A stretch of 58,875 nt of DNA from an uncultured Nitratifractor sp. (GTDB lineage: Bacteria; Campylobacterota; Campylobacteria; Campylobacterales; Sulfurovaceae): NCBI GenBank assembly GCA_947311565.1, contig CAMZLH010000037.1, forward strand, positions 1 through 58,875, written 5' to 3'. Below, piece after piece: positions 1 to 58,875 of this stretch (positions are counted from its first letter, which is position 1; each line of letters opens with the position of its first letter). The translations under genes and the position numbers were made by a program. The notes beneath the pieces are model-generated. The model worked only from the letters and a program-made list of their open reading frames with translations. It made no database searches and was not told where the DNA came from.

Positions 1-428
1 GGGTAGCAAGTCGTATTTTTAAAGATTTTTCATAATCCTCTATCGCTTTGTCATACTCACCTTTACTCTGCCATGCCCCACCGATATTATTGTAGCTTGT
101 GGCTGTATCGGGGTGGTTCACTCCTAGGGTAGCAAGTCGTATTTTTAAAAATTTTTCATAATACTCTATCGCTTTGTCATATTCACCTTTACTATCCCAT
201 ACCAAGCCGATATTATTGTAGCTTGTGGCTGTAGAGGGGTGGTTCTCTCCTAGGGTGGCAACTCTTATATTTAAAGATTTTTCATAATACTCTATCGCTT
301 TGTCATATTCGCCTTTACTCTTCCATGCCCCACCGATATTATTGTAGCTTGTGGCTGTAGAGGGGTGGTTCTCTCCTAGGGTGGCAAGTTTTATCTTTAA
401 AGATTTCTCATAATACTCTATCGCTTTG
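1..428 (-). repeat. 126-bp tandem coding repeats (TPR units)
   Basis: Repeat copies begin at 1, 127, 253 and 379, an exact 126-bp period equal to 42 codons. The first three copies differ at only a small number of positions; the fourth diverges after about 50 bp. They encode the TPR units of the overlapping gene and continue beyond the left edge. Confidence 0.9.
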
Positions 429-1369
429 TCATAGTCACCTAAAATATAATAGATTTCTGCATAATCAGACAATATCTCTGCATCATCTATATTAGGAGCT
501 ATCTTTTCAAACTCCTCTTTGGCTTCGTCGTAGCGTATCTGCTCCATGTAACTTAGTGCTTTAATATAGTGTGCTTTTATAATCTCTTTCTCTTTGTCTG
601 CGTTGGCTTCCAAAAAGCCATCTATTAGCTCTCTTACATCTTCATAGCGTAACTCTTTAAAGGCTTTATCTATTTGTTTTTGTAATTTATCGTTAAAGCT
701 TTGTTTTTTTATCTTTTTTAGCAACTCTTCTCTCTCTTTGAGTAACTCATCTGCTGTTTTTTGGGTCTCTTTTAAGAGTGTTGTAAAGTTATGATAAGTT
801 TGAGGGTGGTTCAAAATAACTTTATAATCTTTGCCAAAATACTTAATTAAAAAATCTGTTTCATCTCCACCTTGTAGCTTTATGAGAGCTTTTATTTCAT
901 CTAATTTATTGTTTGTGACCTCTTGCTGTTTATGTGTTTTGATATGATTGGTATTATTACTAGATATAGCATATATTGTCATACCAAAGATAGTTAAAAG
1001 TAGTAATAGCGATAAAAAACTATCCTTAAGAGTAATCCTATTGTCTTCACCTTTTGAGACTTCTACTAATGATAAAATAATAAAAGTAACAGCCCCACCA
1101 AGAGCTAATTCCCAACTACCACCAATATCAAACACAAACTCAATAGCCGTCCACAACCAAGCCCAGTCGCTACCCTCTAGCTGCTTGTGTGCATATGCAG
1201 AGATAGCCGAGCCATACTTCCACGCTATGGCTTCTCTAAGTGTAAATACAATCACTATAAAAGAGACAGACCAATAGCTTTTGGATGATTTAAACTTTTT
1301 AATAAAGTTAGCTATGGTGTCAACTAATGGGTGTTCTAATATATTTTTTATTTTTATTGTTATGCTCAT
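1..1369 (-). CDS. Membrane-anchored tetratricopeptide-repeat (TPR) protein, 3' end outside window
   Basis: Open on the minus strand from an ATG at 1369 (GGAG about 8 nt upstream) to the window edge, so at least 456 codons with the C-terminus missing. Residues 1-140 hold about three hydrophobic segments (near 31-50, 86-104 and 115-135). A Lys/Glu-rich, probably coiled-coil stretch follows near 195-215. From about residue 270 come TPR units, and the last ones are 42-residue kinesin-light-chain-like repeats with the core GEYDKAIEYYEKSL and the linker TLGENHPSTATSYNNIG. Such TPR arrays bind other proteins; no enzymatic domain is visible in the part seen. The partner is unknown. The N-terminal membrane domain suggests a scaffold or sensor held at the inner membrane with its TPRs probably in the cytoplasm. 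The repeat number may vary between strains. Confidence 0.85.
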   Translation of the reverse strand, partial: MSITIKIKNILEHPLVDTIANFIKKFKSSKSYWSVSFIVIVFTLREAIAWKYGSAISAYAHKQLEGSDWAWLWTAIEFVFDIGGSWELALGGAVTFIILSLVEVSKGEDNRITLKDSFLSLLLLLTIFGMTIYAISSNNTNHIKTHKQQEVTNNKLDEIKALIKLQGGDETDFLIKYFGKDYKVILNHPQTYHNFTTLLKETQKTADELLKEREELLKKIKKQSFNDKLQKQIDKAFKELRYEDVRELIDGFLEANADKEKEIIKAHYIKALSYMEQIRYDEAKEEFEKIAPNIDDAEILSDYAEIYYILGDYDKAIEYYEKSLKIKLATLGENHPSTATSYNNIGGAWKSKGEYDKAIEYYEKSLNIRVATLGENHPSTATSYNNIGLVWDSKGEYDKAIEYYEKFLKIRLATLGVNHPDTATSYNNIGGAWQSKGEYDKAIEDYEKSLKIRLAT

Positions 1370-1771
1370 ACTCTCAACTCCAAAATATACTGCTCTTTAA
1401 TGATATATTTGAGTACAAGTTGCATCTATTTAACTTTTCTTCTGCTTCTTGTACTACTTTTTTATATTATTCTAGGATAAGGCTTAGAAAACCTCTTGAT
1501 CTGTTTATATTAGTTTTTAGTTTAAGGTCAATAAATTTGGCTTTTGTATCTGATTTTGTAAATGCCAAGCCTAGAGCTCCTAATATTATGTTTTAAAAAA
1601 ATATTAATATATAGAATCTCTAAAATTGAAAAACTAAGAAAATACTCTAATTATTTAAATTTATCTTTTTTAGTTAATCTAAAACCAAAGATAGATTTTA
1701 GAAAATAATCTATAATGCAATCTTAAAATAGTAAAATAACCCCCAAGAAAGGGCTTGTTTTACTATAATGT
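1370..1771. other. Intergenic stretch, no convincing gene
   Basis: About 400 bp of AT-rich sequence between the divergently placed ends of two minus-strand genes. It should carry the promoter of the TPR gene (right after 1369) and it holds the terminator hairpin at 1731-1763. A plus-strand reading frame at 1327-1596 has no ribosome binding site, overlaps the TPR gene start and has a composition unlike the real genes, so I see no protein gene here. Confidence 0.6.
1731..1763 (-). terminator. Probable intrinsic terminator after the DUF465 gene
   Basis: GTAAAATAACCCC and GGGCTTGTTTTAC form a 12-13 bp stem with one mismatch and one G-U pair, 8 bp beyond the stop codon of the minus-strand gene at 1772. 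In RNA sense it is followed by UAUUUUAAGA. Confidence 0.7.
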
Positions 1772-1993
1772 TTAGTTAGCTTTCTTATACTCTAATATTA
1801 ACTTTAGAGCTTCATCTTTTAACTTTAACTTCTCTTTTTTAATTACCTCTAGTTCACCATCGCTTAGGTGTAATCTGCCCTCATCTGCATCTTTAGCTTT
1901 TTGATCTAACTCATTATGTTTTTCAAATATTTTTGCAAAGTGTGCATTTTCTACTTTTAGTTTACTTATCTCTTCTCTATATTCATGTAACAT
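1772..1993 (-). CDS. Small DUF465 (YdcH-like) coiled-coil protein
   Basis: 73 residues, highly charged and helical throughout. It opens with MLHEYREEISKLK, then NAHFAKIFEKHNELD, and ends in a Lys-rich helix (KKEKLKLKDEALKLILEYKK), the pattern of the DUF465/YdcH family of short antiparallel coiled-coil proteins. The function of the family is not established. The ATG at 1993 has AAAGGA upstream. It lies 51 bp after argJ on the same strand and is probably the last gene of that transcript, which ends at the hairpin 1731-1763. Confidence 0.8.
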   Translation of the reverse strand: MLHEYREEISKLKVENAHFAKIFEKHNELDQKAKDADEGRLHLSDGELEVIKKEKLKLKDEALKLILEYKKAN

Positions 1994-2044
1994 GAAAATC
2001 CTTTCTTTATTTTATAAATATATTATATCATAAAAAATAGAAAT

Positions 2045-3229
2045 CTATGTTCTATACTCGGCATTAATTTTAACATATTCGTAACTTAAGTCGCAACCAT
2101 ATGCCATATACGAACCATCTCCCAAACCTAAATTACACTTAATTTTAAAGCTATCTTTGCTCATTATTTTATAAGCTTTATCCTCTCTATCTTTATCTAA
2201 TTCTGGATACTCACTACTATAGATCAGTAGATTATCATAATATATGACTAACTTCTCTTCATCACACTCTATGCCACTTGCACCAATTGTCGAAGCAATT
2301 CTACCCCAATTTGGGTCTTGCCCAAATAGTGCTGTCTTTACAAGTAAAGAGTTACTTAAGTTTATTGCTGCTTTTGCTGCCTCTTCATTATTTTTTGCAC
2401 CAGTTACTTCAAAAGCTACCACTTTATTAGAACCTTCGCCATCTCTTAGCATCATCATAGCTAGCTCAAAAGTTAATCTTTTAAGTGCTACTTTAAAAGC
2501 CTCTTTATTGTAAGCTCCACTCTCTCCATTTGCCATTAAAAGTGCTGTATCATTTGTAGATGTATCTCCATCTACACTAATTTTATTAAACGAATCATCT
2601 ACTGCTACATTTAAAAGCTCATTAATATCATCTTTTGGAATATCTGCATCAGTAACAATAAAGCATAACATTGTAGCCATTGCAGGGTTTATCATACCAG
2701 CACCCTTAGCAACTGCTGCCACCATAAAGCTTGTGCCATCTTCTAAATTAACTCTAAAACATATCTCCTTTTTAAATCTATCTGTTGTCATTATAGAAGT
2801 TGCAAGAGCATTAGAGTCTTTAGTGTTAAAATCCAATCTATTCAATCCATCTATTATCTTATCTTTAGGTAATCTATACCCAATTACACCTGTAGAGCTC
2901 ATAATTGGGTTTTTAGTCTCTATTGGAGTCTTTGAGAGTATATCTTTTATATCCTCTAACCCTTTTTCTCCAGTCATTGCATTAGCATTTTTAGCATTTA
3001 TAAGAACAAAATCACTCTCAAAAATATCTCCATACTCTTTTGCATGTTTAATAGGAGCAGCACAAAATCTATTTGTAGTATATGTTGCCGTAGTTAAGCA
3101 AGGGACTTCACTTCTAATAAAAGATAAATCCCCCTGCTCGCTATTAGGTCGAAGCCCACAATTTAAGCCACCACTATAAAACCCTTTTACATTATCTAAA
3201 CCATTTTTTAACGATATCATCTCGAACAT
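2045..3229 (-). CDS. argJ: Bifunctional glutamate N-acetyltransferase / ornithine acetyltransferase ArgJ
   Basis: 394 residues, full length for the family. ArgJ makes N-acetylglutamate and recycles the acetyl group from N-acetylornithine to glutamate in the cyclic arginine pathway in the cytoplasm. The precursor cuts itself before a catalytic threonine; here the site is NPAMA/TMLCF with Thr186. Other family blocks are SSTGVIG near 111-117, the KGAGM loop just before the cleavage site, SVDGDTSTND near 220 and GQDPNWGRI near 303. ATG at 3229 with AAAGGC upstream. argF sits about 21 kb away in this window, so the arginine genes are dispersed, as is common in Campylobacterota. Confidence 0.95.
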   Translation of the reverse strand: MFEMISLKNGLDNVKGFYSGGLNCGLRPNSEQGDLSFIRSEVPCLTTATYTTNRFCAAPIKHAKEYGDIFESDFVLINAKNANAMTGEKGLEDIKDILSKTPIETKNPIMSSTGVIGYRLPKDKIIDGLNRLDFNTKDSNALATSIMTTDRFKKEICFRVNLEDGTSFMVAAVAKGAGMINPAMATMLCFIVTDADIPKDDINELLNVAVDDSFNKISVDGDTSTNDTALLMANGESGAYNKEAFKVALKRLTFELAMMMLRDGEGSNKVVAFEVTGAKNNEEAAKAAINLSNSLLVKTALFGQDPNWGRIASTIGASGIECDEEKLVIYYDNLLIYSSEYPELDKDREDKAYKIMSKDSFKIKCNLGLGDGSYMAYGCDLSYEYVKINAEYRT

Positions 3230-3377
3230 ATAAAGCCTTTAAACTTTTTTAGTAATTATAGCTCTAATAATCTAAAAAACATTAGACTTCTTCTATATTA
3301 CCTCATTAACTAAATAGTGATAACAATTTTTTAGGATGATACAAGCAGTCTATTAAAGTTTACTTAAGCAAAATAGT

Positions 3378-4517
3378 CTATTTTTTTGCTAAAATTTTAA
3401 TAACTACCATTGCTATTAAGATCTCTAAAATAGCTGCTAAGATAATAGAAAAATAGTTTAGTAGGGTTATATATTTTGTATTGTAACCAATAGTTGCAAC
3501 AGCAACAAGTAAAGTAAGAGGCATAGATAGCGACAGTGCCACAAGCAGACCCTCTTTTATTACTAAAAATCCTCTTAGAGTAACAGCTGAGAGAAATTTT
3601 GTTAATATTGATAGTATTACTAACAGCAGTGCATCTGCTAATACACCATCCATTAATATAGAGTTCAAATCAAATGTTGTACCAACATGAATAAAAAATA
3701 GTGGAACTAAAAAACCAAAACCAAAATTGCCCATCTTCTCTTCGAGTTCATGTTTATGATGAAAAAAGGCACTAATTGCAACTCCTGCTATAAATGTACC
3801 AAGGGCTAGTTCTAGATGTAAGCGTATCATTACAACAATAAATAAGAAAAACAGTGACATACTTAACCTTATATCTTGCTCAGCATGGTTTTCATTTGGC
3901 ATTAATTTATCTTTTAGATCTGGTCTCCACCAGAATATAAAATCTATCAATTTATATAGTAGTACAATTAGAAGTATAAACCCAAAGAGTATAGCTAGCT
4001 TCTCTCCGAGCTCAAAACTAAAACCAACCTCTACAGCGGCATCTAATATTGTTAGCAATATAATACTAGATATCTCACCTAAAACACCTACAATAAATGC
4101 CATCTGTATCCAAGCTACATCTTTACCATAGCTTTTAGATAGAGTAGCTAAAAGACCAATAGATATAAGTGGTAGAGAGATTGTATATATAATATTTAGA
4201 TTAAAGAGGTAGTGAAAAAATATAGATAAAACACCAAGTAGCACAACAAAGAGTACAGAGCGCTGAATTAACTCTTTTCGAGCATTTAAAAGGCTATATA
4301 GATTAACCTCTAACCCTGCTAAAAACATTAAATATAAAAATCCAACCTCTGCTACTAAATCAAAATACTCATTTTTATGTAAAATACCAAGAGTAGCCAA
4401 TATTGAGCCAATTAATATCTCTACTGCAGGTATTGGTGTTTTAATAAAGTTCGCAATAAATGGTGATAGCCAGAGTGTAAGAGCAAGAGTTAAAATTAAG
4501 TAAATATCACTAGGCAT
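3378..4517 (-). CDS. Cation:proton antiporter (CPA2 / Kef-NhaS type)
   Basis: 379 residues, almost entirely hydrophobic, with about 11-13 predicted membrane helices. The opening segment (SPFIANFIKTPIPAVEILIGSILATLG) and the later block ELALGTFIAGVAISAFFHH are typical of the sodium/hydrogen exchanger domain of CPA2 transporters. It ends right after the last helix and has no cytoplasmic RCK/TrkA-N domain, so ligand-gated control as in KefB/KefC is not expected. The likely role is exchange of Na+ or K+ for H+ at the inner membrane; the cation cannot be told from sequence. It starts 49 bp after the phosphoesterase gene and is probably in the same transcript as topA. The ribosome binding site is weak. 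Confidence 0.85.
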   Translation of the reverse strand: MPSDIYLILTLALTLWLSPFIANFIKTPIPAVEILIGSILATLGILHKNEYFDLVAEVGFLYLMFLAGLEVNLYSLLNARKELIQRSVLFVVLLGVLSIFFHYLFNLNIIYTISLPLISIGLLATLSKSYGKDVAWIQMAFIVGVLGEISSIILLTILDAAVEVGFSFELGEKLAILFGFILLIVLLYKLIDFIFWWRPDLKDKLMPNENHAEQDIRLSMSLFFLFIVVMIRLHLELALGTFIAGVAISAFFHHKHELEEKMGNFGFGFLVPLFFIHVGTTFDLNSILMDGVLADALLLVILSILTKFLSAVTLRGFLVIKEGLLVALSLSMPLTLLVAVATIGYNTKYITLLNYFSIILAAILEILIAMVVIKILAKK

Positions 4518-4566
4518 TGCAACTCATTAAAAATAGTGATTCTAGATATAGACTGATTTTATACAT

Positions 4567-5097
4567 TTAAGCTCCCTTTTTTCTATAGCTAAACTCTTCT
4601 ACACTCCAGCTATTACTATCTGGCACAATATAGTGGTACTTTACTAAATATCTATCTTCAAATACCTCTATAGTTGCACACTCACTTAAGTTTTTCTCTC
4701 TTGCGCACACCTCACCTGGATTTAGAAAAAGTGTAGAGTTTTTATACTCTACACTAAACTTATGAGTATGCCCATATAGCACAATATCACTATCTGGGGT
4801 TAGGTAGTAAGGTAGATGCATCATCTTTATTCTACTCTCTTTTATCTTTAGATAGTATGGCTCTGTTTTTATATTAAAATTTTGCTGCATATCTATTAAG
4901 CCATAATCATTGTTTCCAAAAACAGAGGCATAGGGAAGATCTATATTATGTAGCATCTCTAAATTTACTGGCATTCCAAAATCACCTAAATGTAAAAGGT
5001 AGCTAGATCCTTGACTTACTAATCTATCTAGAACCTCTCTTTGTAGCTCATCTCTTGTATGAGAGTCGCTTAATACTCCAATTATAAAGCTACTCAC
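4567..5097 (-). CDS. YfcE/MJ0936-type metallophosphoesterase
   Basis: 176 residues with the complete set of calcineurin-like phosphoesterase motifs in order: GVLSDSHTRDE (metal-binding D-x-H), HLGDFG, VFGNNDYG (GNND), and YGHTHKF (GHTH) followed by NPGE. This short family includes YfcE, a manganese-dependent phosphodiesterase acting on model substrates; the physiological substrate is usually unknown. The start is GTG at 5097, which shares one base with the topA stop codon (TAGTG), so translation is probably coupled to topA. Confidence 0.88.
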   Translation of the reverse strand: MSSFIIGVLSDSHTRDELQREVLDRLVSQGSSYLLHLGDFGMPVNLEMLHNIDLPYASVFGNNDYGLIDMQQNFNIKTEPYYLKIKESRIKMMHLPYYLTPDSDIVLYGHTHKFSVEYKNSTLFLNPGEVCAREKNLSECATIEVFEDRYLVKYHYIVPDSNSWSVEEFSYRKKGA

Positions 5098-7304
5098 TAT
5101 CTCTTTTGCTCATCTTTATATTTACACTTAAGGCACTCATCAACTGTTTTTGTTTTTAGCTCTTTATGTACCATTAGATATCCACACTCTGGGCATTTTT
5201 TCTTAATTGGTGGGTAGTTGGTAATAAATTTACACTTAGGGTAGTTTTCACAACCATAAAATTTACCTCTTCTTCCACTTCTCTCTAATAGTTTGCCACC
5301 ACAATCTGGACATGGAACCTCTGCCTCTTTAGGTGGTGTAAGTGGTTTAGCATTTTTACACTTAGGGTAAGAAGAGCATGCCAAAAATTTACCACGACGA
5401 GAGTTTTTAATAACCATATCTGAGCCACACTTATCGCATACCTCATCTGTAGTCTCTGGTTCATCTTTACCCTCTTCTCCCTCTTTTTTAATATTTTCAC
5501 TATATTTACACTTGGGAAAGGTGCTACAAGATATAAACTCTCCATATCTACCTTTTCTAATTACAAGCTCTCCATCTTCACAACTTGGGCATTTACGACC
5601 TGTTGGTTTTACTGTTTTTAGAGACTTTATATCTTTTTTACCCTTCTCTATTTTTTCCATAAATGGCTCATAAAAATCACCCAAAACCTTTTGCCAACTC
5701 TCTTTACCTTCGGCAATTAAATCTAGTTTCTCCTCTAAATTAGATGTAAAGTTAGAATCAACTATGTTTTCAAAGTGATTCTCTAGAAGCTCTATAACTG
5801 TAAAGGCTATCTTTGTTGGGATAATTCTTTTTTTCTCTAGCTCTATATAGTTTCTGCTTTGAAGTATTGTAATTGTAGGTGCATAAGTACTTGGACGACC
5901 TATACCCCTCTTCTCTAGCTCTTTAATTAAACTTGCTTCAGAGTATCTAGCAGGAGGCTCTGTAAAGTTTTGCTTTGCATCTAATTTATCTAAGCTAACT
6001 ACTTGATTCTCCTCTAGTTTAGGCAAGATTGTATCTTTATCGCTAAACCCTGTTACTCGGTAGAAACCATCAAATAGCATCTTCTTACCTTGTGCTTTAA
6101 ATACTGCACGACTACCACTAAAGAATACATTTTGCAACTCATACTTCGCATCACTCATTTGGCATGCTAAAAATCTATTATATATAATAGTATATAACCT
6201 TAACTCACTACTCTCTAGAAAGCCTTTTGCAATCTCTGGAGTAAACTCTATATTTGTTGGACGAATTGCTTCGTGTGCCTCTTGTGCACCCTTAGATTTA
6301 GAGCTATAAAACTTTGGCTTAGATGGCACATAATCTTTACCAAAACTTTTCTCTATAAAATCTCTAGAAGACTCTACGGCCTCTTTTGCTAAATTTAAGC
6401 TATCTGTTCTCATATATGTTATAACACCACTAACACCACTATCTGTCTTTACACCCTCATATAGTTTTTGAGCAATCTGCATTGTTCTTTTTGGTGCAAA
6501 TCCTAACTGTGTTGATGCTGCTTGTTGTAAAGTTGATGTCATAAATGGAGGAGGTGTTTTAGCACTCTTTTTAACAGTTTCTATCTTAGAAACTATAAAC
6601 TTATCACCCTTACATGAATTTAATATCTCATCTGCATCATCTTTGATTCTAATAGTTAATTTACTTATTTTTTTATTATCAAAACTATATATTGCAGACT
6701 CTATAACCTTCTCAAAAAGAGCACTTATACTCCAAAACTCTACTGGTTTAAATGCATTAATTTCACGCTCTCTATCGACAACAATCTTCAATGAAGAGCT
6801 CTGAACTCTACCTGCGCTTAATCCTCGTTGAATTTTACTTGCAAGTAGTGGAGATAGCTTATAACCTACTATTCTATCTAGTAATCTTCTAGTTTGTTGT
6901 GCATCTACACTATCCATATCTATTACTCTAGGAGACTCAAGAGCCTTTTTAATTGCACTCTTTGTAATTTCATGAAATACAATTCTAGGAAGCTCAGTAG
7001 GCTCTTTACCAATAGCTTTTGCTACATGGTAACCTATAGCTTCTCCCTCGCGATCCTCATCCGTTGCGAGATATACAACTTCTGCTGCTTTTGCTAGTTT
7101 CTTAAGCTCTTTTACAGTCTCTCTGTTATCTTTTGAGATAACATATTTTGGAGTAAACTCTCCATCTTCAATAGTAATACCAAATTGAGTCTTTGGAAGA
7201 TCTCGTATATGACCTTTAGAGGCAATTACTTTATAATTTCTTCCTAAAAAGTTACTAATAGTTCTAGCTTTTGCTGGTGACTCTACAATAATTAAATTTT
7301 TCAT
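5097..7304 (-). CDS. topA: DNA topoisomerase I
   Basis: 735 residues. Type IA topoisomerase that relaxes negative supercoils. An N-terminal Toprim domain holds Glu8 and the acidic TDEDREG at 81-87. The nucleophile is Tyr297 in GVITYMRTDS. SAGRVQSS (163-170) and GRPSTYAPTI are further family motifs. The C-terminus carries four zinc-finger-like units with CPSC/CSTFPKC, CDKC/CSSYPKC, CPDC/CENYPKC and CPEC/CLKC pairs, a layout common in Campylobacterota. ATG at 7304 with AGGT upstream. The phosphoesterase gene begins on the last base of its stop codon. Confidence 0.96.
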   Translation of the reverse strand: MKNLIIVESPAKARTISNFLGRNYKVIASKGHIRDLPKTQFGITIEDGEFTPKYVISKDNRETVKELKKLAKAAEVVYLATDEDREGEAIGYHVAKAIGKEPTELPRIVFHEITKSAIKKALESPRVIDMDSVDAQQTRRLLDRIVGYKLSPLLASKIQRGLSAGRVQSSSLKIVVDREREINAFKPVEFWSISALFEKVIESAIYSFDNKKISKLTIRIKDDADEILNSCKGDKFIVSKIETVKKSAKTPPPFMTSTLQQAASTQLGFAPKRTMQIAQKLYEGVKTDSGVSGVITYMRTDSLNLAKEAVESSRDFIEKSFGKDYVPSKPKFYSSKSKGAQEAHEAIRPTNIEFTPEIAKGFLESSELRLYTIIYNRFLACQMSDAKYELQNVFFSGSRAVFKAQGKKMLFDGFYRVTGFSDKDTILPKLEENQVVSLDKLDAKQNFTEPPARYSEASLIKELEKRGIGRPSTYAPTITILQSRNYIELEKKRIIPTKIAFTVIELLENHFENIVDSNFTSNLEEKLDLIAEGKESWQKVLGDFYEPFMEKIEKGKKDIKSLKTVKPTGRKCPSCEDGELVIRKGRYGEFISCSTFPKCKYSENIKKEGEEGKDEPETTDEVCDKCGSDMVIKNSRRGKFLACSSYPKCKNAKPLTPPKEAEVPCPDCGGKLLERSGRRGKFYGCENYPKCKFITNYPPIKKKCPECGYLMVHKELKTKTVDECLKCKYKDEQKR

Positions 7305-7420
7305 TTTATACCTAACATAAGTGATAAACCTAAATTATACAGTAGAGAATAAGAAAAAATCTACAGTATAAACTAGGATAATTTTTTGCCATTTTAACAT
7401 AGTTTGTTAAATTTATAAGG

Positions 7421-7426
7421 TATAAT
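7421..7426 (+). promoter_or_regulatory. Probable -10 element for the gene at 7451
   Basis: TATAAT in an AT-rich leader, with the expected transcript start near 7433. An AAGGA ribosome binding site lies at about 7438-7443. No good -35 box is visible, as is usual for sigma-70 promoters of this group. Confidence 0.6.
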
Positions 7427-7450
7427 GTTAAAAAAATTAAGGATTTTTAA

Positions 7451-8806
7451 TTGAATAGGGTATTAAGTTTACTACTTATAGCTTCATCTATTGCGACATT
7501 TGCAGAGGCAAAAGGTGATTATATAGAAAAAATCGTTCATATGTATAATGTAATATATGGAGGCTCTTTAGAGTTCAATCAAACAAAAACTAAAGATGGC
7601 TACTCTTTAGATATTAAACCAAAAGATATCTTTAGCAACAATAGAGTAGATATTTTAGTAGATAATGGTCCTTTAATTACAAAGCCAAGTTTATCGTTTG
7701 CAAAAGCTGGATTTGTAGCAGATGGAAATATAAGCTCAATTTTAAATAAACAAATAGTAAATTTTATTCAAAAAGATATTAAAGAGCCAATTAAATATAA
7801 ATATGAGGGTAAATTAAGTTTTACAGGAGAGCTAGATGAGACTATAACTATCTCTCCTACTCATAGAGAAAGCTCTAGTAATAGATTAAATATCTCTAAA
7901 GTTATTGCAACTAGTAGTTTTGATATAGATAATTTTTTAGGTGAGCAATCTATAAAGATAGATAACTTTAGTTATTCGAATAAATTTGATGCAATAGATA
8001 TTAATATTAGTGGTATAAATACAACTATTACCGTAGATCAAGAGCCTATAGATGATATTATGCTATTTTCTAAATATAGTATTAATATTGATAGCCTAAA
8101 GTATAAAAGTGATAAGCAAAAAACTATGGTAAACTATAGCTCTAAAGTTGAGAGTGCTATAGTTAGAGTCGATAGAGAGCTTCTAGATTTTAAAAATAAC
8201 TATAAGATAGAAGCATTAGATGAGCCAAGTATTACTCTTGCAAAAGGTATAAAAGAGTCTAATATTAAATTGGATTTTAAAAATCTAGGTATTGATGGTA
8301 TGCTAGAGTTACTAAAAATGCAAAAAGAGCTTAACCAATACAATAAGCAAATGCATAATGCAAAAGATGATGTAGCAATGCAAAAAGCTATTTTAAAGAT
8401 ACAAGATTATACAAATAAGATTGTACCTTTATGGAACAAGACAATAATTGCTAACAAGAGTAGATTAGTTGTAGATTTAGAGCTTATAGGCATAAAAAAG
8501 AGTACTCTAAAGCTTGATTTAATCTATAAAGGCAAACCTCTAACTGGAGATGCACAAAATGCTGTAATATCTTTAATGGCTCAACAACTAAACCTATTCG
8601 ATGGAGATATCGAAATAGAGCTAGACTCATCTTTAGCTAGCACTATAAATCCTTTTGCAATTATAGCTCTAGAGATGTTTAAAAATAAGGGTTTAGCAAA
8701 AGTTGATAACGGAGTATATAGACTAAAAGCTAAACTAAAAAATGGTAAAATTGTTATTAATGGTAAAGCATATACAATAGCAGAGTTAGCAAAGGCTATT
8801 TTTTAG
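7451..8806 (+). CDS. Exported DUF945/YdgA-like protein
   Basis: 451 residues starting with TTG, supported by AAGGA 7 nt upstream. Residues 1-20 look like a Sec signal peptide (hydrophobic, ending AEA). The rest is a regular alternation of short beta-like strands. The C-terminal part (GDIEIELDSSLAS near 378-390, then a strand-rich end with KAKLKNGKIVINGKAYTIAE) resembles the end of YdgA/DUF945 proteins, which are periplasmic or membrane-attached and of unknown function. No catalytic motif is seen. It is 3 bp upstream of asnB and presumably co-transcribed. The family call is moderate; the export call is firmer. Confidence 0.65.
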   Translation: MNRVLSLLLIASSIATFAEAKGDYIEKIVHMYNVIYGGSLEFNQTKTKDGYSLDIKPKDIFSNNRVDILVDNGPLITKPSLSFAKAGFVADGNISSILNKQIVNFIQKDIKEPIKYKYEGKLSFTGELDETITISPTHRESSSNRLNISKVIATSSFDIDNFLGEQSIKIDNFSYSNKFDAIDINISGINTTITVDQEPIDDIMLFSKYSINIDSLKYKSDKQKTMVNYSSKVESAIVRVDRELLDFKNNYKIEALDEPSITLAKGIKESNIKLDFKNLGIDGMLELLKMQKELNQYNKQMHNAKDDVAMQKAILKIQDYTNKIVPLWNKTIIANKSRLVVDLELIGIKKSTLKLDLIYKGKPLTGDAQNAVISLMAQQLNLFDGDIEIELDSSLASTINPFAIIALEMFKNKGLAKVDNGVYRLKAKLKNGKIVINGKAYTIAELAKAIF

Positions 8807-8809
8807 TTA

Positions 8810-10600
8810 ATGTGCTCTATTTTTGGTATTTTAGGAAGTAACCAAGAGAGAGCAATTGATGCTTTTAATACTTTAAGTCATAGAGGAGAAGATGGCTCTA
8901 AAATATTAAAAGGTAATAACTACTTTTTCGGTTCTCATAGATTAGCAATTGAGTCTATTGGAGAGAATCAAAATCAGCCACTAGAAGATGGTGACTACAT
9001 AGCCATATTTAACGGCGAAATATATAACTATAGAGATTTAATAAACAAATATAAACTGAATGCAAGCGATGAGATAGAGACTATATTAGAGCTTTTTGTT
9101 GCCAAATATAATTTAAATAAACTTCTAAAAGGTATGTATGCAATTGCAATATATAGCAAAAGTAGTGGTAGGCTTTGGCTATATAGAGATTTAGTTGGTA
9201 AAAAACCACTATATTGGACTATTCACGATAATAATTTTTACTTTGCTAGTGAGATTAAAGCTATTAATAAAATTACAAATTTTAGACTAGATAAAAGAGC
9301 TCTGCATCACTACTTAGGGTATGGTACAACAGTAGCACCTACTACAATACAAAAAGATATATATAAAGTTCCTCCATCCTCTAGACTCTATTTTAATGGT
9401 AATAGTGTAGAGCTTGAGAGTAGCGATGGATTACTAGATTTAAAAATAGATATTAAAACCAAAATAGAAGCCGCAGCTAAACTAGAAGTTAAGCTTAAAA
9501 GTGCTGTAGATCTTCGTATACCTAAAGGGATAAAGTGGGGAGTACTATTAAGTGGTGGTCTAGACTCATCATTAGTAGCTGCTTTATCTAACAGATGCAC
9601 AAAGGAGAGAATAAACCTATTCTCTATTGGATATGAAGGTTATTCAAATTATGATGAACGAATCTTTGCTAAAGAGGTATCTAAACATTTAGATGCAAAC
9701 TTCTACTCTTTTAACTTTACTAAAGATGATTTTTTTAACACATTAGATGAGATGCTACAAGTAATAGATGATCCAATAGGCGACCCTGCACAGATACCAC
9801 TATACTTTTTAATAAAAAAAGCTAAAGAGCAAGGAGTAAAAGTTCTCTTAAGTGGAGATGGCAGCGATGAACTATTTTTAGGATACAGAACATATAAAGA
9901 GTATCTAATGATGGAGAGAGTAAAAGAGTTACCATATGCAAACTGGCTTAAAAATAATCTACGCTCAAATTTTTCACAAAATAAAGAGTGGGAGTGGTAT
10001 AAAAGAGCTCTACAAAAAGAGGTAGTATTTAGATCTAGTGCAGAGATATATACAGATAGACAATTAAATCTACTGCTCAGACTACAAGCAAAAGATGGCA
10101 CAAATTTTAAACCACTAAGCAGATACTGGAAAACTTTTGAAGATAGCAATAGAGATATTATTGATTGGTACAGCTACTGTGATCTTAAAGTTCAATTAGC
10201 AGAGTTTTTTTTAACTAAAATAGATAGAGTAAGTATGGCAAATGGTGTAGAAGTAAGAAGTCCATTTATAGATAGTGAGATAGTGAAGCTAGCATTTACT
10301 ATAGATAGCTCAATCAGATTTAATCCCACTTCTGTAAAAGATATTGTTAAAGAGGTAGCAAAAAACTATCTACCCTCTACAATAATCACTAGAAAGAAAA
10401 AAGGTCTAAACTACCCATTTATAGAGTGGATATTAGAAGAAGATGGCATAGATACAATTTTTAAAGCCAACAAAGAGTTTAGAATATTTAAAGATGAACA
10501 CTTAAAATATCTAAGCCAAAAAGCTAAAAGTGGAAAGTTTAAACAACATCTATTCCCTCTTTATATATTATCTAGATGGCTACTTAATAGCTCTAGCTAA
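8810..10600 (+). CDS. asnB: Asparagine synthase (glutamine-hydrolysing)
   Basis: 596 residues. It converts aspartate and ATP to asparagine using glutamine-derived ammonia. The class II glutaminase domain starts at Cys2 (MCSIFGI), with SHRGEDG and FNGEIYNY following. The synthetase domain has the pyrophosphate loop SGGLDSS near 248 and LLSGDGSDELFLGY near 345. MANGVEVRSPF near 478 is a further family block. The start is ATG at 8810, 3 bp after the preceding gene. Its last 21 bases overlap the end of the convergent mqnA gene. asnB relatives also amidate cell-wall or surface compounds, but nothing in the neighbourhood suggests that here. Confidence 0.93.
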   Translation: MCSIFGILGSNQERAIDAFNTLSHRGEDGSKILKGNNYFFGSHRLAIESIGENQNQPLEDGDYIAIFNGEIYNYRDLINKYKLNASDEIETILELFVAKYNLNKLLKGMYAIAIYSKSSGRLWLYRDLVGKKPLYWTIHDNNFYFASEIKAINKITNFRLDKRALHHYLGYGTTVAPTTIQKDIYKVPPSSRLYFNGNSVELESSDGLLDLKIDIKTKIEAAAKLEVKLKSAVDLRIPKGIKWGVLLSGGLDSSLVAALSNRCTKERINLFSIGYEGYSNYDERIFAKEVSKHLDANFYSFNFTKDDFFNTLDEMLQVIDDPIGDPAQIPLYFLIKKAKEQGVKVLLSGDGSDELFLGYRTYKEYLMMERVKELPYANWLKNNLRSNFSQNKEWEWYKRALQKEVVFRSSAEIYTDRQLNLLLRLQAKDGTNFKPLSRYWKTFEDSNRDIIDWYSYCDLKVQLAEFFLTKIDRVSMANGVEVRSPFIDSEIVKLAFTIDSSIRFNPTSVKDIVKEVAKNYLPSTIITRKKKGLNYPFIEWILEEDGIDTIFKANKEFRIFKDEHLKYLSQKAKSGKFKQHLFPLYILSRWLLNSSS

Positions 10601-11236
10601 CTTTAAAAACTTATTTAACGATCTAAGCTCTTTATAGTCTATCTTGTAACTTATATATGTTAGATACCACTTAAGCTCTTTTATTGATATACCTTTTTTA
10701 TAAGCCTCTTTTTTTAAATAGTAGTATGGTATTTTTTGAGAGTATGGATTAAACTTTTTTGCTAACTTTTGAACTACCCTATTTTTTTTATTAAAACATA
10801 GCCTTGCAAATACAAATGGTAAGTCATACCTCTTTTTCCACTCTAAAGATAGATCTTTAAAACTACTATCTCTATTATTAAGGTAATATTTCAAAGCTTT
10901 ATCACCAATTGTAACCTCTCCTTTAATATTAAGTATAGTTGAGAGTGCATTAGATGTATCAGATTCAGAATCAAACATCTGTTCATTAGGTAGTACTAGC
11001 ACACTATATACAGCACCATTTGCAATAATTCCTAAATTAGTACACTTTTTATTAGAACTTTTAATACTAGATATAAAAGCTGCATCTACAACTCTTTTTT
11101 TAAATTTAACATTAATAGAGCTAGGAGCATCTTTTTTATAGTTTATAATCTGTTTTTGCTGGCTACTCTTTAAAGCTTTTTTAAGATATAGTTGAAACGG
11201 CAGTAGATTTAAGTAAGATATAGAGCCAAATATCAC
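10580..11236 (-). CDS. mqnA: Chorismate dehydratase MqnA (futalosine menaquinone pathway)
   Basis: 218 residues. MqnA removes water from chorismate to give 3-enolpyruvyl-benzoate, the first step of the futalosine route to menaquinone used by Campylobacterota. The start FGSISYLNLLPFQLYLKK matches the family's signature opening, and the periplasmic-binding-protein-like fold continues with VDAAFISSI and a GDKALKYYL block. GTG start at 11236, with AAGGA 5 nt upstream. The sequence is Lys-rich and diverged (KKR, KKK clusters) but complete. It ends inside asnB on the opposite strand. Confidence 0.82.
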   Translation of the reverse strand: MIFGSISYLNLLPFQLYLKKALKSSQQKQIINYKKDAPSSINVKFKKRVVDAAFISSIKSSNKKCTNLGIIANGAVYSVLVLPNEQMFDSESDTSNALSTILNIKGEVTIGDKALKYYLNNRDSSFKDLSLEWKKRYDLPFVFARLCFNKKNRVVQKLAKKFNPYSQKIPYYYLKKEAYKKGISIKELKWYLTYISYKIDYKELRSLNKFLKLARAIK

Positions 11237-11559
11237 TTTTGTCCTTTTTGAGTAAATTTTATCATCTAACTTTATGATAATTGCTTAAGAGTGAAGATTT
11301 TTCCGCACTTTGAATTTTAATATTAATTAATTTAAAGAACAGAAATTATTGAATTAAGCTATATAATTTTGCCACTTTATGAATTATTTAGATACTTTAA
11401 GATCAAAAATTTAAAAATGACACTATTTTTTTATCTGATTATATCGTAATGAATAAAAATTTAGTAAAAAAGTAACACAATATATGACAAATTGACATAT
11501 ATTTTATTTATATTAAAAAATAATAATCTACTTTTAAGATTTAATAAAGAATATGCTTA

Positions 11560-11565
11560 TATAAT
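11560..11565 (+). promoter_or_regulatory. Probable -10 element for the moaD operon
   Basis: TATAAT 41 bp upstream of the moaD ATG. The expected transcript start is near 11572. A TTGACA at 11492-11497 is too far upstream to pair with it. Confidence 0.5.
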
Positions 11566-11605
11566 TAACTCAATAAAAAAAATGTTTGATAAAAAAAGTG
11601 GTAAA

Positions 11606-11827
11606 ATGATTAAAATTGAATTTTTGGGTCCAATAGATTTTGATACAATTGAGTTAGATATTAAAAATCTACAAGAGCTATCAGATTTTATGTTAAATAA
11701 TGAGACGCTAAAAGAGTGGGTAGAGATATCTGCTGTTGCAGTTAATGATAATCTTTTAAGTAGTAGAGATTATGAGTTAAAAAGTGGTGATAGAGTCTCT
11801 ATTCTACCACCCGTTTGTGGAGGATAA
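11606..11827 (+). CDS. moaD: Molybdopterin synthase small subunit MoaD
   Basis: 73 residues from ATG 11606, the normal MoaD length. A longer reading frame back to 11492 adds a tail unlike the family and lacks a ribosome binding site. Ubiquitin-like fold (MIKIEFLGPI at the start, SGDRVSILPPVCGG at the end). The C-terminal Gly-Gly is the residue pair that is adenylated and made into a thiocarboxylate to carry sulfur to precursor Z. It pairs with MoaE, the next gene. First gene of moaD-moaE-moeA-regulator. Confidence 0.88.
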   Translation: MIKIEFLGPIDFDTIELDIKNLQELSDFMLNNETLKEWVEISAVAVNDNLLSSRDYELKSGDRVSILPPVCGG

Positions 11828-11829
11828 AA

Positions 11830-12273
11830 GTGGAGTTATATAAAAGTGCATTAAATGCCGAAGAGATTACTAATAGATGGTATAGAGATATACTCTCTTT
11901 AAATCATGGCGCATTTATAACTTTTACTGGTGTAATTAGAGCTGAAAACAATATAGAAGCTCTAAGTTTTGATATTTATGAACCAATACTTAAAAGTTGG
12001 TTTCAATCTTGGCAACAAAAAGCAGAAAAAAGAGGTGCAAAAGTTATGATGGCTCATGCTATTGGAGATATCAAAATTGGGGAGAGCTCTTATATATCTG
12101 CTGTATCTTCATCTAAAAGAAGGGTCGCTTTAGAGCTTATAGATGAGTTTGTAGAGGACTTTAAAGCAAACGCACCAATTTGGAAATATGATGTAATAGA
12201 TAGTAAACGAGTTTATGCTAAAGATAGAAGCACACCAATGAAAAATGCAGGAGTATTAAGTGAGGGTATATAA
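11830..12273 (+). CDS. moaE: Molybdopterin synthase catalytic subunit MoaE
   Basis: 147 residues from GTG 11830, chosen because GGAGG at 11819-11823 lies 6 nt upstream; a TTG at 11815 would put that site inside the gene. MoaE joins two sulfurs from MoaD to precursor Z, giving molybdopterin. Family features are GAFITFTGVIR near 30-40, MAHAIGDIKIGESS near 73-86, VSSSKRR near 92, and the C-terminal PIWKYD with catalytic lysine context. The end of the gene abuts moeA (stop TAA followed at once by ATG). The ribosome binding site is made of the moaD Gly-Gly codons, so the two subunits are probably translated in step. Confidence 0.92.
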   Translation: MELYKSALNAEEITNRWYRDILSLNHGAFITFTGVIRAENNIEALSFDIYEPILKSWFQSWQQKAEKRGAKVMMAHAIGDIKIGESSYISAVSSSKRRVALELIDEFVEDFKANAPIWKYDVIDSKRVYAKDRSTPMKNAGVLSEGI

Positions 12274-13494
12274 ATGATAAGCTACGAAGAGTCAATAGAT
12301 ATTATAAACTCTACTAATATAGAGCCAAAGAGAAGTATATCTCTACCTCTAATGGACTCTTTAGGTATGTACCTAAGTGAAGATATAATAGCAGACTATA
12401 ACTCTCCAGAGTATCCTACCTCTGCAATGGATGGCTATGCAATATACTTTGACGATCAAGCAGTAAGCGAGTTAAAAGTTGCAGCGATAAATCCTGCTGG
12501 TGCAGATGAAGTTCCAACTCTAATTCATGGTAAAGCGATTAAAACATATACTGGTTCACTTATGCCAAAAGGTAGCGACACTTTAATACCAATAGAGAAT
12601 GTTACATATAAGAATGAAATTATAAAAATAGATAAAGAGGTACCATTTGGATTTAGCGTTAGAGAAGTTGGAGAGAACTTTAAAAAAGGCGAAACCCTAA
12701 TAAGTAAAGGGACAAAGATCGGTTTTGCAGAGATTGCAGTATTAGCCTCTTTAAATTATGTAGATGTAAATGTCTATCAAAAAGCTGTTGTTTCAATACT
12801 AGCAACAGGAAGTGAGCTTCTAGAGCTAGGAGAAGAGCAGACAAAACAGAGCCAAATCAGAAGTTCAAACAACTACACAATAGAAGCTATTGTTAAAGAG
12901 AACTCAGCCCAAGCAGTTAATCTTGGTTGCTTTGGAGATAATATAGATGAGCTAAAAGAGGCTTTTAAGAGTGCTTTAGATAGTTCAGATATTGTAATTA
13001 GTACGGGTGGAGTTAGTGTTGGAGATTTCGATTTTGTAAAAGATATAGTTAAAGATAGCTTAGGTGCAGAGTTACTATTTCAAGGGGTAGTTATTAAACC
13101 AGGGCAACATATCATGGTTGCAAAGGTTGATAATAAGATGATAATTGCGCTACCTGGTTTTGCATATTCATCTACTGTAACTGCATTAGTATATCTTTTA
13201 CCCCTAATATATAAATATTATGGTGTTAATTACACAATGCCAATATTTAAGGCTACACTAGATGAGGAATATATTAAAAAAAGTAATAAACAGGAGTTTA
13301 CACCATGCAATATAAACTTAACAAATGGAGAGATACACGTTGACTTTAATGGTAAAAAGAGTGGCACTAGTGCTATTATGACCAATATGCTTGGTGACAC
13401 GGCGCTTTGCTTAAGTTCTATAAATGGAGGGAACTTAAGCAAAGGTGAGTCTATAGATACATATCTATTTAATTTGAATTTAACTCAAAATTAG
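12274..13494 (+). CDS. moeA: Molybdopterin molybdenumtransferase MoeA
   Basis: 406 residues. MoeA inserts molybdate into adenylylated molybdopterin. Motifs in order are SAMDGYAI near 50, TGSLMPKGSDTLIPIE near 90, VSILATGSELLE near 172 and STGGVSVGDFDFV near 246 (the MPT-binding MogA-like domain), then PGFAYSS. ATG at 12274 directly follows the moaE stop. The cofactor would serve enzymes such as periplasmic nitrate reductase, which would fit the denitrification genes further right; no molybdoenzyme is encoded in the window. Confidence 0.94.
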   Translation: MISYEESIDIINSTNIEPKRSISLPLMDSLGMYLSEDIIADYNSPEYPTSAMDGYAIYFDDQAVSELKVAAINPAGADEVPTLIHGKAIKTYTGSLMPKGSDTLIPIENVTYKNEIIKIDKEVPFGFSVREVGENFKKGETLISKGTKIGFAEIAVLASLNYVDVNVYQKAVVSILATGSELLELGEEQTKQSQIRSSNNYTIEAIVKENSAQAVNLGCFGDNIDELKEAFKSALDSSDIVISTGGVSVGDFDFVKDIVKDSLGAELLFQGVVIKPGQHIMVAKVDNKMIIALPGFAYSSTVTALVYLLPLIYKYYGVNYTMPIFKATLDEEYIKKSNKQEFTPCNINLTNGEIHVDFNGKKSGTSAIMTNMLGDTALCLSSINGGNLSKGESIDTYLFNLNLTQN

Positions 13495-13509
13495 GGAAGG
13501 AGTAGAGTT

Positions 13510-14181
13510 ATGAATGCATTTAACGAAATAATAGAGAAGATTAAAGATGTAATCTCAAACGAGAGCGATACAGGAAAAGTATTTGACAAAGATGTAGCTG
13601 CGGAATTAAATATTTCACAAGCTACATTTGCAACAATGAAAAAAAGAGGTGCAGTACCATATAAAGAGCTATTAGAGTTTTGTGCAAGAAGAAAATTAAG
13701 TATAAATTGGCTATTTTTTGACCAATCTGCAGGAATGCTAGTTGAAGAGACTGAAAAATTCTTTAGAGTTAAATATTTTAGTAGTGTTAGAGCAAGTGCA
13801 GGTGGTGGTGCAGATAATATTGATGAAAATTATGAAGAGATTACAATAGATAGAAAAATTATTGGTAGTTTCTTTCCGAAAATATCTAACGATGATATAC
13901 ATACTAAAAATATTGAGGCAATTCATGTAGATGGAGAGTCTATGGAACCAACGCTTAAGAATGGTTCAATTGTATTTGTAGATAGAGAAAAAAATATTAT
14001 CTGTAAAGATGGAATATTTATTGTATCAACACCAGGTGGATTATTTATAAAAAGATTAAATAGAAAAGTAGATGGTTCAATAGAGCTAATTTCAGATAAT
14101 AAACTATACTCTCCAGAGGTTCTAGCACCAGATGAAGTACAAATTTTAGGAAAAGTAGTAGGAGGAGTAGAGAGACTATAA
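13510..14181 (+). CDS. S24-family (LexA/CI-like) self-cleaving transcriptional regulator
   Basis: 223 residues. Residues 1-70 form a helix-turn-helix domain of the phage CI repressor type (DVAAELNISQATFATMKKRG, then a helix with LLEFCARRKLSINWLFF). Residues 90-223 are an S24 peptidase domain with Ser144 in VDGESMEPTLKNG and Lys181 in GGLFIKRL, 37 residues apart as in LexA, plus a candidate Ala97-Gly98 cleavage bond in VRASAGGG. This suggests a repressor inactivated by RecA-stimulated self-cleavage or by another stress. A strong GGAAGGAG precedes the ATG. It is 15 bp after moeA on the same strand, so likely in the molybdenum cofactor transcript. The targets are not known. Confidence 0.85.
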   Translation: MNAFNEIIEKIKDVISNESDTGKVFDKDVAAELNISQATFATMKKRGAVPYKELLEFCARRKLSINWLFFDQSAGMLVEETEKFFRVKYFSSVRASAGGGADNIDENYEEITIDRKIIGSFFPKISNDDIHTKNIEAIHVDGESMEPTLKNGSIVFVDREKNIICKDGIFIVSTPGGLFIKRLNRKVDGSIELISDNKLYSPEVLAPDEVQILGKVVGGVERL

Positions 14182-14230
14182 CTCTCTTTCTAACCCTAAC
14201 AACATATCTTAAAATAGAAAATATATACAA

Positions 14231-16456
14231 TTAAAACTTAACTACTGTTGCTCCAAAGTTACCTTTAGCTCTCTCATAATCTTTAACTCTTGGATGTTTT
14301 TTAAGTAAATCTGTTATTACTTTAGATAATACTCCACTTCCAGTTCCGTGAATTATCTCTATCTCATTAAATCCATGTATTAAGGCATCTGAAATAAACT
14401 TCTGTGTCTCCTCTATCGCTTCATCGGCTCTATAACCTAATAGCTTTAGTGTCATTTTGCTATTTTTAGGTTTAGAGACTGAAATATTTACTCTAGTAGC
14501 TGGTTTTTTTAGCTTTTTGTTCTCTGCAAACTCTTTTAACTCTCTCTTTGGAACTCGCATTTTCATGCCATCTAGATCTATCATTGCCTCTTTAGACTTT
14601 AAGCTAATAACTTTTGCCCTTTTGCCCCTATATTTTACAATATCTCCAATTTTAAGATCTCTTACTACAATATCATCTTTAAGCTCTTTTTGATTCTTTT
14701 TTAGTTTATGTGCTTCATTTATTAAGCGTCTTGCTTCTGGATTATCTGCTTTTTTTAGTGCAATTTGTAACTTTTTTAAAGAACTTTGATAGCTCTGCTC
14801 TAATTTAAATAATCGCTCTTTATACTCTTTATCTAGCAACTCTCTCTTATGCTCTAACTTTTTTGTTAAAATTTCTGCACTCTTAACCTTATTATCTATC
14901 TCCTCTAGCTTTTTTTGCATCTCTATCTCTAACATAGTAGAGCGCTCTATAAGAGAGGATATTCTCTCTTTATCATCTCCTAAAGCCTCTTTAGCTTTAT
15001 CTATTATCTCTTTGTTAACACCATATCTATATGCTGTCTCAAATGCGTAACTATTACCTATTGTACCACTTAAATATCGATATGTAGGTTTTTGTAGCTC
15101 TTCATTAAATAGTGCTGCAATTAGCTCTACATCTCTATTGCTAGCCATTAAAGAGGCTAACTTTTTATGGTGTGTTGTTACTATAAAATATAGCCCCTTA
15201 TTGCTAAGCTCCTCTAGAAGCACCCTAAAAAGTGCTGCTGCTTCATCGGCATCGGTTCCAAGCTCTATCTCATCTACCCCTACTATTGCATCTTTATAGT
15301 TAAATAGTCTATTAAACTCTTTTACTCGACCAGCAAATGTAGATATATCGTTCTTTACAGATTGTGGGTCATCTAATATAACCTCTATATTATCAAAACT
15401 TCCAACCTCTGTTTTATTTGGATTACACTTAAAAGGAATTAAATATCTACTCATAAATATAGAGCTTAAAATAGACTTTAAAAGCATAGTCTTACCACCA
15501 GCATTTACACCTGTAACTAAAACTATTTTACTCTTAAAATCTATATCTATGGGTACTACATCTTTAATTGCAGGGTGTGCGAACTCACATAAAACTATAT
15601 TTTTATTATTTGTTGGCAAAATTAAATTAAAATCTGAACTCTTTAAAAAAAGTGCTCTTGCAAAGTAGTGATCAACCCTATCAAACTCTCTATTTAAAAA
15701 ACTAAAAAATCTCCACCATTTACTATATATAAGCGAAAACTCTTTAGCATATCTTTGGTATATCTCTTGCTCTCTATCTATAAGAGAACTTACCCTTTTT
15801 TTAATCTGATCTAACGAATCTGGAACAATATAGAAATAGCCTGCACTACTACGCCCAATTACACTAGCTTTAATAGCTCTACTAAAACCACCACGAACTA
15901 AAAGTGACTCTTGCCCATAATATAAGTGTATCTGTGAATCTATAAGATACTCTTTTAATGAACTAGATCTTAAAACTGATGCAAGTTTATCTTTTTGCTC
16001 TTGTCTTACCCTATTTAAAGCCAACTCTATATCGTACAGTTCTGGCTCTTTTTGGCTATCTATTAAGCCTTGATCATTAAAATAACTAAGTGTCTCCGAT
16101 ACTTCACTTGGTATCTCTATATTTTCAATAAGTTTTTGCCAAATTATAGGTAAACTCTGCGCTCTTAATCTATTAAAAAACTCTAACTGCTTAACAAAAA
16201 GATATAGCTGCTCTAACGATAATGTAGCACCCTTAGAGAGCCTATTGATCTGCTCATCCATGCGAGGAAGCTCTGGCATCTGTATAAGCTCTACCTCATC
16301 TAGTGCTTCTATATATTTAGCATGTTGCTTACTATCTCCAACTAATACTATGCTCTTCTCTCTAGCAAAAAGTGAGTTTAATCTACCTATATGGTTATCT
16401 AAATCTAGTTTAGTCGATAGCCTCTTTAGTTTATCGTTTGGCCAAATTAAGCTCAA
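14231..16456 (-). CDS. mutS2: Endonuclease MutS2
   Basis: 741 residues. MutS2 has a MutS-like ATPase but no mismatch-recognition domain; it acts on branched DNA or collided ribosomes in studied species. The Walker A motif is TGVNAGGKTMLLKS near 313-326, followed by VGVDEIELGTDADE (Walker B) and an STHHKK-like block. A long Lys/Glu-rich coiled coil spans about 500-600. The C-terminal Smr nuclease domain ends with HGFNEIEIIHGTGSGVL. TTG start with AGGAGAG about 10 nt upstream, one base after the murC stop, so the two are co-transcribed. Confidence 0.93.
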   Translation of the reverse strand: MSLIWPNDKLKRLSTKLDLDNHIGRLNSLFAREKSIVLVGDSKQHAKYIEALDEVELIQMPELPRMDEQINRLSKGATLSLEQLYLFVKQLEFFNRLRAQSLPIIWQKLIENIEIPSEVSETLSYFNDQGLIDSQKEPELYDIELALNRVRQEQKDKLASVLRSSSLKEYLIDSQIHLYYGQESLLVRGGFSRAIKASVIGRSSAGYFYIVPDSLDQIKKRVSSLIDREQEIYQRYAKEFSLIYSKWWRFFSFLNREFDRVDHYFARALFLKSSDFNLILPTNNKNIVLCEFAHPAIKDVVPIDIDFKSKIVLVTGVNAGGKTMLLKSILSSIFMSRYLIPFKCNPNKTEVGSFDNIEVILDDPQSVKNDISTFAGRVKEFNRLFNYKDAIVGVDEIELGTDADEAAALFRVLLEELSNKGLYFIVTTHHKKLASLMASNRDVELIAALFNEELQKPTYRYLSGTIGNSYAFETAYRYGVNKEIIDKAKEALGDDKERISSLIERSTMLEIEMQKKLEEIDNKVKSAEILTKKLEHKRELLDKEYKERLFKLEQSYQSSLKKLQIALKKADNPEARRLINEAHKLKKNQKELKDDIVVRDLKIGDIVKYRGKRAKVISLKSKEAMIDLDGMKMRVPKRELKEFAENKKLKKPATRVNISVSKPKNSKMTLKLLGYRADEAIEETQKFISDALIHGFNEIEIIHGTGSGVLSKVITDLLKKHPRVKDYERAKGNFGATVVKF

Positions 16457-16457
16457 A

Positions 16458-17774
16458 CTACTTCTCTCCTCTAATTTGATAAGTTATATCTCCTGCACCA
16501 AATGCTACAACTAAACCACTACGATAGCTCTTTATAGACTCTGATTTATCATTTAAAATCTTAACAACACCATCTTTCTTGCTAACTTTTTCAGCCATTT
16601 TTAGAGTATATCTAGAGAATGCCCCTTTTAAGTCTATATTAACTTTAACCTCTCCAGCTGCCCATATAGGTAAAATTGTAAGCTCTTCAACACCCTCAAA
16701 GCACTCTACAAAGCCTTGTAGATTATCTATTGTTCTGCTATATTTATGTGGTTGCCAAATAGCATATACTCTATCTATACCTAATAGTTTTGCATACTCA
16801 AATATACCACTAAGTGTTGCTTTAATCTCTGTTGGATGGTGCCCATAGTCGTCAATAACCACTAAATCACTACTCTGTATTACATCAAACCTCTTCTTAA
16901 TACCTCTATATTTTAATAAATTATCTCTAATACACTCTAGCTCTAGTCCAAGCTTTAAAGCTGCAAGTATCGCTAACGATGCATCTAGCGCCATATGAAA
17001 ACCTAAACCATAGACTCTAAACTCTCCATAACTTCTTAATTGAAATTTGGTATATGGTTTAGAGTCTATTAAAACATACTCTACACTACTAATCTCTTTG
17101 CTTGGATAGAGATAGATACTATCTAAGTCATCTTGTGCTTTTAAATACTCATCCTCTCCATTTAATACTCTTATTGTTGCTAACTCTAAAAAACTTCTAT
17201 ATGCTCCATAAAAACGCTCTTCATCATACTCATAGTACTCCATATGCTCTGGCTCTACATTTGTAACAATTGCTAAATGCGGATGTGTATTTAAAAAACT
17301 AGCATCGCTCTCATCTGCCTCAAAGACTACCTCTTTACCATCTGCACTTCTAACATTTGAGCCAAACTCTTTACTTATAGCTCCAATTAATGCATTTGTA
17401 TCTTGCATTATTGAAGATAAAATTGCACTTGTTGTACTCTTACCATGTGCCCCTGCAACAGCATATACAATAGAGTCTTTAAGTATAAATTTAAGAGCCT
17501 CTTTTCTAGATAATAGTTTTAAACCAAGCTCTTTAGCTCTTTTATACTCTGGATTATTTGGTCTAATTACAGCAGAATATATAACAATATCAGCCCCATC
17601 TACTGAATCTTTGTGGTGTGGTATTGTAATATGTGCTCCATAATTTAGTGCCAAATCATCTGTAATCTCACTTTTAGATATATCACTACCACTAATTTTA
17701 TAACCACTATTTACCAAAAATTTTGCCAAAGCAGAGAGTCCAATCCCCCCTATTCCAATAAAATGAATATGCAT
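16458..17774 (-). CDS. murC: UDP-N-acetylmuramate--L-alanine ligase
   Basis: 438 residues. It adds L-alanine to UDP-MurNAc in cytoplasmic peptidoglycan precursor synthesis. The N-terminal Rossmann motif is HFIGIGGIGLSALA, the ATP-binding P-loop is AGAHGKSTTSAIL near 107-119, EADESDASF is near 173, and DDYGHHPTEI near 313 is the MurC-type signature. ATG at 17774 with AAGGAGAA upstream. mutS2 follows with a one-base gap. Confidence 0.96.
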   Translation of the reverse strand: MHIHFIGIGGIGLSALAKFLVNSGYKISGSDISKSEITDDLALNYGAHITIPHHKDSVDGADIVIYSAVIRPNNPEYKRAKELGLKLLSRKEALKFILKDSIVYAVAGAHGKSTTSAILSSIMQDTNALIGAISKEFGSNVRSADGKEVVFEADESDASFLNTHPHLAIVTNVEPEHMEYYEYDEERFYGAYRSFLELATIRVLNGEDEYLKAQDDLDSIYLYPSKEISSVEYVLIDSKPYTKFQLRSYGEFRVYGLGFHMALDASLAILAALKLGLELECIRDNLLKYRGIKKRFDVIQSSDLVVIDDYGHHPTEIKATLSGIFEYAKLLGIDRVYAIWQPHKYSRTIDNLQGFVECFEGVEELTILPIWAAGEVKVNIDLKGAFSRYTLKMAEKVSKKDGVVKILNDKSESIKSYRSGLVVAFGAGDITYQIRGEK

Positions 17775-17910
17775 TATAATTATTCTCCTTCATATCAAAA
17801 CATTTCACTACAATAAATAAGTATATTTTACAAAAATATCTACTCTATATAATCTAAATTATCCATTACAATTACCTTTAATCTCTAATGCATAATCTAA
17901 TTATATATTC

Positions 17911-17949
17911 AAAATAAGAGTTAGATAAAGCTACTCTAACTCTTATTTT
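17911..17949 (-). terminator. Intrinsic terminator after hemB
   Basis: A perfect 15-bp inverted repeat (AAAATAAGAGTTAGA and its complement) encloses a 9-nt loop, 45 bp beyond the hemB stop. The stem ends in UUAUUUU in the minus-strand RNA. Confidence 0.8.
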
Positions 17950-17994
17950 ATAAATATTTTTTATATGTATTATACCAAATAAAATTATAAAAGA

Positions 17995-18969
17995 TTAATA
18001 TTTCAACAACTCAGCAGCCTCTTTTGCATGATATGTAATAATTATATCTGCCCCTGCTCTCTTAAAACCAAGTAGAGTCTCCATCATAACTCTCTCATAA
18101 TCTATTACACCAGCTTTTGCAGCCATTTTAAGCATAGAGTACTCTCCACTAACATTATAAACTGCCAAAGGTAGAGTAGTGTTTTCTCTTATATCTCTAA
18201 TAATATCCATATATGCAAGTGCTGGTTTTACCATCAATATATCTGCTCCCTCCTCTTCATCTGCAACACTTTCACTAATTGCCTCTCTTCTATTTGCGGG
18301 ATTCATCTGATAACTTCTTCTATCTCCAAAACTTGGTGCCGACTCTGCTACATCTCTAAATGGTCCATAGTAAGCAGATGCAAATTTTGTTGAGTAACTC
18401 ATAATTGGAATATGGCTAAAACCCTCACTATCAAGAGAGCCTCTAATTACACTTATCATACCATCCATCATTCCACTAGGTGCAATCATATCTGCCCCAG
18501 ATTTTGCATGAATAACTGCTTGCTTACCTAAGTTTACTAAAGTTATATCATTATCTACACTCTCTAATATTGGATCTAAAACTCCACAATGTCCATGATC
18601 TGTATATTCACAAAAACATAAATCAGTTACAATAAACATATCCTTATGTGCCTTCTTAATCTCCTTTATTGCAGTCGACATAAGACCATGCTCACACATT
18701 GCATCACTTCCTACACTATCTTTTACATCTGGTATTCCAAACAAAATTATAGAGTTAATACCTAAACTCTTAAGCTCATCACACTCTTTTATAATCTCAT
18801 CTATACTCATTTGGTAAACACCTGGCATAGACTCAACCTCTTTTTTAAATCCCTCTCCACTCTTTATAAATAGTGGATATATAAAATCATCAACTCTTAA
18901 GTGAGTCTCCTGCAATAGATCTCTTATAGTTGGATTTAATCTTCTTCTTCTAAATCTTTTAAATTGCAA
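17995..18969 (-). CDS. hemB: Delta-aminolevulinic acid dehydratase (porphobilinogen synthase)
   Basis: 324 residues. It condenses two 5-aminolevulinate molecules to porphobilinogen, an early haem step. The cysteine-rich metal site [15 protein letters not shown] marks the zinc-dependent type. The active-site lysines lie in [15 protein letters not shown] and [12 protein letters not shown]. The start is TTG at 18969, with AAAGGA 8-9 nt upstream. A terminator follows at 17911-17949. Part of a set of tetrapyrrole genes spread over this window (hemB, hemN, cobA, nirF, nirJ). Confidence 0.96.
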
Positions 18970-18996
18970 AATTAGTTCCTTTTTAAGTTTAATACA

Positions 18997-19002
18997 ATTA
19001 TA
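18997..19002 (-). promoter_or_regulatory. Probable -10 element of hemB
   Basis: TATAAT on the minus strand, 28 bp upstream of the hemB TTG. The implied 5' leader is about 20 nt. Confidence 0.55.
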
Positions 19003-19156
19003 CTTAAATTAACTTACCATTCTAACTATACAGATATATTAATAAATATTCAGCATTTCTATGCTAAACTTCTATATTACTTAACATAGACTCATTATTT
19101 GCAGCTATTGTAAATATAAACCTACTATTAAAGTAAAAAAATAAGTAAGGATTAAA

Positions 19157-19666
19157 ATGAAAAATCTAATTTTAGCAATTATGGTTGCAACATCCGTATC
19201 AGTAGCTGGTTCAATATCTGGAGCAGGAGTTGCATACTCACAAGGTACCGATGAAAGTAAAAATATTACTACTTTTCTAAACTACAACTTAGTAGCAGGT
19301 TTCGATTTACGATTTGAGTACAATAGAAACATATCAGACTATAAAGAGTTTTTAACATCAGATATCAACCGATATGCACTATTTGCAACATATACACAAC
19401 CAGTAGGCTATTCACTATCAATTACACCTAAAATGGGTATGGTTAAAACTAATGGCGAGTTTGAAACACTAAGTACATTAAAAAAAGTAAGCGACTCATC
19501 TACAGATTTTACATATGGTGTAGAATTAAACTATGACCTAAGCGACAATTTAGCACTATTTGCTGGTTACACCGACTATGGGCATAACTTTAAATCTTTA
19601 AAAGATATTAAAAAATCTGAAATCGAGAGTAAAAACTTTAGTGCAGGTTTAAAGATAAACTTTTAG
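19157..19666 (+). CDS. Small outer-membrane beta-barrel protein
   Basis: 169 residues with a Sec signal peptide (about 1-18, ending SVAG). The mature part is a series of amphipathic strands with turns rich in Asp/Asn/Ser (for example FDLRFEYNRNISDYKEF, FTYGVELNYDLSDNLALFAGY) and ends in aromatic-flanked hydrophobic residues with a final phenylalanine (SAGLKINF), the usual outer-membrane insertion signal. This matches an 8-stranded OmpX/OmpA-like barrel. No ligand can be named. ATG with AAGGA 8 nt upstream. It has its own promoter region and stands alone. Confidence 0.75.
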   Translation: MKNLILAIMVATSVSVAGSISGAGVAYSQGTDESKNITTFLNYNLVAGFDLRFEYNRNISDYKEFLTSDINRYALFATYTQPVGYSLSITPKMGMVKTNGEFETLSTLKKVSDSSTDFTYGVELNYDLSDNLALFAGYTDYGHNFKSLKDIKKSEIESKNFSAGLKINF

Positions 19667-19746
19667 TTATAAATAGAGTTATATCATAATTTGATTCAGT
19701 AGGCAGACAATTTTTTAAAATATACCTATTGTATCTTCTATTATGC

Positions 19747-19752
19747 TATAAT
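19747..19752 (+). promoter_or_regulatory. Extended -10 promoter placing the transcript start at the ATG of the next gene
   Basis: TATGCTATAAT is an extended -10 element (TGnTATAAT). If the hexamer is -12 to -7, +1 falls at 19759, the A of the ATG. No ribosome binding site is seen, so the mRNA may be leaderless. Confidence 0.6.
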
Positions 19753-19758
19753 TAAATT

Positions 19759-20148
19759 ATGAAAACAATTACTCTAGTAGTACTACTTATAAACACAATC
19801 TATGCTAATTTTTTCCATTGGCAAAGTAACTACAACAAAGCCTTACAAAGTGCTAAAGATAGTAATAAAACTCTTTTGATCTTGGTAATAAAAAAAGATG
19901 ACAACAAAACCCAAAGTATTATAAAAGAGGCATTTTTTAACAAAACATATATAGAGCATTTAAATAAAAACTACATAGGTATAATAGCCCAATATGAAGG
20001 TAAAGAGAGCTATCCCATAGAGATATACTACACTACTAAATTTCCAACTCTCTTCTTTGTAAATATAAAAAAAGAGACCTTTTTTCATAAACCTCTATAT
20101 GGCAAAGAGATTAAGAGTGAAAATTTGAAGTTGCTAATTGGTGATTAG
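19759..20148 (+). CDS. Periplasmic thioredoxin-fold protein lacking the CXXC pair
   Basis: 129 residues with a short signal peptide (1-16, ending YAN). Then FHWQSNYNKALQSAKDSNKTLLILV, a typical opening of thioredoxin-like proteins of the DUF255/thioredoxin_7 type, and FPTLFFVN with the cis-proline of the thioredoxin fold. There is no cysteine in the mature protein, so it cannot be a thiol oxidoreductase; a structural or binding role is more likely. No Shine-Dalgarno sequence precedes the ATG; see the promoter at 19747. It is convergent with the peroxidase gene. Confidence 0.7.
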   Translation: MKTITLVVLLINTIYANFFHWQSNYNKALQSAKDSNKTLLILVIKKDDNKTQSIIKEAFFNKTYIEHLNKNYIGIIAQYEGKESYPIEIYYTTKFPTLFFVNIKKETFFHKPLYGKEIKSENLKLLIGD

Positions 20149-20173
20149 TCCATTAATTACTAATCAAGTACCA

Positions 20174-20199
20174 AGAAAGCTTTAAACCTTAAGCTTTCT
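20174..20199. terminator. Possible shared terminator hairpin between convergent genes
   Basis: AGAAAGCTT and AAGCTTTCT form a 9-bp perfect stem with an 8-nt loop, between the stop codons at 20148 and 20216. No strong U-tract follows on either strand, so termination is only probable. Confidence 0.5.
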
Positions 20200-20215
20200 A
20201 GCATACTACTTACAA

Positions 20216-21292
20216 TCAATACTCCACAATCTCCCCACTCAAACTCTTCAAAAAGGATACTACATCTTCTATATCTCTTTTTGAGAACTCATTGCCTAGT
20301 TGATATTTGCTCATTACTCTTACTGCCTCTTTTAGCTCTTTTACTGAGCCATTATGGAAGTATGGGGCTGTCTTTGCTATCTCTCTTAGCATTGGGACTT
20401 TAAAGTTTTGCTCATTATTTTTGCCTAAAAAGCCTCCAATATTATCAAATGGGAATGGGTTATCTTTTATTGATAGTTTTGGGTTAATTAACACACCTAT
20501 ATAGTCGATTAAATATCTTCTTACAGGAAAGTGTTGTATCTGTTGTCCTCCTACTGTTATACCACTGTGGCAACCTGCACAACCTTTTGATAAAAAGATT
20601 GTCATTCCTCTTTTTGCACTGCTGTTTAGTGCAGAGTTGTTACCATCTAAGAAGCTATCATATGGGCTATATGTAAGTAGTGTTCTCTCGTATGCTCCTA
20701 TTGCTTTTTGTACATCTATAAACTCTATTTTATCTTTGTTAAATATATTTTTAAATAGCTCTTTATAATTACTATTAGCATTTAATCGGCTCTCTACATC
20801 TTTTGGTTTCATATGCATCTCAAATGATGCTTGTACTGGTCCTGCGGCTTGCTCTTCTACACTCTTAGCCCTTGCATCCCAAAATTGATACTTTTGCAAA
20901 GCAGAGTTTAGCACTGTTGGTGAGTTTAGATGAAAAGGATTCTCTTGAGCATTATAACCAATTGCTGTTGGCAAATTATCATCTCCTCCACTGTTTAGTA
21001 AGTGGCAACTTGAGCAGTTAATACTTTTATCATATGAGAGCATATTTTCAAAAAATAGCATTTTACCAAGTGCAATCTTCTCTTTTGTTAGTCGATTATC
21101 AGGAGTATCCAAAAGCTCTAGTAATCCTCTATAATCTTTAGGTATTGCTCTATAACTACCATTTAGCGCACTCTGCCTTAGCTTTTTGTCGCTCCAAGTT
21201 GTTACATTTTTTTGTTTAATAAAAAATGGCAGTGAAAATAGAAAAATTAATGTAATTACTGTAACTGTAACAGGGTGAAGTAGCTTTTTCAT
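20216..21292 (-). CDS. Di-haem cytochrome c peroxidase (CcpA/MauG family)
   Basis: 358 residues with a membrane-anchor or signal segment at about 8-25. Two haem-binding motifs, CSSCH (93-97) and CAGCH (about 238-242), identify a bacterial di-haem peroxidase that reduces hydrogen peroxide in the periplasm with electrons from c-type cytochromes. The family landmarks LGKMLFFE near 75, SCHLLNSGGDDNLPTAIGYN, FNSPTVLN-like HLNSPTVLN and KVPMLREIAKTAPYFHNGS are present. ATG with AAGGA upstream. Transcription probably starts near 21313 from an FNR-type promoter, which would place the enzyme under low-oxygen control, as known for ccp genes in other bacteria. Confidence 0.92.
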   Translation of the reverse strand: MKKLLHPVTVTVITLIFLFSLPFFIKQKNVTTWSDKKLRQSALNGSYRAIPKDYRGLLELLDTPDNRLTKEKIALGKMLFFENMLSYDKSINCSSCHLLNSGGDDNLPTAIGYNAQENPFHLNSPTVLNSALQKYQFWDARAKSVEEQAAGPVQASFEMHMKPKDVESRLNANSNYKELFKNIFNKDKIEFIDVQKAIGAYERTLLTYSPYDSFLDGNNSALNSSAKRGMTIFLSKGCAGCHSGITVGGQQIQHFPVRRYLIDYIGVLINPKLSIKDNPFPFDNIGGFLGKNNEQNFKVPMLREIAKTAPYFHNGSVKELKEAVRVMSKYQLGNEFSKRDIEDVVSFLKSLSGEIVEY

Positions 21293-21319
21293 AATAGTAA
21301 TCCTTTACGATAATAAATA

Positions 21320-21361
21320 ACTATATCATACTATATAAGTTTATTAATTGATGTAAATCAA
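21320..21361 (-). promoter_or_regulatory. Class II FNR-type promoter of the di-haem peroxidase
   Basis: A perfect FNR consensus box TTGATGTAAATCAA at 21348-21361 and a -10-like TATAGT at 21320-21325, separated by exactly 22 bp on the minus strand. That puts the box centre at -41.5 when +1 is near 21313. Confidence 0.82.
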
Positions 21362-21405
21362 ATAGGAGTAATGTCTAAAATTAAATTTTAATTATAGTTT
21401 AGAGC

Positions 21406-21426
21406 GGAGCCAGAAAAGTTGGCTCT
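21406..21426 (-). terminator. Possible terminator after rpmB
   Basis: GGAGCCA and TGGCTCT form a 7-bp stem (one G-U pair) around a 7-nt loop, 17 bp after the rpmB stop. The following RNA is A/U-rich but has no clean U run. Confidence 0.5.
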
Positions 21427-21442
21427 GTATAAGAGTAGAGAA

Positions 21443-21646
21443 CTAAGCTTGTGCTTCAGCTGCTTTTTTTCTCATTGTTCTTAAAGTTGAAGCTGCAACT
21501 TTAATTTTTTTTGTTGTACCATCTTCTAAAGTAACTCTAACAGTTCTTAAGTTTGGAAGCTGGCGCTTTTTTGTTTTGTTGTGTGCATGTGATACACTAT
21601 ATCCAACTAGTGGACCTTTACCGGTTACCTGACATCTTCTAGCCAT
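21443..21646 (-). CDS. rpmB: Ribosomal protein L28
   Basis: 67 residues, short but complete for the bacterial L28 family. [20 protein letters not shown] at the start is diagnostic, followed by [13 protein letters not shown] and a basic C-terminus. It binds 23S rRNA in the large subunit. Transcribed alone on the minus strand with a hairpin downstream. The ribosome binding site is AAAGGTAAG. Confidence 0.95.
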
Positions 21647-21735
21647 AACACTTACCTTTATTTAAATTTATCTTTACACTTGGTGCATAAAAAGTTGTGC
21701 GATTTTACAAAAATCTTACTTAATTACTGATTAAA

Positions 21736-23040
21736 TTAGTCAGATTTTCTCTCTTTTAGTGCTTTATCTATTAGTTCAATTGGGTTTTTAAACTCTACAT
21801 CTACACCATTTTGATACAAAGAGTTACTAATTTGCATTCTACAAGCACTACACTCAGCAGATACAATTTGTGCACCACTTTGCTCTATCATTGCTGCTTT
21901 TGGCTTGCCTGCAGCCTGTGCTAAGTGAAACTTTTCACTCTGAATAGTAACACCACCAAAACCACAACACCTGTTAGGGTCGCTCATCTCTTTTATTTCA
22001 TAGTTACTCTTTAGTAGCTCTCTTGGCTCTCTCTCTATACCTTGTACCTTTTTTGCATGGCATGCATCATGATAAGTTATAGACTCTTCAAACCTAATAT
22101 CTCTCTCATCTAATATCGCTTTTAGTTCTGTCTCTTTATACAACCACTCAGTAGCCATAAAAATCTTCTTATTAAGCTTTTTGGCACGAGCTGCCCAGTC
22201 GTCCATTCCTCTATTTTTAAAGAAAATCTCCCAATCATGCTTAATCATTGCAGAGCATGTTGCTTCTGGTATTATCATCGCCTCTATGTCTTCAAAAAAG
22301 CTCTCAAAATACTCAATATTTTGCTTTGTTAGAGTCTCTACTGTATAGAAATCTCCTGTAAAATATGCAGGTGCAGAACAACATTTTTGTTTTTTAGGTA
22401 TAAATATCTCTATATTTAACTCTTTTAAGACATCAACTAAACTATCACCAATACCAGTATAGTTATAATTTGCCAAACACCCTATAAATATTGCAACCCT
22501 TCTTGCACCATCTCTATTTATAGTAGATGGATACTTATTTAAAAAGCTAGTTTTAGATAGACTAGGAAGTAATCTATCAGCCTTTAGAATTGGCAGATTA
22601 AATCTAGCTCTCATTCCACCAGCTTTACTCTCTTGTTTAAATCCACATGTTTTAAATACAAAGCCCAGCTTCATCATAATATCCATCAGCCATCTATATC
22701 TAAGTAGCGTAAAGAATGCTCTTTTAAACCACGCTATACCATATTTGTCTGCTATGTCAGCACGAACCTCTTCAATAACCATATCTGTTGGTAAAGAGTT
22801 AGGGCATACATCTACGCAGTTAGTACATAAAAAACAGCTCTCAAATATATCTTTTGCCTGTTTATCTAAATCTAAATTGCCTCTTTGATACTCGCCCAAA
22901 AGATCTATAAAACCCCTAGGAGATGTAACTTCATCTGCATTAACATTGTGTATTGTACAAACTGGAATACACTTACCACACTTAATACACTCATCACTAG
23001 TTGCAGTAAAGTTAAAAATATCTTCTGCTTGATTGCTCAT
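21736..23040 (-). CDS. (Fe-S)-binding protein with CCG domains (GlcF/LutA/HdrD-like)
   Basis: 434 residues. Two ferredoxin-type 4Fe-4S motifs near the N-terminus (CIKCGKCIPVC near 17-27 and CFLCTNCVDVCPN near 70). Two cysteine-rich CCG-type domains follow: one with CLANYNYTG and CCSAPAYFTGD, the other with YHDACHAKKVQG and CCGFGGV. This layout is shared by glycolate oxidase GlcF, lactate-utilisation LutA and heterodisulfide reductase subunits, so it likely passes electrons from a flavin dehydrogenase to quinones. No flavoprotein partner is adjacent. It lies 68 bp downstream of hemN on the same strand. The substrate cannot be assigned. Confidence 0.85.
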   Translation of the reverse strand: MSNQAEDIFNFTATSDECIKCGKCIPVCTIHNVNADEVTSPRGFIDLLGEYQRGNLDLDKQAKDIFESCFLCTNCVDVCPNSLPTDMVIEEVRADIADKYGIAWFKRAFFTLLRYRWLMDIMMKLGFVFKTCGFKQESKAGGMRARFNLPILKADRLLPSLSKTSFLNKYPSTINRDGARRVAIFIGCLANYNYTGIGDSLVDVLKELNIEIFIPKKQKCCSAPAYFTGDFYTVETLTKQNIEYFESFFEDIEAMIIPEATCSAMIKHDWEIFFKNRGMDDWAARAKKLNKKIFMATEWLYKETELKAILDERDIRFEESITYHDACHAKKVQGIEREPRELLKSNYEIKEMSDPNRCCGFGGVTIQSEKFHLAQAAGKPKAAMIEQSGAQIVSAECSACRMQISNSLYQNGVDVEFKNPIELIDKALKERKSD

Positions 23041-23108
23041 TGTTTAATAACTCCTAATTAATAAAGATACTTTTAGCTAAATTATACTTAAGAAACTTTT
23101 ATATTTAT

Positions 23109-24482
23109 CTATACTGTTTTAGAGAAACTCTTTTTGCTACCAAAATATTTTTCCATATATGCATCAAATGGCATTGCAATATTTCTAATTAGTAAAGTAC
23201 CTGTTTCACTTACTCTTAAGTGCTCTTTATCTATGGTTATTAGATCTTCATTTTCAAAGCTTTTAAGCTCTTTTATTGCCTCTTTAAAATAGGTAAAAAA
23301 ATCTATTTTATGCTCTGCTTCTACCCTCTTTATATCTATAGAGAAGTTAGCCATAAGCTCCATAATAACCGATTTTCTAATATAGTCATCTTCACTTAAA
23401 ACTACACCTTTTTCGAACGGCAATTTGCCACTACTAATAGCTTCTTCGTAAGATTTCATATCTTTTCTATTTTGAGCATAATATCTTTTACCCTCACCAA
23501 TACTAGTTAAACCTATTCCTATTAAATTGGAGCCACCTTTTGTAGTATAACCTTGAAAGTTTCTATGTAATTCACCCTTTTTTATAGCACTAAATAGCTC
23601 ATCTTCTGGTTTTGCAAAGTGATCCATTCCTATCATCTCTAACCCATTAGCTGTTAAAAAATCTATTGTATATTGAAAAATTTTTAGCTTCTCTGCTGGG
23701 CTTGGCAAAGTTGTCTCATCAAATTTTCTCATTGTCTTTTTAAGCCATGGAACATGTGCATAGTTAAATACTGCTAATCTATCTGGCTCTAGTGTTACTA
23801 TCTGCTCTAGTGTCTTCTTAAAGCTCTCTAAACTCTGATATGGTAAACCATAAATTAGATCAGTGTTAATACTATTAATTCCATATTTTCTAGCCAAATC
23901 AACTGCATTTTTTGTAATATCATATGGTTGAACTCTGTGAATTGCCTCTTGTACTTTGCTATCAAAATCTTGCACTCCAAAGCTAATTCTATTAAACCCA
24001 TGTTTTTTAAAGACTCTCATCTGCTCTTCATTAAAAAATCTTGGATCAATCTCTACACTAACCTCTGCATCTTCACTAAAATCACCTAACTTTAACTTAA
24101 TATAACTTATTATCTCATCTAGCTCATGCGCTTTATAATAAGTTGGCGTCCCACCTCCAAAGTGAAACTGCACAATTTCTCGACTTTTATCTATATGATT
24201 TGCTAAGATATCTATCTCTTTTTTTAAGTACTCTACATATTGGCTTAATTTACTCTCTTTAGATGTAAATACAACATTACAACCACAAAAATAGCAAGCA
24301 CTTCTACAAAATGGCAAATGTACATAAATAGATAATTTATCTTTTCCCTCTTCTAAAAATTTAATATAATCACTATAGCTAAAATCTTCATTAAACTCTA
24401 GTGCTGTTGGATAGCTTGTATATCTAGGTCCTGGCTTTGAATATTTACTGAAAAGTTCTAAATTAATTTTGCTCAAACTCAC
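23109..24482 (-). CDS. hemN: Oxygen-independent coproporphyrinogen III oxidase
   Basis: 457 residues, the full length of true HemN rather than the shorter HemW. A radical SAM enzyme that decarboxylates coproporphyrinogen III to protoporphyrinogen IX without oxygen. The cluster motif is [10 protein letters not shown] near 58-67 (CxxxCxxC with the extra HemN cysteine). [15 protein letters not shown] at 14-28, [10 protein letters not shown] near 106 and the C-terminal HemN domain support it. The start is GTG at 24482, or TTG at 24476, which has AAAGGGG better spaced. It overlaps the end of argF by 20 bp. Confidence 0.94.
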
Positions 24483-25401
24483 CCCTTTTATTATCTAACC
24501 ACACCATAATACCCTTTTGTGCATGTAGTCTATTCTCTGCCTCTGTAAAAATAACATCTGCATACTCATCGAAGACCTCTTCACTAACTTCGTAACCTCT
24601 ATATGCTGGTAAACAGTGTAGGAAAATAACATTATCTTTTGCTAAAGAGATTAAACTTTTATCAACAATATAGCCTTCAAAATCTTTAACTCTCTTCTCT
24701 TTCTCATCCTCTTGCCCCATGCTAACCCAAGTATCTGTTGTTACAACATCTGCACCTGTAACAGCCTCTTTTGGGTCGTTGCAAAGAGTAATTTTAGAAC
24801 CACTACTCTTTGCAAACTCTAAAGCTTGACTTACTATTTTACTATCACACTCATACCCTTTAGGAGTTGCAACTCTTAATTCAAACCCTAATTTAGATGC
24901 TAACATTAGCCACGAGTGAGCCATGTTATTTCCATCTCCAACATATGCTACTACTGGATCTTTATCTTTTCCAAACTCTATCATTGTTAGATAGTCTGTC
25001 ATAAGTTGTACAGGATGATAACTATCTGTTAATCCATTAACTACAGGAACTTTAGAAAATGTAGCAAACTCCTCTAATTTCTCTTGCTCATATGTTCTAA
25101 TCATAACCATATCAACCATAGAACTAATAACTCTAGCAGTATCTTTAATAGGCTCACCACGACCAATTTGCAAATCATTACTAGATAAAAACAGCCCTAC
25201 TCCACCAAGCTGATATATACCTACTTCAAAACTTACTCTTGTTCTTGTAGAGCTCTTTTCAAATATCATACCTAATGTTTTATTCTGCATATAAGGTACT
25301 AAATCACTACTTTTAGTCTGTTCTTTAATCTTAATTGCTAAATCTATCATCTCTAATATCTGATCTTTAGTAAAATCTGCTAAAGTTAAAAAATGTTTCA
25401 C
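24463..25401 (-). CDS. argF: Ornithine carbamoyltransferase
   Basis: 312 residues. It makes citrulline from ornithine and carbamoyl phosphate in arginine synthesis. The carbamoyl-phosphate loop is [12 protein letters not shown] near 51-62, the ornithine-specific block is [12 protein letters not shown] near 265 and the N-terminal domain includes [22 protein letters not shown] at 25401. First gene of argF-hemN-Fe-S protein; its last 20 bp are also the start of hemN. Confidence 0.95.
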
Positions 25402-25666
25402 GGTATTTCCTAATTATATTGTAGTATTTTGGACTAAAAATATATTTTACCATACATTTATATGATTTAAGTTTATATAACTGCTAGACCAATATTAATT
25501 ATTGATACAGATATATTAGACTTCTTAGATAATCCATTACACAAGTTTGTCTAAAAGTAGATATTATTTATAATATTTTTACTACAACTATATCAATTTA
25601 ATAATCAATTAAATTAAAAATAAGTGATTATATGGTACTATTAATTACCCTTAGTAAAGGATATTT

Positions 25667-26245
25667 ATGAAAAAATATTTAACAATATCTATTGTTTTAG
25701 CATCTATATTAAGTAGCTGTTCAAATCTAGAAGAGAAAAAAGCAAAAGTTATAGACTCAGAAGTTCAAGGACTCGAATATCAATGTGCAGGACTAGTTAA
25801 CTATACAAATAGAGATGGTGAACTAACATGTACACATATGCCACTAGCATTTAAAATAGGAGAATTAAGATTAGGGTTAATATACAAAATGCCAAACGAT
25901 GGACTTATTTTACCACAAGATATTGTAGGGGCTGATAGATCTGATATTACTAATAAAGATGTGATAAAACTATCAATAATTCTACAAACTTTAGATTCAG
26001 ATAAAAATCCAAATAATGGAATTACTATTAGTAAAGAGAGTAGTAATAAACTTAAACTACCTATAGAGTTAAAAAAAGTATCTTTATCCGAATTAAAAGA
26101 GTTACTACAAACACAACTTGGAGATATAGAGTTTAGAGAACCAAAAAAATCTATATATCACCTAAATAGTACAATGCAAAGATTTAATATATCTGAAGCG
26201 AACAGTAATTTAGAAGATTTAGATTTAGATACTATAGACTACTAG
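25667..26245 (+). CDS. Lipoprotein with a putative adhesin-type EYxC...LQTLDSD domain
   Basis: 192 residues. Lipobox LSSC with Cys18 as the lipidation site (LASILSSC). The mature part contains GLEYQCAG, then an RDGELTCTH turn, FKIGELRLG, DIVGADRSD and LQTLDSDKNPNNGI. I recall this ordered set of short motifs from large secreted or surface proteins of Campylobacterota and Gammaproteobacteria, where it occurs as a domain; I do not know a function for it. Here it stands alone on a lipid anchor. The ATG at 25667 has AAAGGA 8 nt upstream. It is convergent with the L,D-transpeptidase gene and shares its terminator. Confidence 0.68.
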   Translation: MKKYLTISIVLASILSSCSNLEEKKAKVIDSEVQGLEYQCAGLVNYTNRDGELTCTHMPLAFKIGELRLGLIYKMPNDGLILPQDIVGADRSDITNKDVIKLSIILQTLDSDKNPNNGITISKESSNKLKLPIELKKVSLSELKELLQTQLGDIEFREPKKSIYHLNSTMQRFNISEANSNLEDLDLDTIDY

Positions 26246-26269
26246 AGATAGATTAATATCCTATCTCTA
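26243..26269. terminator. Bidirectional terminator hairpin
   Basis: TAGAGATAG and CTATCTCTA form a perfect 9-bp stem with a 9-nt loop. The left arm starts at the lipoprotein stop codon and the loop contains the transpeptidase stop. On the plus strand a run of eight T follows shortly after (from about 26280). Confidence 0.7.
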
Positions 26270-27977
26270 TAACTTCATAATTTTTTTTAGGCTTAGGTTT
26301 TTGAGCACTCTTCTCTATTTTACTTTCAGATTTTTTACTACTCTTTTTATTCTCATCTTTAGAGCCTTTTTTCTTACTTGTACTCTTACTCTTAGTAGCG
26401 TTACCTTTTTTTAGAGAACTTTTTTTATTTTTTGAAGATTTAGATAAGCCTTTACTAGAACTATATCCTCTTAGTTGAGCTCTATCGTAGCCATATACAT
26501 CTCCTCTAAAGTGTAGGTTTCCATAATCGTCTATAAAAGAAGTTAAATAGGTAATATCTATAGGAACTCTTCTTCTTAAGTTTATATGACGATTTTTATT
26601 ACCTCCAAGTCTTTCCATAACGCTATCTACTTTAATATTACTATTATATAGTGACAGTGCTTTTAAAAGTTCTCTAGGTTTTTGTATTCTCATACAACCA
26701 TGACTAAATGCTCTTTTTGTATTAAAAAATTTTCTCTTACCAGGAGTGTCGTGTATATATACCGCATACTTATTAGGAAATAAAAATTTAATTTTACCTA
26801 AAGCATTTTTACCACTAGGACTTTGCATAAAGTGATATGGAATATGCTTCTTATTCTTATAATACTTTTTCCAATTAACTGTAGCTGGATTAATTTTTTT
26901 AGAGTCTACGCCCCAACCATTATATAAATATTTATGTTGCTTATCATAGTAGTGTGGACTCTTAATTAAGTGTTTAATCATCTCCTTTTTAACAATACTC
27001 TCAGGTATTCTCCAGTATGGGTTTACCACTATTGTAGTCATAACATCACTAAAAACTGGTGTAGGATGATCTGTTTTACCTGTAATTACACGCATTGTTG
27101 TAACTAAACTTTTACCATCATAAACAAATAGTCTAAATGTAGGAATATTAAGTTCAATTCTAACTCTTGACTCATCTCTTTTTATCCACTTAATTCTATC
27201 TAAATTAAGTCTCATTTTTTTGATATAATAAGATATATGTTTTTTAAACTCTGCTCTAGTTGCTCTGCCAATTACTGATGATACTTTTAATCCATGTCTT
27301 AAATTAAATCTCTTTACAGCTTTAGCCATACACTTATCATATATAGTTGAATCCATAGAAGATGAACACTGACCTAAATCACCAACAATTTTTAATCTCT
27401 TTCTAATTCTTGGTATATCGGCACTATCACTTCCTACTCTTAGGGTAGAGTTAGATTTCATAGTTGGCCAACCTCCATTTTTAGAGATCTTTATATACTT
27501 AATTAAACTATTTTTTAACTTTTTATACTTAAATCGCTTAGGTTCTACTCGTATAAAAACATTGCCAAATGTTCCATTTAATTTTGCATTCTCTAAAATA
27601 GTCTTATATGAATATGGAGGAGAAACCCTCTCCCAGCCTACACTATAATCATACTTTTTTTTAAGTTTAGATATATGCCTATCAAAGCTACTCCAGTTAA
27701 TACTACCTTTAATTAAATAGTTCATATAACTTTTATACAGTTTAGCTATTTTAGCATCTAGTTTAGGTGATATCTTTTTAGAATTAACTGCAGATTTTAC
27801 ACTCCTACTTAACTTATAAAATGATAAATCAGATGCTACTGTTTTATCATTTGCAATCTGCTTAAGTAGCTCATTTGTAAGAGCTGTCGTAGTTCCACCT
27901 TCTACCCAAGTACCAGCACTAAGAGTAACCTGTAAAGCCGATACTAAAACAATAGTTGATTTAATTATTTTTTTCAT
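26253..27977 (-). CDS. L,D-transpeptidase (YcbB/LdtD-like) with Lys/Ser-rich C-terminal tail
   Basis: About 574 residues. The ATG at 27977 is preferred because GGATAAG precedes it; an ATG four codons upstream has no ribosome binding site. Signal peptide, then a peptidoglycan-binding-like helical region, then a YkuD catalytic domain with VNPYWRIPESIVKKEM, YIHDTPGKRKFF and the active-site motif SHGCMRIQKPRELL (His and Cys). Such enzymes make 3-3 crosslinks in peptidoglycan in the periplasm. The family normally ends soon after the catalytic domain; here a basic Lys/Ser-rich tail of about 60 residues follows. The next gene upstream is another cell-wall enzyme. Confidence 0.88.
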   Translation of the reverse strand: MKKIIKSTIVLVSALQVTLSAGTWVEGGTTTALTNELLKQIANDKTVASDLSFYKLSRSVKSAVNSKKISPKLDAKIAKLYKSYMNYLIKGSINWSSFDRHISKLKKKYDYSVGWERVSPPYSYKTILENAKLNGTFGNVFIRVEPKRFKYKKLKNSLIKYIKISKNGGWPTMKSNSTLRVGSDSADIPRIRKRLKIVGDLGQCSSSMDSTIYDKCMAKAVKRFNLRHGLKVSSVIGRATRAEFKKHISYYIKKMRLNLDRIKWIKRDESRVRIELNIPTFRLFVYDGKSLVTTMRVITGKTDHPTPVFSDVMTTIVVNPYWRIPESIVKKEMIKHLIKSPHYYDKQHKYLYNGWGVDSKKINPATVNWKKYYKNKKHIPYHFMQSPSGKNALGKIKFLFPNKYAVYIHDTPGKRKFFNTKRAFSHGCMRIQKPRELLKALSLYNSNIKVDSVMERLGGNKNRHINLRRRVPIDITYLTSFIDDYGNLHFRGDVYGYDRAQLRGYSSSKGLSKSSKNKKSSLKKGNATKSKSTSKKKGSKDENKKSSKKSESKIEKSAQKPKPKKNYEVIEIGY

Positions 27978-28188
27978 ATACTTATCCATTAATTAATTTA
28001 AAATACAAAATACTCTTATTCCCTATATATAATTAATCTATAAAATCAAATGAGTCTTAAAATATTTTTATTTACTGATTATTATAGCAAAAAGTACTAA
28101 AATAATATCAATAGAAAACATTAATATTGAAAGATAATATTAATAAAATATATAAACTAGCCAATAATAGAGAAGAGCACCTCAAAAT

Positions 28189-29514
28189 TTACCGTATTCT
28201 TCTGCCCCAAAGAAATCTACTTCTATAAAAAGGTTTGTTCAAACTAGTAATAACAACTCTATGCTTTCCACTACTTGCATGAATAAATCTACCATGACCA
28301 ATATATATACCAACATGGTTTACATAGCCTCTTCTTCTTCTTGATGTATCAAAGAAAATCAGATCTCCAGCTCTAAGGTTACGTCTACTTACATACTTTC
28401 CATAATAAGCTTGTCTTCTAGATACTCTTGGTATCGATTTTCCCTTTGCTCTTCTCATTACATATTGTGTAAAACCTGAACAGTCAAATCCTCCTCTACC
28501 AGTTGCACCCCATCTATATCTTACACCTAAAAATCTCTTAGCATAAGAGACTACATTTTTCGAACCACCACTAGATCTTCCATTAAATCCTCTCTGTCTA
28601 TATTTGCTAAGTAATCCATTGAGTCTCTTTTTTCTTTTTTTCATAAGAGTAGCTAATCTTACAGCTTTTCTCTTAGATACATTTATAATAGAACCTTTTC
28701 TTAAGCCTCTTCTTCTAACTTTAGGGTTTAAGAGCTTTAGTTCCGACATAGTTAAATTAAATTTTTTAGATATAGACCATAGAGTATCTCCTCTTTTAAC
28801 TTGATATCTAGTTGAATGTTTTCTCTCTTTAAGGATTCTCTTTGTACCTACTACATTAAGCTCCATCCCTATCTTTATCTTAGCGCTCTTTTTAAAGTTA
28901 TTTATTTTTCGTAACTTCTCCAAAGGCATATTAAATTTTTCTGCAATTTCACTTAATGTATCTCCATTTTTTACTATATAGACTGTTAACTTATTCATTT
29001 TAACTGCCTTTTTTGCTGCCTCTTCATAACTAACAAGAGGTATTTTAACACTATCGCCTGGATGAATTAAATAATTACTTGTAAATTTATTACTCTTTTG
29101 TAGGTCAGAAATAGAGACTTTAAATTTTCTTGCAATAGAGAATATAGTATCTCCATTCTCTACCTTATACTCTTTAATTTTAACTTTTTTTATCTTTTTT
29201 ACTTTGCTTATCTTCTTATTGCTACTTTTTGGCTTTTTAATATTTTTTGTAGATTTAGCTACTGCTTTTTTGACATTTTTTTTACTTGTCTTACCTTTTT
29301 TTATCTTTTTAGTAGAAGTTTTTTTATCTTTATGTGACAATTTAGTACTACTCTTTTTCTCTATAACTCTCTTTTTCTTTTTACTATCTCTCTTAACTTT
29401 GACAACTACTTTTTTATCTTTTTTAACCACCTTATCTGTAGTCTGATTAGCCACTAAGGGAGCTATCGATATTAATGTAGTTGCAAGTATAATTTTATAA
29501 ATTCTTTTTATCAT
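28189..29514 (-). CDS. LysM-NlpC/P60 peptidoglycan endopeptidase with Lys-rich linker
   Basis: 441 residues. Signal peptide (about 1-22), then an extremely Lys-rich low-complexity stretch (25-113). Three LysM peptidoglycan-binding repeats follow at about 115-158, 178-222 and 236-280 (VENGDTIFSIARKF, VKNGDTLSEIAEKF, VKRGDTLWSISKKF), and an NlpC/P60 domain from about 321 with the nucleophile Cys345 in GGFDCSGFTQYV, His in VNHVGIYIG and GRFIHASSG. It should cut stem peptides in the periplasm, most often the D-Glu to meso-DAP bond. The transpeptidase downstream is in the same direction but separated by about 210 bp. The basic linker probably contacts the anionic wall. Confidence 0.93.
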   Translation of the reverse strand: MIKRIYKIILATTLISIAPLVANQTTDKVVKKDKKVVVKVKRDSKKKKRVIEKKSSTKLSHKDKKTSTKKIKKGKTSKKNVKKAVAKSTKNIKKPKSSNKKISKVKKIKKVKIKEYKVENGDTIFSIARKFKVSISDLQKSNKFTSNYLIHPGDSVKIPLVSYEEAAKKAVKMNKLTVYIVKNGDTLSEIAEKFNMPLEKLRKINNFKKSAKIKIGMELNVVGTKRILKERKHSTRYQVKRGDTLWSISKKFNLTMSELKLLNPKVRRRGLRKGSIINVSKRKAVRLATLMKKRKKRLNGLLSKYRQRGFNGRSSGGSKNVVSYAKRFLGVRYRWGATGRGGFDCSGFTQYVMRRAKGKSIPRVSRRQAYYGKYVSRRNLRAGDLIFFDTSRRRRGYVNHVGIYIGHGRFIHASSGKHRVVITSLNKPFYRSRFLWGRRIR

Positions 29515-29951
29515 TGTACCTCACTTTTTATTTGCATGTCTATAACCATAATTCTACCATTTTTTCAATAATGGAACATTAACAATAGAAAAAAAACATA
29601 AAAATAACACTATTTTTATGTTTTTTTCATTTTTCCAGATAAAATTAGAGTGTGATAACTATACATTTAGCATTTTTTATCTATAAAAATAGTATCTAAG
29701 ATTATAATATCGAATTAAATAATATAAACAGCTATGTTTTTACTATTAAGAAAATGTTGAGCTTAAATTAAAAGTTAGTCGATGATTTATATAAATGATA
29801 CTATTTTTTAATTTAAATTTTAAGTTGGGCTAAGATAGAGCTCCTAGCCTAAAGGAAATTTAGTTATCGTTAGAATATCTAGATAACTTAAAGAGTTAAA
29901 CAAGAAGTAATTAAAAAAGTCTGTTATCCTTATTACTACTTATTTTATCTA
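29515..29951. other. Intergenic region with strong hairpin, no gene seen
   Basis: About 440 bp of AT-rich sequence between two minus-strand genes. It holds the 17-bp perfect hairpin at 29590-29627, a weaker imperfect hairpin at 29825-29852 (TTGGGCTA / TAGCCTAA) that could end the regulator transcript, and a small inverted repeat at 29862-29888. There is no FNR-type box and no credible reading frame. Confidence 0.6.
29590..29627. other. Perfect 17-bp stem-loop upstream of the LysM-NlpC/P60 gene
   Basis: Arms 29590-29606 and 29611-29627 are exact complements with a 4-nt loop ACAC; the arm reads AAAAAAACATAAAAATA. It is about 75 bp upstream of the LysM gene start. The terminal A/T runs mean it could act as a rho-independent terminator in either direction. 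Confidence 0.6.
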
Positions 29952-30650
29952 CTAATCAAAACCATGCTCTTTTTTAAATTGCAATATACAGTCAGTACAC
30001 TCTTTTATCTTATTTGTATCGACTAGAGTTATTAATCTATCTCTATCTATAATTATAAGCTGATGATTAGATATAGATATTAATGACTCTTTTTTAAACT
30101 TTGTTAAAATTCTAGAAAAAGTTTCTGGTGTTAGATTTAACATAGAAGCAATCTCACTATTTTTAAGTCTGCTAAATATTGTATTTTGTCTTAATATAAT
30201 ATCTGCTACTTTTGCTTCCGATGAGAGTACTGTCTCTTTATGAACTAATGCACTAAGTATCATAACCTTACTTGTAAGTGATCTAATTATACTTAAAGAA
30301 AAATCTTGTTCACTTAGCAACTCTTTAACTATTTTAAATGGCAAAAGACCAACTACTCCATTAGTTATAAACTCACATGTAGCCGGATAAGGCATCTCTT
30401 CAAAACAAGCAAATTCACCAATTAAAGATGGTGCATCAAGAAAATCTATATGTATCTTACTCCCTTTAGGAGTTGTCTTATACATATTAACTTTCCCCTC
30501 AAGTAAAATATATAGATACTCACTGCTATCACCTTCAAAAAAAACTATACTATCTTTATTGTATTGTTTAATAAAAAGTCTATCATTAATCTTCTCATAA
30601 CTTTTAGTCGATAAACCCTTAAAGTATGTAATATCTTTTATATTATACAT
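29952..30650 (-). CDS. Crp/Fnr-family transcriptional regulator of the nitrite reductase cluster
   Basis: 232 residues. Residues 20-110 form the cyclic-nucleotide-binding-like beta barrel (DSSEYLYILLEGKVNMYK, IGEFACFEEMPYPAT), then a long dimer helix, and a winged helix at about 145-210. The recognition helix LNLTPETFSRILTKFKKE keeps Glu176, Ser179 and Arg180 in the E..SR spacing of FNR, which predicts binding to TTGAT-N4-ATCAA. The four N-terminal Fe-S cysteines of FNR are absent; the only cysteines are 82, 92 and the tail pair CTDC at 218 and 221. It is on the same strand as the nir genes but 290 bp downstream of cobA, so probably separately transcribed. Confidence 0.9.
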   Translation of the reverse strand: MYNIKDITYFKGLSTKSYEKINDRLFIKQYNKDSIVFFEGDSSEYLYILLEGKVNMYKTTPKGSKIHIDFLDAPSLIGEFACFEEMPYPATCEFITNGVVGLLPFKIVKELLSEQDFSLSIIRSLTSKVMILSALVHKETVLSSEAKVADIILRQNTIFSRLKNSEIASMLNLTPETFSRILTKFKKESLISISNHQLIIIDRDRLITLVDTNKIKECTDCILQFKKEHGFD

Positions 30651-30940
30651 TTATAATCCTACTGTTATACTCCTATACTTACAATAGAGTTCTTACATAA
30701 CTATATAGTTTGAAGATACTATTTAGTTGGCATTATATTTTATTAAATCTACTCAAACCCTAGCCTTAGCTAACTCCAAAGTATATTTAATTAAAGATGA
30801 TGCCAATAAATTATATACTCATCTATTACTCTTATACAAGAAGTCTAATATAGGCTATCTCTTACTGTAGAATATAGTATCATAGTTATATTAATATTTA
30901 GTAAAGTGTCTATTAAATCTTATATAAATTCAAAATATGG

Positions 30941-31675
30941 TTACTTTTCAAACCAATTTAAATCTTTTTTTAAATTCACCACTTCCCCAACAACAATTAG
31001 TGCCGGTGTTGGTAAATCTTTAGCTCTCTCCCAAATATTTTCTAAAGTTCCAATAACGGTCTTTTCATCAGATCTAGTACCCCTACTAATTACAGCTATA
31101 GGAAAATCTTTTGGCTTACCAATCTCTATCAATTTTTTAGTAATTTGATCTAAATTATGCAATCCCATTAAAAAAATAATAGTGTCATCACTCTTAAAAT
31201 TTTCCCATGGAATTTGAGATCTCTTTTTATATGGTGCCTCATGCCCAGTTACAACCCTAAAAGAGACGGTAACTCCTCTATGAGTTACAGGAATACCTGC
31301 ATACTCTGGAACAGCTATTGCAGATGTAATTCCAGGTATAAATTCGAACTTTACTCCCATTTTTTTTAAATGTAAAGCCTCTTCTCCACCTCTACCAAAT
31401 ACTAAAGGATCTCCACCTTTTAATCTTACTACCTTCTCGTACTTTAAAGATAATTGATATAAGAGTTCATTAATCTCTTCTTGAGGCAAAGAGTGATGAG
31501 AGTCAGCCTTACCTACATATATAAACTCACAACCACTCTTAGCCTCTTTTAATATATCTGGATTAGCCAACCTATCATATACAATAACATCTGCCTCTTG
31601 TACAAGCCTATACGCCTTAAGCGTTAAAAGCTCTATATCCCCAGGTCCTGCGCCTGTTAAGTAAACTGTTCCCAT
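30941..31675 (-). CDS. cobA: Uroporphyrinogen-III C-methyltransferase (NirE role)
   Basis: 244 residues. It methylates uroporphyrinogen III twice to precorrin-2 with S-adenosylmethionine, the entry to siroheme and haem d1. Family motifs are VYLTGAGPGDIELLTLKA (3-20), VVRLKGGDPLVFGRGGEEA near 78-96, PGITSAIAVPEYAGIPVTHR and TPALIVVGEVV. Single domain; no CysG-type dehydrogenase/chelatase half. Its ATG shares a base with the nirF stop (TAATG), so it is translated as part of the nir operon and most likely serves as nirE. Confidence 0.93.
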   Translation of the reverse strand: MGTVYLTGAGPGDIELLTLKAYRLVQEADVIVYDRLANPDILKEAKSGCEFIYVGKADSHHSLPQEEINELLYQLSLKYEKVVRLKGGDPLVFGRGGEEALHLKKMGVKFEFIPGITSAIAVPEYAGIPVTHRGVTVSFRVVTGHEAPYKKRSQIPWENFKSDDTIIFLMGLHNLDQITKKLIEIGKPKDFPIAVISRGTRSDEKTVIGTLENIWERAKDLPTPALIVVGEVVNLKKDLNWFEK

Positions 31676-32772
31676 TATTTTTTATCCTCATACTCAAATA
31701 TAAATATACCAGATGGTTTCTCAACTTGAAATATCTCTCTTTGTATTGCCCAATCTCTTGTATCAACTACTACAATTGTATTAGTGCTATTAACAGATAC
31801 ATAAAGATCTGGATACTGCTTAGACCATCTAACATGAAGCACTTTACCTTTAAATGTAAAAGTTTTTACTATCTTTAGGCTATTAGTATCTATAACCTGA
31901 ATTGTTGGAAAATCTTTGCCACTAAATGTAACAGCTATAAACTTATTATCTGGGCTAAGACTTGTAAATACTGGTAGCCCTTGCACCTTTATTGATTTTG
32001 TAAAGTTAAACTTTTTATCATAAACCAAAACTCTATTATCACCAACTGCTGGTATAAACGTTTTATCATCGCTTAGTGACCAAAAACCAAAGTGCGGCAC
32101 TTTTAGCACTGGTTTATTACCCTCAGCTGTAACTTTAATTTGGCTATACTTCATTGTATCCAAATCTATTACACCAAATGCTTTGCTCAAAAAGAAACCA
32201 ACAATATATGTCTTACCCTGAATCATTGCATCAAATGGCATTTTACCAACGCTAAACTCTTTTTGTAACTCAAACTTAATCTTGCTATCTTTACCACTCT
32301 TTTTATATACAGATACTTTGTCACTGTCCATCTGTGCGAAAATTAGCATATCGTTATATATCTTTATACCAACATTTTTTGAGCCTGTTTTTATCTTTTG
32401 AATAGGCTTTAAATCTCTGCTTAAAATATCTACACTCTTGTCATCATAGTTTGCTACGGCAACATAATCTTTTCCAATTACAAAACCAATAGCACTCTTA
32501 CTTGTTTTATACTCTGCCAACTTTTTTTGAGATATAGGGTCAAACTTTACCACAAAGCCATCTCTACTGATAAGGTATCCATCTTTACCATCAAACTTTA
32601 CAACCCCATGATTCATATTGTGCATATCTTTCATATGGCTCTTGGTTAAGCCATCTTCTATAATAGCCAAAGAGTTACTCTCTCGCTCTACAACAAAAAC
32701 CTTCTCTTTCAGCGCCCCATAGGCACTCGAACTCAAAATTAAAACCAAAATAGATGTTAATAGTTTTTTCAT
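31675..32772 (-). CDS. nirF: Haem d1 biosynthesis protein NirF
   Basis: 365 residues with a Sec signal peptide (about 1-19, SSSAYG). The rest is a beta-propeller resembling the d1 domain of cytochrome cd1 (repeats such as VFVVERESNSLAIIEDG, KYSQIKVTAEGNKP, FIPAVGDNRVLVYD, VVVDTRDW), but without a haem c motif. NirF acts late in haem d1 synthesis and binds a d1 precursor in the periplasm. There is no lipobox cysteine, unlike some studied NirF lipoproteins. Ribosome binding site AAGGAG upstream of ATG 32772. Between nirJ and cobA in the operon, with TAATG coupling to cobA. Confidence 0.88.
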   Translation of the reverse strand: MKKLLTSILVLILSSSAYGALKEKVFVVERESNSLAIIEDGLTKSHMKDMHNMNHGVVKFDGKDGYLISRDGFVVKFDPISQKKLAEYKTSKSAIGFVIGKDYVAVANYDDKSVDILSRDLKPIQKIKTGSKNVGIKIYNDMLIFAQMDSDKVSVYKKSGKDSKIKFELQKEFSVGKMPFDAMIQGKTYIVGFFLSKAFGVIDLDTMKYSQIKVTAEGNKPVLKVPHFGFWSLSDDKTFIPAVGDNRVLVYDKKFNFTKSIKVQGLPVFTSLSPDNKFIAVTFSGKDFPTIQVIDTNSLKIVKTFTFKGKVLHVRWSKQYPDLYVSVNSTNTIVVVDTRDWAIQREIFQVEKPSGIFIFEYEDKK

Positions 32773-32805
32773 AAAATTTATCTCCTTTTTTTATTAAGCT
32801 TAACT

Positions 32806-33915
32806 TTATAGCTCCAAATAGCAGCTTGGATCTTGGGCCCATAAGTCATCATATATTGCATTTGCACGGCTTCGGCTACCACCATTACAAATATCCAAAT
32901 ATTCGCAACCCTTGCATTTACCTTTAAGCTCTCTTGGAAATTTTCGCAAACTTTGTAAAAGCTCACTTGGATTATTGCTCCAAATATCGCTAAAATCCTC
33001 TTGCAAGATATTACCAATAGTAAATGGAAAGAATGGGTCTGGTTTTACATTACCTTCGCTATCAATATTTAAAAGCTTTCTTCCTGCACTGTTTCCACCC
33101 CATGCCTTTAATCTTTTAACCATCTCATCTTTTAACTCTGGGTATCTCTTGGAAAATCTCTCTAAAAAGATAATTGCATCCATCTCCATATTACCTGTTA
33201 CAATCTCTATATCTATATTGTTGTCAAAATAGTAAAAAGCCTTTTCTATTATAAATTCAACTGCTTTCACTCTCTGCTCTTTTGTAATATCCATCTTTAA
33301 ATTATCAAGCCCTCTACCACTATATACAAGATGCGAAATATAAACTTTTGGAATCTGCTCTTTTTCGGCTAAATCAAAGATAAACTCTAAATCTTTAAAG
33401 GTATCTCTTGTAATTGTAAATCTAATTCCAACCTTTGTTTTCTTGTAGCTATTTAGCAATTTAACTGCCTTCATAGACTCATTAAAACTCCCTTTTAATC
33501 CTCTAAAGTAATCGTGTGTCTCTTCGCTTCCATCTATACTTATACCAACATAGTTAAATGTATCCAAAATATTTTGTGCATTTTTAGTAGTAACATAGAG
33601 TCCATTTGTCGATAGATATGTAACAATCCCAAGCTCTTTGGCTCTTTGGGCAATATCGAAAATATCTTTACGAGTTAATGGTTCTCCTCCGCTAAAAATA
33701 ATAAACTTTACTCCATTTTCTTTTAACTTTGGCAAAGTCTGCATAATAGTCTCGGTAGTCAGTGTATCTTTAGAATCAAGAGTTGCTTTAGAGTAGCAGT
33801 GAAGACATGAAAGGTTACATCTATTTGTAAAGTTCCAAATTGCAATTGAGCCATCTAAACTTCGACTAGGAGTTCCATTTACAACACTCTTTAATAGGTT
33901 TGATAATCTAAACAT
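32806..33915 (-). CDS. nirJ: Haem d1 biosynthesis radical SAM protein NirJ
   Basis: 369 residues. The N-terminal radical SAM motif has Cys33, Cys37 and Cys40 (NRCNLSCLHCYS). FSGGEPLTRKD near 75 and YVGISIDGSEETHDYFRG near 137 are typical of the NirJ/SPASM group. The C-terminal cysteine set CKGCEYLDICNGG with a later Cys near 366 binds a second cluster. NirJ replaces the propionate side chains of didecarboxysiroheme with oxo groups. It begins on the last base of the nirC stop (TAATG). The nearby nirF, nirC and nirS fix the assignment against other SPASM proteins. Confidence 0.92.
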   Translation of the reverse strand: MFRLSNLLKSVVNGTPSRSLDGSIAIWNFTNRCNLSCLHCYSKATLDSKDTLTTETIMQTLPKLKENGVKFIIFSGGEPLTRKDIFDIAQRAKELGIVTYLSTNGLYVTTKNAQNILDTFNYVGISIDGSEETHDYFRGLKGSFNESMKAVKLLNSYKKTKVGIRFTITRDTFKDLEFIFDLAEKEQIPKVYISHLVYSGRGLDNLKMDITKEQRVKAVEFIIEKAFYYFDNNIDIEIVTGNMEMDAIIFLERFSKRYPELKDEMVKRLKAWGGNSAGRKLLNIDSEGNVKPDPFFPFTIGNILQEDFSDIWSNNPSELLQSLRKFPRELKGKCKGCEYLDICNGGSRSRANAIYDDLWAQDPSCYLEL

Positions 33916-34229
33916 TACTTACTCTCTTTATAGTTTTTAAACGATAAAATATACTCTGTGATCGCTTTTAATTCATCTTCGCTAAGCTTTAGCTTTGGCA
34001 TAGCATTTCTTTTGTATTTAAACAGTTTTGATACCGACTCTGGGTCTGTTATCATCGCTCTAATCTCCTGAGAATTTCTCTTTTTTGCAATCTCACTAAA
34101 AGATGGTCCAAAAGCCATAGCACTTTGGTGATGACACCCCCAGCAATACTTTTCAAATACTTTCTTCCCATCAGTTTTTGCATAGATAAGAGTTGAAACT
34201 GCTAATAATATAATAATTACTTTTTTCAT
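33915..34229 (-). CDS. nirC: Small monohaem cytochrome c (NirC-like, c55X)
   Basis: 104 residues with a signal peptide (about 1-17). Haem motif CWGCHH at 29-34 and a candidate axial methionine in RNAMPKLKLSEDE near 77. This size and position match NirC (cytochrome c55X) of nir clusters, which can carry electrons to NirS or take part in haem d1 maturation. ATG with AAGGAG upstream. It is the first gene of nirC-nirJ-nirF-cobA, preceded by its own FNR-type promoter. Confidence 0.8.
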   Translation of the reverse strand: MKKVIIILLAVSTLIYAKTDGKKVFEKYCWGCHHQSAMAFGPSFSEIAKKRNSQEIRAMITDPESVSKLFKYKRNAMPKLKLSEDELKAITEYILSFKNYKESK

Positions 34230-34335
34230 AAAATAACTCCTTGTTTAAAAGTAAAATGCTAAGCATAAAATTTCAAGTTAATAATAGGCTTCTATTGTTA
34301 GATAACTATCAACCTATCCCAAAATATCTTATAAT

Positions 34336-34377
34336 ATAATACCATAACCACAATTTTAAATAATTGATTTAAATCAC
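34336..34377 (-). promoter_or_regulatory. Class II FNR-type promoter of nirC-nirJ-nirF-cobA
   Basis: The FNR-like box at 34364-34377 reads TTGATTTAAATCAC on the plus strand (one mismatch). A -10-like TATTAT lies at 34336-34341 on the minus strand. The gap is exactly 22 bp. Expected +1 is near 34329, about 100 nt before nirC. The box overlaps the stop codon of the upstream pentahaem cytochrome gene. Confidence 0.75.
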
Positions 34378-35477
34378 TTATTTATCTTAACTTTTATGCT
34401 CTTAATTAAAATAGGTTTAGTATAGTTTATATCTAAATCTTTTATAATCTTACTGCACTCTCTCTTAGCTAATATAGCAAAAAGTGAAACATCTAAACTC
34501 TCTGCACCACTTGGTACTTTATATCTTAAAACTTTTGTGCTATTACCCTCTATATTATTAAACTTAGAACTTGTTGCAAGATTTGGAATAATTATCCTCT
34601 TGCCATTTTTTTTATAAAATGAGCTAAAGTATCCTTCTTTATCTTCGCTTGGACTCTTTTTATAGTTTTGCCATACAATTTTACCATCTTTAAAGAGAGT
34701 GGCTTCTATATATTTTACTCTTGCAGACTGTATAATTAATGGATGTGGCATCTTATTCTTAATAAATATTTGTAACTCACTACCCTTATATATTACATTA
34801 ATATCTACGCCAGTAGATCTAAACTCTTTATCTTTTAAGCTTAAGAATTTATGGCTATGGTGAGTTTTTCTAAATCTTCTATTTATCTTTTCGTTTCCTC
34901 CATTAACACTTGGCATATGGCATTTAATGCAACTTTGAGTACTCTCTTTATCTTTCATCGCTCTAAAAACAGTTGTATTATAATCATTAATCTTGTAGGC
35001 ATGACACCCTTTACATACATTTTTAGTGTAAATTGGGTTTTTTAATCCATCGTGTTTATCACTATGGTCAGGATTATTTAATGTTCCATAAAACGATGGC
35101 TTCATTCCCTCTACCTCTTTTGCTTTTACATTTAAAAAGAATTTATGGCTCTTTTTGACATAAGCAATAGTATGGCAAAAGTAACAACTAATTGCATCAG
35201 TATGGGTGGGGTTTTTAATATCTGGTCTTGCTTTGCCACTCATTAAATCTTTTAAATTATCTGCCATTGGCATATGACATACGGCACAACCATACTTTTT
35301 ACTACTAACTTTATCAGCAATTTTTCTATGTAAAGAGTCGTTAAAGTATCCTTTTGAGTGTAGTGAAGTCTGATATTCGTTAAAAATCTCTTCATGGCAC
35401 TCTTTGCAACTCTTGTTAGATAGATACTTTGCATTAGTTAGTGTAAATAAAAAAAATGTAGTTAAAAGTAGTCTCAT
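34374..35477 (-). CDS. Periplasmic pentahaem cytochrome c of the nir cluster
   Basis: 367 residues with a signal peptide (about 1-16). Five CxxCH motifs: CKECH (24-28), CAVCH (64-68), CYFCH (98-102), CKGCH (155-159) and CIKCH (183-187). Many extra histidines (for example THHSHK near 205) can act as distal ligands. Residues about 220-367 hold no haem motif and look like a beta-sandwich. There is no N-terminal membrane anchor, so it is not NapC/NirT. The place between nirS and nirC suggests an electron donor to NirS or a maturation role, but I do not recognise a named family. Confidence 0.82.
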   Translation of the reverse strand: MRLLLTTFFLFTLTNAKYLSNKSCKECHEEIFNEYQTSLHSKGYFNDSLHRKIADKVSSKKYGCAVCHMPMADNLKDLMSGKARPDIKNPTHTDAISCYFCHTIAYVKKSHKFFLNVKAKEVEGMKPSFYGTLNNPDHSDKHDGLKNPIYTKNVCKGCHAYKINDYNTTVFRAMKDKESTQSCIKCHMPSVNGGNEKINRRFRKTHHSHKFLSLKDKEFRSTGVDINVIYKGSELQIFIKNKMPHPLIIQSARVKYIEATLFKDGKIVWQNYKKSPSEDKEGYFSSFYKKNGKRIIIPNLATSSKFNNIEGNSTKVLRYKVPSGAESLDVSLFAILAKRECSKIIKDLDINYTKPILIKSIKVKINK

Positions 35478-35572
35478 TTTAAACCTTTAAAACTAAAAGC
35501 TAAAAACACAAAGCATTGTGCCTTTAGCTTTTAGCATTAAGCATTTACAAACCCCAAAGGGGGTTTTGTAAA

Positions 35573-37285
35573 TTAAGCTCCTGGAATATGTTGTCTATGC
35601 TCTACTGAGTATGTAAATGTTGGTGTTGTTAAGTTTTCGATATACTTAACAAATTTACCTGTATCAGACTCATAAATTCCTATTCTTCCTGTTGTCCACT
35701 CACTAATCATAGTCCACTTACCATGATTTGCAGGTTCAGCATGAAGCAATCTTGGTTGAACTGGCTCTTTTACAGCTGGACCAACTTTATCTGGATATGG
35801 TACAACTTTTTCATCTCCAATAGCTTTCTCTGCGACTTTAACATTTTCGTGTTGAGTTGCATCCCACTCTTGAATAACTTTTCCACTCTTAGCATCTATT
35901 AACTGACCCTTAGTTTTACCAACTTTAATAATTCTATCTGTCTCTAATGTCTCTTTATTAATTAGGTGAACTTCATTAAACTTCTCTGGCTTACCAAGAA
36001 CACAGTCAGACCAAATCCATGGTGTATGAGGTGCAGTACCAACAAATAATCCACCACCACTAGTTTTAACTTTTTTAACAACTTTCCAACTTGGAGACTC
36101 CCAAATTACAACTGAACCAAAGTTCATAGAGTTTGTAGCATTAAGTTGTTTACCCATTTTTTTACTAAACCAGCTAGAACCTTGCCCTGGGTGTGGCTTA
36201 GACTTATCACCAGTATGTACAGAAGCTGCCAATTTTTTTGTCTCAAAATCTACAATACCTACTAAGTCACTACCTTGAGAAGCAATCATAAAGTATCTAC
36301 CATGATCTTTACCCTCATTCTCATTTAAGAATGCATCATGTAAAATTTTACCAATATTTTCTACTTTTCCAACAATTGGGAAGTCTTTTTTAGAGTAGTC
36401 TATAATATATACAGATCCTGCATCTTTAAGTGCCATTGCAAAGTATGGACCATACGGAGTATCTGCTAATGAAGCAACTCTTGAGCTACCTGTTCCACCA
36501 CCAATTAGTGGCACATTAGAAGTATCATATACTTTTAGTGGCTCTAGTGTATGAGCATCACAAAGCACTGCACCACCTGGGTTATAGTCACCTGCAATTA
36601 CATATTTGCCATCTGGACTAACTGCAAGACCACGAGACTCTTGACCTACTTGTACTGTAGCTAGTGCTGGTTGCCCAGGAGCTGCCAAATCAAACATTGT
36701 TAAACGACCACTTCTTGAAATTGAGTAAGCATATCTTGGATATGCTTTGTTTGTAACTGTAACATGCACTGCAAATCCAGCTTTATGACGGCTTAATACT
36801 TTACCACTTGTAGAGTCGATAAAGTCAACCAAAGATGCATCTCTTTCAGTTGCAAATGTAATATCTTTTACATCTTTAACATCTGTAGCTTTTGGATACT
36901 TTTTAGCCAACTCATCAACATCTACTAATTTTTTGTATGTCTTTTTAACTTCGTCAAGTTTTAACACCATTTTTTTAGTATTTTTCCACTCTCTAAGCCA
37001 CTTAACCATACCTTTGGCATCATCATCACTAAATTTTATACCAGAACTATTTTTACCCCAAGCTGGCATTGCAGTATTTTCTATACCATTTAAAATATTA
37101 TCAATTAATACTTTATCATCTTTTTTACTTAATGCTTTTGCTCTTAAATCTGCACCAACACCACCTTGGTGAATAGAACCATGACACCCTGAACACTCTC
37201 TATCGTACACTTTATCATAATCCATAGCCATCAAACTTGTTGTTGCAAATACTACTGCACAACTCATCATTAATTTTAGTTTCAT
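35573..37285 (-). CDS. nirS: Cytochrome cd1 nitrite reductase
   Basis: 570 residues. It reduces nitrite to nitric oxide in the periplasm, the defining step of denitrification. Signal peptide about 1-20. The N-terminal haem c domain has CSGCH at 31-35 and GVGADLRAKAL. The long d1 propeller follows (about 140-570) with YPRYAYSISRSGRLTMFDL, QESRGLAVSPDGKYVIAGDY and HLINKETLETDRII. AAAGGAGAG precedes the ATG. Transcribed from an FNR-type promoter and followed by the pentahaem cytochrome 95 bp downstream. Confidence 0.96.
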   Translation of the reverse strand: MKLKLMMSCAVVFATTSLMAMDYDKVYDRECSGCHGSIHQGGVGADLRAKALSKKDDKVLIDNILNGIENTAMPAWGKNSSGIKFSDDDAKGMVKWLREWKNTKKMVLKLDEVKKTYKKLVDVDELAKKYPKATDVKDVKDITFATERDASLVDFIDSTSGKVLSRHKAGFAVHVTVTNKAYPRYAYSISRSGRLTMFDLAAPGQPALATVQVGQESRGLAVSPDGKYVIAGDYNPGGAVLCDAHTLEPLKVYDTSNVPLIGGGTGSSRVASLADTPYGPYFAMALKDAGSVYIIDYSKKDFPIVGKVENIGKILHDAFLNENEGKDHGRYFMIASQGSDLVGIVDFETKKLAASVHTGDKSKPHPGQGSSWFSKKMGKQLNATNSMNFGSVVIWESPSWKVVKKVKTSGGGLFVGTAPHTPWIWSDCVLGKPEKFNEVHLINKETLETDRIIKVGKTKGQLIDAKSGKVIQEWDATQHENVKVAEKAIGDEKVVPYPDKVGPAVKEPVQPRLLHAEPANHGKWTMISEWTTGRIGIYESDTGKFVKYIENLTTPTFTYSVEHRQHIPGA

Positions 37286-37413
37286 TTTTACTCTCCTTTA
37301 GTTTTACTCTTACTATTAAATAGAAGATACTTAGTATCAAACATCTAAACTTAACACCACTTTATATAAATATAACCTCCTTACTATATCAAATATATAG
37401 TTATACACAGAAG

Positions 37414-37455
37414 ATTATATCAATATCAATATATAAATATCTTGACTTATATCAA
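37414..37455 (-). promoter_or_regulatory. Class II FNR-type promoter of nirS
   Basis: On the minus strand TTGATATAAGTCAA (37442-37455, one mismatch to the FNR box) is followed 22 bp later by a perfect TATAAT (37414-37419). The box is thus centred at -41.5 for a start near 37407. A half-site repeat TTGATATTGATAT lies between them. Confidence 0.82.
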
Positions 37456-37657
37456 TTTTAATTAAATAAAATATTAATTAAAATTATATATAAGTAGAAA
37501 TTATTTTTATATGTTATTAATAATTATCTTATAATAATTTATCAAAAAACTATAAAAATTAAACCCTCTAATTAAGCTAATCATTCATAATATTATTAGC
37601 TTTTATCTAGATTAAAGACTATTTTAAAGCCCTATTCGTAGCTAAGGAGAAAATCTA

Positions 37658-37702
37658 ATGAAAGAGTATGGGCAAAATTACTATAACCGTAAGGAAGAAT
37701 AA
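37658..37702 (+). CDS. Possible 14-residue peptide upstream of nirS/yajQ
   Basis: ATG at 37658 with AAGGAG 8-9 nt upstream encodes MKEYGQNYYNRKEE and stops at TAA. The ribosome binding site is good but the frame is too short to judge. It could be a leader peptide, a gene remnant or chance. Confidence 0.25.
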   Translation: MKEYGQNYYNRKEE

Positions 37703-37840
37703 AAGAGGATAATCTTCAAACAAAAAAATATATGAATTAACTAGTTAGCAGAGTAATATTATGAGTTGTAAATATTTTGCGTAAACTAACATTTGTAAAA
37801 TTATAGAGAGTTAATAGCTAGCTTAAAGAGTAGTAAGCCT

Positions 37841-38347
37841 CTACTTAAAATTACCAAAACTTAAAGGGGCTTTTATATCTTCTAATTTTCTTACTAGAGA
37901 TATTACACTCTGAAGATCATCTATCTTTTTACCATTTACTCTAATCTCTTCACCTTGAATTGAAGGTGTTACTTTTAATTTTGCATCTTTTATAGCTTTA
38001 ACTATCTTTTTAGCCTCATCTTTCTCTATTGTATCTACAATTTTAAAAATAACTTTAACATTACCACCACTAATACCCTCTTTTTTTAGCTCTTCTAAAG
38101 ATTTTGGGCTCAACTCTCTCTTAATCATTTTAGAGATAACTATCTCTTTTAGAGCCTCTATTTTACTATCGCTACTACTAGATAGAGTTAATACTTTAGC
38201 CTTATCATTTAGATTAATATCTACATCTACACCTTTAAAATCATACCTTGTAGAGACCTCTTTTTTAGCCTGCTCTATCGCATTTTTCATCTCCATAAAA
38301 TCAAGCTTTGCAGTAATATCAAAATAGTGATCTTTAGCCTTTGCCAT
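37841..38347 (-). CDS. yajQ: YajQ-family nucleotide-binding protein
   Basis: 168 residues, typical for the family. Starts MAKAKDHYFDITAKLDFMEM, with EVSTRYDFKGVDV near 29-41, LSPKSLEEL, GGNVKVIFKIV and a C-terminal SVISLVRKLEDIKAPLSFGNF. YajQ proteins are small double-ferredoxin-fold proteins; some bind cyclic di-GMP. Last gene of the seven-gene operon from rpmE, 3 bp after hom. Confidence 0.92.
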   Translation of the reverse strand: MAKAKDHYFDITAKLDFMEMKNAIEQAKKEVSTRYDFKGVDVDINLNDKAKVLTLSSSSDSKIEALKEIVISKMIKRELSPKSLEELKKEGISGGNVKVIFKIVDTIEKDEAKKIVKAIKDAKLKVTPSIQGEEIRVNGKKIDDLQSVISLVRKLEDIKAPLSFGNFK

Positions 38348-38350
38348 AAA

Positions 38351-39613
38351 CTACTCCTCTATTCTAATAAAGCTAATATTATCTCCAACGCAATCTAAAG
38401 CTTTTAAGCTATTAATTGCAGCTTTAATATCACGCTCTTTGCATCTATGTGTTGTTAAAAGTAGTCTTACTCTATTTTCTACTTTAGACTCTTTTTGTAA
38501 AATTGATGAGATAGATATCCTCTCTTTACTAAGCGCAGAAGTTACAGATGCCAAAACACCTGGCTCATCTGTTACTTTTAGTTTTAAGTAATATTTAGAC
38601 TCTATTTCATCTGTCTCTAAAAGTTTCAAAGCTTCACCCTCTAAACCTCTTTTATAGCCTAACATAGGTCCTTTATTACCTCTTGCAATCTCTATAATAT
38701 CAGCTATTACTGCACTTGCCGTTGCGTCTCCACCAGCTCCTGGTCCATAAAACATTGTCTGCCCTACACTATCACCTACCACACTAACAGCATTCATAAC
38801 ACCATCTACTTTTGCTATTGGGTGAGTATCTTTAACCATAGTTGCATGTACTCTAAGCTCAACTCCATTTTCTCTTCTTTTCGCAACACCTAAAAGTTTT
38901 ATCTCATATCCAAACTCTTTTGCAAAATCTACATCTGTTTGGCTAATATTATCAATACCTTCAATTAAAATATCTTCTGGTTTTGCATCTATACCATAAG
39001 CTATACTTGCTAAAATTAAGAGTTTATGTGCAGCATCAAATCCACCTACATCAAATGTAGGATCAGCCTCTGCGTACCCTAGTTCTTGAGCCTCCTTAAG
39101 TACATCTCCATAGCTCACACCCTCTTTTATCATCTTAGTTAACATATAGTTGCAAGTTCCATTTAATATGCCAACTATACTCTCGATATGATTAGCACTA
39201 AGCCCATTTCTAAGTGCTCCAATTATTGGTATTCCACCAGCTACACTTGCTTCGTAAAATAGAGGTAGATCTCCTGCTTTTTCTTGTAGTTCATATCTAT
39301 GATATGCAAGTAAAGCTTTATTAGCAGTTACAACACTTTTGCCACTCTCTAACGCTTTGCTAACTAATATATATGGCTCTTCAACCCCACCTATAAGCTC
39401 AACAATAATATCTACATCACTATCTATTATATCCATAGAGTTATCAGTTAACTCTATATCTACATCTCTTTTTTTATCTAAACTTCTTACAGAACCAATA
39501 ACTGGAACTATCTCAACACCTGCTCTTGCACTGATTATATCTCTATTTTTTTTCAGTATATTTGCGACACTTGTACCAACAGTACCAACACCTAATATTC
39601 CTACCTTTATCAT
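38351..39613 (-). CDS. hom: Homoserine dehydrogenase
   Basis: 420 residues. It reduces aspartate semialdehyde to homoserine for threonine and methionine synthesis. The N-terminal NAD(P) motif is VGILGVGTVGTSVA (3-16), followed by VVTANKALLA near 94 and EASVAGGIPIIGALRNGL near 120. A C-terminal ACT domain (YYLKLKVTDEPGVLASVTS near 338) suggests feedback by threonine. It starts 4 bp inside the end of the aminotransferase gene. Confidence 0.95.
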   Translation of the reverse strand: MIKVGILGVGTVGTSVANILKKNRDIISARAGVEIVPVIGSVRSLDKKRDVDIELTDNSMDIIDSDVDIIVELIGGVEEPYILVSKALESGKSVVTANKALLAYHRYELQEKAGDLPLFYEASVAGGIPIIGALRNGLSANHIESIVGILNGTCNYMLTKMIKEGVSYGDVLKEAQELGYAEADPTFDVGGFDAAHKLLILASIAYGIDAKPEDILIEGIDNISQTDVDFAKEFGYEIKLLGVAKRRENGVELRVHATMVKDTHPIAKVDGVMNAVSVVGDSVGQTMFYGPGAGGDATASAVIADIIEIARGNKGPMLGYKRGLEGEALKLLETDEIESKYYLKLKVTDEPGVLASVTSALSKERISISSILQKESKVENRVRLLLTTHRCKERDIKAAINSLKALDCVGDNISFIRIEE

Positions 39614-40845
39614 TTAGAATCCTCTTTTTCCTTCTTTAAATCTATTAAAAACCTCTTTATATTCTTTGCGGCTTGGCGAATTCTCTTTTCATTTTCTATT
39701 AGTGCAATTCTTACATACTCGTCGCCATACTTACCAAAACCGATACCTGGGCTAACTGCAACTTGTGCTTTTAGTAGCAACTCCTTAGAAAACTCTAGAC
39801 TTCCCATATCCCTTGCGCACTCTGGAATTTTTGCCCAAATAAACATACTTGCATTTGGTCTTCCTAAGCTCCAACCAGCTGCTTCAAATGCCTCGATCAT
39901 AACATCTCTTCTCTTCTGATATTTAGGAATTACAATCTCATCTACTAGATGGCTATAATCATCCATAGCAACAGTAGCTGCTACTTGAATTGGTGTAAAC
40001 ATTCCATAATCTAACCAAGATTTCATCTTCTGTAAAGCACCTACAAGTTTTTTATTACCAACTATAAAACCAACTCTCCAGCCAGCCATATTATAACTTT
40101 TAGATAGAGTAAAGCTCTCTACAGCAACATCCTTTGCACCATCTACTTGCAAAATAGATGGAGTTTTATAGCCATTAAATGTAATATCAGCATAAGCTAT
40201 ATCACTAATTATATAAAATCTTTCTCTTTTAGCAATCTCTACTAATCTTTTATAAAATTCTAAAGTAACTGTAGCTGTTGTTGGATTATGAGGAAAGTTT
40301 ACAACTAAATACTTTGGCTTAGGTACAGTATCTTTTAGAGCATACTCCAAATCTTCTATAAACTTATCTTCATCAACTTCAAATGTCTCTTCATTAAATG
40401 TCAACTCCATCTTCTGCACATTGCCACCAGCTAACACAAAAGCATATGAGTGTATAGGATAAGTTGGGTCTGGAACAATTGCTACATCTCCAGGGTTAGT
40501 AATTGCTTGAACTAAATGCACATAGCCCTCTTTAGAGCCCATTGTTGCAACAGCTTCGCTTTCAGGGTCTAATACAACATTATACTTTTTTAAATACCAA
40601 TTAGATATTGCTAAACGAAGTTTATATATACCCTTACTTGCACTATAACCATGAGTATGTGGCTTTTTAGCAGACTCTATAAGCTTATTAATTGTTGGCT
40701 CAAATGCTGGACCATCAGGGTTACCCATAGAAAAATCTATAACATCTGCTCCAGAGCGTCTCTCTGCCATTTTAAGTTCATTTACAACTGCAAATACATA
40801 CTTAGGAAGCCTATCTATCTTATTAAATCTTATCTCATCAAACAT
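39610..40845 (-). CDS. PLP-dependent class I aminotransferase (LL-DAP/aspartate/alanine type)
   Basis: 411 residues. Fold type I aminotransferase with YSASKGIYKLRLAISNWY near 82, PDPTYPIHSY near 136, NFPHNPTTATV near 190, the PLP-lysine motif SFTLSKSYNMAGWRVGF near 250 and the C-terminal RIALIENEKRIRQA. Close relatives are annotated as LL-diaminopimelate, aspartate or glutamate-pyruvate aminotransferase (AlaC-like). The link to hom favours an amino-acid biosynthetic role; the substrate cannot be set from sequence. The ATG lies after the stop of the preceding membrane-protein gene. Confidence 0.88.
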   Translation of the reverse strand: MFDEIRFNKIDRLPKYVFAVVNELKMAERRSGADVIDFSMGNPDGPAFEPTINKLIESAKKPHTHGYSASKGIYKLRLAISNWYLKKYNVVLDPESEAVATMGSKEGYVHLVQAITNPGDVAIVPDPTYPIHSYAFVLAGGNVQKMELTFNEETFEVDEDKFIEDLEYALKDTVPKPKYLVVNFPHNPTTATVTLEFYKRLVEIAKRERFYIISDIAYADITFNGYKTPSILQVDGAKDVAVESFTLSKSYNMAGWRVGFIVGNKKLVGALQKMKSWLDYGMFTPIQVAATVAMDDYSHLVDEIVIPKYQKRRDVMIEAFEAAGWSLGRPNASMFIWAKIPECARDMGSLEFSKELLLKAQVAVSPGIGFGKYGDEYVRIALIENEKRIRQAAKNIKRFLIDLKKEKEDSK

Positions 40846-40848
40846 AAT

Positions 40849-42033
40849 CTACCACGCTCTTCTTTTAGTTAGTGTTTTATACTCATTTTTTGTTATTATT
40901 TTAACACCATCTTCTTTAGATACCAATACATAACACTTTTTTAACTTACTTAAGTTAATTCTCTTCTTATTTGTAACAATACTATATTGACAATGTCCAG
41001 AAGTTAAAACTATCTTACCGCTATTTATGTTTAAATTATATGAACCCTTTAAAAATCTACTATTTTTTATATTTGTATCAAGATTGTACTCTCCTAACCA
41101 AAGTCTCTTACTCTTTAATACAATTTTAGCACTCTTAATTGCATTTAAGCTATCCTCTGCTTTAACTACATCATTTTGAGTACTATTTAGCTCATTAATA
41201 TTTTCACTGCTATTTAACTCTCTGTTAATATCATTATTAGCTGTATCACTACTGTTATTATCTGTAACGCTACTATTTAAATCACTAGAGCTATTGTTCT
41301 CTTCTATAATCTTTTCAACTCTATCTTTTATACTACTATTACTATCTACACTAAGATTTACTTCGTTACTCTCGATATTATTTGTAGAGATGTTACTCTC
41401 TGAAACTACATTAGTAGTAATATCAAATTTTTTACTACTATTTTGCTCCTCTACTTTCTTTATCTCTGTTGTGTTACTATCTACTATAGTAACAACTCTA
41501 TCTATAGTATTATTACTACTTTTACTCTCTTTTAACTCTGTTAAGTCTCTATTTTTAGTTATATTATTCTCGATCTTCTTACTCTTATTAACCTCACCAA
41601 CTAACTCTTTAGCACTATTTATGCTATCTTTAATTAATCCTGAACTATTTTTCTCATTACTATTAACACTATTATTTGGTTTAATAAAGTAGAACCAAGT
41701 AGCATATGATATTAATCCTAATGTTGCAATAGTTAAAATATTACCTAAAATTTTACTTCCACCACCACCTACACTTTGTGAATCTACTAAATCTATAGGT
41801 CTATTAGAACTAGCTACTTTATGCTCTTGGTAGTAACCATTTGCCTCTTCTCTTAACTCATTTAGCTCTATCTCAAAATCTCTCTCGATAATATTTAAGA
41901 AACCGTTAACTTTGGCTCTTTGTAGGTTCTCCCAGTCTCTGCTTAATAACTTATCTAAAACTTCTATAGATATGTTTGTCTTCTCTGAAATTGTATTTAT
42001 TGAATAATTTTTTATTAAATCATTTAGTGGCAT
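40849..42033 (-). CDS. Single-pass membrane protein with Asn/Ser-rich linker (RodZ-like layout)
   Basis: 394 residues. Residues 1-65 are helical and cytoplasmic, with a helix-turn-helix-like stretch. A membrane helix lies at about 95-117, with a GGGG hinge just before. Residues 120-300 are low complexity, dominated by Asn, Ser, Glu and Val (SNEVNLSVDSNSS and the like). A compact 90-residue C-terminal domain follows (KRLWLGEYNLDTNIKN to the end). This N-in, linker, small periplasmic domain plan resembles the shape protein RodZ, but the similarity is architectural only. The ATG at 42033 lies inside the end of the rRNA methylase gene (14-bp overlap), with AGGATGAG upstream. Confidence 0.72.
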   Translation of the reverse strand: MPLNDLIKNYSINTISEKTNISIEVLDKLLSRDWENLQRAKVNGFLNIIERDFEIELNELREEANGYYQEHKVASSNRPIDLVDSQSVGGGGSKILGNILTIATLGLISYATWFYFIKPNNSVNSNEKNSSGLIKDSINSAKELVGEVNKSKKIENNITKNRDLTELKESKSSNNTIDRVVTIVDSNTTEIKKVEEQNSSKKFDITTNVVSESNISTNNIESNEVNLSVDSNSSIKDRVEKIIEENNSSSDLNSSVTDNNSSDTANNDINRELNSSENINELNSTQNDVVKAEDSLNAIKSAKIVLKSKRLWLGEYNLDTNIKNSRFLKGSYNLNINSGKIVLTSGHCQYSIVTNKKRINLSKLKKCYVLVSKEDGVKIITKNEYKTLTKRRAW

Positions 42034-42706
42034 AACTCATCCTATGTAAAAAAATTGCTGCTGCTGCGCTAACATTTAAAGAGTCAAACTCTCGACTCAT
42101 CTCTATTTTATAAATCTTCTCTAATTTTGCTTTTGCTCTTTTAGATATACCTCTATCTTCACTACCTAGCACTAGCACCCTTTTTTTAGAAAATGTGGCA
42201 TCTTGTAGTGCTTCGCCATCTAAATCTGCACCATATACGCTACAACCTAGTTGTGATAGTTCGTTTATTAAATCTAAAATATTTGAGTGAATTAGTGGAA
42301 CCAAATCTAAGGCGGCTCCAGAGCTAGTTCTAACAACTGCTGGGTAGTTTAAACTTTTTATACCTGTTACAAATATACCATCAACACCTAATGCGTAAGC
42401 ACTTCTAATTATTGCGCCAATGTTACCAACATCTGTTAATCCATCTAATATAAGTATAAAATCCCCACTCTTTACCGACTCTATAGTTGGCTCTTGTGGT
42501 TCGCTCATCTCTACTAAGATACCTTGATGATTACCACCACGACTAAGTTTTTGAGCCCATTTATTCTCTATGGTTTTAATTTTACTACCAAACTTTTTAA
42601 GTAAATCTTTTGGTAAAATCGATAGCTTGTTAACATATACCGTTTCTATTGCTTCTGAGTGCTCTCTTAATGCATAAAGAGAGGTCTGTTTTCCATATAT
42701 AATCAT
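42020..42706 (-). CDS. rlmB: SpoU/TrmH-family RNA 2'-O-methyltransferase (RlmB-like)
   Basis: 228 residues. The N-terminal substrate-binding part (IIYGKQTSLYALREH) is followed by the knotted SPOUT domain. Its three motifs are DGLTDVGNIGAIIRSAYALG near 88-107, RVLVLGSEDRGIS near 175 and FDSLNVSAAAAIFLHRM near 205. This matches the enzyme that methylates G2251 of 23S rRNA (RlmB) and its relatives; target assignment is by similarity only. It lies 30 bp after rsmI. Confidence 0.88.
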   Translation of the reverse strand: MIIYGKQTSLYALREHSEAIETVYVNKLSILPKDLLKKFGSKIKTIENKWAQKLSRGGNHQGILVEMSEPQEPTIESVKSGDFILILDGLTDVGNIGAIIRSAYALGVDGIFVTGIKSLNYPAVVRTSSGAALDLVPLIHSNILDLINELSQLGCSVYGADLDGEALQDATFSKKRVLVLGSEDRGISKRAKAKLEKIYKIEMSREFDSLNVSAAAAIFLHRMSYATK

Positions 42707-42736
42707 ATGAAATATTACCCTTTTTTAGCTAAAGTG

Positions 42737-43549
42737 TTACTTGTTTTGTAGATTAGTGTAGCACTCTTTTATAGGTAACCCTGTAAGTTTAGATATTAAT
42801 TTAGCTTTTGGCTTTGGTGGCATATCTAAATCTAATACTTCGCTTAAGTTTAAAGTTGGTTCTCTACTTAAAATACCCTTAATTACTAAAGCCCACTCCC
42901 CTTTAGTAGACTCTTTCTCGAATCTTTTAAGCATATCTTTTGCACTTATTCTATAATATTTTTGATACCTTTTAGTTAACTCTTTAGCAATAAAAATATC
43001 TCTGTTCTCATCTATTTCACATATTTGCTCAATAAGTTTTACAACTCTATGTGGAGCTTCATAAAGAATAGTATCTATTCCACTATTCATTATAGAGTTT
43101 AACTCATGTAATCTCTCTTTGCCCTTTTTTGGTAAAAAACCATAAAAGTAAAACTTGCCGCTACTAAAACCACTTGCTGCATAAATTAGTGGTGCTGCAC
43201 TTGCACCTGGCACTACATCGTACTCTACTCCCTCTCTCTGGCAAAACTCTACTAGCAATTGTCCTGGGTCTGAAATTACGGGCATACCAGCATCGCTCAT
43301 GTAGCACACTTTTTTATCTTTAATATCTTGAGCATACTCTTTAACTCTTGCCTCTCCATTATGCTCATTAAATGAAACAATATCAACTTTTGGTAAATCT
43401 AAATTATATCTATCTTTTAATATATTAAGTAGCCGTTTAGTTACTCTTGTATCTTCACAAAGTATTAGTTCACTTATCTTTAGTATCTCTAGTATTCGGT
43501 AGGTTATATCACCAATATTGCCAATTGGTGTAGGAAGAAGTGTTATCAT
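42737..43549 (-). CDS. rsmI: 16S rRNA (cytidine 1402-2'-O)-methyltransferase RsmI
   Basis: 270 residues. Tetrapyrrole-methylase fold with LLPTPIGNIGDITYR (4-18), LCEDTRVTKRLL, VCYMSDAGMPVISDPGQLLV and VVPGASAAPLIYAASGF. It methylates the ribose of C1402 in 16S rRNA. The ATG at 43549 is unusual in having its GGGG ribosome binding site inside a hairpin (43555-43570). It follows rpmE by 27 bp and is probably translated from the rpmE transcript. Confidence 0.94.
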   Translation of the reverse strand: MITLLPTPIGNIGDITYRILEILKISELILCEDTRVTKRLLNILKDRYNLDLPKVDIVSFNEHNGEARVKEYAQDIKDKKVCYMSDAGMPVISDPGQLLVEFCQREGVEYDVVPGASAAPLIYAASGFSSGKFYFYGFLPKKGKERLHELNSIMNSGIDTILYEAPHRVVKLIEQICEIDENRDIFIAKELTKRYQKYYRISAKDMLKRFEKESTKGEWALVIKGILSREPTLNLSEVLDLDMPPKPKAKLISKLTGLPIKECYTNLQNK

Positions 43550-43554
43550 ATATA

Positions 43555-43570
43555 TACCCCAAGTGGGGTA
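43555..43570 (-). promoter_or_regulatory. Hairpin occluding the rsmI ribosome binding site
   Basis: TACCCC and GGGGTA pair around a 4-nt loop. In minus-strand RNA the GGGG arm ends 7 nt before the rsmI ATG, so the stem hides the likely Shine-Dalgarno site. It may also act as a weak attenuator after rpmE. Confidence 0.5.
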
Positions 43571-43576
43571 AAAATA

Positions 43577-43777
43577 TTAAGAAAGTTTATATTTTTTCTT
43601 AAATTTATCAACTCTACCAGCTGTATCAACGATCTTTTCAGAACCTGTAAAGAATGGGTGGCACTCACTACAGATATCTATAGACATCTCTGGCTTAGCA
43701 GACTTAATCTCAAACGAATTACCACATGCACAAGTAACTTTACACTCAACATACTCTGGGTGAATATCTTTTCTCAT
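43577..43777 (-). CDS. rpmE: Ribosomal protein L31 (zinc-binding type)
   Basis: 66 residues. [16 protein letters not shown] at the start, then CACGN and [12 protein letters not shown]. Cysteines 16, 18, 36 and 39 form the zinc site of the C+ type L31. ATG with GAGGAAA upstream. First gene of the leftward operon to yajQ. Confidence 0.95.
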
Positions 43778-43897
43778 AATATTTCCTCTTTTATTAATTA
43801 AAATAGCTCAACTGCGACACCCGTTGTGAGACAGTAAAACTTTTAAGTTGGGCGAAATTATAGTAAAAATAGTTTAATTTAAGGTTAAAAACGATAG

Positions 43898-43903
43898 TAT
43901 AAT
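43898..43903 (+). promoter_or_regulatory. Probable -10 element of the leuA leader
   Basis: TATAAT ending 24 bp before the leader ATG. The expected transcript start is near 43910, just before the AAGGAG at 43914-43919. Confidence 0.6.
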
Positions 43904-43927
43904 AAAAATTAAGAAGGAGTTAATACT

Positions 43928-43999
43928 ATGTATTTCACAGTTACCAACATTAAAACATTTTTTACAAAAGCCTCTTCTATACTACTCCTATCTTTATAA
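43928..43999 (+). CDS. Candidate leucine leader peptide upstream of leuA
   Basis: A 23-residue frame with an excellent AAGGAG 8 nt before its ATG, ending SSILLLSL then TAA. Its codons for the last part are ATA CTA CTC CTA TCT TTA, that is one Ile and four Leu in the last six residues. It sits 57 bp upstream of leuA and 24 bp after a TATAAT. This is the pattern expected of an attenuation leader in which ribosome speed through Leu codons senses leucyl-tRNA. I see no clear terminator/antiterminator pair between 44000 and 44056, so the mechanism (transcriptional attenuation, coupling, or stalling) is open. Confidence 0.6.
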   Translation: MYFTVTNIKTFFTKASSILLLSL

Positions 44000-44056
44000 T
44001 TTTCCCAAATAACACTTATCATACAAAATAAATATTAAACTAAAAGGCAATATACA

Positions 44057-45607
44057 ATGAAAGAGCAAATTATAATTTTTGATACCACATTAAGAGATGG
44101 AGAGCAAAGCCCAGGTGCTTCTATGAATACAAAAGAGAAGATTCAAATTGCAACTCAATTAGAAAAATTGGGTGTAGATGTAATAGAAGCTGGATTTGCA
44201 GCAGCAAGTAAAGGAGATTTTGAAGCTATAAATCAGATAGCAAAAGTTGTAAAAAACTCTACTGTCTGTTCACTTGCTAGAGCTTTGGAAAACGATATAA
44301 TACAAGCAGGCGAAGCCATTAAACCAGCACCAAAACAGAGAATTCATACATTTATAGCAACAAGCCCAATACATATGGAGTATAAATTAAAAATGACTAC
44401 TTCTCAAGTTATAAAAAAAGCTGTAGAGGCTGTTACTTTGGCAAAAAGTTTTGTTGATGATGTCGAGTTTAGTTGCGAAGATGCAGGAAGAAGCGATATA
44501 GGCTTTTTAAAAGAGATAAGTGATGCTGTAATAGAAGCAGGTGCAAAAACTATTAACTTACCAGATACTGTAGGTATTAAGATGCCAAGTGAAGTTGGGC
44601 AAATGGTACAAAAGGTTTATGACCATATTGGTAGAAGAGCTATAATCTCGGTACACAATCACAATGACTTAGGCTTAGCTGTAGCAAACTCTTTAGCAGC
44701 AGTACAAAACGGTGCAAGACAGATTGAGTGTACTATTAACGGTTTAGGTGAAAGAGCAGGTAATGCAGCTTTAGAAGAGATTATTATGGCACTAAAGGTT
44801 CGAGAAGATTACTTTAATGATCTATATACAAATATAAATACTAAAGAGATCTACCCAAGTAGTAGAATGATAGCTACAATTACTGGTATAGAACCACAAC
44901 CTAATAAAGCAATTGTTGGAAAAAATGCATTTGCTCATGAGAGTGGTATCCACCAAGATGGTATATTAAAAAATAAAAAAACTTACGAAATATTCTCTCC
45001 AGAAGAGATTGGCTTAGATTTAAAAGATACTTTAGTATTAGGTAAACACTCTGGACGAGCAGCATTTAAAGATAAATTAGAAAAATTAGGATTTACACTA
45101 AGTTCAGATGAGTTAGAGAGTGCATTTGAGAAATTTAAAGAGTTAGCAGATAAGAAAAAAGATGTCTATGACGATGACTTAAGAGCTTTAGTTACAAGCA
45201 ACATGACATCAGTAGATAAAGCTTATGAAATTATATCTTTACAACTAATGGATGCAACTGGTGGAGTTCCTAGTGCTGCAATTACAATAAAAATGCCTGA
45301 CAACTCAGAAGTAACAGATGCAGCAATCGGCGATGGTACTATTGATGCTATATTCAAAACTATAGATAGAATTACAGGGCACAGTGGTGCACTAATGGAT
45401 TACAAAGTAAAATCTATATCAAAAGGCAAAGATGCATTAGCTAGTGTAACTGTTCAAGTAAATTTTAACACAGATGAACCAGCAGTTATAGGGCACGGCT
45501 TAAGTGTAGATACAATGTTAGCAAGTGCAAGAGCCTATTTAGGAGCTTTAAATAGTTACAATAGCATGAAAGGAATGCTCAAAAAAAGAGACAATAAAGG
45601 GGTGTAA
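44057..45607 (+). CDS. leuA: 2-isopropylmalate synthase
   Basis: 516 residues. It condenses acetyl-CoA and 2-oxoisovalerate in the first committed step of leucine synthesis. [18 protein letters not shown] (8-25) is the HMGL-like signature, with [19 protein letters not shown] near 198 for metal binding, [13 protein letters not shown] near 224 and [15 protein letters not shown] near 290. The C-terminal regulatory LeuA dimer domain (about 380-510) is present, so feedback by leucine is expected. ATG with AAAAGG upstream. Transcription probably begins before the leader peptide. Confidence 0.95.
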
Positions 45608-45619
45608 CTCTTTATTGTT
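45590..45619 (+). terminator. Possible terminator overlapping the leuA stop codon
   Basis: ACAATAAAG and CTTTATTGT pair (9 bp, extended by a G-U) around a 10-nt loop containing the leuA stop. The sequence after it is not a U run, so confidence is moderate. Confidence 0.45.
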
Positions 45620-45801
45620 ACTTATCTTCACATATTTTACACCAATACTAAACTACTTAAATATACCAATATTATGAGACAATATTAAGTTTTCTCACTA
45701 TATAATAGGGTACAATTCACATTATAAACATAAATTTTAAGAATATTATCTAAATCTTAAATAGTTTAATATATAATCGGTGAAAAGGGGAGGTCTTTAA
45801 T

Positions 45802-46125
45802 ATGTTTCTTACTATATCTTTTACAGTCTCAATCGCTCTGCTACTTATAATTATTAAGAATGCTAAAAAAGAGAATCTATATATCCTTATAGATAATAAT
45901 GAAATTACATTTTTACTATCTGATGATATATATTTACAATATAAATACGATACAAAACCAACAGATGAGATAATAGAGAGAGTAATCAAAAATAGAGCAT
46001 TCGAACTACACTCTCTTGTTGAAAATGTTATCTTTATTGATGGCATTAAAATGAAAAAAAGTGAATATCTAACAAATATTATAAAACAATATAATGCAGC
46101 AGATCAGACTCTAGCTGCTGCTTAA
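45802..46125 (+). CDS. Small single-pass membrane protein of unknown function
   Basis: 107 residues. An N-terminal hydrophobic helix (about 3-19, SFTVSIALLLIII) is followed by a charged cytoplasmic-type domain (LYILIDNNEITFLLSDDIYLQ, then helices with IIERVIKNRAF). I do not recognise a family. It looks real: GGGGAGG lies 10 nt before the ATG and TATAAT elements lie at 45701 and 45772. Its last 15 bases overlap the end of the convergent SMR gene, within the hairpin 46096-46121. Confidence 0.6.
   Translation: MFLTISFTVSIALLLIIIKNAKKENLYILIDNNEITFLLSDDIYLQYKYDTKPTDEIIERVIKNRAFELHSLVENVIFIDGIKMKKSEYLTNIIKQYNAADQTLAAA
46096..46121. terminator. Hairpin inside the overlapping 3' ends of two convergent genes
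   Basis: GCAGCAG and CTGCTGC form a 7-bp stem with a 12-nt loop. It codes for the final residues of the plus-strand gene and spans the SMR stop codon. On the minus strand it is followed by AUUAUAUUGUUUUAU, so it probably ends the efflux operon. Confidence 0.6.
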
Positions 46126-46431
46126 GTGCAATCCTACAACACCCATAATTATTAAACCAACACTTACCATTTTAAGAGTCGTTATTGACTCTTTAAAATA
46201 TACTATACCTATAAAAGTAATAATAGCTGTCCCAACTCCTGCCCATATTGCATAAGCTATACTCATATCTATTCTCTTTAGAGCAACCGTTAATGCCCAC
46301 AAAGATAGAATATATGCTATAGACATAACAACAGATGGCACTAATTTAGTAAACCCATCTGATAGCTTCATTGCTGTTGTTCCCGTAACTTCTAAAATAA
46401 TAGCTAATGCTAAATATATCCAGCTACTCAC
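46111..46431 (-). CDS. Small multidrug resistance (SMR) transporter, EmrE/SugE type
   Basis: 106 residues with four membrane helices. The essential Glu14 is present in LALAIILEVTGTTAMK, and the SMR motif WAGVGTAIITFIGIVYFKE is near 63-81. These dimeric proteins exchange protons for cationic drugs or guanidinium across the inner membrane. It starts 4 bp inside the end of the RND gene, so it is the last gene of the efflux operon. Confidence 0.92.
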   Translation of the reverse strand: MSSWIYLALAIILEVTGTTAMKLSDGFTKLVPSVVMSIAYILSLWALTVALKRIDMSIAYAIWAGVGTAIITFIGIVYFKESITTLKMVSVGLIIMGVVGLHLSSS

Positions 46432-49400
46432 TTTAAATCCTCTCTCTCATATAATCTTCTAAGCAATCTATCTAGAGGATAAAGTATTCTATAGAAAGCT
46501 GGAACAACAAATAACGATAAAATTGTTGAACTTATCATTCCTCCTATAATTGCTAATGCCATTGGTGAATTACTCTCATACCCCGGACCCTCTATGAATG
46601 CTAGTGGTATCATAGCTCCAATCATAGCTACTGTTGTCATTACAATTGGTCTAAAACGCTTCTCTCCTGCCTCTAAAGATGCTTCATTTACATCTAATCC
46701 ATCTTTTATTGCTCTGTTGGCATAATCTACAACTAAAATTGCATTTTTTCCAACCATTCCAATTAAAAGTATTAATCCAATCATAACAAATATACTAAAG
46801 TTGTTCCCACTTGTATGCAAGGCAATTAGCACACCTGCAACCGATAGTGGCATTGCAATCATAATAATAATTGGCTGAATTAACGACTCGTAAAGAGCTG
46901 CTAATATTATATAAATTAAAATAACTGCTAAGCCAATAGCACTTGCAAAGGCTTTTGCTGTATCTTTCATTCTCTCTGCATCTCCTGTAAATCTATAACT
47001 ATAACCCTTTGGAAGCATTCTATTTAAGACTTTATCTACATCTTCTACTGCCTTATTTAAGCTTATCCCATCTGGCACTGCCGACACCATTACTTTTCTC
47101 TCACGATCATATCTATTAATAGAGGCTACTGTTTTTACCAATTTAACATCTATCAGCCCATCTAAACTTATCATATTTCCACTTCTAGAGCGTACTTGTA
47201 GGCTCTTTAGTGCTTCTATATTATCTCTATAAATATTATCTAATCTCATCGTAATATCAAATTCACTACCATTTTGTTGAATATGAGATACCACTCTATT
47301 ACTAGAGTAGGTATTAAGTAAGACCGCTGCAATTTGCTGAGGCGATACACCTACTCTTTTTGCACTCTCTTTAAGCACCTTAACACTTAGTTGTGGCTTT
47401 CCATATTCGTAATCTCTATCTACCTCAACAAGACCTTTTATACTCTTCATCTTTTTCATCAACTTAGACGAAATCTCATCTAATTTTTCTAAAGAGTCCC
47501 CTGTAATTACAATTTGAAGGGGTGCAGTTGCTGAGCCTGTATCAAATGGTGGTATCTTATCTACAATTACTTTTGCCTCTTTAATTTTACTAAACTTCTC
47601 TCTAAACCTCTTCATAATATCTGCTTGTGAAGAGCTTAGCCTCTTTTTCTTTGGAATTAAGCGAACATAAATTTTTGCCTTATGCTGCTCTTTTGCCGCG
47701 TTGTATCCAATAGAGAGAACTGTGTATTCTATATTCTTATTACTCTTTAACTCTTTTGTAATTGGCTCTGCAATACGCTTCATCTCATCTATATTTGTTC
47801 CTAAAGATGCTTTTATCTTTACTGTAAATTCACTATTATCCTCCATTGGTAAAAAGTCCATACCAACCCCAAAGAATTTTACAGAAACAACCATTGCCCC
47901 AATAGCCAAAGCAACTGTTAAAAATCTAAGCTTTACAACCCACTTTAATATAGATGCATATACTCTCTCTATCACTACAAACATTGGCTCTGTAATTTTA
48001 TGAAACCAGCTTACATTTCCACTTAAAGTCCTTGCACTAACCGAAGGTATTAACGCAATTGCAACTAAAAACGACAACACTACACCAGCAGCAACAGTCA
48101 TAGCAAACGAGTTAAAGAAAAGCCCAACAATTCCACTCATAAATGCAACAGGAATAAAGACAGCCAAAAGCACAACAGACATTCCTAAAACTGAAAACAT
48201 TATCTCTTTTACACCCTCGTAAGATGCCTCAAATGGCTTTAAACCATGCTCTAGTTTTTTTGCAATATTCTCTGTTACAACTATTGCATCATCTATAAAT
48301 ATACCAATTGCAAGGGTTAAACCTATCATTGTTAAACGGTTCAAATCATACCCCATCCAATTCATAATTGCAAATGTCCCAATTACAGAAGTTGGTATTG
48401 CAATAGCCGAAACTAGCGTAATTGTTACGCTTCTTAAAAAGAAAAATACAATAATAATCGCCAAAATAGCCCCATATATTAGGTCAAATGTAACATTATT
48501 CATAATCTCTAAAATCTTATTTGACCTATCAGACAAAACCAAAATATTATAATTCTCTCCAAGCAACTCTTTTAAGTGTGGTAATATTCCCTTAACACTT
48601 TTAATAATATTTAGTGTATTTTCACCAGAAATCTTCTTAACAACCAAAGAGACACCAACACTGCCATCTACACTAGAGTAACTCTTAATATCGCTCAAAG
48701 AATCTACAACATCTGCTACATCTTTTAGCTTAACTCCTGGGCTTACGACAAGCTCTTTAAGCTCAGATACACTCTTTGCATCTGCCTCTAATTTAATCAT
48801 TATATTTTTATCTTTGGTAATAATTTTACCTGTTCCTAAAGATAGGTTATTAGATGTTACAATACCACTTAGCTCATTAGCACTAAGTCCATACTTATTT
48901 AATCTATTTGGATCTAAAAGTATCTTTACCTCTCTATCTCTAAATCCAATAATATCTACTGCTCCAACACCTTTTACTCTTTGTAGTTTTGGCTTTAGCC
49001 TCTTATCTGCTAACTCCATTAATTTTTGCTCATTACCATCTTTTGCCGAAACAAAAAGTGTTATAACATCTCCCCCAGCACCTAGCTTTCTAACTATTGG
49101 CTTCTCTACCTCTTTAGGTAGAGAAGTAGAACCTATTTTATCGCGAATATCGTTAGTTGCTTCATCTAAATCCTTCTCTAGCTCAAACTGCACAATAATT
49201 AAACTAAAGTTATCATAACTTGTAGATTTTACCTTTTTTATGCCATCTATTCCACTTATAGCCTCTTCTAGTTTATCTGTTACTTTTGTCTCTACTGTAG
49301 AAGCATCTGCTCCATAATAGGCTGTCTGAATAGAAACAACAGGAAAATCAACCTTAGGAAATAGATTAACTGGCATACTTTTATACGAAATTAATCCAAA

Positions 49401-49463
49401 AACAATAAATATCATAAAAAACATTAGCGTCGCAATTGGACGCTTTATTGCAAATTTATACAT
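46428..49463 (-). CDS. RND-family efflux pump inner-membrane permease
   Basis: 1011 residues, the length of AcrB-type pumps. The N-terminal start is FAIKRPIATLMFFMIF. The proton-relay aspartates lie in LAIGIFIDDAIVVTENI near 388-399 (helix 4), with a second core block GMVGKNAILVVDYANRAI near 910-927. Two large periplasmic loops are present. It should export drugs or other small molecules through the adaptor and TolC-like gene products. Between the MFP gene (next base) and the SMR gene (4-bp overlap). Confidence 0.94.
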   Translation of the reverse strand: MYKFAIKRPIATLMFFMIFIVFGLISYKSMPVNLFPKVDFPVVSIQTAYYGADASTVETKVTDKLEEAISGIDGIKKVKSTSYDNFSLIIVQFELEKDLDEATNDIRDKIGSTSLPKEVEKPIVRKLGAGGDVITLFVSAKDGNEQKLMELADKRLKPKLQRVKGVGAVDIIGFRDREVKILLDPNRLNKYGLSANELSGIVTSNNLSLGTGKIITKDKNIMIKLEADAKSVSELKELVVSPGVKLKDVADVVDSLSDIKSYSSVDGSVGVSLVVKKISGENTLNIIKSVKGILPHLKELLGENYNILVLSDRSNKILEIMNNVTFDLIYGAILAIIIVFFFLRSVTITLVSAIAIPTSVIGTFAIMNWMGYDLNRLTMIGLTLAIGIFIDDAIVVTENIAKKLEHGLKPFEASYEGVKEIMFSVLGMSVVLLAVFIPVAFMSGIVGLFFNSFAMTVAAGVVLSFLVAIALIPSVSARTLSGNVSWFHKITEPMFVVIERVYASILKWVVKLRFLTVALAIGAMVVSVKFFGVGMDFLPMEDNSEFTVKIKASLGTNIDEMKRIAEPITKELKSNKNIEYTVLSIGYNAAKEQHKAKIYVRLIPKKKRLSSSQADIMKRFREKFSKIKEAKVIVDKIPPFDTGSATAPLQIVITGDSLEKLDEISSKLMKKMKSIKGLVEVDRDYEYGKPQLSVKVLKESAKRVGVSPQQIAAVLLNTYSSNRVVSHIQQNGSEFDITMRLDNIYRDNIEALKSLQVRSRSGNMISLDGLIDVKLVKTVASINRYDRERKVMVSAVPDGISLNKAVEDVDKVLNRMLPKGYSYRFTGDAERMKDTAKAFASAIGLAVILIYIILAALYESLIQPIIIMIAMPLSVAGVLIALHTSGNNFSIFVMIGLILLIGMVGKNAILVVDYANRAIKDGLDVNEASLEAGEKRFRPIVMTTVAMIGAMIPLAFIEGPGYESNSPMALAIIGGMISSTILSLFVVPAFYRILYPLDRLLRRLYEREDLK

Positions 49464-50162
49464 CTATTTAACCTCTATACTACCTGTACCAAATAGTCCT
49501 ACTGGCACATCTTCAACTATAGCCTCAGCAATAGCTTTTCTCTTATTTATATTGATAGTTGGGTAAACCTTTTTAATCTTTGCACTGTAACTCTTTTTCT
49601 CTCCATCAAAGCTATATTTAAAGCTATCTCCAACCTTAACACTGCTTACATATTTTTGGTCAAACTCTATAATCAATTTTCTCTTATGCTGACTCTCTAT
49701 CTTTAAAACTGGCTTTAGTGTCATGCCACTAACTGCATCTCCAACCTCTAAATATTTATCTGTTATTACACCATCAAAAGGTGCTTTAAGAAGTGTATTA
49801 TTTAACAGAGCATTTGTAAATTCCAGTTTCGCTTTTGCAGACTCTACATTAAATCTAAATTTATCTAATTTAGCCTCATCTATCACACTCTTAACCTTTA
49901 ACATTCTATTTAAATCTTTTTGTGCATACTTTAGAGCAACTTTAGACAATTTAACATTTGCTGATATATCTCTGCTTTTAAGCTCTGCTAAAACTTCACT
50001 ATTTTTTACTTTTGATCCAATATCGACTCTAAACTTATCTATTATTCCTGTTGCATTAAATGCCAAAGTCGCCTCTTTTGCTGGTTTTACATTAAAAGTT
50101 GCATATATCTCTTTTGCATCTACAAATACAACCATTAATAATATTAATACATATCTTCTCAT
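49464..50162 (-). CDS. Short RND periplasmic adaptor (membrane fusion protein)
   Basis: 232 residues, clearly shorter than the usual 350-400. Signal peptide about 1-16. A lipoyl/hairpin region (FRVDIGSKVKNSEVLAELKSRD, then a coiled coil to about 115), LLKAPFDGVITDKYLEVGDAVS near 124-145 and a final beta-barrel are recognisable. It would link the RND pump to the TolC protein. The C-terminal membrane-proximal domain seems to be missing. ATG with AAAGGA upstream; it starts 4 bp inside the tolC-like gene. Confidence 0.87.
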   Translation of the reverse strand: MRRYVLILLMVVFVDAKEIYATFNVKPAKEATLAFNATGIIDKFRVDIGSKVKNSEVLAELKSRDISANVKLSKVALKYAQKDLNRMLKVKSVIDEAKLDKFRFNVESAKAKLEFTNALLNNTLLKAPFDGVITDKYLEVGDAVSGMTLKPVLKIESQHKRKLIIEFDQKYVSSVKVGDSFKYSFDGEKKSYSAKIKKVYPTININKRKAIAEAIVEDVPVGLFGTGSIEVK

Positions 50163-51385
50163 CTTAAAAATCCTTTCAAACTATATCCACTATAGTGGTA
50201 AATTAGTGCTTTAGATAGCTCTAAATCAAAACTACTCTCATCTACTTTAGCCTTAGCTAAGACCTTTTGCGTTAGTGCATCTAAGTAAGCTATATAATCT
50301 ACTAAACCCTCTTGATACTCTCTATTTACGCTTACATATAAAGAGGAAGCTGCCTTAAATTCACGCTTTGCAGCTCTTAGCTTAACTCTTTTACTCTTAA
50401 GCTCCAGCTTTGCTATCTTTAAATTACTTTTCTGCTCTTTATATAACTGATTTGCTTTACTAAGTAGAGCTAGTTTACTATACCTTATAGATTCACTTAT
50501 ATCTTTAACACTACCTCCATCATAGACTCTAAGCGTTGCACTTAAATCTAATTTAGAGTTATAATTTGGCAACTTTCCAAAAGGAGTTGGTTTAGTATCG
50601 TAATTTTTTATCTTTGCGTACTGATAAGATAGATTAATTTGTGGCTTAAGAGCAGACTCTACTGATTTAGCTTTATAGTTTAAACTATTAGCGTCTGCTT
50701 TTAGTTTTAAAATAGAGTCTGACTCTTTTATTCCAATTGCTCTTGGCTCTTTTAATCTTTGAAGCTTTAGATACTTAAAGTTGCTATTTGTAGTAACTTT
50801 AAGCTCCTCTTTTAATCTATTAAGAGTTAAATTTATACTCTCTTTTGCATAGCTATTTTGCTCTAAAATAGCTCTTATTTTATCTATCTCAACATCTGTA
50901 GCCAAGCCAGCTGTTTTAAACTTTTTAACTCTATTAAGAGTAGCATTTAATGCTTTTTTTTGCATATTTAAAGCCTTAATATTGGCTCTTGCTTTATAGT
51001 AACTAAAGTATAAACTTGCAACCTTTAACTCTAAACTCTTAGTAAAAGATGCAACTTCAAGTTTAGATGCTTTGTATTGATACCTTTTAGATATTGTATC
51101 ATTTTTGGCTCTACTGCTATCGTATATATTATACTTGAGTAAAATAGCCAAAGATGCACTCTTTGGTGCAATAAATAAAGAGCTAGGAGAACTCTTAGAT
51201 AATTTTGCAGCTAAATCAATAGTAGGCATTTTACTACTTTTAGATGAGCTAACTAAACTATCTTTAGCTAAAGACTCATACTCTTTAGCCTCTAAATATC
51301 CATTACTCTCAACTCTATTTAAAAGCCCACTTAAACTCTGAGCTTGCAAAATTACTGAAAATATTAAAAAAACAACTACCCTCAC
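50159..51385 (-). CDS. TolC-family outer-membrane efflux protein
   Basis: 408 residues. Signal peptide about 1-15, then long amphipathic helices with paired repeats (ATLNRVKKFKTAGLATDVEID near 130 and AASSLYVSVNREYQEGLVDYIAYLDAL near 345), the TolC fold that crosses periplasm and outer membrane. The start is GTG at 51385 with AAAGGA 7-8 nt upstream. It follows the tetR gene by 2 bp and overlaps the adaptor gene by 4 bp. Confidence 0.88.
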   Translation of the reverse strand: MRVVVFLIFSVILQAQSLSGLLNRVESNGYLEAKEYESLAKDSLVSSSKSSKMPTIDLAAKLSKSSPSSLFIAPKSASLAILLKYNIYDSSRAKNDTISKRYQYKASKLEVASFTKSLELKVASLYFSYYKARANIKALNMQKKALNATLNRVKKFKTAGLATDVEIDKIRAILEQNSYAKESINLTLNRLKEELKVTTNSNFKYLKLQRLKEPRAIGIKESDSILKLKADANSLNYKAKSVESALKPQINLSYQYAKIKNYDTKPTPFGKLPNYNSKLDLSATLRVYDGGSVKDISESIRYSKLALLSKANQLYKEQKSNLKIAKLELKSKRVKLRAAKREFKAASSLYVSVNREYQEGLVDYIAYLDALTQKVLAKAKVDESSFDLELSKALIYHYSGYSLKGFLR

Positions 51386-51387
51386 TT

Positions 51388-51984
51388 CTAATCCTTTATC
51401 TCTACTAAATCAAAAATATCATCTATTGCTCTATTTAAATCTACTCTCAAATCGATAATATCTTTTGTAGTTACAGATTGTATAAACATACCTTCACTCA
51501 TTGTATATACAACCAAAACAAACCGTCTTGCTACCTCTTTTAACTCTTTAGACTCAATTGCCTCATCTATTATTGTTCCTATCCACTCACTATAAAAGTT
51601 ATTACACTTACTATTAAACTCTTTAATATCATCCGTTGTAGATACCAAAGATACTGCTTTAAACTCTTTATATAGTTCTCTTAACTCGAAACTATCTTCA
51701 TCATAAAAAAAGCTACTAAATAGCTTTACCTTCTCTCTTGTATCTTTACAATACTTTAAATTATTCTCTAGTTCAGAATTTTGTTTTTGCATTAATATAT
51801 TAACTAGCTCAAATATTAAATCATTTTTATCTTTAAAGTACTCATAAAAAGTACCCTTACCTATTGAGGCTACTTTTGCTAATTTAGCTATACTAATTGT
51901 ATCTATTGGCTCATTAACAATTAACTCTTTACACGAGAGTGCTATATCTCGTCTTTTCTTCTCTTTATCTACACTTATTGGCAA
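51388..51984 (-). CDS. TetR/AcrR-family repressor of the efflux operon
   Basis: 198 residues. The N-terminal helix-turn-helix is at about 22-55 (ISIAKLAKVASIGKGTFYEYFKDKNDLI), and the rest is the variable ligand-binding helical domain. The start is TTG at 51984, fixed by AAGGAG 7 nt upstream. It is the first gene of the operon and is preceded by a palindrome at 51999-52029, so it most likely represses itself and the pump until an effector binds. Confidence 0.9.
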   Translation of the reverse strand: MPISVDKEKKRRDIALSCKELIVNEPIDTISIAKLAKVASIGKGTFYEYFKDKNDLIFELVNILMQKQNSELENNLKYCKDTREKVKLFSSFFYDEDSFELRELYKEFKAVSLVSTTDDIKEFNSKCNNFYSEWIGTIIDEAIESKELKEVARRFVLVVYTMSEGMFIQSVTTKDIIDLRVDLNRAIDDIFDLVEIKD

Positions 51985-51998
51985 GAGTACTCCTTAAG

Positions 51999-52029
51999 TT
52001 TTAATTGACTGACTGTCGGTCAATTAAAA
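51999..52029. promoter_or_regulatory. TetR-family operator palindrome
   Basis: TTTTAATTGAC and GTCAATTAAAA are exact inverted repeats around a 9-bp centre. The core TTGACTGACTGTCGGTCAA at 52005-52023 resembles the TGAC..GTCGGTCA operators of TetR/AcrR proteins. It lies 15 bp upstream of the tetR start codon, over its promoter. Confidence 0.82.
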
Positions 52030-52101
52030 TTATAGTTACATTATCTTAATCTACTCTTAACAAATTTTTAATAAATCTACTATTTACAAAGATGATTAAG
52101 A

Positions 52102-52117
52102 TATAATAAAGTATAAT
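52102..52117 (+). promoter_or_regulatory. Two -10-like elements upstream of tatA
   Basis: TATAAT at 52102-52107 and again at 52112-52117, 10 bp apart, followed by an AAAGGA site and the tatA ATG at 52142. Confidence 0.55.
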
Positions 52118-52141
52118 AACCAAAACAGATAAAGGATTTAT

Positions 52142-52378
52142 ATGGGTATGCCAGGTGGATGGGAGTTATTTGCAATAATTCTTGTAATAGTATTACTATT
52201 TGGAGGTAAAAAAATTCCAGAACTAGCAAAAGGTCTAGGTAAAGGTATTAAAGACTTCAAAAAGGCTGTAAACGAAGATGATGAACCAAAAGAGGTAGCA
52301 TCTAAAGAGTCAAAAGAGTTAGAGGATAAAGCTAAAGAGAGTGCTCAAACAGCAGTAGAAGATAGCAAAAAAGCATAA
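52142..52378 (+). CDS. tatA: Sec-independent protein translocase subunit TatA
   Basis: 78 residues. A short N-terminal membrane helix (WELFAIILVIVLLFGGKKIPE), then the FGGKKIPELAKGLGKGIKDFKKA amphipathic helix and a charged Glu/Lys tail, the standard TatA layout. TatA oligomers form the pore that moves folded, cofactor-loaded proteins, such as molybdoenzymes, across the inner membrane. tatB and tatC are not adjacent. Followed by argS after 46 bp. Confidence 0.94.
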   Translation: MGMPGGWELFAIILVIVLLFGGKKIPELAKGLGKGIKDFKKAVNEDDEPKEVASKESKELEDKAKESAQTAVEDSKKA

Positions 52379-52424
52379 AACTTCGCTCCTTTAAGGGGCA
52401 AATCTTACACAAACAGGTATCTAA

Positions 52425-54119
52425 ATGCAGATAAAATCAAAACTAAACAATATAGTAAATAGTGCTCTAAAAGCCAATGGCATAGAGATAGAAGAAGTTG
52501 TAGTGAACGAAGCTACAAAAGTAGAATTTGGCGACTACCAATACAACGGGGCAATGGCTCTAGCAAAAAAGCTTAAAACAAACCCTAGAGAGATAGCTCA
52601 AAATTTAGCAAAAGAGCTAGATGGTAACTCTATATTTTCAAAAGTAGAGGTTGCTGGTCCAGGTTTTATAAACCTAACTCTAGATAAAGAGTTTTTAGAG
52701 CAAAATCTATTAAATACTCTAAATAATCGAGCAGGTGTATCAAAACTAAACAATCCTATAAAAGTTGTAGTTGACTACTCTAGTCCAAATATGGCAAAAC
52801 AGATGCATGTTGGGCACCTACGCTCTACTATTATTGGAGATACAATTGCAAACTTATTTGAGTTTTTAGGTGACGATGTAATTCGCCAAAACCATATTGG
52901 TGACTGGGGAACACAATTTGGTATGCTGGTTGCATATTTTGAAGAGTCAGGTGCGAATGTAGATGCCAAACTTAGCGACTTAGAGCAATTTTATAAAGAG
53001 GCAAAGCAAAGATTTGACGAAAGCGAAGAGTTTGCAAACAAAAGCCGACAAAATGTTGTTAGACTTCAAGGTGGCGATGCAGAGACACTTAAACTATGGA
53101 GTACCTTTATAGAAAAGTCTTTGGCACATGCACAAGATATTTATAACTCTTTAAATGTAAAACTAGATAGCTCTCATGTAAGAGGCGAAAGCTGGTACAA
53201 TAGCCAATTAAGTAATATTGTTAAAGATTTAGAGACCAAAGAGATAGCAAAAGAGAGCCAAGGTGCAAAGTGTATCTTCTTTGAAGATAGCGAAAACCCA
53301 ATAATTATACAAAAAGCAGATGGAGGCTACCTCTATGCAACAACAGATTTAGCTGCAATAAAATTTAGAGTCCAAGAGCTTGGTGCAAAAAGAGTATGCT
53401 ATGTTGTAGATGCAAGACAAGCAGAACACTTTAAACAAGTCTTTCAAACAGCAAAAGATGCAGAGTACGCAAATAACGATACTAAACTAGAGCATATAGC
53501 ATTTGGAATGATGCTAGATAAGAGTGGACGCCCATTTAAAACTAGAAGTGGTGGTACAGTAAAGTTAAAAGAGTTAATAGATGAAGCCGTAGATAGAGCT
53601 AAAGGTGTAATAAATAGAGCCAACGAATACTCAAACGAAGAGCTAGAGCATATTGCAAAGGTTGTAGGAATTGGCTCTTTAAAATATTCTGATCTATCTA
53701 TAAATCGCCAATCTAACTATATTTTTGATTGGGATAAAATGCTAAGCCTAGATGGAAATACTGCACTATACATGCAATATGCATATGCAAGAATTAACTC
53801 CATCTTAACTAAAGCTGGAGATATTGCTGAAACTGAGCCAACTCTTGGTGATGAGCTAGAGCGACGCCTAGCTCTTAAAGTACTATCTTTAGAAGATACT
53901 CTAATAAAAGCATACAAAGAGGCAATGCCACATATAATTACAAGTTACCTATATGAGTTAGCAACCCTATTTATGAAGTTCTACGAGCAAAACCCAATCT
54001 TGAAAGATGGTGTTAGCCAAGAGCAAAAAGAGTCTAGATTAATCTTAGCAAAAGCAACAGCAAATGCTATAAAAGTATCTCTTAATCTAATTGGAATAGA
54101 AGTTCTAGAGAGAATTTAA
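52425..54119 (+). CDS. argS: Arginyl-tRNA synthetase
   Basis: 564 residues. N-terminal Add1-type domain, class I catalytic core with the HIGH-like motif MHVGHLRSTIIGD near 127-139 and NHIGDWGTQFGML near 157. The KMSKS-region equivalent is FGMMLDKSGRPFKTRSGG near 365. The DALR anticodon domain is at the C-terminus (YMQYAYARINSIL near 450 onward). Ends 1 bp before the next gene. Confidence 0.95.
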   Translation: MQIKSKLNNIVNSALKANGIEIEEVVVNEATKVEFGDYQYNGAMALAKKLKTNPREIAQNLAKELDGNSIFSKVEVAGPGFINLTLDKEFLEQNLLNTLNNRAGVSKLNNPIKVVVDYSSPNMAKQMHVGHLRSTIIGDTIANLFEFLGDDVIRQNHIGDWGTQFGMLVAYFEESGANVDAKLSDLEQFYKEAKQRFDESEEFANKSRQNVVRLQGGDAETLKLWSTFIEKSLAHAQDIYNSLNVKLDSSHVRGESWYNSQLSNIVKDLETKEIAKESQGAKCIFFEDSENPIIIQKADGGYLYATTDLAAIKFRVQELGAKRVCYVVDARQAEHFKQVFQTAKDAEYANNDTKLEHIAFGMMLDKSGRPFKTRSGGTVKLKELIDEAVDRAKGVINRANEYSNEELEHIAKVVGIGSLKYSDLSINRQSNYIFDWDKMLSLDGNTALYMQYAYARINSILTKAGDIAETEPTLGDELERRLALKVLSLEDTLIKAYKEAMPHIITSYLYELATLFMKFYEQNPILKDGVSQEQKESRLILAKATANAIKVSLNLIGIEVLERI

Positions 54120-54120
54120 T

Positions 54121-54444
54121 ATGGGACGAGTAGTAGTTTTAACACTAGTTACACTCTTAGTAATATTTTTACTCTACAAAAGAGATAAAAATATTAAAAA
54201 AGCCCTAATATCTATAGCCCTCTTTGGCTACATTTTAACCATGGGCTATAGTGGATATATTTTAACAAAATCTATAAGAGTTATATTCTTTATACATATA
54301 TTATCGCTAATAGCTAGCTATTTGGCACTTATTTACTATATATTTAAAAATAGACTATACTGGAAGATATTTATACTACCTATAGTTACAATGGGTAGCT
54401 ACTTTATTTTAAACTATATAGATGGCTCAAGATACGAGGTTTAA
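54121..54444 (+). CDS. Small membrane protein of unknown function after argS
   Basis: 107 residues with about four hydrophobic segments (near 4-21, 28-48, 53-75 and 82-100) separated by short basic loops. No recognised family; short membrane proteins behind argS are seen in some Campylobacterota. The start ATG is 1 bp after the argS stop and AGAGAG lies upstream, so it is translated from the tatA-argS transcript. It converges with rsfS, and the two stop codons overlap. Confidence 0.65.
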   Translation: MGRVVVLTLVTLLVIFLLYKRDKNIKKALISIALFGYILTMGYSGYILTKSIRVIFFIHILSLIASYLALIYYIFKNRLYWKIFILPIVTMGSYFILNYIDGSRYEV

Positions 54445-54455
54445 GCCTCGCCATC
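54421..54455. terminator. Bidirectional hairpin at overlapping stop codons
   Basis: CGAGG and CCTCG (54435-54439 / 54446-54450) form the core, with GATGGC and GCCATC (54421-54426 / 54450-54455) as an outer arm. The stop codons of the membrane-protein gene and rsfS lie in the loop. Confidence 0.5.
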
Positions 54456-54791
54456 AACCTTAAATTTACCCTCTTTAAGCTCTTTTAAGAACTCTTCTAA
54501 TTTATATCTCATTCTATAACTTGGTGTCATAATATGAATCAATATATCACCCAAATCTAAAACAATCCACTCATCACTATCATCTGCTCCTAAAAGAGTT
54601 TCATCCATATCTTTAAAAGCAACTCTTAAATTATCATAAAGTGCGCTTGTATGTTTGCCACCCAAAGAGTTAACTAAAATTACAGATTTTGCAATATAGT
54701 CACTATCTTCTAAGTTAAAAACTTCTATATCGCTACCTTTTTTCTCATCTAGCACTTTAACTATGCTATCTACTCTGCTACTAATACTCAT
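54441..54791 (-). CDS. rsfS: Ribosome silencing factor RsfS
   Basis: 116 residues from ATG 54791, chosen because TAAGGAA lies 5 nt upstream; a TTG at 54815 would have no such site. RsfS binds L14 and blocks subunit joining when nutrients are low. The family core is seen in DSDYIAKSVILVNSLGGKHTSALYDN near 30-55, SDEWIVLDLGDILIHIMTPSYR near 80-101 and YKLEEFL at the end. The nadD stop codon overlaps its ribosome binding site, so the two are coupled. Confidence 0.9.
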   Translation of the reverse strand: MSISSRVDSIVKVLDEKKGSDIEVFNLEDSDYIAKSVILVNSLGGKHTSALYDNLRVAFKDMDETLLGADDSDEWIVLDLGDILIHIMTPSYRMRYKLEEFLKELKEGKFKVDGEA

Positions 54792-54799
54792 TAGTTTCC

Positions 54800-55357
54800 T
54801 TAAACTTTTTTGCAATTATACTCTAAAGCCACTTGTTTTTGGATTTTTTTATCTACCATATCCAAGAAATTGCAACTTCGAATAGAAGTTGAGCTAATAT
54901 CTATATCTACTTCTATAACAAGGGAGTCTCTTAAGAAACTACAATCTAGACTCTCCCCTGCCCTAGTTGCAATAATCCAAGTAATTTTGCTATTTAAATA
55001 CTCAAACTCTCTCCATCTATTAAGAGTCTCTAAATGATCAGCACCAATTACAATATATCTTATATCTCGACTTTTAGATAGCTCTTTAAATGTCTCTACT
55101 GTATATACTGCCCTATTTTGCTCTATTTCAAAACTACTAAAATCTACACCTTCAAAAGAAAAGCTTTTTCTAACCCACTCTAACCTAAGCTCTGCATCTG
55201 CACTAAAATTGCGCTTAAAAGGATTAAGATATGTTGGCACTACTAAGAGCATATCTACATCTTTTAACTCCAAAACTCGTTTAATAATCTCTTTATGCCC
55301 TAGATGTGGAGGATCAAAACTACCTCCAAAGATGGCATATTTTACTTTTTCTATCAT
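54800..55357 (-). CDS. nadD: Nicotinate-nucleotide adenylyltransferase
   Basis: 185 residues from ATG 55357, where GAGGAA lies 5 nt upstream. A longer frame reaches 55591 but would run into the opposite-strand pgk gene. It adenylates nicotinate mononucleotide in NAD synthesis. The signature is YAIFGGSFDPPHLGHKEII near 7-25, with VVPTYLNPFKR near 44 and the C-terminal ISSTSIRS (nucleotidyltransferase ISSTxIR) near 156. Divergent from pgk with a 79-bp spacer. Confidence 0.92.
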   Translation of the reverse strand: MIEKVKYAIFGGSFDPPHLGHKEIIKRVLELKDVDMLLVVPTYLNPFKRNFSADAELRLEWVRKSFSFEGVDFSSFEIEQNRAVYTVETFKELSKSRDIRYIVIGADHLETLNRWREFEYLNSKITWIIATRAGESLDCSFLRDSLVIEVDIDISSTSIRSCNFLDMVDKKIQKQVALEYNCKKV

Positions 55358-55436
55358 AGTTTCCTCAATATTCGATTTACTATATGCTATTTTATCTTTT
55401 TTTAGTAAAATAATGTAAATAAAAGAGGGAGAGTTT

Positions 55437-56645
55437 ATGAATACAATTAAAAATATTAATATTGATGGTAAAAGTGTTTTTATTAGATGCGACTTTAATG
55501 TTCCAAAAGATGAGTTTGGTAATATAACAGATGATAGAAGAATTAGAGCTGCACTTCCAACTATCAGATACTGTATAGATAGAGGATGCAAAGTTATTTT
55601 AGCTTCTCATTTTGAACGCCCAGAGGCTGGTAAATTTACACCTGAGCACTCATTAGAAGATGTGGCAAAGAGATTAGATACACTACTAAAAATTAAAAAT
55701 AATCTATTCTTTGATGACTCTAAGAGTGGTGCAGTAGTTACAACTAGAGCAAAAGAGCTATATGATCAGATGCAAGATGGTGATATTCTTTTACTAGAGA
55801 ACCTAAGGTTTGACGAAGGAGAGACTAACAATAGTGAAGAGTTTGCAAAAGAGTTGAGCCAATTTGCAGAAATTTATATAAACGATGCATTTGGCGCTTG
55901 CCATAGAAAACATGCATCTATAGATGCAATTACAAAATTTTATACTAAACAAAACAGAGCTTCAGGATTTTTGTTAGCTAAAGAGATTACATTTTTTGGA
56001 AAAATTTTAAAAGATCCAGTTCGACCATTTGTTGCAATAGTTGGTGGAAGTAAAGTATCTGGTAAGCTACAAGCGTTAGATAAGCTACTAGATAGTGTAG
56101 ATAAAATCATTATTGGTGGCGGAATGGCATTTACCTTCTTAAAGCAAATGGGATATGAAATTGGTAACTCTTTAGTAGAGAATGACCTTTTAGATGAAGC
56201 ACAAAGAGTTATGGATAAAGCTAAAGAGAAAGGTGTTAAATTCTATCTACCTGTAGATGTAGTTGCAGCAGCAGAGTTTAAAGAGAACACTACCGTTAAA
56301 TATCTACCATCTCAAGAGATACCAAAAGATTGGATGGGACTAGATATTGGACCAGCTTCTACAAGGCTATTTAGAGAGGTTCTAAATGATGCACAAACAA
56401 TTATCTGGAATGGACCTATGGGAGTTTATGAGATGGATAAATTCGCAAAAGGCTCTACTAAAATGGCACACTATGTAGCAGAGACTCACGCAACTACAGT
56501 TGTAGGTGGTGGAGATACAGCAGATGTTGTTGCAAGATCTGGAGATATAGATGAGATGACATTTGTTAGTACTGGTGGAGGAGCAAGCTTAAAACTACTA
56601 GAGGGCGAAGAGCTACCAGGTATTGCTGCACTGGAGGCTGAGTAG
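55437..56645 (+). CDS. pgk: Phosphoglycerate kinase
   Basis: 402 residues. It interconverts 1,3-bisphosphoglycerate and 3-phosphoglycerate with ADP/ATP. Motifs: [20 protein letters not shown] near 14-33, [18 protein letters not shown] near 60, [12 protein letters not shown] near 122, GGSKVSGKL near 199 and [14 protein letters not shown] near 360. ATG with GGGAG upstream. tpiA follows with no gap. A gapA gene, often placed before pgk in this phylum, is absent. Confidence 0.96.
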
Positions 56646-57344
56646 ATGAAATTTTATGCTAACTTTAAAATGAAGCACACAAGAGCTTCTACTTCTAAAT
56701 ATATAGAAGATATCAATAAAGAATTAGAAGACGTAGATTGTGCAAATATCTACATCTTTCCACCTGCAACTGCTCTACAAGAAAGCTCTAAAAAAGTAGT
56801 TGTAGGTGCACAAAATGGATATTTTGAAAATTCTGGTGCCTATACAGGAGAGATTGGAATAGAGCAATTAGATGAGTTTAATATTAAAACTATTCTTATA
56901 GGACATAGTGAGCGAAGAGAGATATTAGGAGAATCACAAGAGTTTATAGCTAAAAAATTCAACTTCTATAAAGAGAAAAATTTTGATATAATCTACTGCA
57001 TAGGAGAGCCTCTAGAGGTTAGAGAGCAAGGTGAAGATGCTCTATTTGAGTATCTATTTGCTCAGTTTGAAGGTATAGATACAAGCTACAGTAATATAAC
57101 TATAGCATACGAGCCAATATGGGCAATAGGAACTGGTATTAGTGCTACAACTAAAGATATAGAGCTAGTTCACAACAAACTAAAGAGTAAATTTAGTGCA
57201 GATATTTTATATGGTGGTAGCGTTAAAGTTGACTCTATAGAGTCAATTAAAGAAATAGAGAGTGTAGATGGTGTACTTGTTGGCTCTGCATCTCTTGATG
57301 CAAAAGAGTTTGCAAAACTTATAAAGAAAGGGTTAATTGCTTAA
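56646..57344 (+). CDS. tpiA: Triosephosphate isomerase
   Basis: 232 residues, slightly short as usual in Campylobacterota. It equilibrates dihydroxyacetone phosphate and glyceraldehyde 3-phosphate. Active-site lysine in NFKMKHT, His in TILIGHSERRE near 83-92, catalytic Glu in IAYEPIWAIGTG near 157, and the phosphate loop ILYGGSVKVDS near 192. ATG directly follows the pgk stop. Overlaps the next gene by 8 bp. Confidence 0.95.
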   Translation: MKFYANFKMKHTRASTSKYIEDINKELEDVDCANIYIFPPATALQESSKKVVVGAQNGYFENSGAYTGEIGIEQLDEFNIKTILIGHSERREILGESQEFIAKKFNFYKEKNFDIIYCIGEPLEVREQGEDALFEYLFAQFEGIDTSYSNITIAYEPIWAIGTGISATTKDIELVHNKLKSKFSADILYGGSVKVDSIESIKEIESVDGVLVGSASLDAKEFAKLIKKGLIA

Positions 57345-58296
57345 TATAATATTTAAAAAAATAGCATACACAACATTAGTTCTACTGCTAATATCTTTTA
57401 TATCATTTATAGCAATATATGCAGCACCAAATAGCTTTTTTGGTGCTGGATCTTTAAACCCCAATATGACACCAGAGGCTATTGCTCATCTAAAAGAGGT
57501 TTACGGATTAAATAAACCTCTTTTAGAACAATATTTTGGCTGGCTAAAATCTATAGTAACTTTAGATTTTGGAATATCATTTGTTAGTGGAAATAGTGTT
57601 ATAGACGATATTAAAAGCCGACTTGGTATAACATTGGCAATAAATATTATCTCTATGGTAATTCTATTTATTCTAGCTCTACATTTTGGAGTAAAAAGTG
57701 CCATGCAAGGTGGTAAATACGATAACTTTTTAAAGCAATTTGCCCTACTAAGCTATGCAACTCCATCATTTTATTTGGCTCTAATATTAATTATACTATT
57801 TGGCTTAAAATTAGAGTGGTTCCCAATAACAGGATTAGAGAGCATGCAAGCAAAAGAGGGTATTGAGCACTACTTAGATATGCTATATCACTTAGTTATT
57901 CCAATATTTGTAATAGTATTTACTGGCTTTGGTTCACTAATGCTATATATTAGATCTTTAACCACCGATATACTAAAAAGTGACTACATATTTTATGCAA
58001 AAAGTAGAGGTTTAAGTCAAAAAGTAATCAAAAAAGATTATATATATAAAAATTTAATGCCTTTTATAGTTACAATACTTGGTCTATCACTACCAGGACT
58101 ACTTGGTGGCAGTGTTATATTAGAGCAGATTTTCTCTATAGATGGCATGGGTCTACTATTTTTCCAAGCAGCCCTTAGCAGAGACTACCCAGTAATTATG
58201 GGTATTTTAATAATAGGTGCACTACTAACACTACTAGGAAATATTATTGCCGATATAATAGTAGATAAAATTGACCCATACAAAAGAAGAGGATAA
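57337..58296 (+). CDS. DppB-type ABC transporter permease (orphan)
   Basis: 319 residues with about six membrane helices. N-terminal signature YAAPNSFFGAG..., HLKEVYGLNKPLLEQYFGWLKSI, then LDFGISF, SYATPSFYLALILIILFG, and the EAA loop region (YFYAKSRGLSQKVIKKDYI-like) before LMPFIVTILGLSLPGLLGGSVILEQIF. This is the peptide/nickel permease family (DppB/OppB). Start is TTG 57337 with AAAGGG upstream, inside the end of tpiA. No binding protein, second permease or ATPase is next to it, so the substrate is unknown. Confidence 0.88.
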   Translation: MLNIIFKKIAYTTLVLLLISFISFIAIYAAPNSFFGAGSLNPNMTPEAIAHLKEVYGLNKPLLEQYFGWLKSIVTLDFGISFVSGNSVIDDIKSRLGITLAINIISMVILFILALHFGVKSAMQGGKYDNFLKQFALLSYATPSFYLALILIILFGLKLEWFPITGLESMQAKEGIEHYLDMLYHLVIPIFVIVFTGFGSLMLYIRSLTTDILKSDYIFYAKSRGLSQKVIKKDYIYKNLMPFIVTILGLSLPGLLGGSVILEQIFSIDGMGLLFFQAALSRDYPVIMGILIIGALLTLLGNIIADIIVDKIDPYKRRG

Positions 58297-58298
58297 TA

Positions 58299-58811
58299 AT
58301 GAAAGAAGAGAGTATATTAGGAGGAGGCTGTTTTTGGTGTTTAGAGGCAGCTTTTGAGATAGTAGATGGAGTATTAGATGTAGAGAGTGGCTATGCAAAT
58401 GGTCACATAGATAACCCAACATATAAAGAGGTATGTACAGATACAACAGGACACGCAGAGGTTATTAAAATAACTTACGATAGTAGCAAAATAAATTACA
58501 AGAGACTACTTGAGATTTTTTTTAAAATACACGACCCAACAACCCTAAATAGACAAGGTGGAGATTATGGCTCACAATATCGATCTACAATTATAACACT
58601 AAATCAAGATCAAGAAAGAGTTGCAAAAGAGTATATAAGTAACATCTCTCAAAACTTAGATAGAAAAATAGTAACAAAAGTAGAATCAATAAAAAACTAC
58701 TATAAAGCCGAAGAGTACCACCAAGACTACTTTAGAAAAAACCCAAACCAACCATACTGCCTAGCAGTAGCACTACCAAAAATAAAAAAGGTAGAAGAGT
58801 TAATAAAATAG
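58299..58811 (+). CDS. msrA: Peptide methionine sulfoxide reductase A
   Basis: 170 residues. Repairs methionine-S-sulfoxide in proteins. Catalytic Cys11 lies in ILGGGCFWCLEAAFE, followed by VESGYANGHIDNPTYKEVCT, HAEVIKITYD and the DYGSQYRS block. C-terminal resolving cysteine in NQPYCLAVALPK. ATG 2 bp after the permease stop, so probably in the pgk-tpiA transcript. About 64 bp remain to the window end, with no further gene visible. Confidence 0.95.
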   Translation: MKEESILGGGCFWCLEAAFEIVDGVLDVESGYANGHIDNPTYKEVCTDTTGHAEVIKITYDSSKINYKRLLEIFFKIHDPTTLNRQGGDYGSQYRSTIITLNQDQERVAKEYISNISQNLDRKIVTKVESIKNYYKAEEYHQDYFRKNPNQPYCLAVALPKIKKVEELIK

Positions 58812-58875
58812 TAACAATAACTGTTAAAAAATAATCTGCAGTATCGAAAGTGAAGTATTAGCAAAAGTAATAACC

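Follow-up and report, generated by a model that had tools for sequence, protein, structure and literature searches.

A predicted Dnr/Nss-type class II promoter at a nirS gene apart from nor in an uncultured Nitratifractor sp.

The nirS gene in the window (the whole stretch of 58,875 nucleotides that was analysed) is preceded by a real and well-supported promoter, as judged from its sequence, of a known kind, that of the Nss/Dnr class II promoters (compare Nitrosophilus labii). We consider it very probable that this is a class II, activator-dependent sigma-70 promoter. Together with similar elements at napA, nor, nosB, siroheme/heme d1 genes and a peroxidase gene it makes up a predicted and coherent Dnr/Nss-type denitrification regulon.

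The nirS promoter element and the chance of its occurrence

The region upstream of nirS was evaluated by direct reading and by pattern search. On the minus strand the box TTGATATAAGTCAA (37455..37442) is followed by the 22-bp spacer GATATTTATATATTGATATTGA (37441..37420) and by TATAAT (37419..37414). The box is two-fold symmetric and its centre, 37448.5, lies 41.5 bp upstream of the predicted transcription start at about 37407. A symmetric box at -41.5 and 22 bp before the -10 is the layout of a class II Crp/Fnr promoter, and the geometry claimed in the sequence-only reading was thus borne out. The pattern TTGATNNNNGTCAA-N18-25-TATAAT gave one match and none in 100 shuffles. The predicted leader is 122 nt long, from 37407 to the start codon at 37285, and contains an AGGAG site. 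No sigma-54 sites were detected upstream of nirS with a simple pattern search. The parts of the element are as follows.

37442..37455, minus strand: box of the Dnr/FNR type, TTGATATAAGTCAA, with its centre at -41.5 relative to the predicted start (read directly, found by pattern search and by profile score)
37420..37422, minus strand: TGA ahead of the -10, giving an extended -10 (TGnTATAAT); the end of the spacer, from the sequence
37414..37419, minus strand: -10 hexamer TATAAT, 22 bp past the box (read directly and found by pattern search)
37407, minus strand: predicted transcription start, from the geometry
37293..37297, minus strand: nirS ribosome-binding site AGGAG, from the sequence

The identity of the gene as nirS was confirmed by its Cytochrom_D1 and cytochrome c domains. 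The earlier claim that three sites in the window share the 22-bp gap also held, with the site at the small cytochrome c gene one base off in its left half-site. TGn precedes the -10 at both the peroxidase and the small cytochrome c elements. The genes concerned and the other two elements of the window are listed below.

35573..37285, minus strand: nirS, cytochrome cd1 nitrite reductase (Pfam Cytochrom_D1 9e-61 and a cytochrome c domain)
34374..35477, minus strand: multihaem cytochrome c gene, downstream of nirS
34336..34377, minus strand: second element, GTGATTTAAATCAA-22-TATTAT, ahead of the small cytochrome c gene (one base off, left half-site)
33915..34229, minus strand: small cytochrome c (nirM/nirC-like)
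32806..33915, minus strand: NirJ-like radical SAM protein (best NCBIfam match, below cut-off)
31675..32772, minus strand: NirF/NirN-like cytochrome d1-type protein
30941..31675, minus strand: NirE/CobA-like uroporphyrinogen-III methyltransferase
29952..30650, minus strand: proposed activator, a Crp/Fnr regulator of the Dnr/Nss type (ETFSR helix, Cys92, CxxC at the C-terminus)
21320..21361, minus strand: third element, TTGATTTACATCAA-22-TATAGT, ahead of the peroxidase gene
20216..21292, minus strand: di-haem cytochrome c peroxidase-type gene (CCP_MauG 3e-46)

It had also been claimed that chance does not easily give such matches, and this stood for the close composite only. A profile of 56 columns was built from the relatives' sites, which come from related loci, and used to score about 0.99 of the 1.69 Mb of the genome (the first <=20 kb of 60 contigs plus the window). 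The nirS site was the top composite in this sample at 28.8 bits, as compared to a simulated best of 18.1 (3 samples). Whole-genome searches and a few targeted stretches extended the coverage beyond this sample. When the 420 bp upstream of nirS were shuffled 2000 times, the exact box with gap 22 and the -10 never occurred, and with one box mismatch allowed it occurred in 0.25% of the shuffles. In 1.2 Mb of the relatives' nirS loci, where shared descent overstates the number of independent cases, the exact box with a -10 (>=5/6 bases) was found 129 times at gap 22, 17 times at gap 21, 23 times at gap 23 and about 6 times at most other gaps. The box alone, however, showed no genome-wide enrichment (13 TTGAYNNNNRTCAA sites, the reversed control pattern having 18). 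Loose composites with <=3 mismatches were rarer genome-wide than the reversed control (154 vs 226) and were dropped as evidence.

nirS loci of relatives and the predicted regulon

The separation of nirS (contig C37) from nor (contig C9) in this genome is not a contig-end effect, as each is located well away from the ends of its contig. In the relatives norB was found directly upstream of nirS and in the same direction at 60 of 69 loci, with norE-norC-norB-(~50 aa)-nirS as the usual linked order. The box with its 22-bp gap and -10 was present upstream of norE at 50 of the 51 linked loci with a readable norE head. Immediately before nirS itself such an element was detected at only 4 of the 60 linked loci, three of them with a 23-bp gap. 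Loss of the box in close relatives had been proposed as grounds for rejecting the nirS promoter. Taken literally this loss occurs, as 56 of the 60 nor-linked loci have no box directly upstream of nirS, yet it refines rather than refutes the claim, because nirS lies behind norB at these loci and the box heads the operon in nearly all cases with a readable head. First scans of the nirS upstream region had indicated that most relatives are without a box, which is explained by the position of nirS at the end of the nor operon there. At three nor-linked loci (L044, L049 and L066) nirS is immediately preceded by an additional box, here with TATCAT after a gap of 23 bp, which is possibly a secondary nirS promoter.

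Leaving the window aside, nirS had its own element at 4 of 6 detached loci (L013, L026, L036 and L037), and the difference between detached and linked loci was significant without the window (Fisher p 0.0013, uncorrected for kinship). As L013, L026 and L036 represent one neighbourhood, the boxes, with the window counted, come from about three contexts rather than five. L043 has a detached nirS without a box. L015 looks rearranged or misassembled. These comparisons suggest that nirS apart from nor mostly carries its own box, whereas linked nirS is usually served by the box at the norE head. The two arrangements offer a natural example of a gene outside its usual operon with the same kind of control element.

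Gap-22 elements were also evaluated elsewhere in this genome. One lies before napA (C72:17152, with the NapA-like start taken from the sequence) and another at C72:3783 before the gene that follows nosZ, named nosB by position only; the NosZ upstream of it was identified by NCBIfam. The nor cluster on C9 has two such elements, at 67727 before a 123-aa gene and at 68375 before a norE-like gene that is followed by NorC- and NorB-type proteins. These two boxes are 648 bp apart. At C27:14487-14500 one symmetric box has gap 22 and a -10 on both sides (L126:14459-14528 with both -10 hexamers) and serves two divergent genes, one for a NirDL-like siroheme decarboxylase and the other a Met8-like siroheme gene; in relatives, too, nirDL and met8 were found with boxes before them. 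A weaker element precedes moaA (C61:9871). An exact box with gap 22 at C67:29788 (L190:9789) precedes a 220-aa gene without a Pfam match, and a like box was seen at L005:10264 before a gene that starts similarly.

The candidate regulator and alternative explanations

Searches with PF00027 and PF13545 returned three Crp-like proteins in the genome and one weak HTH match below cut-off. Among the Crp-like proteins found, only the protein encoded at 29952-30650, about 7 kb from nirS, has the TTGAT-reading ETFSR (ETxSR) helix, and this helix was kept in 55/55 distinct sequences when the protein and its homologs were compared. The N-terminal cysteine cluster of FNR is absent from this protein, its first cysteine being Cys82. 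Crp/Fnr architecture, the TTGAT-reading helix and the lack of the FNR cysteines are together the marks of the Dnr/Nss type. The best match by sequence to a solved structure was DNR (3dkw, E 1.9e-9) with a common PETFSR stretch, and on the missing [4Fe-4S] cysteines and this match a strict E. coli-type FNR was ruled out. AlphaFold modelled a Crp/Fnr fold, and a PDB search with the model returned Crp/Fnr proteins generally. Of 298 genomes sampled from the class, 233 have homologs at E <=1e-30, and a plasmid search gave distant homologs only. No box was seen in the upstream region of the regulator gene itself.

The sequence-only reading had described a class II FNR promoter under oxygen- and/or nitric-oxide-dependent control by the adjacent Crp/Fnr protein. 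The class II activator layout was retained, and the adjacent protein, as the sole one with the ETxSR helix among the Crp-like proteins found, is the likely regulator. The assignment to FNR proper was given up and FNR-type oxygen sensing found no support. A nitrogen-oxide (Nss/Dnr-type) response appears likelier than FNR-type O2 sensing because the protein has no N-terminal cysteines, DNR is its best match and, according to a review, Campylobacterota encode no FNR ortholog (PMC6682613).

In the proposed mechanism a dimer of the 29952-30650 protein would bind TTGATATAAGTCAA at -41.5, standing in for the -35 element, and transcription by RNA polymerase from the extended TATAAT would begin at about 37407. 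The common geometry at napA, nirS, nor, nosB and the siroheme/heme d1 genes would result in joint switch-on of denitrification in the presence of nitrogen oxides and probably at low oxygen. Binding, activation as opposed to repression, the start site and the effector are all what we infer from sequence.

The nirS box could instead be used by another regulator, either a different Crp-like protein or a member of another family. The genome encodes two further cNMP-domain proteins (C55:24614 and C25:425) and proximity of genes does not prove control, but both have different residues at the recognition helix and neither has ETxSR, which the homologs of the 29952-30650 protein keep without exception, and we therefore consider this alternative improbable. 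A repressor would not require a fixed distance of 22 bp from box to -10. This fixed distance, shared by relatives, and the poor -35 of the promoter correspond to the class II activator layout, making it somewhat less probable still that the box is a repression operator, or that the regulator represses some targets (nosZ-like) and activates others. Repression draws on N. labii, where two Crp/Fnr genes show a negative correlation of their expression with nosZ (PMC11539149), and by this analogy the sign of the regulator may differ between genes.

The least probable alternative, to which we give very little weight, is that the AT-rich DNA before nirS gives a composite match by chance and that transcription of the gene is constitutive or reads through from the upstream co-directional gene. 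The region is indeed AT-rich, other sigma-70-like matches occur at chance frequency, no terminator-like site was seen between the upstream gene and nirS, and the box by itself is not enriched in the genome. Against this, the shuffles did not reproduce the exact composite, the site had the top score in the sampled genome, and relatives have a like element either at the head of the operon or, in neighbourhoods that are unrelated, at nirS itself.

The cysteines of the 29952-30650 protein are a candidate sensor. Orthologs in the family of the window (Sulfurovaceae) have a C-terminal tail with a CxxC. Cys92 was present in 34/34 distinct tailed sequences and Ala92 in 18/21 untailed ones, counts that are uncorrected for kinship, and the co-occurrence of Cys92 and CxxC may record one event. 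The tail cysteines of the regulator are C218 and C221 only; a Bacillus-type C-terminal [4Fe-4S] Fnr, which needs three tail cysteines, was rejected on this count. It is possible that Cys92 and the CxxC tail form a sensor site, a joint site that is hypothetical because AlphaFold leaves the tail unplaced (pLDDT <50 at 215-220). The L238 homolog has Cys92 and a shortened tail ending in a single cysteine, and is possibly an intermediate or degraded form. A more far-reaching and tentative proposal is a new Crp/Fnr sensor type, with Cys92 and the lineage-specific CxxC tail together as a metal, Fe-S or thiol switch for NO, O2 or redox, combined with a regulon rebuilt promoter by promoter at the detached nirS; we regard this proposal as conceivable but rather doubtful.

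Comparison with known systems

Bacteria of the Sulfurovum type oxidise sulfur and denitrify in vents and sediments. Crp/Fnr proteins of this sort in Campylobacterota are known as Nss regulators (PMC11539149, PMC8139620), and their sensing of nitrate, NO and N2O has been described as needing further study (PMC8139620). The box layout is already known, with N. labii as the direct precedent: boxes of the form TTGA-N6-TCAA, like the window element, start 48-49 nt before the predicted starts of napA, norE and nosB (PMC11539149). The Nss proteins (NssA/B/C of Wolinella succinogenes and NssR of Campylobacter jejuni) and the two N. labii regulators are, like the window regulator, Crp/Fnr proteins tied to nitrogen-oxide genes, and we set our protein beside Nss by these descriptions. 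The window genome differs in that it has a single such regulator as compared to two or three, that nirS is separate from nor and has a box to itself, and that the regulator bears a CxxC in a C-terminal tail. What is added here is the comparison of detached nirS with nirS inside the nor operon, a regulon predicted for this genome, a regulator that is not FNR and the three-cysteine lead. With this promoter geometry, a single candidate regulator and three conserved cysteines, the question of Nss sensing becomes directly testable in this lineage.

Pseudomonas DNR has TTGATnnnnATCAA boxes before nir, nor and nos genes (PMC1274295), as in the window system. The overall similarity of DNR to the window regulator is low apart from the common PETFSR. 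Haem-based NO sensing is associated with DNR. Class II promoters of E. coli FNR have the same -41.5 box position and half-site, but the window regulator is without the N-terminal cysteines of FNR. Bacillus Fnr, like the window regulator, has cysteines in a C-terminal extension. In B. subtilis Fnr three C-terminal cysteines and an Asp hold a [4Fe-4S] cluster (PMC3520743), whereas the window regulator has the CxxC of its tail and Cys92 in the sensor domain.
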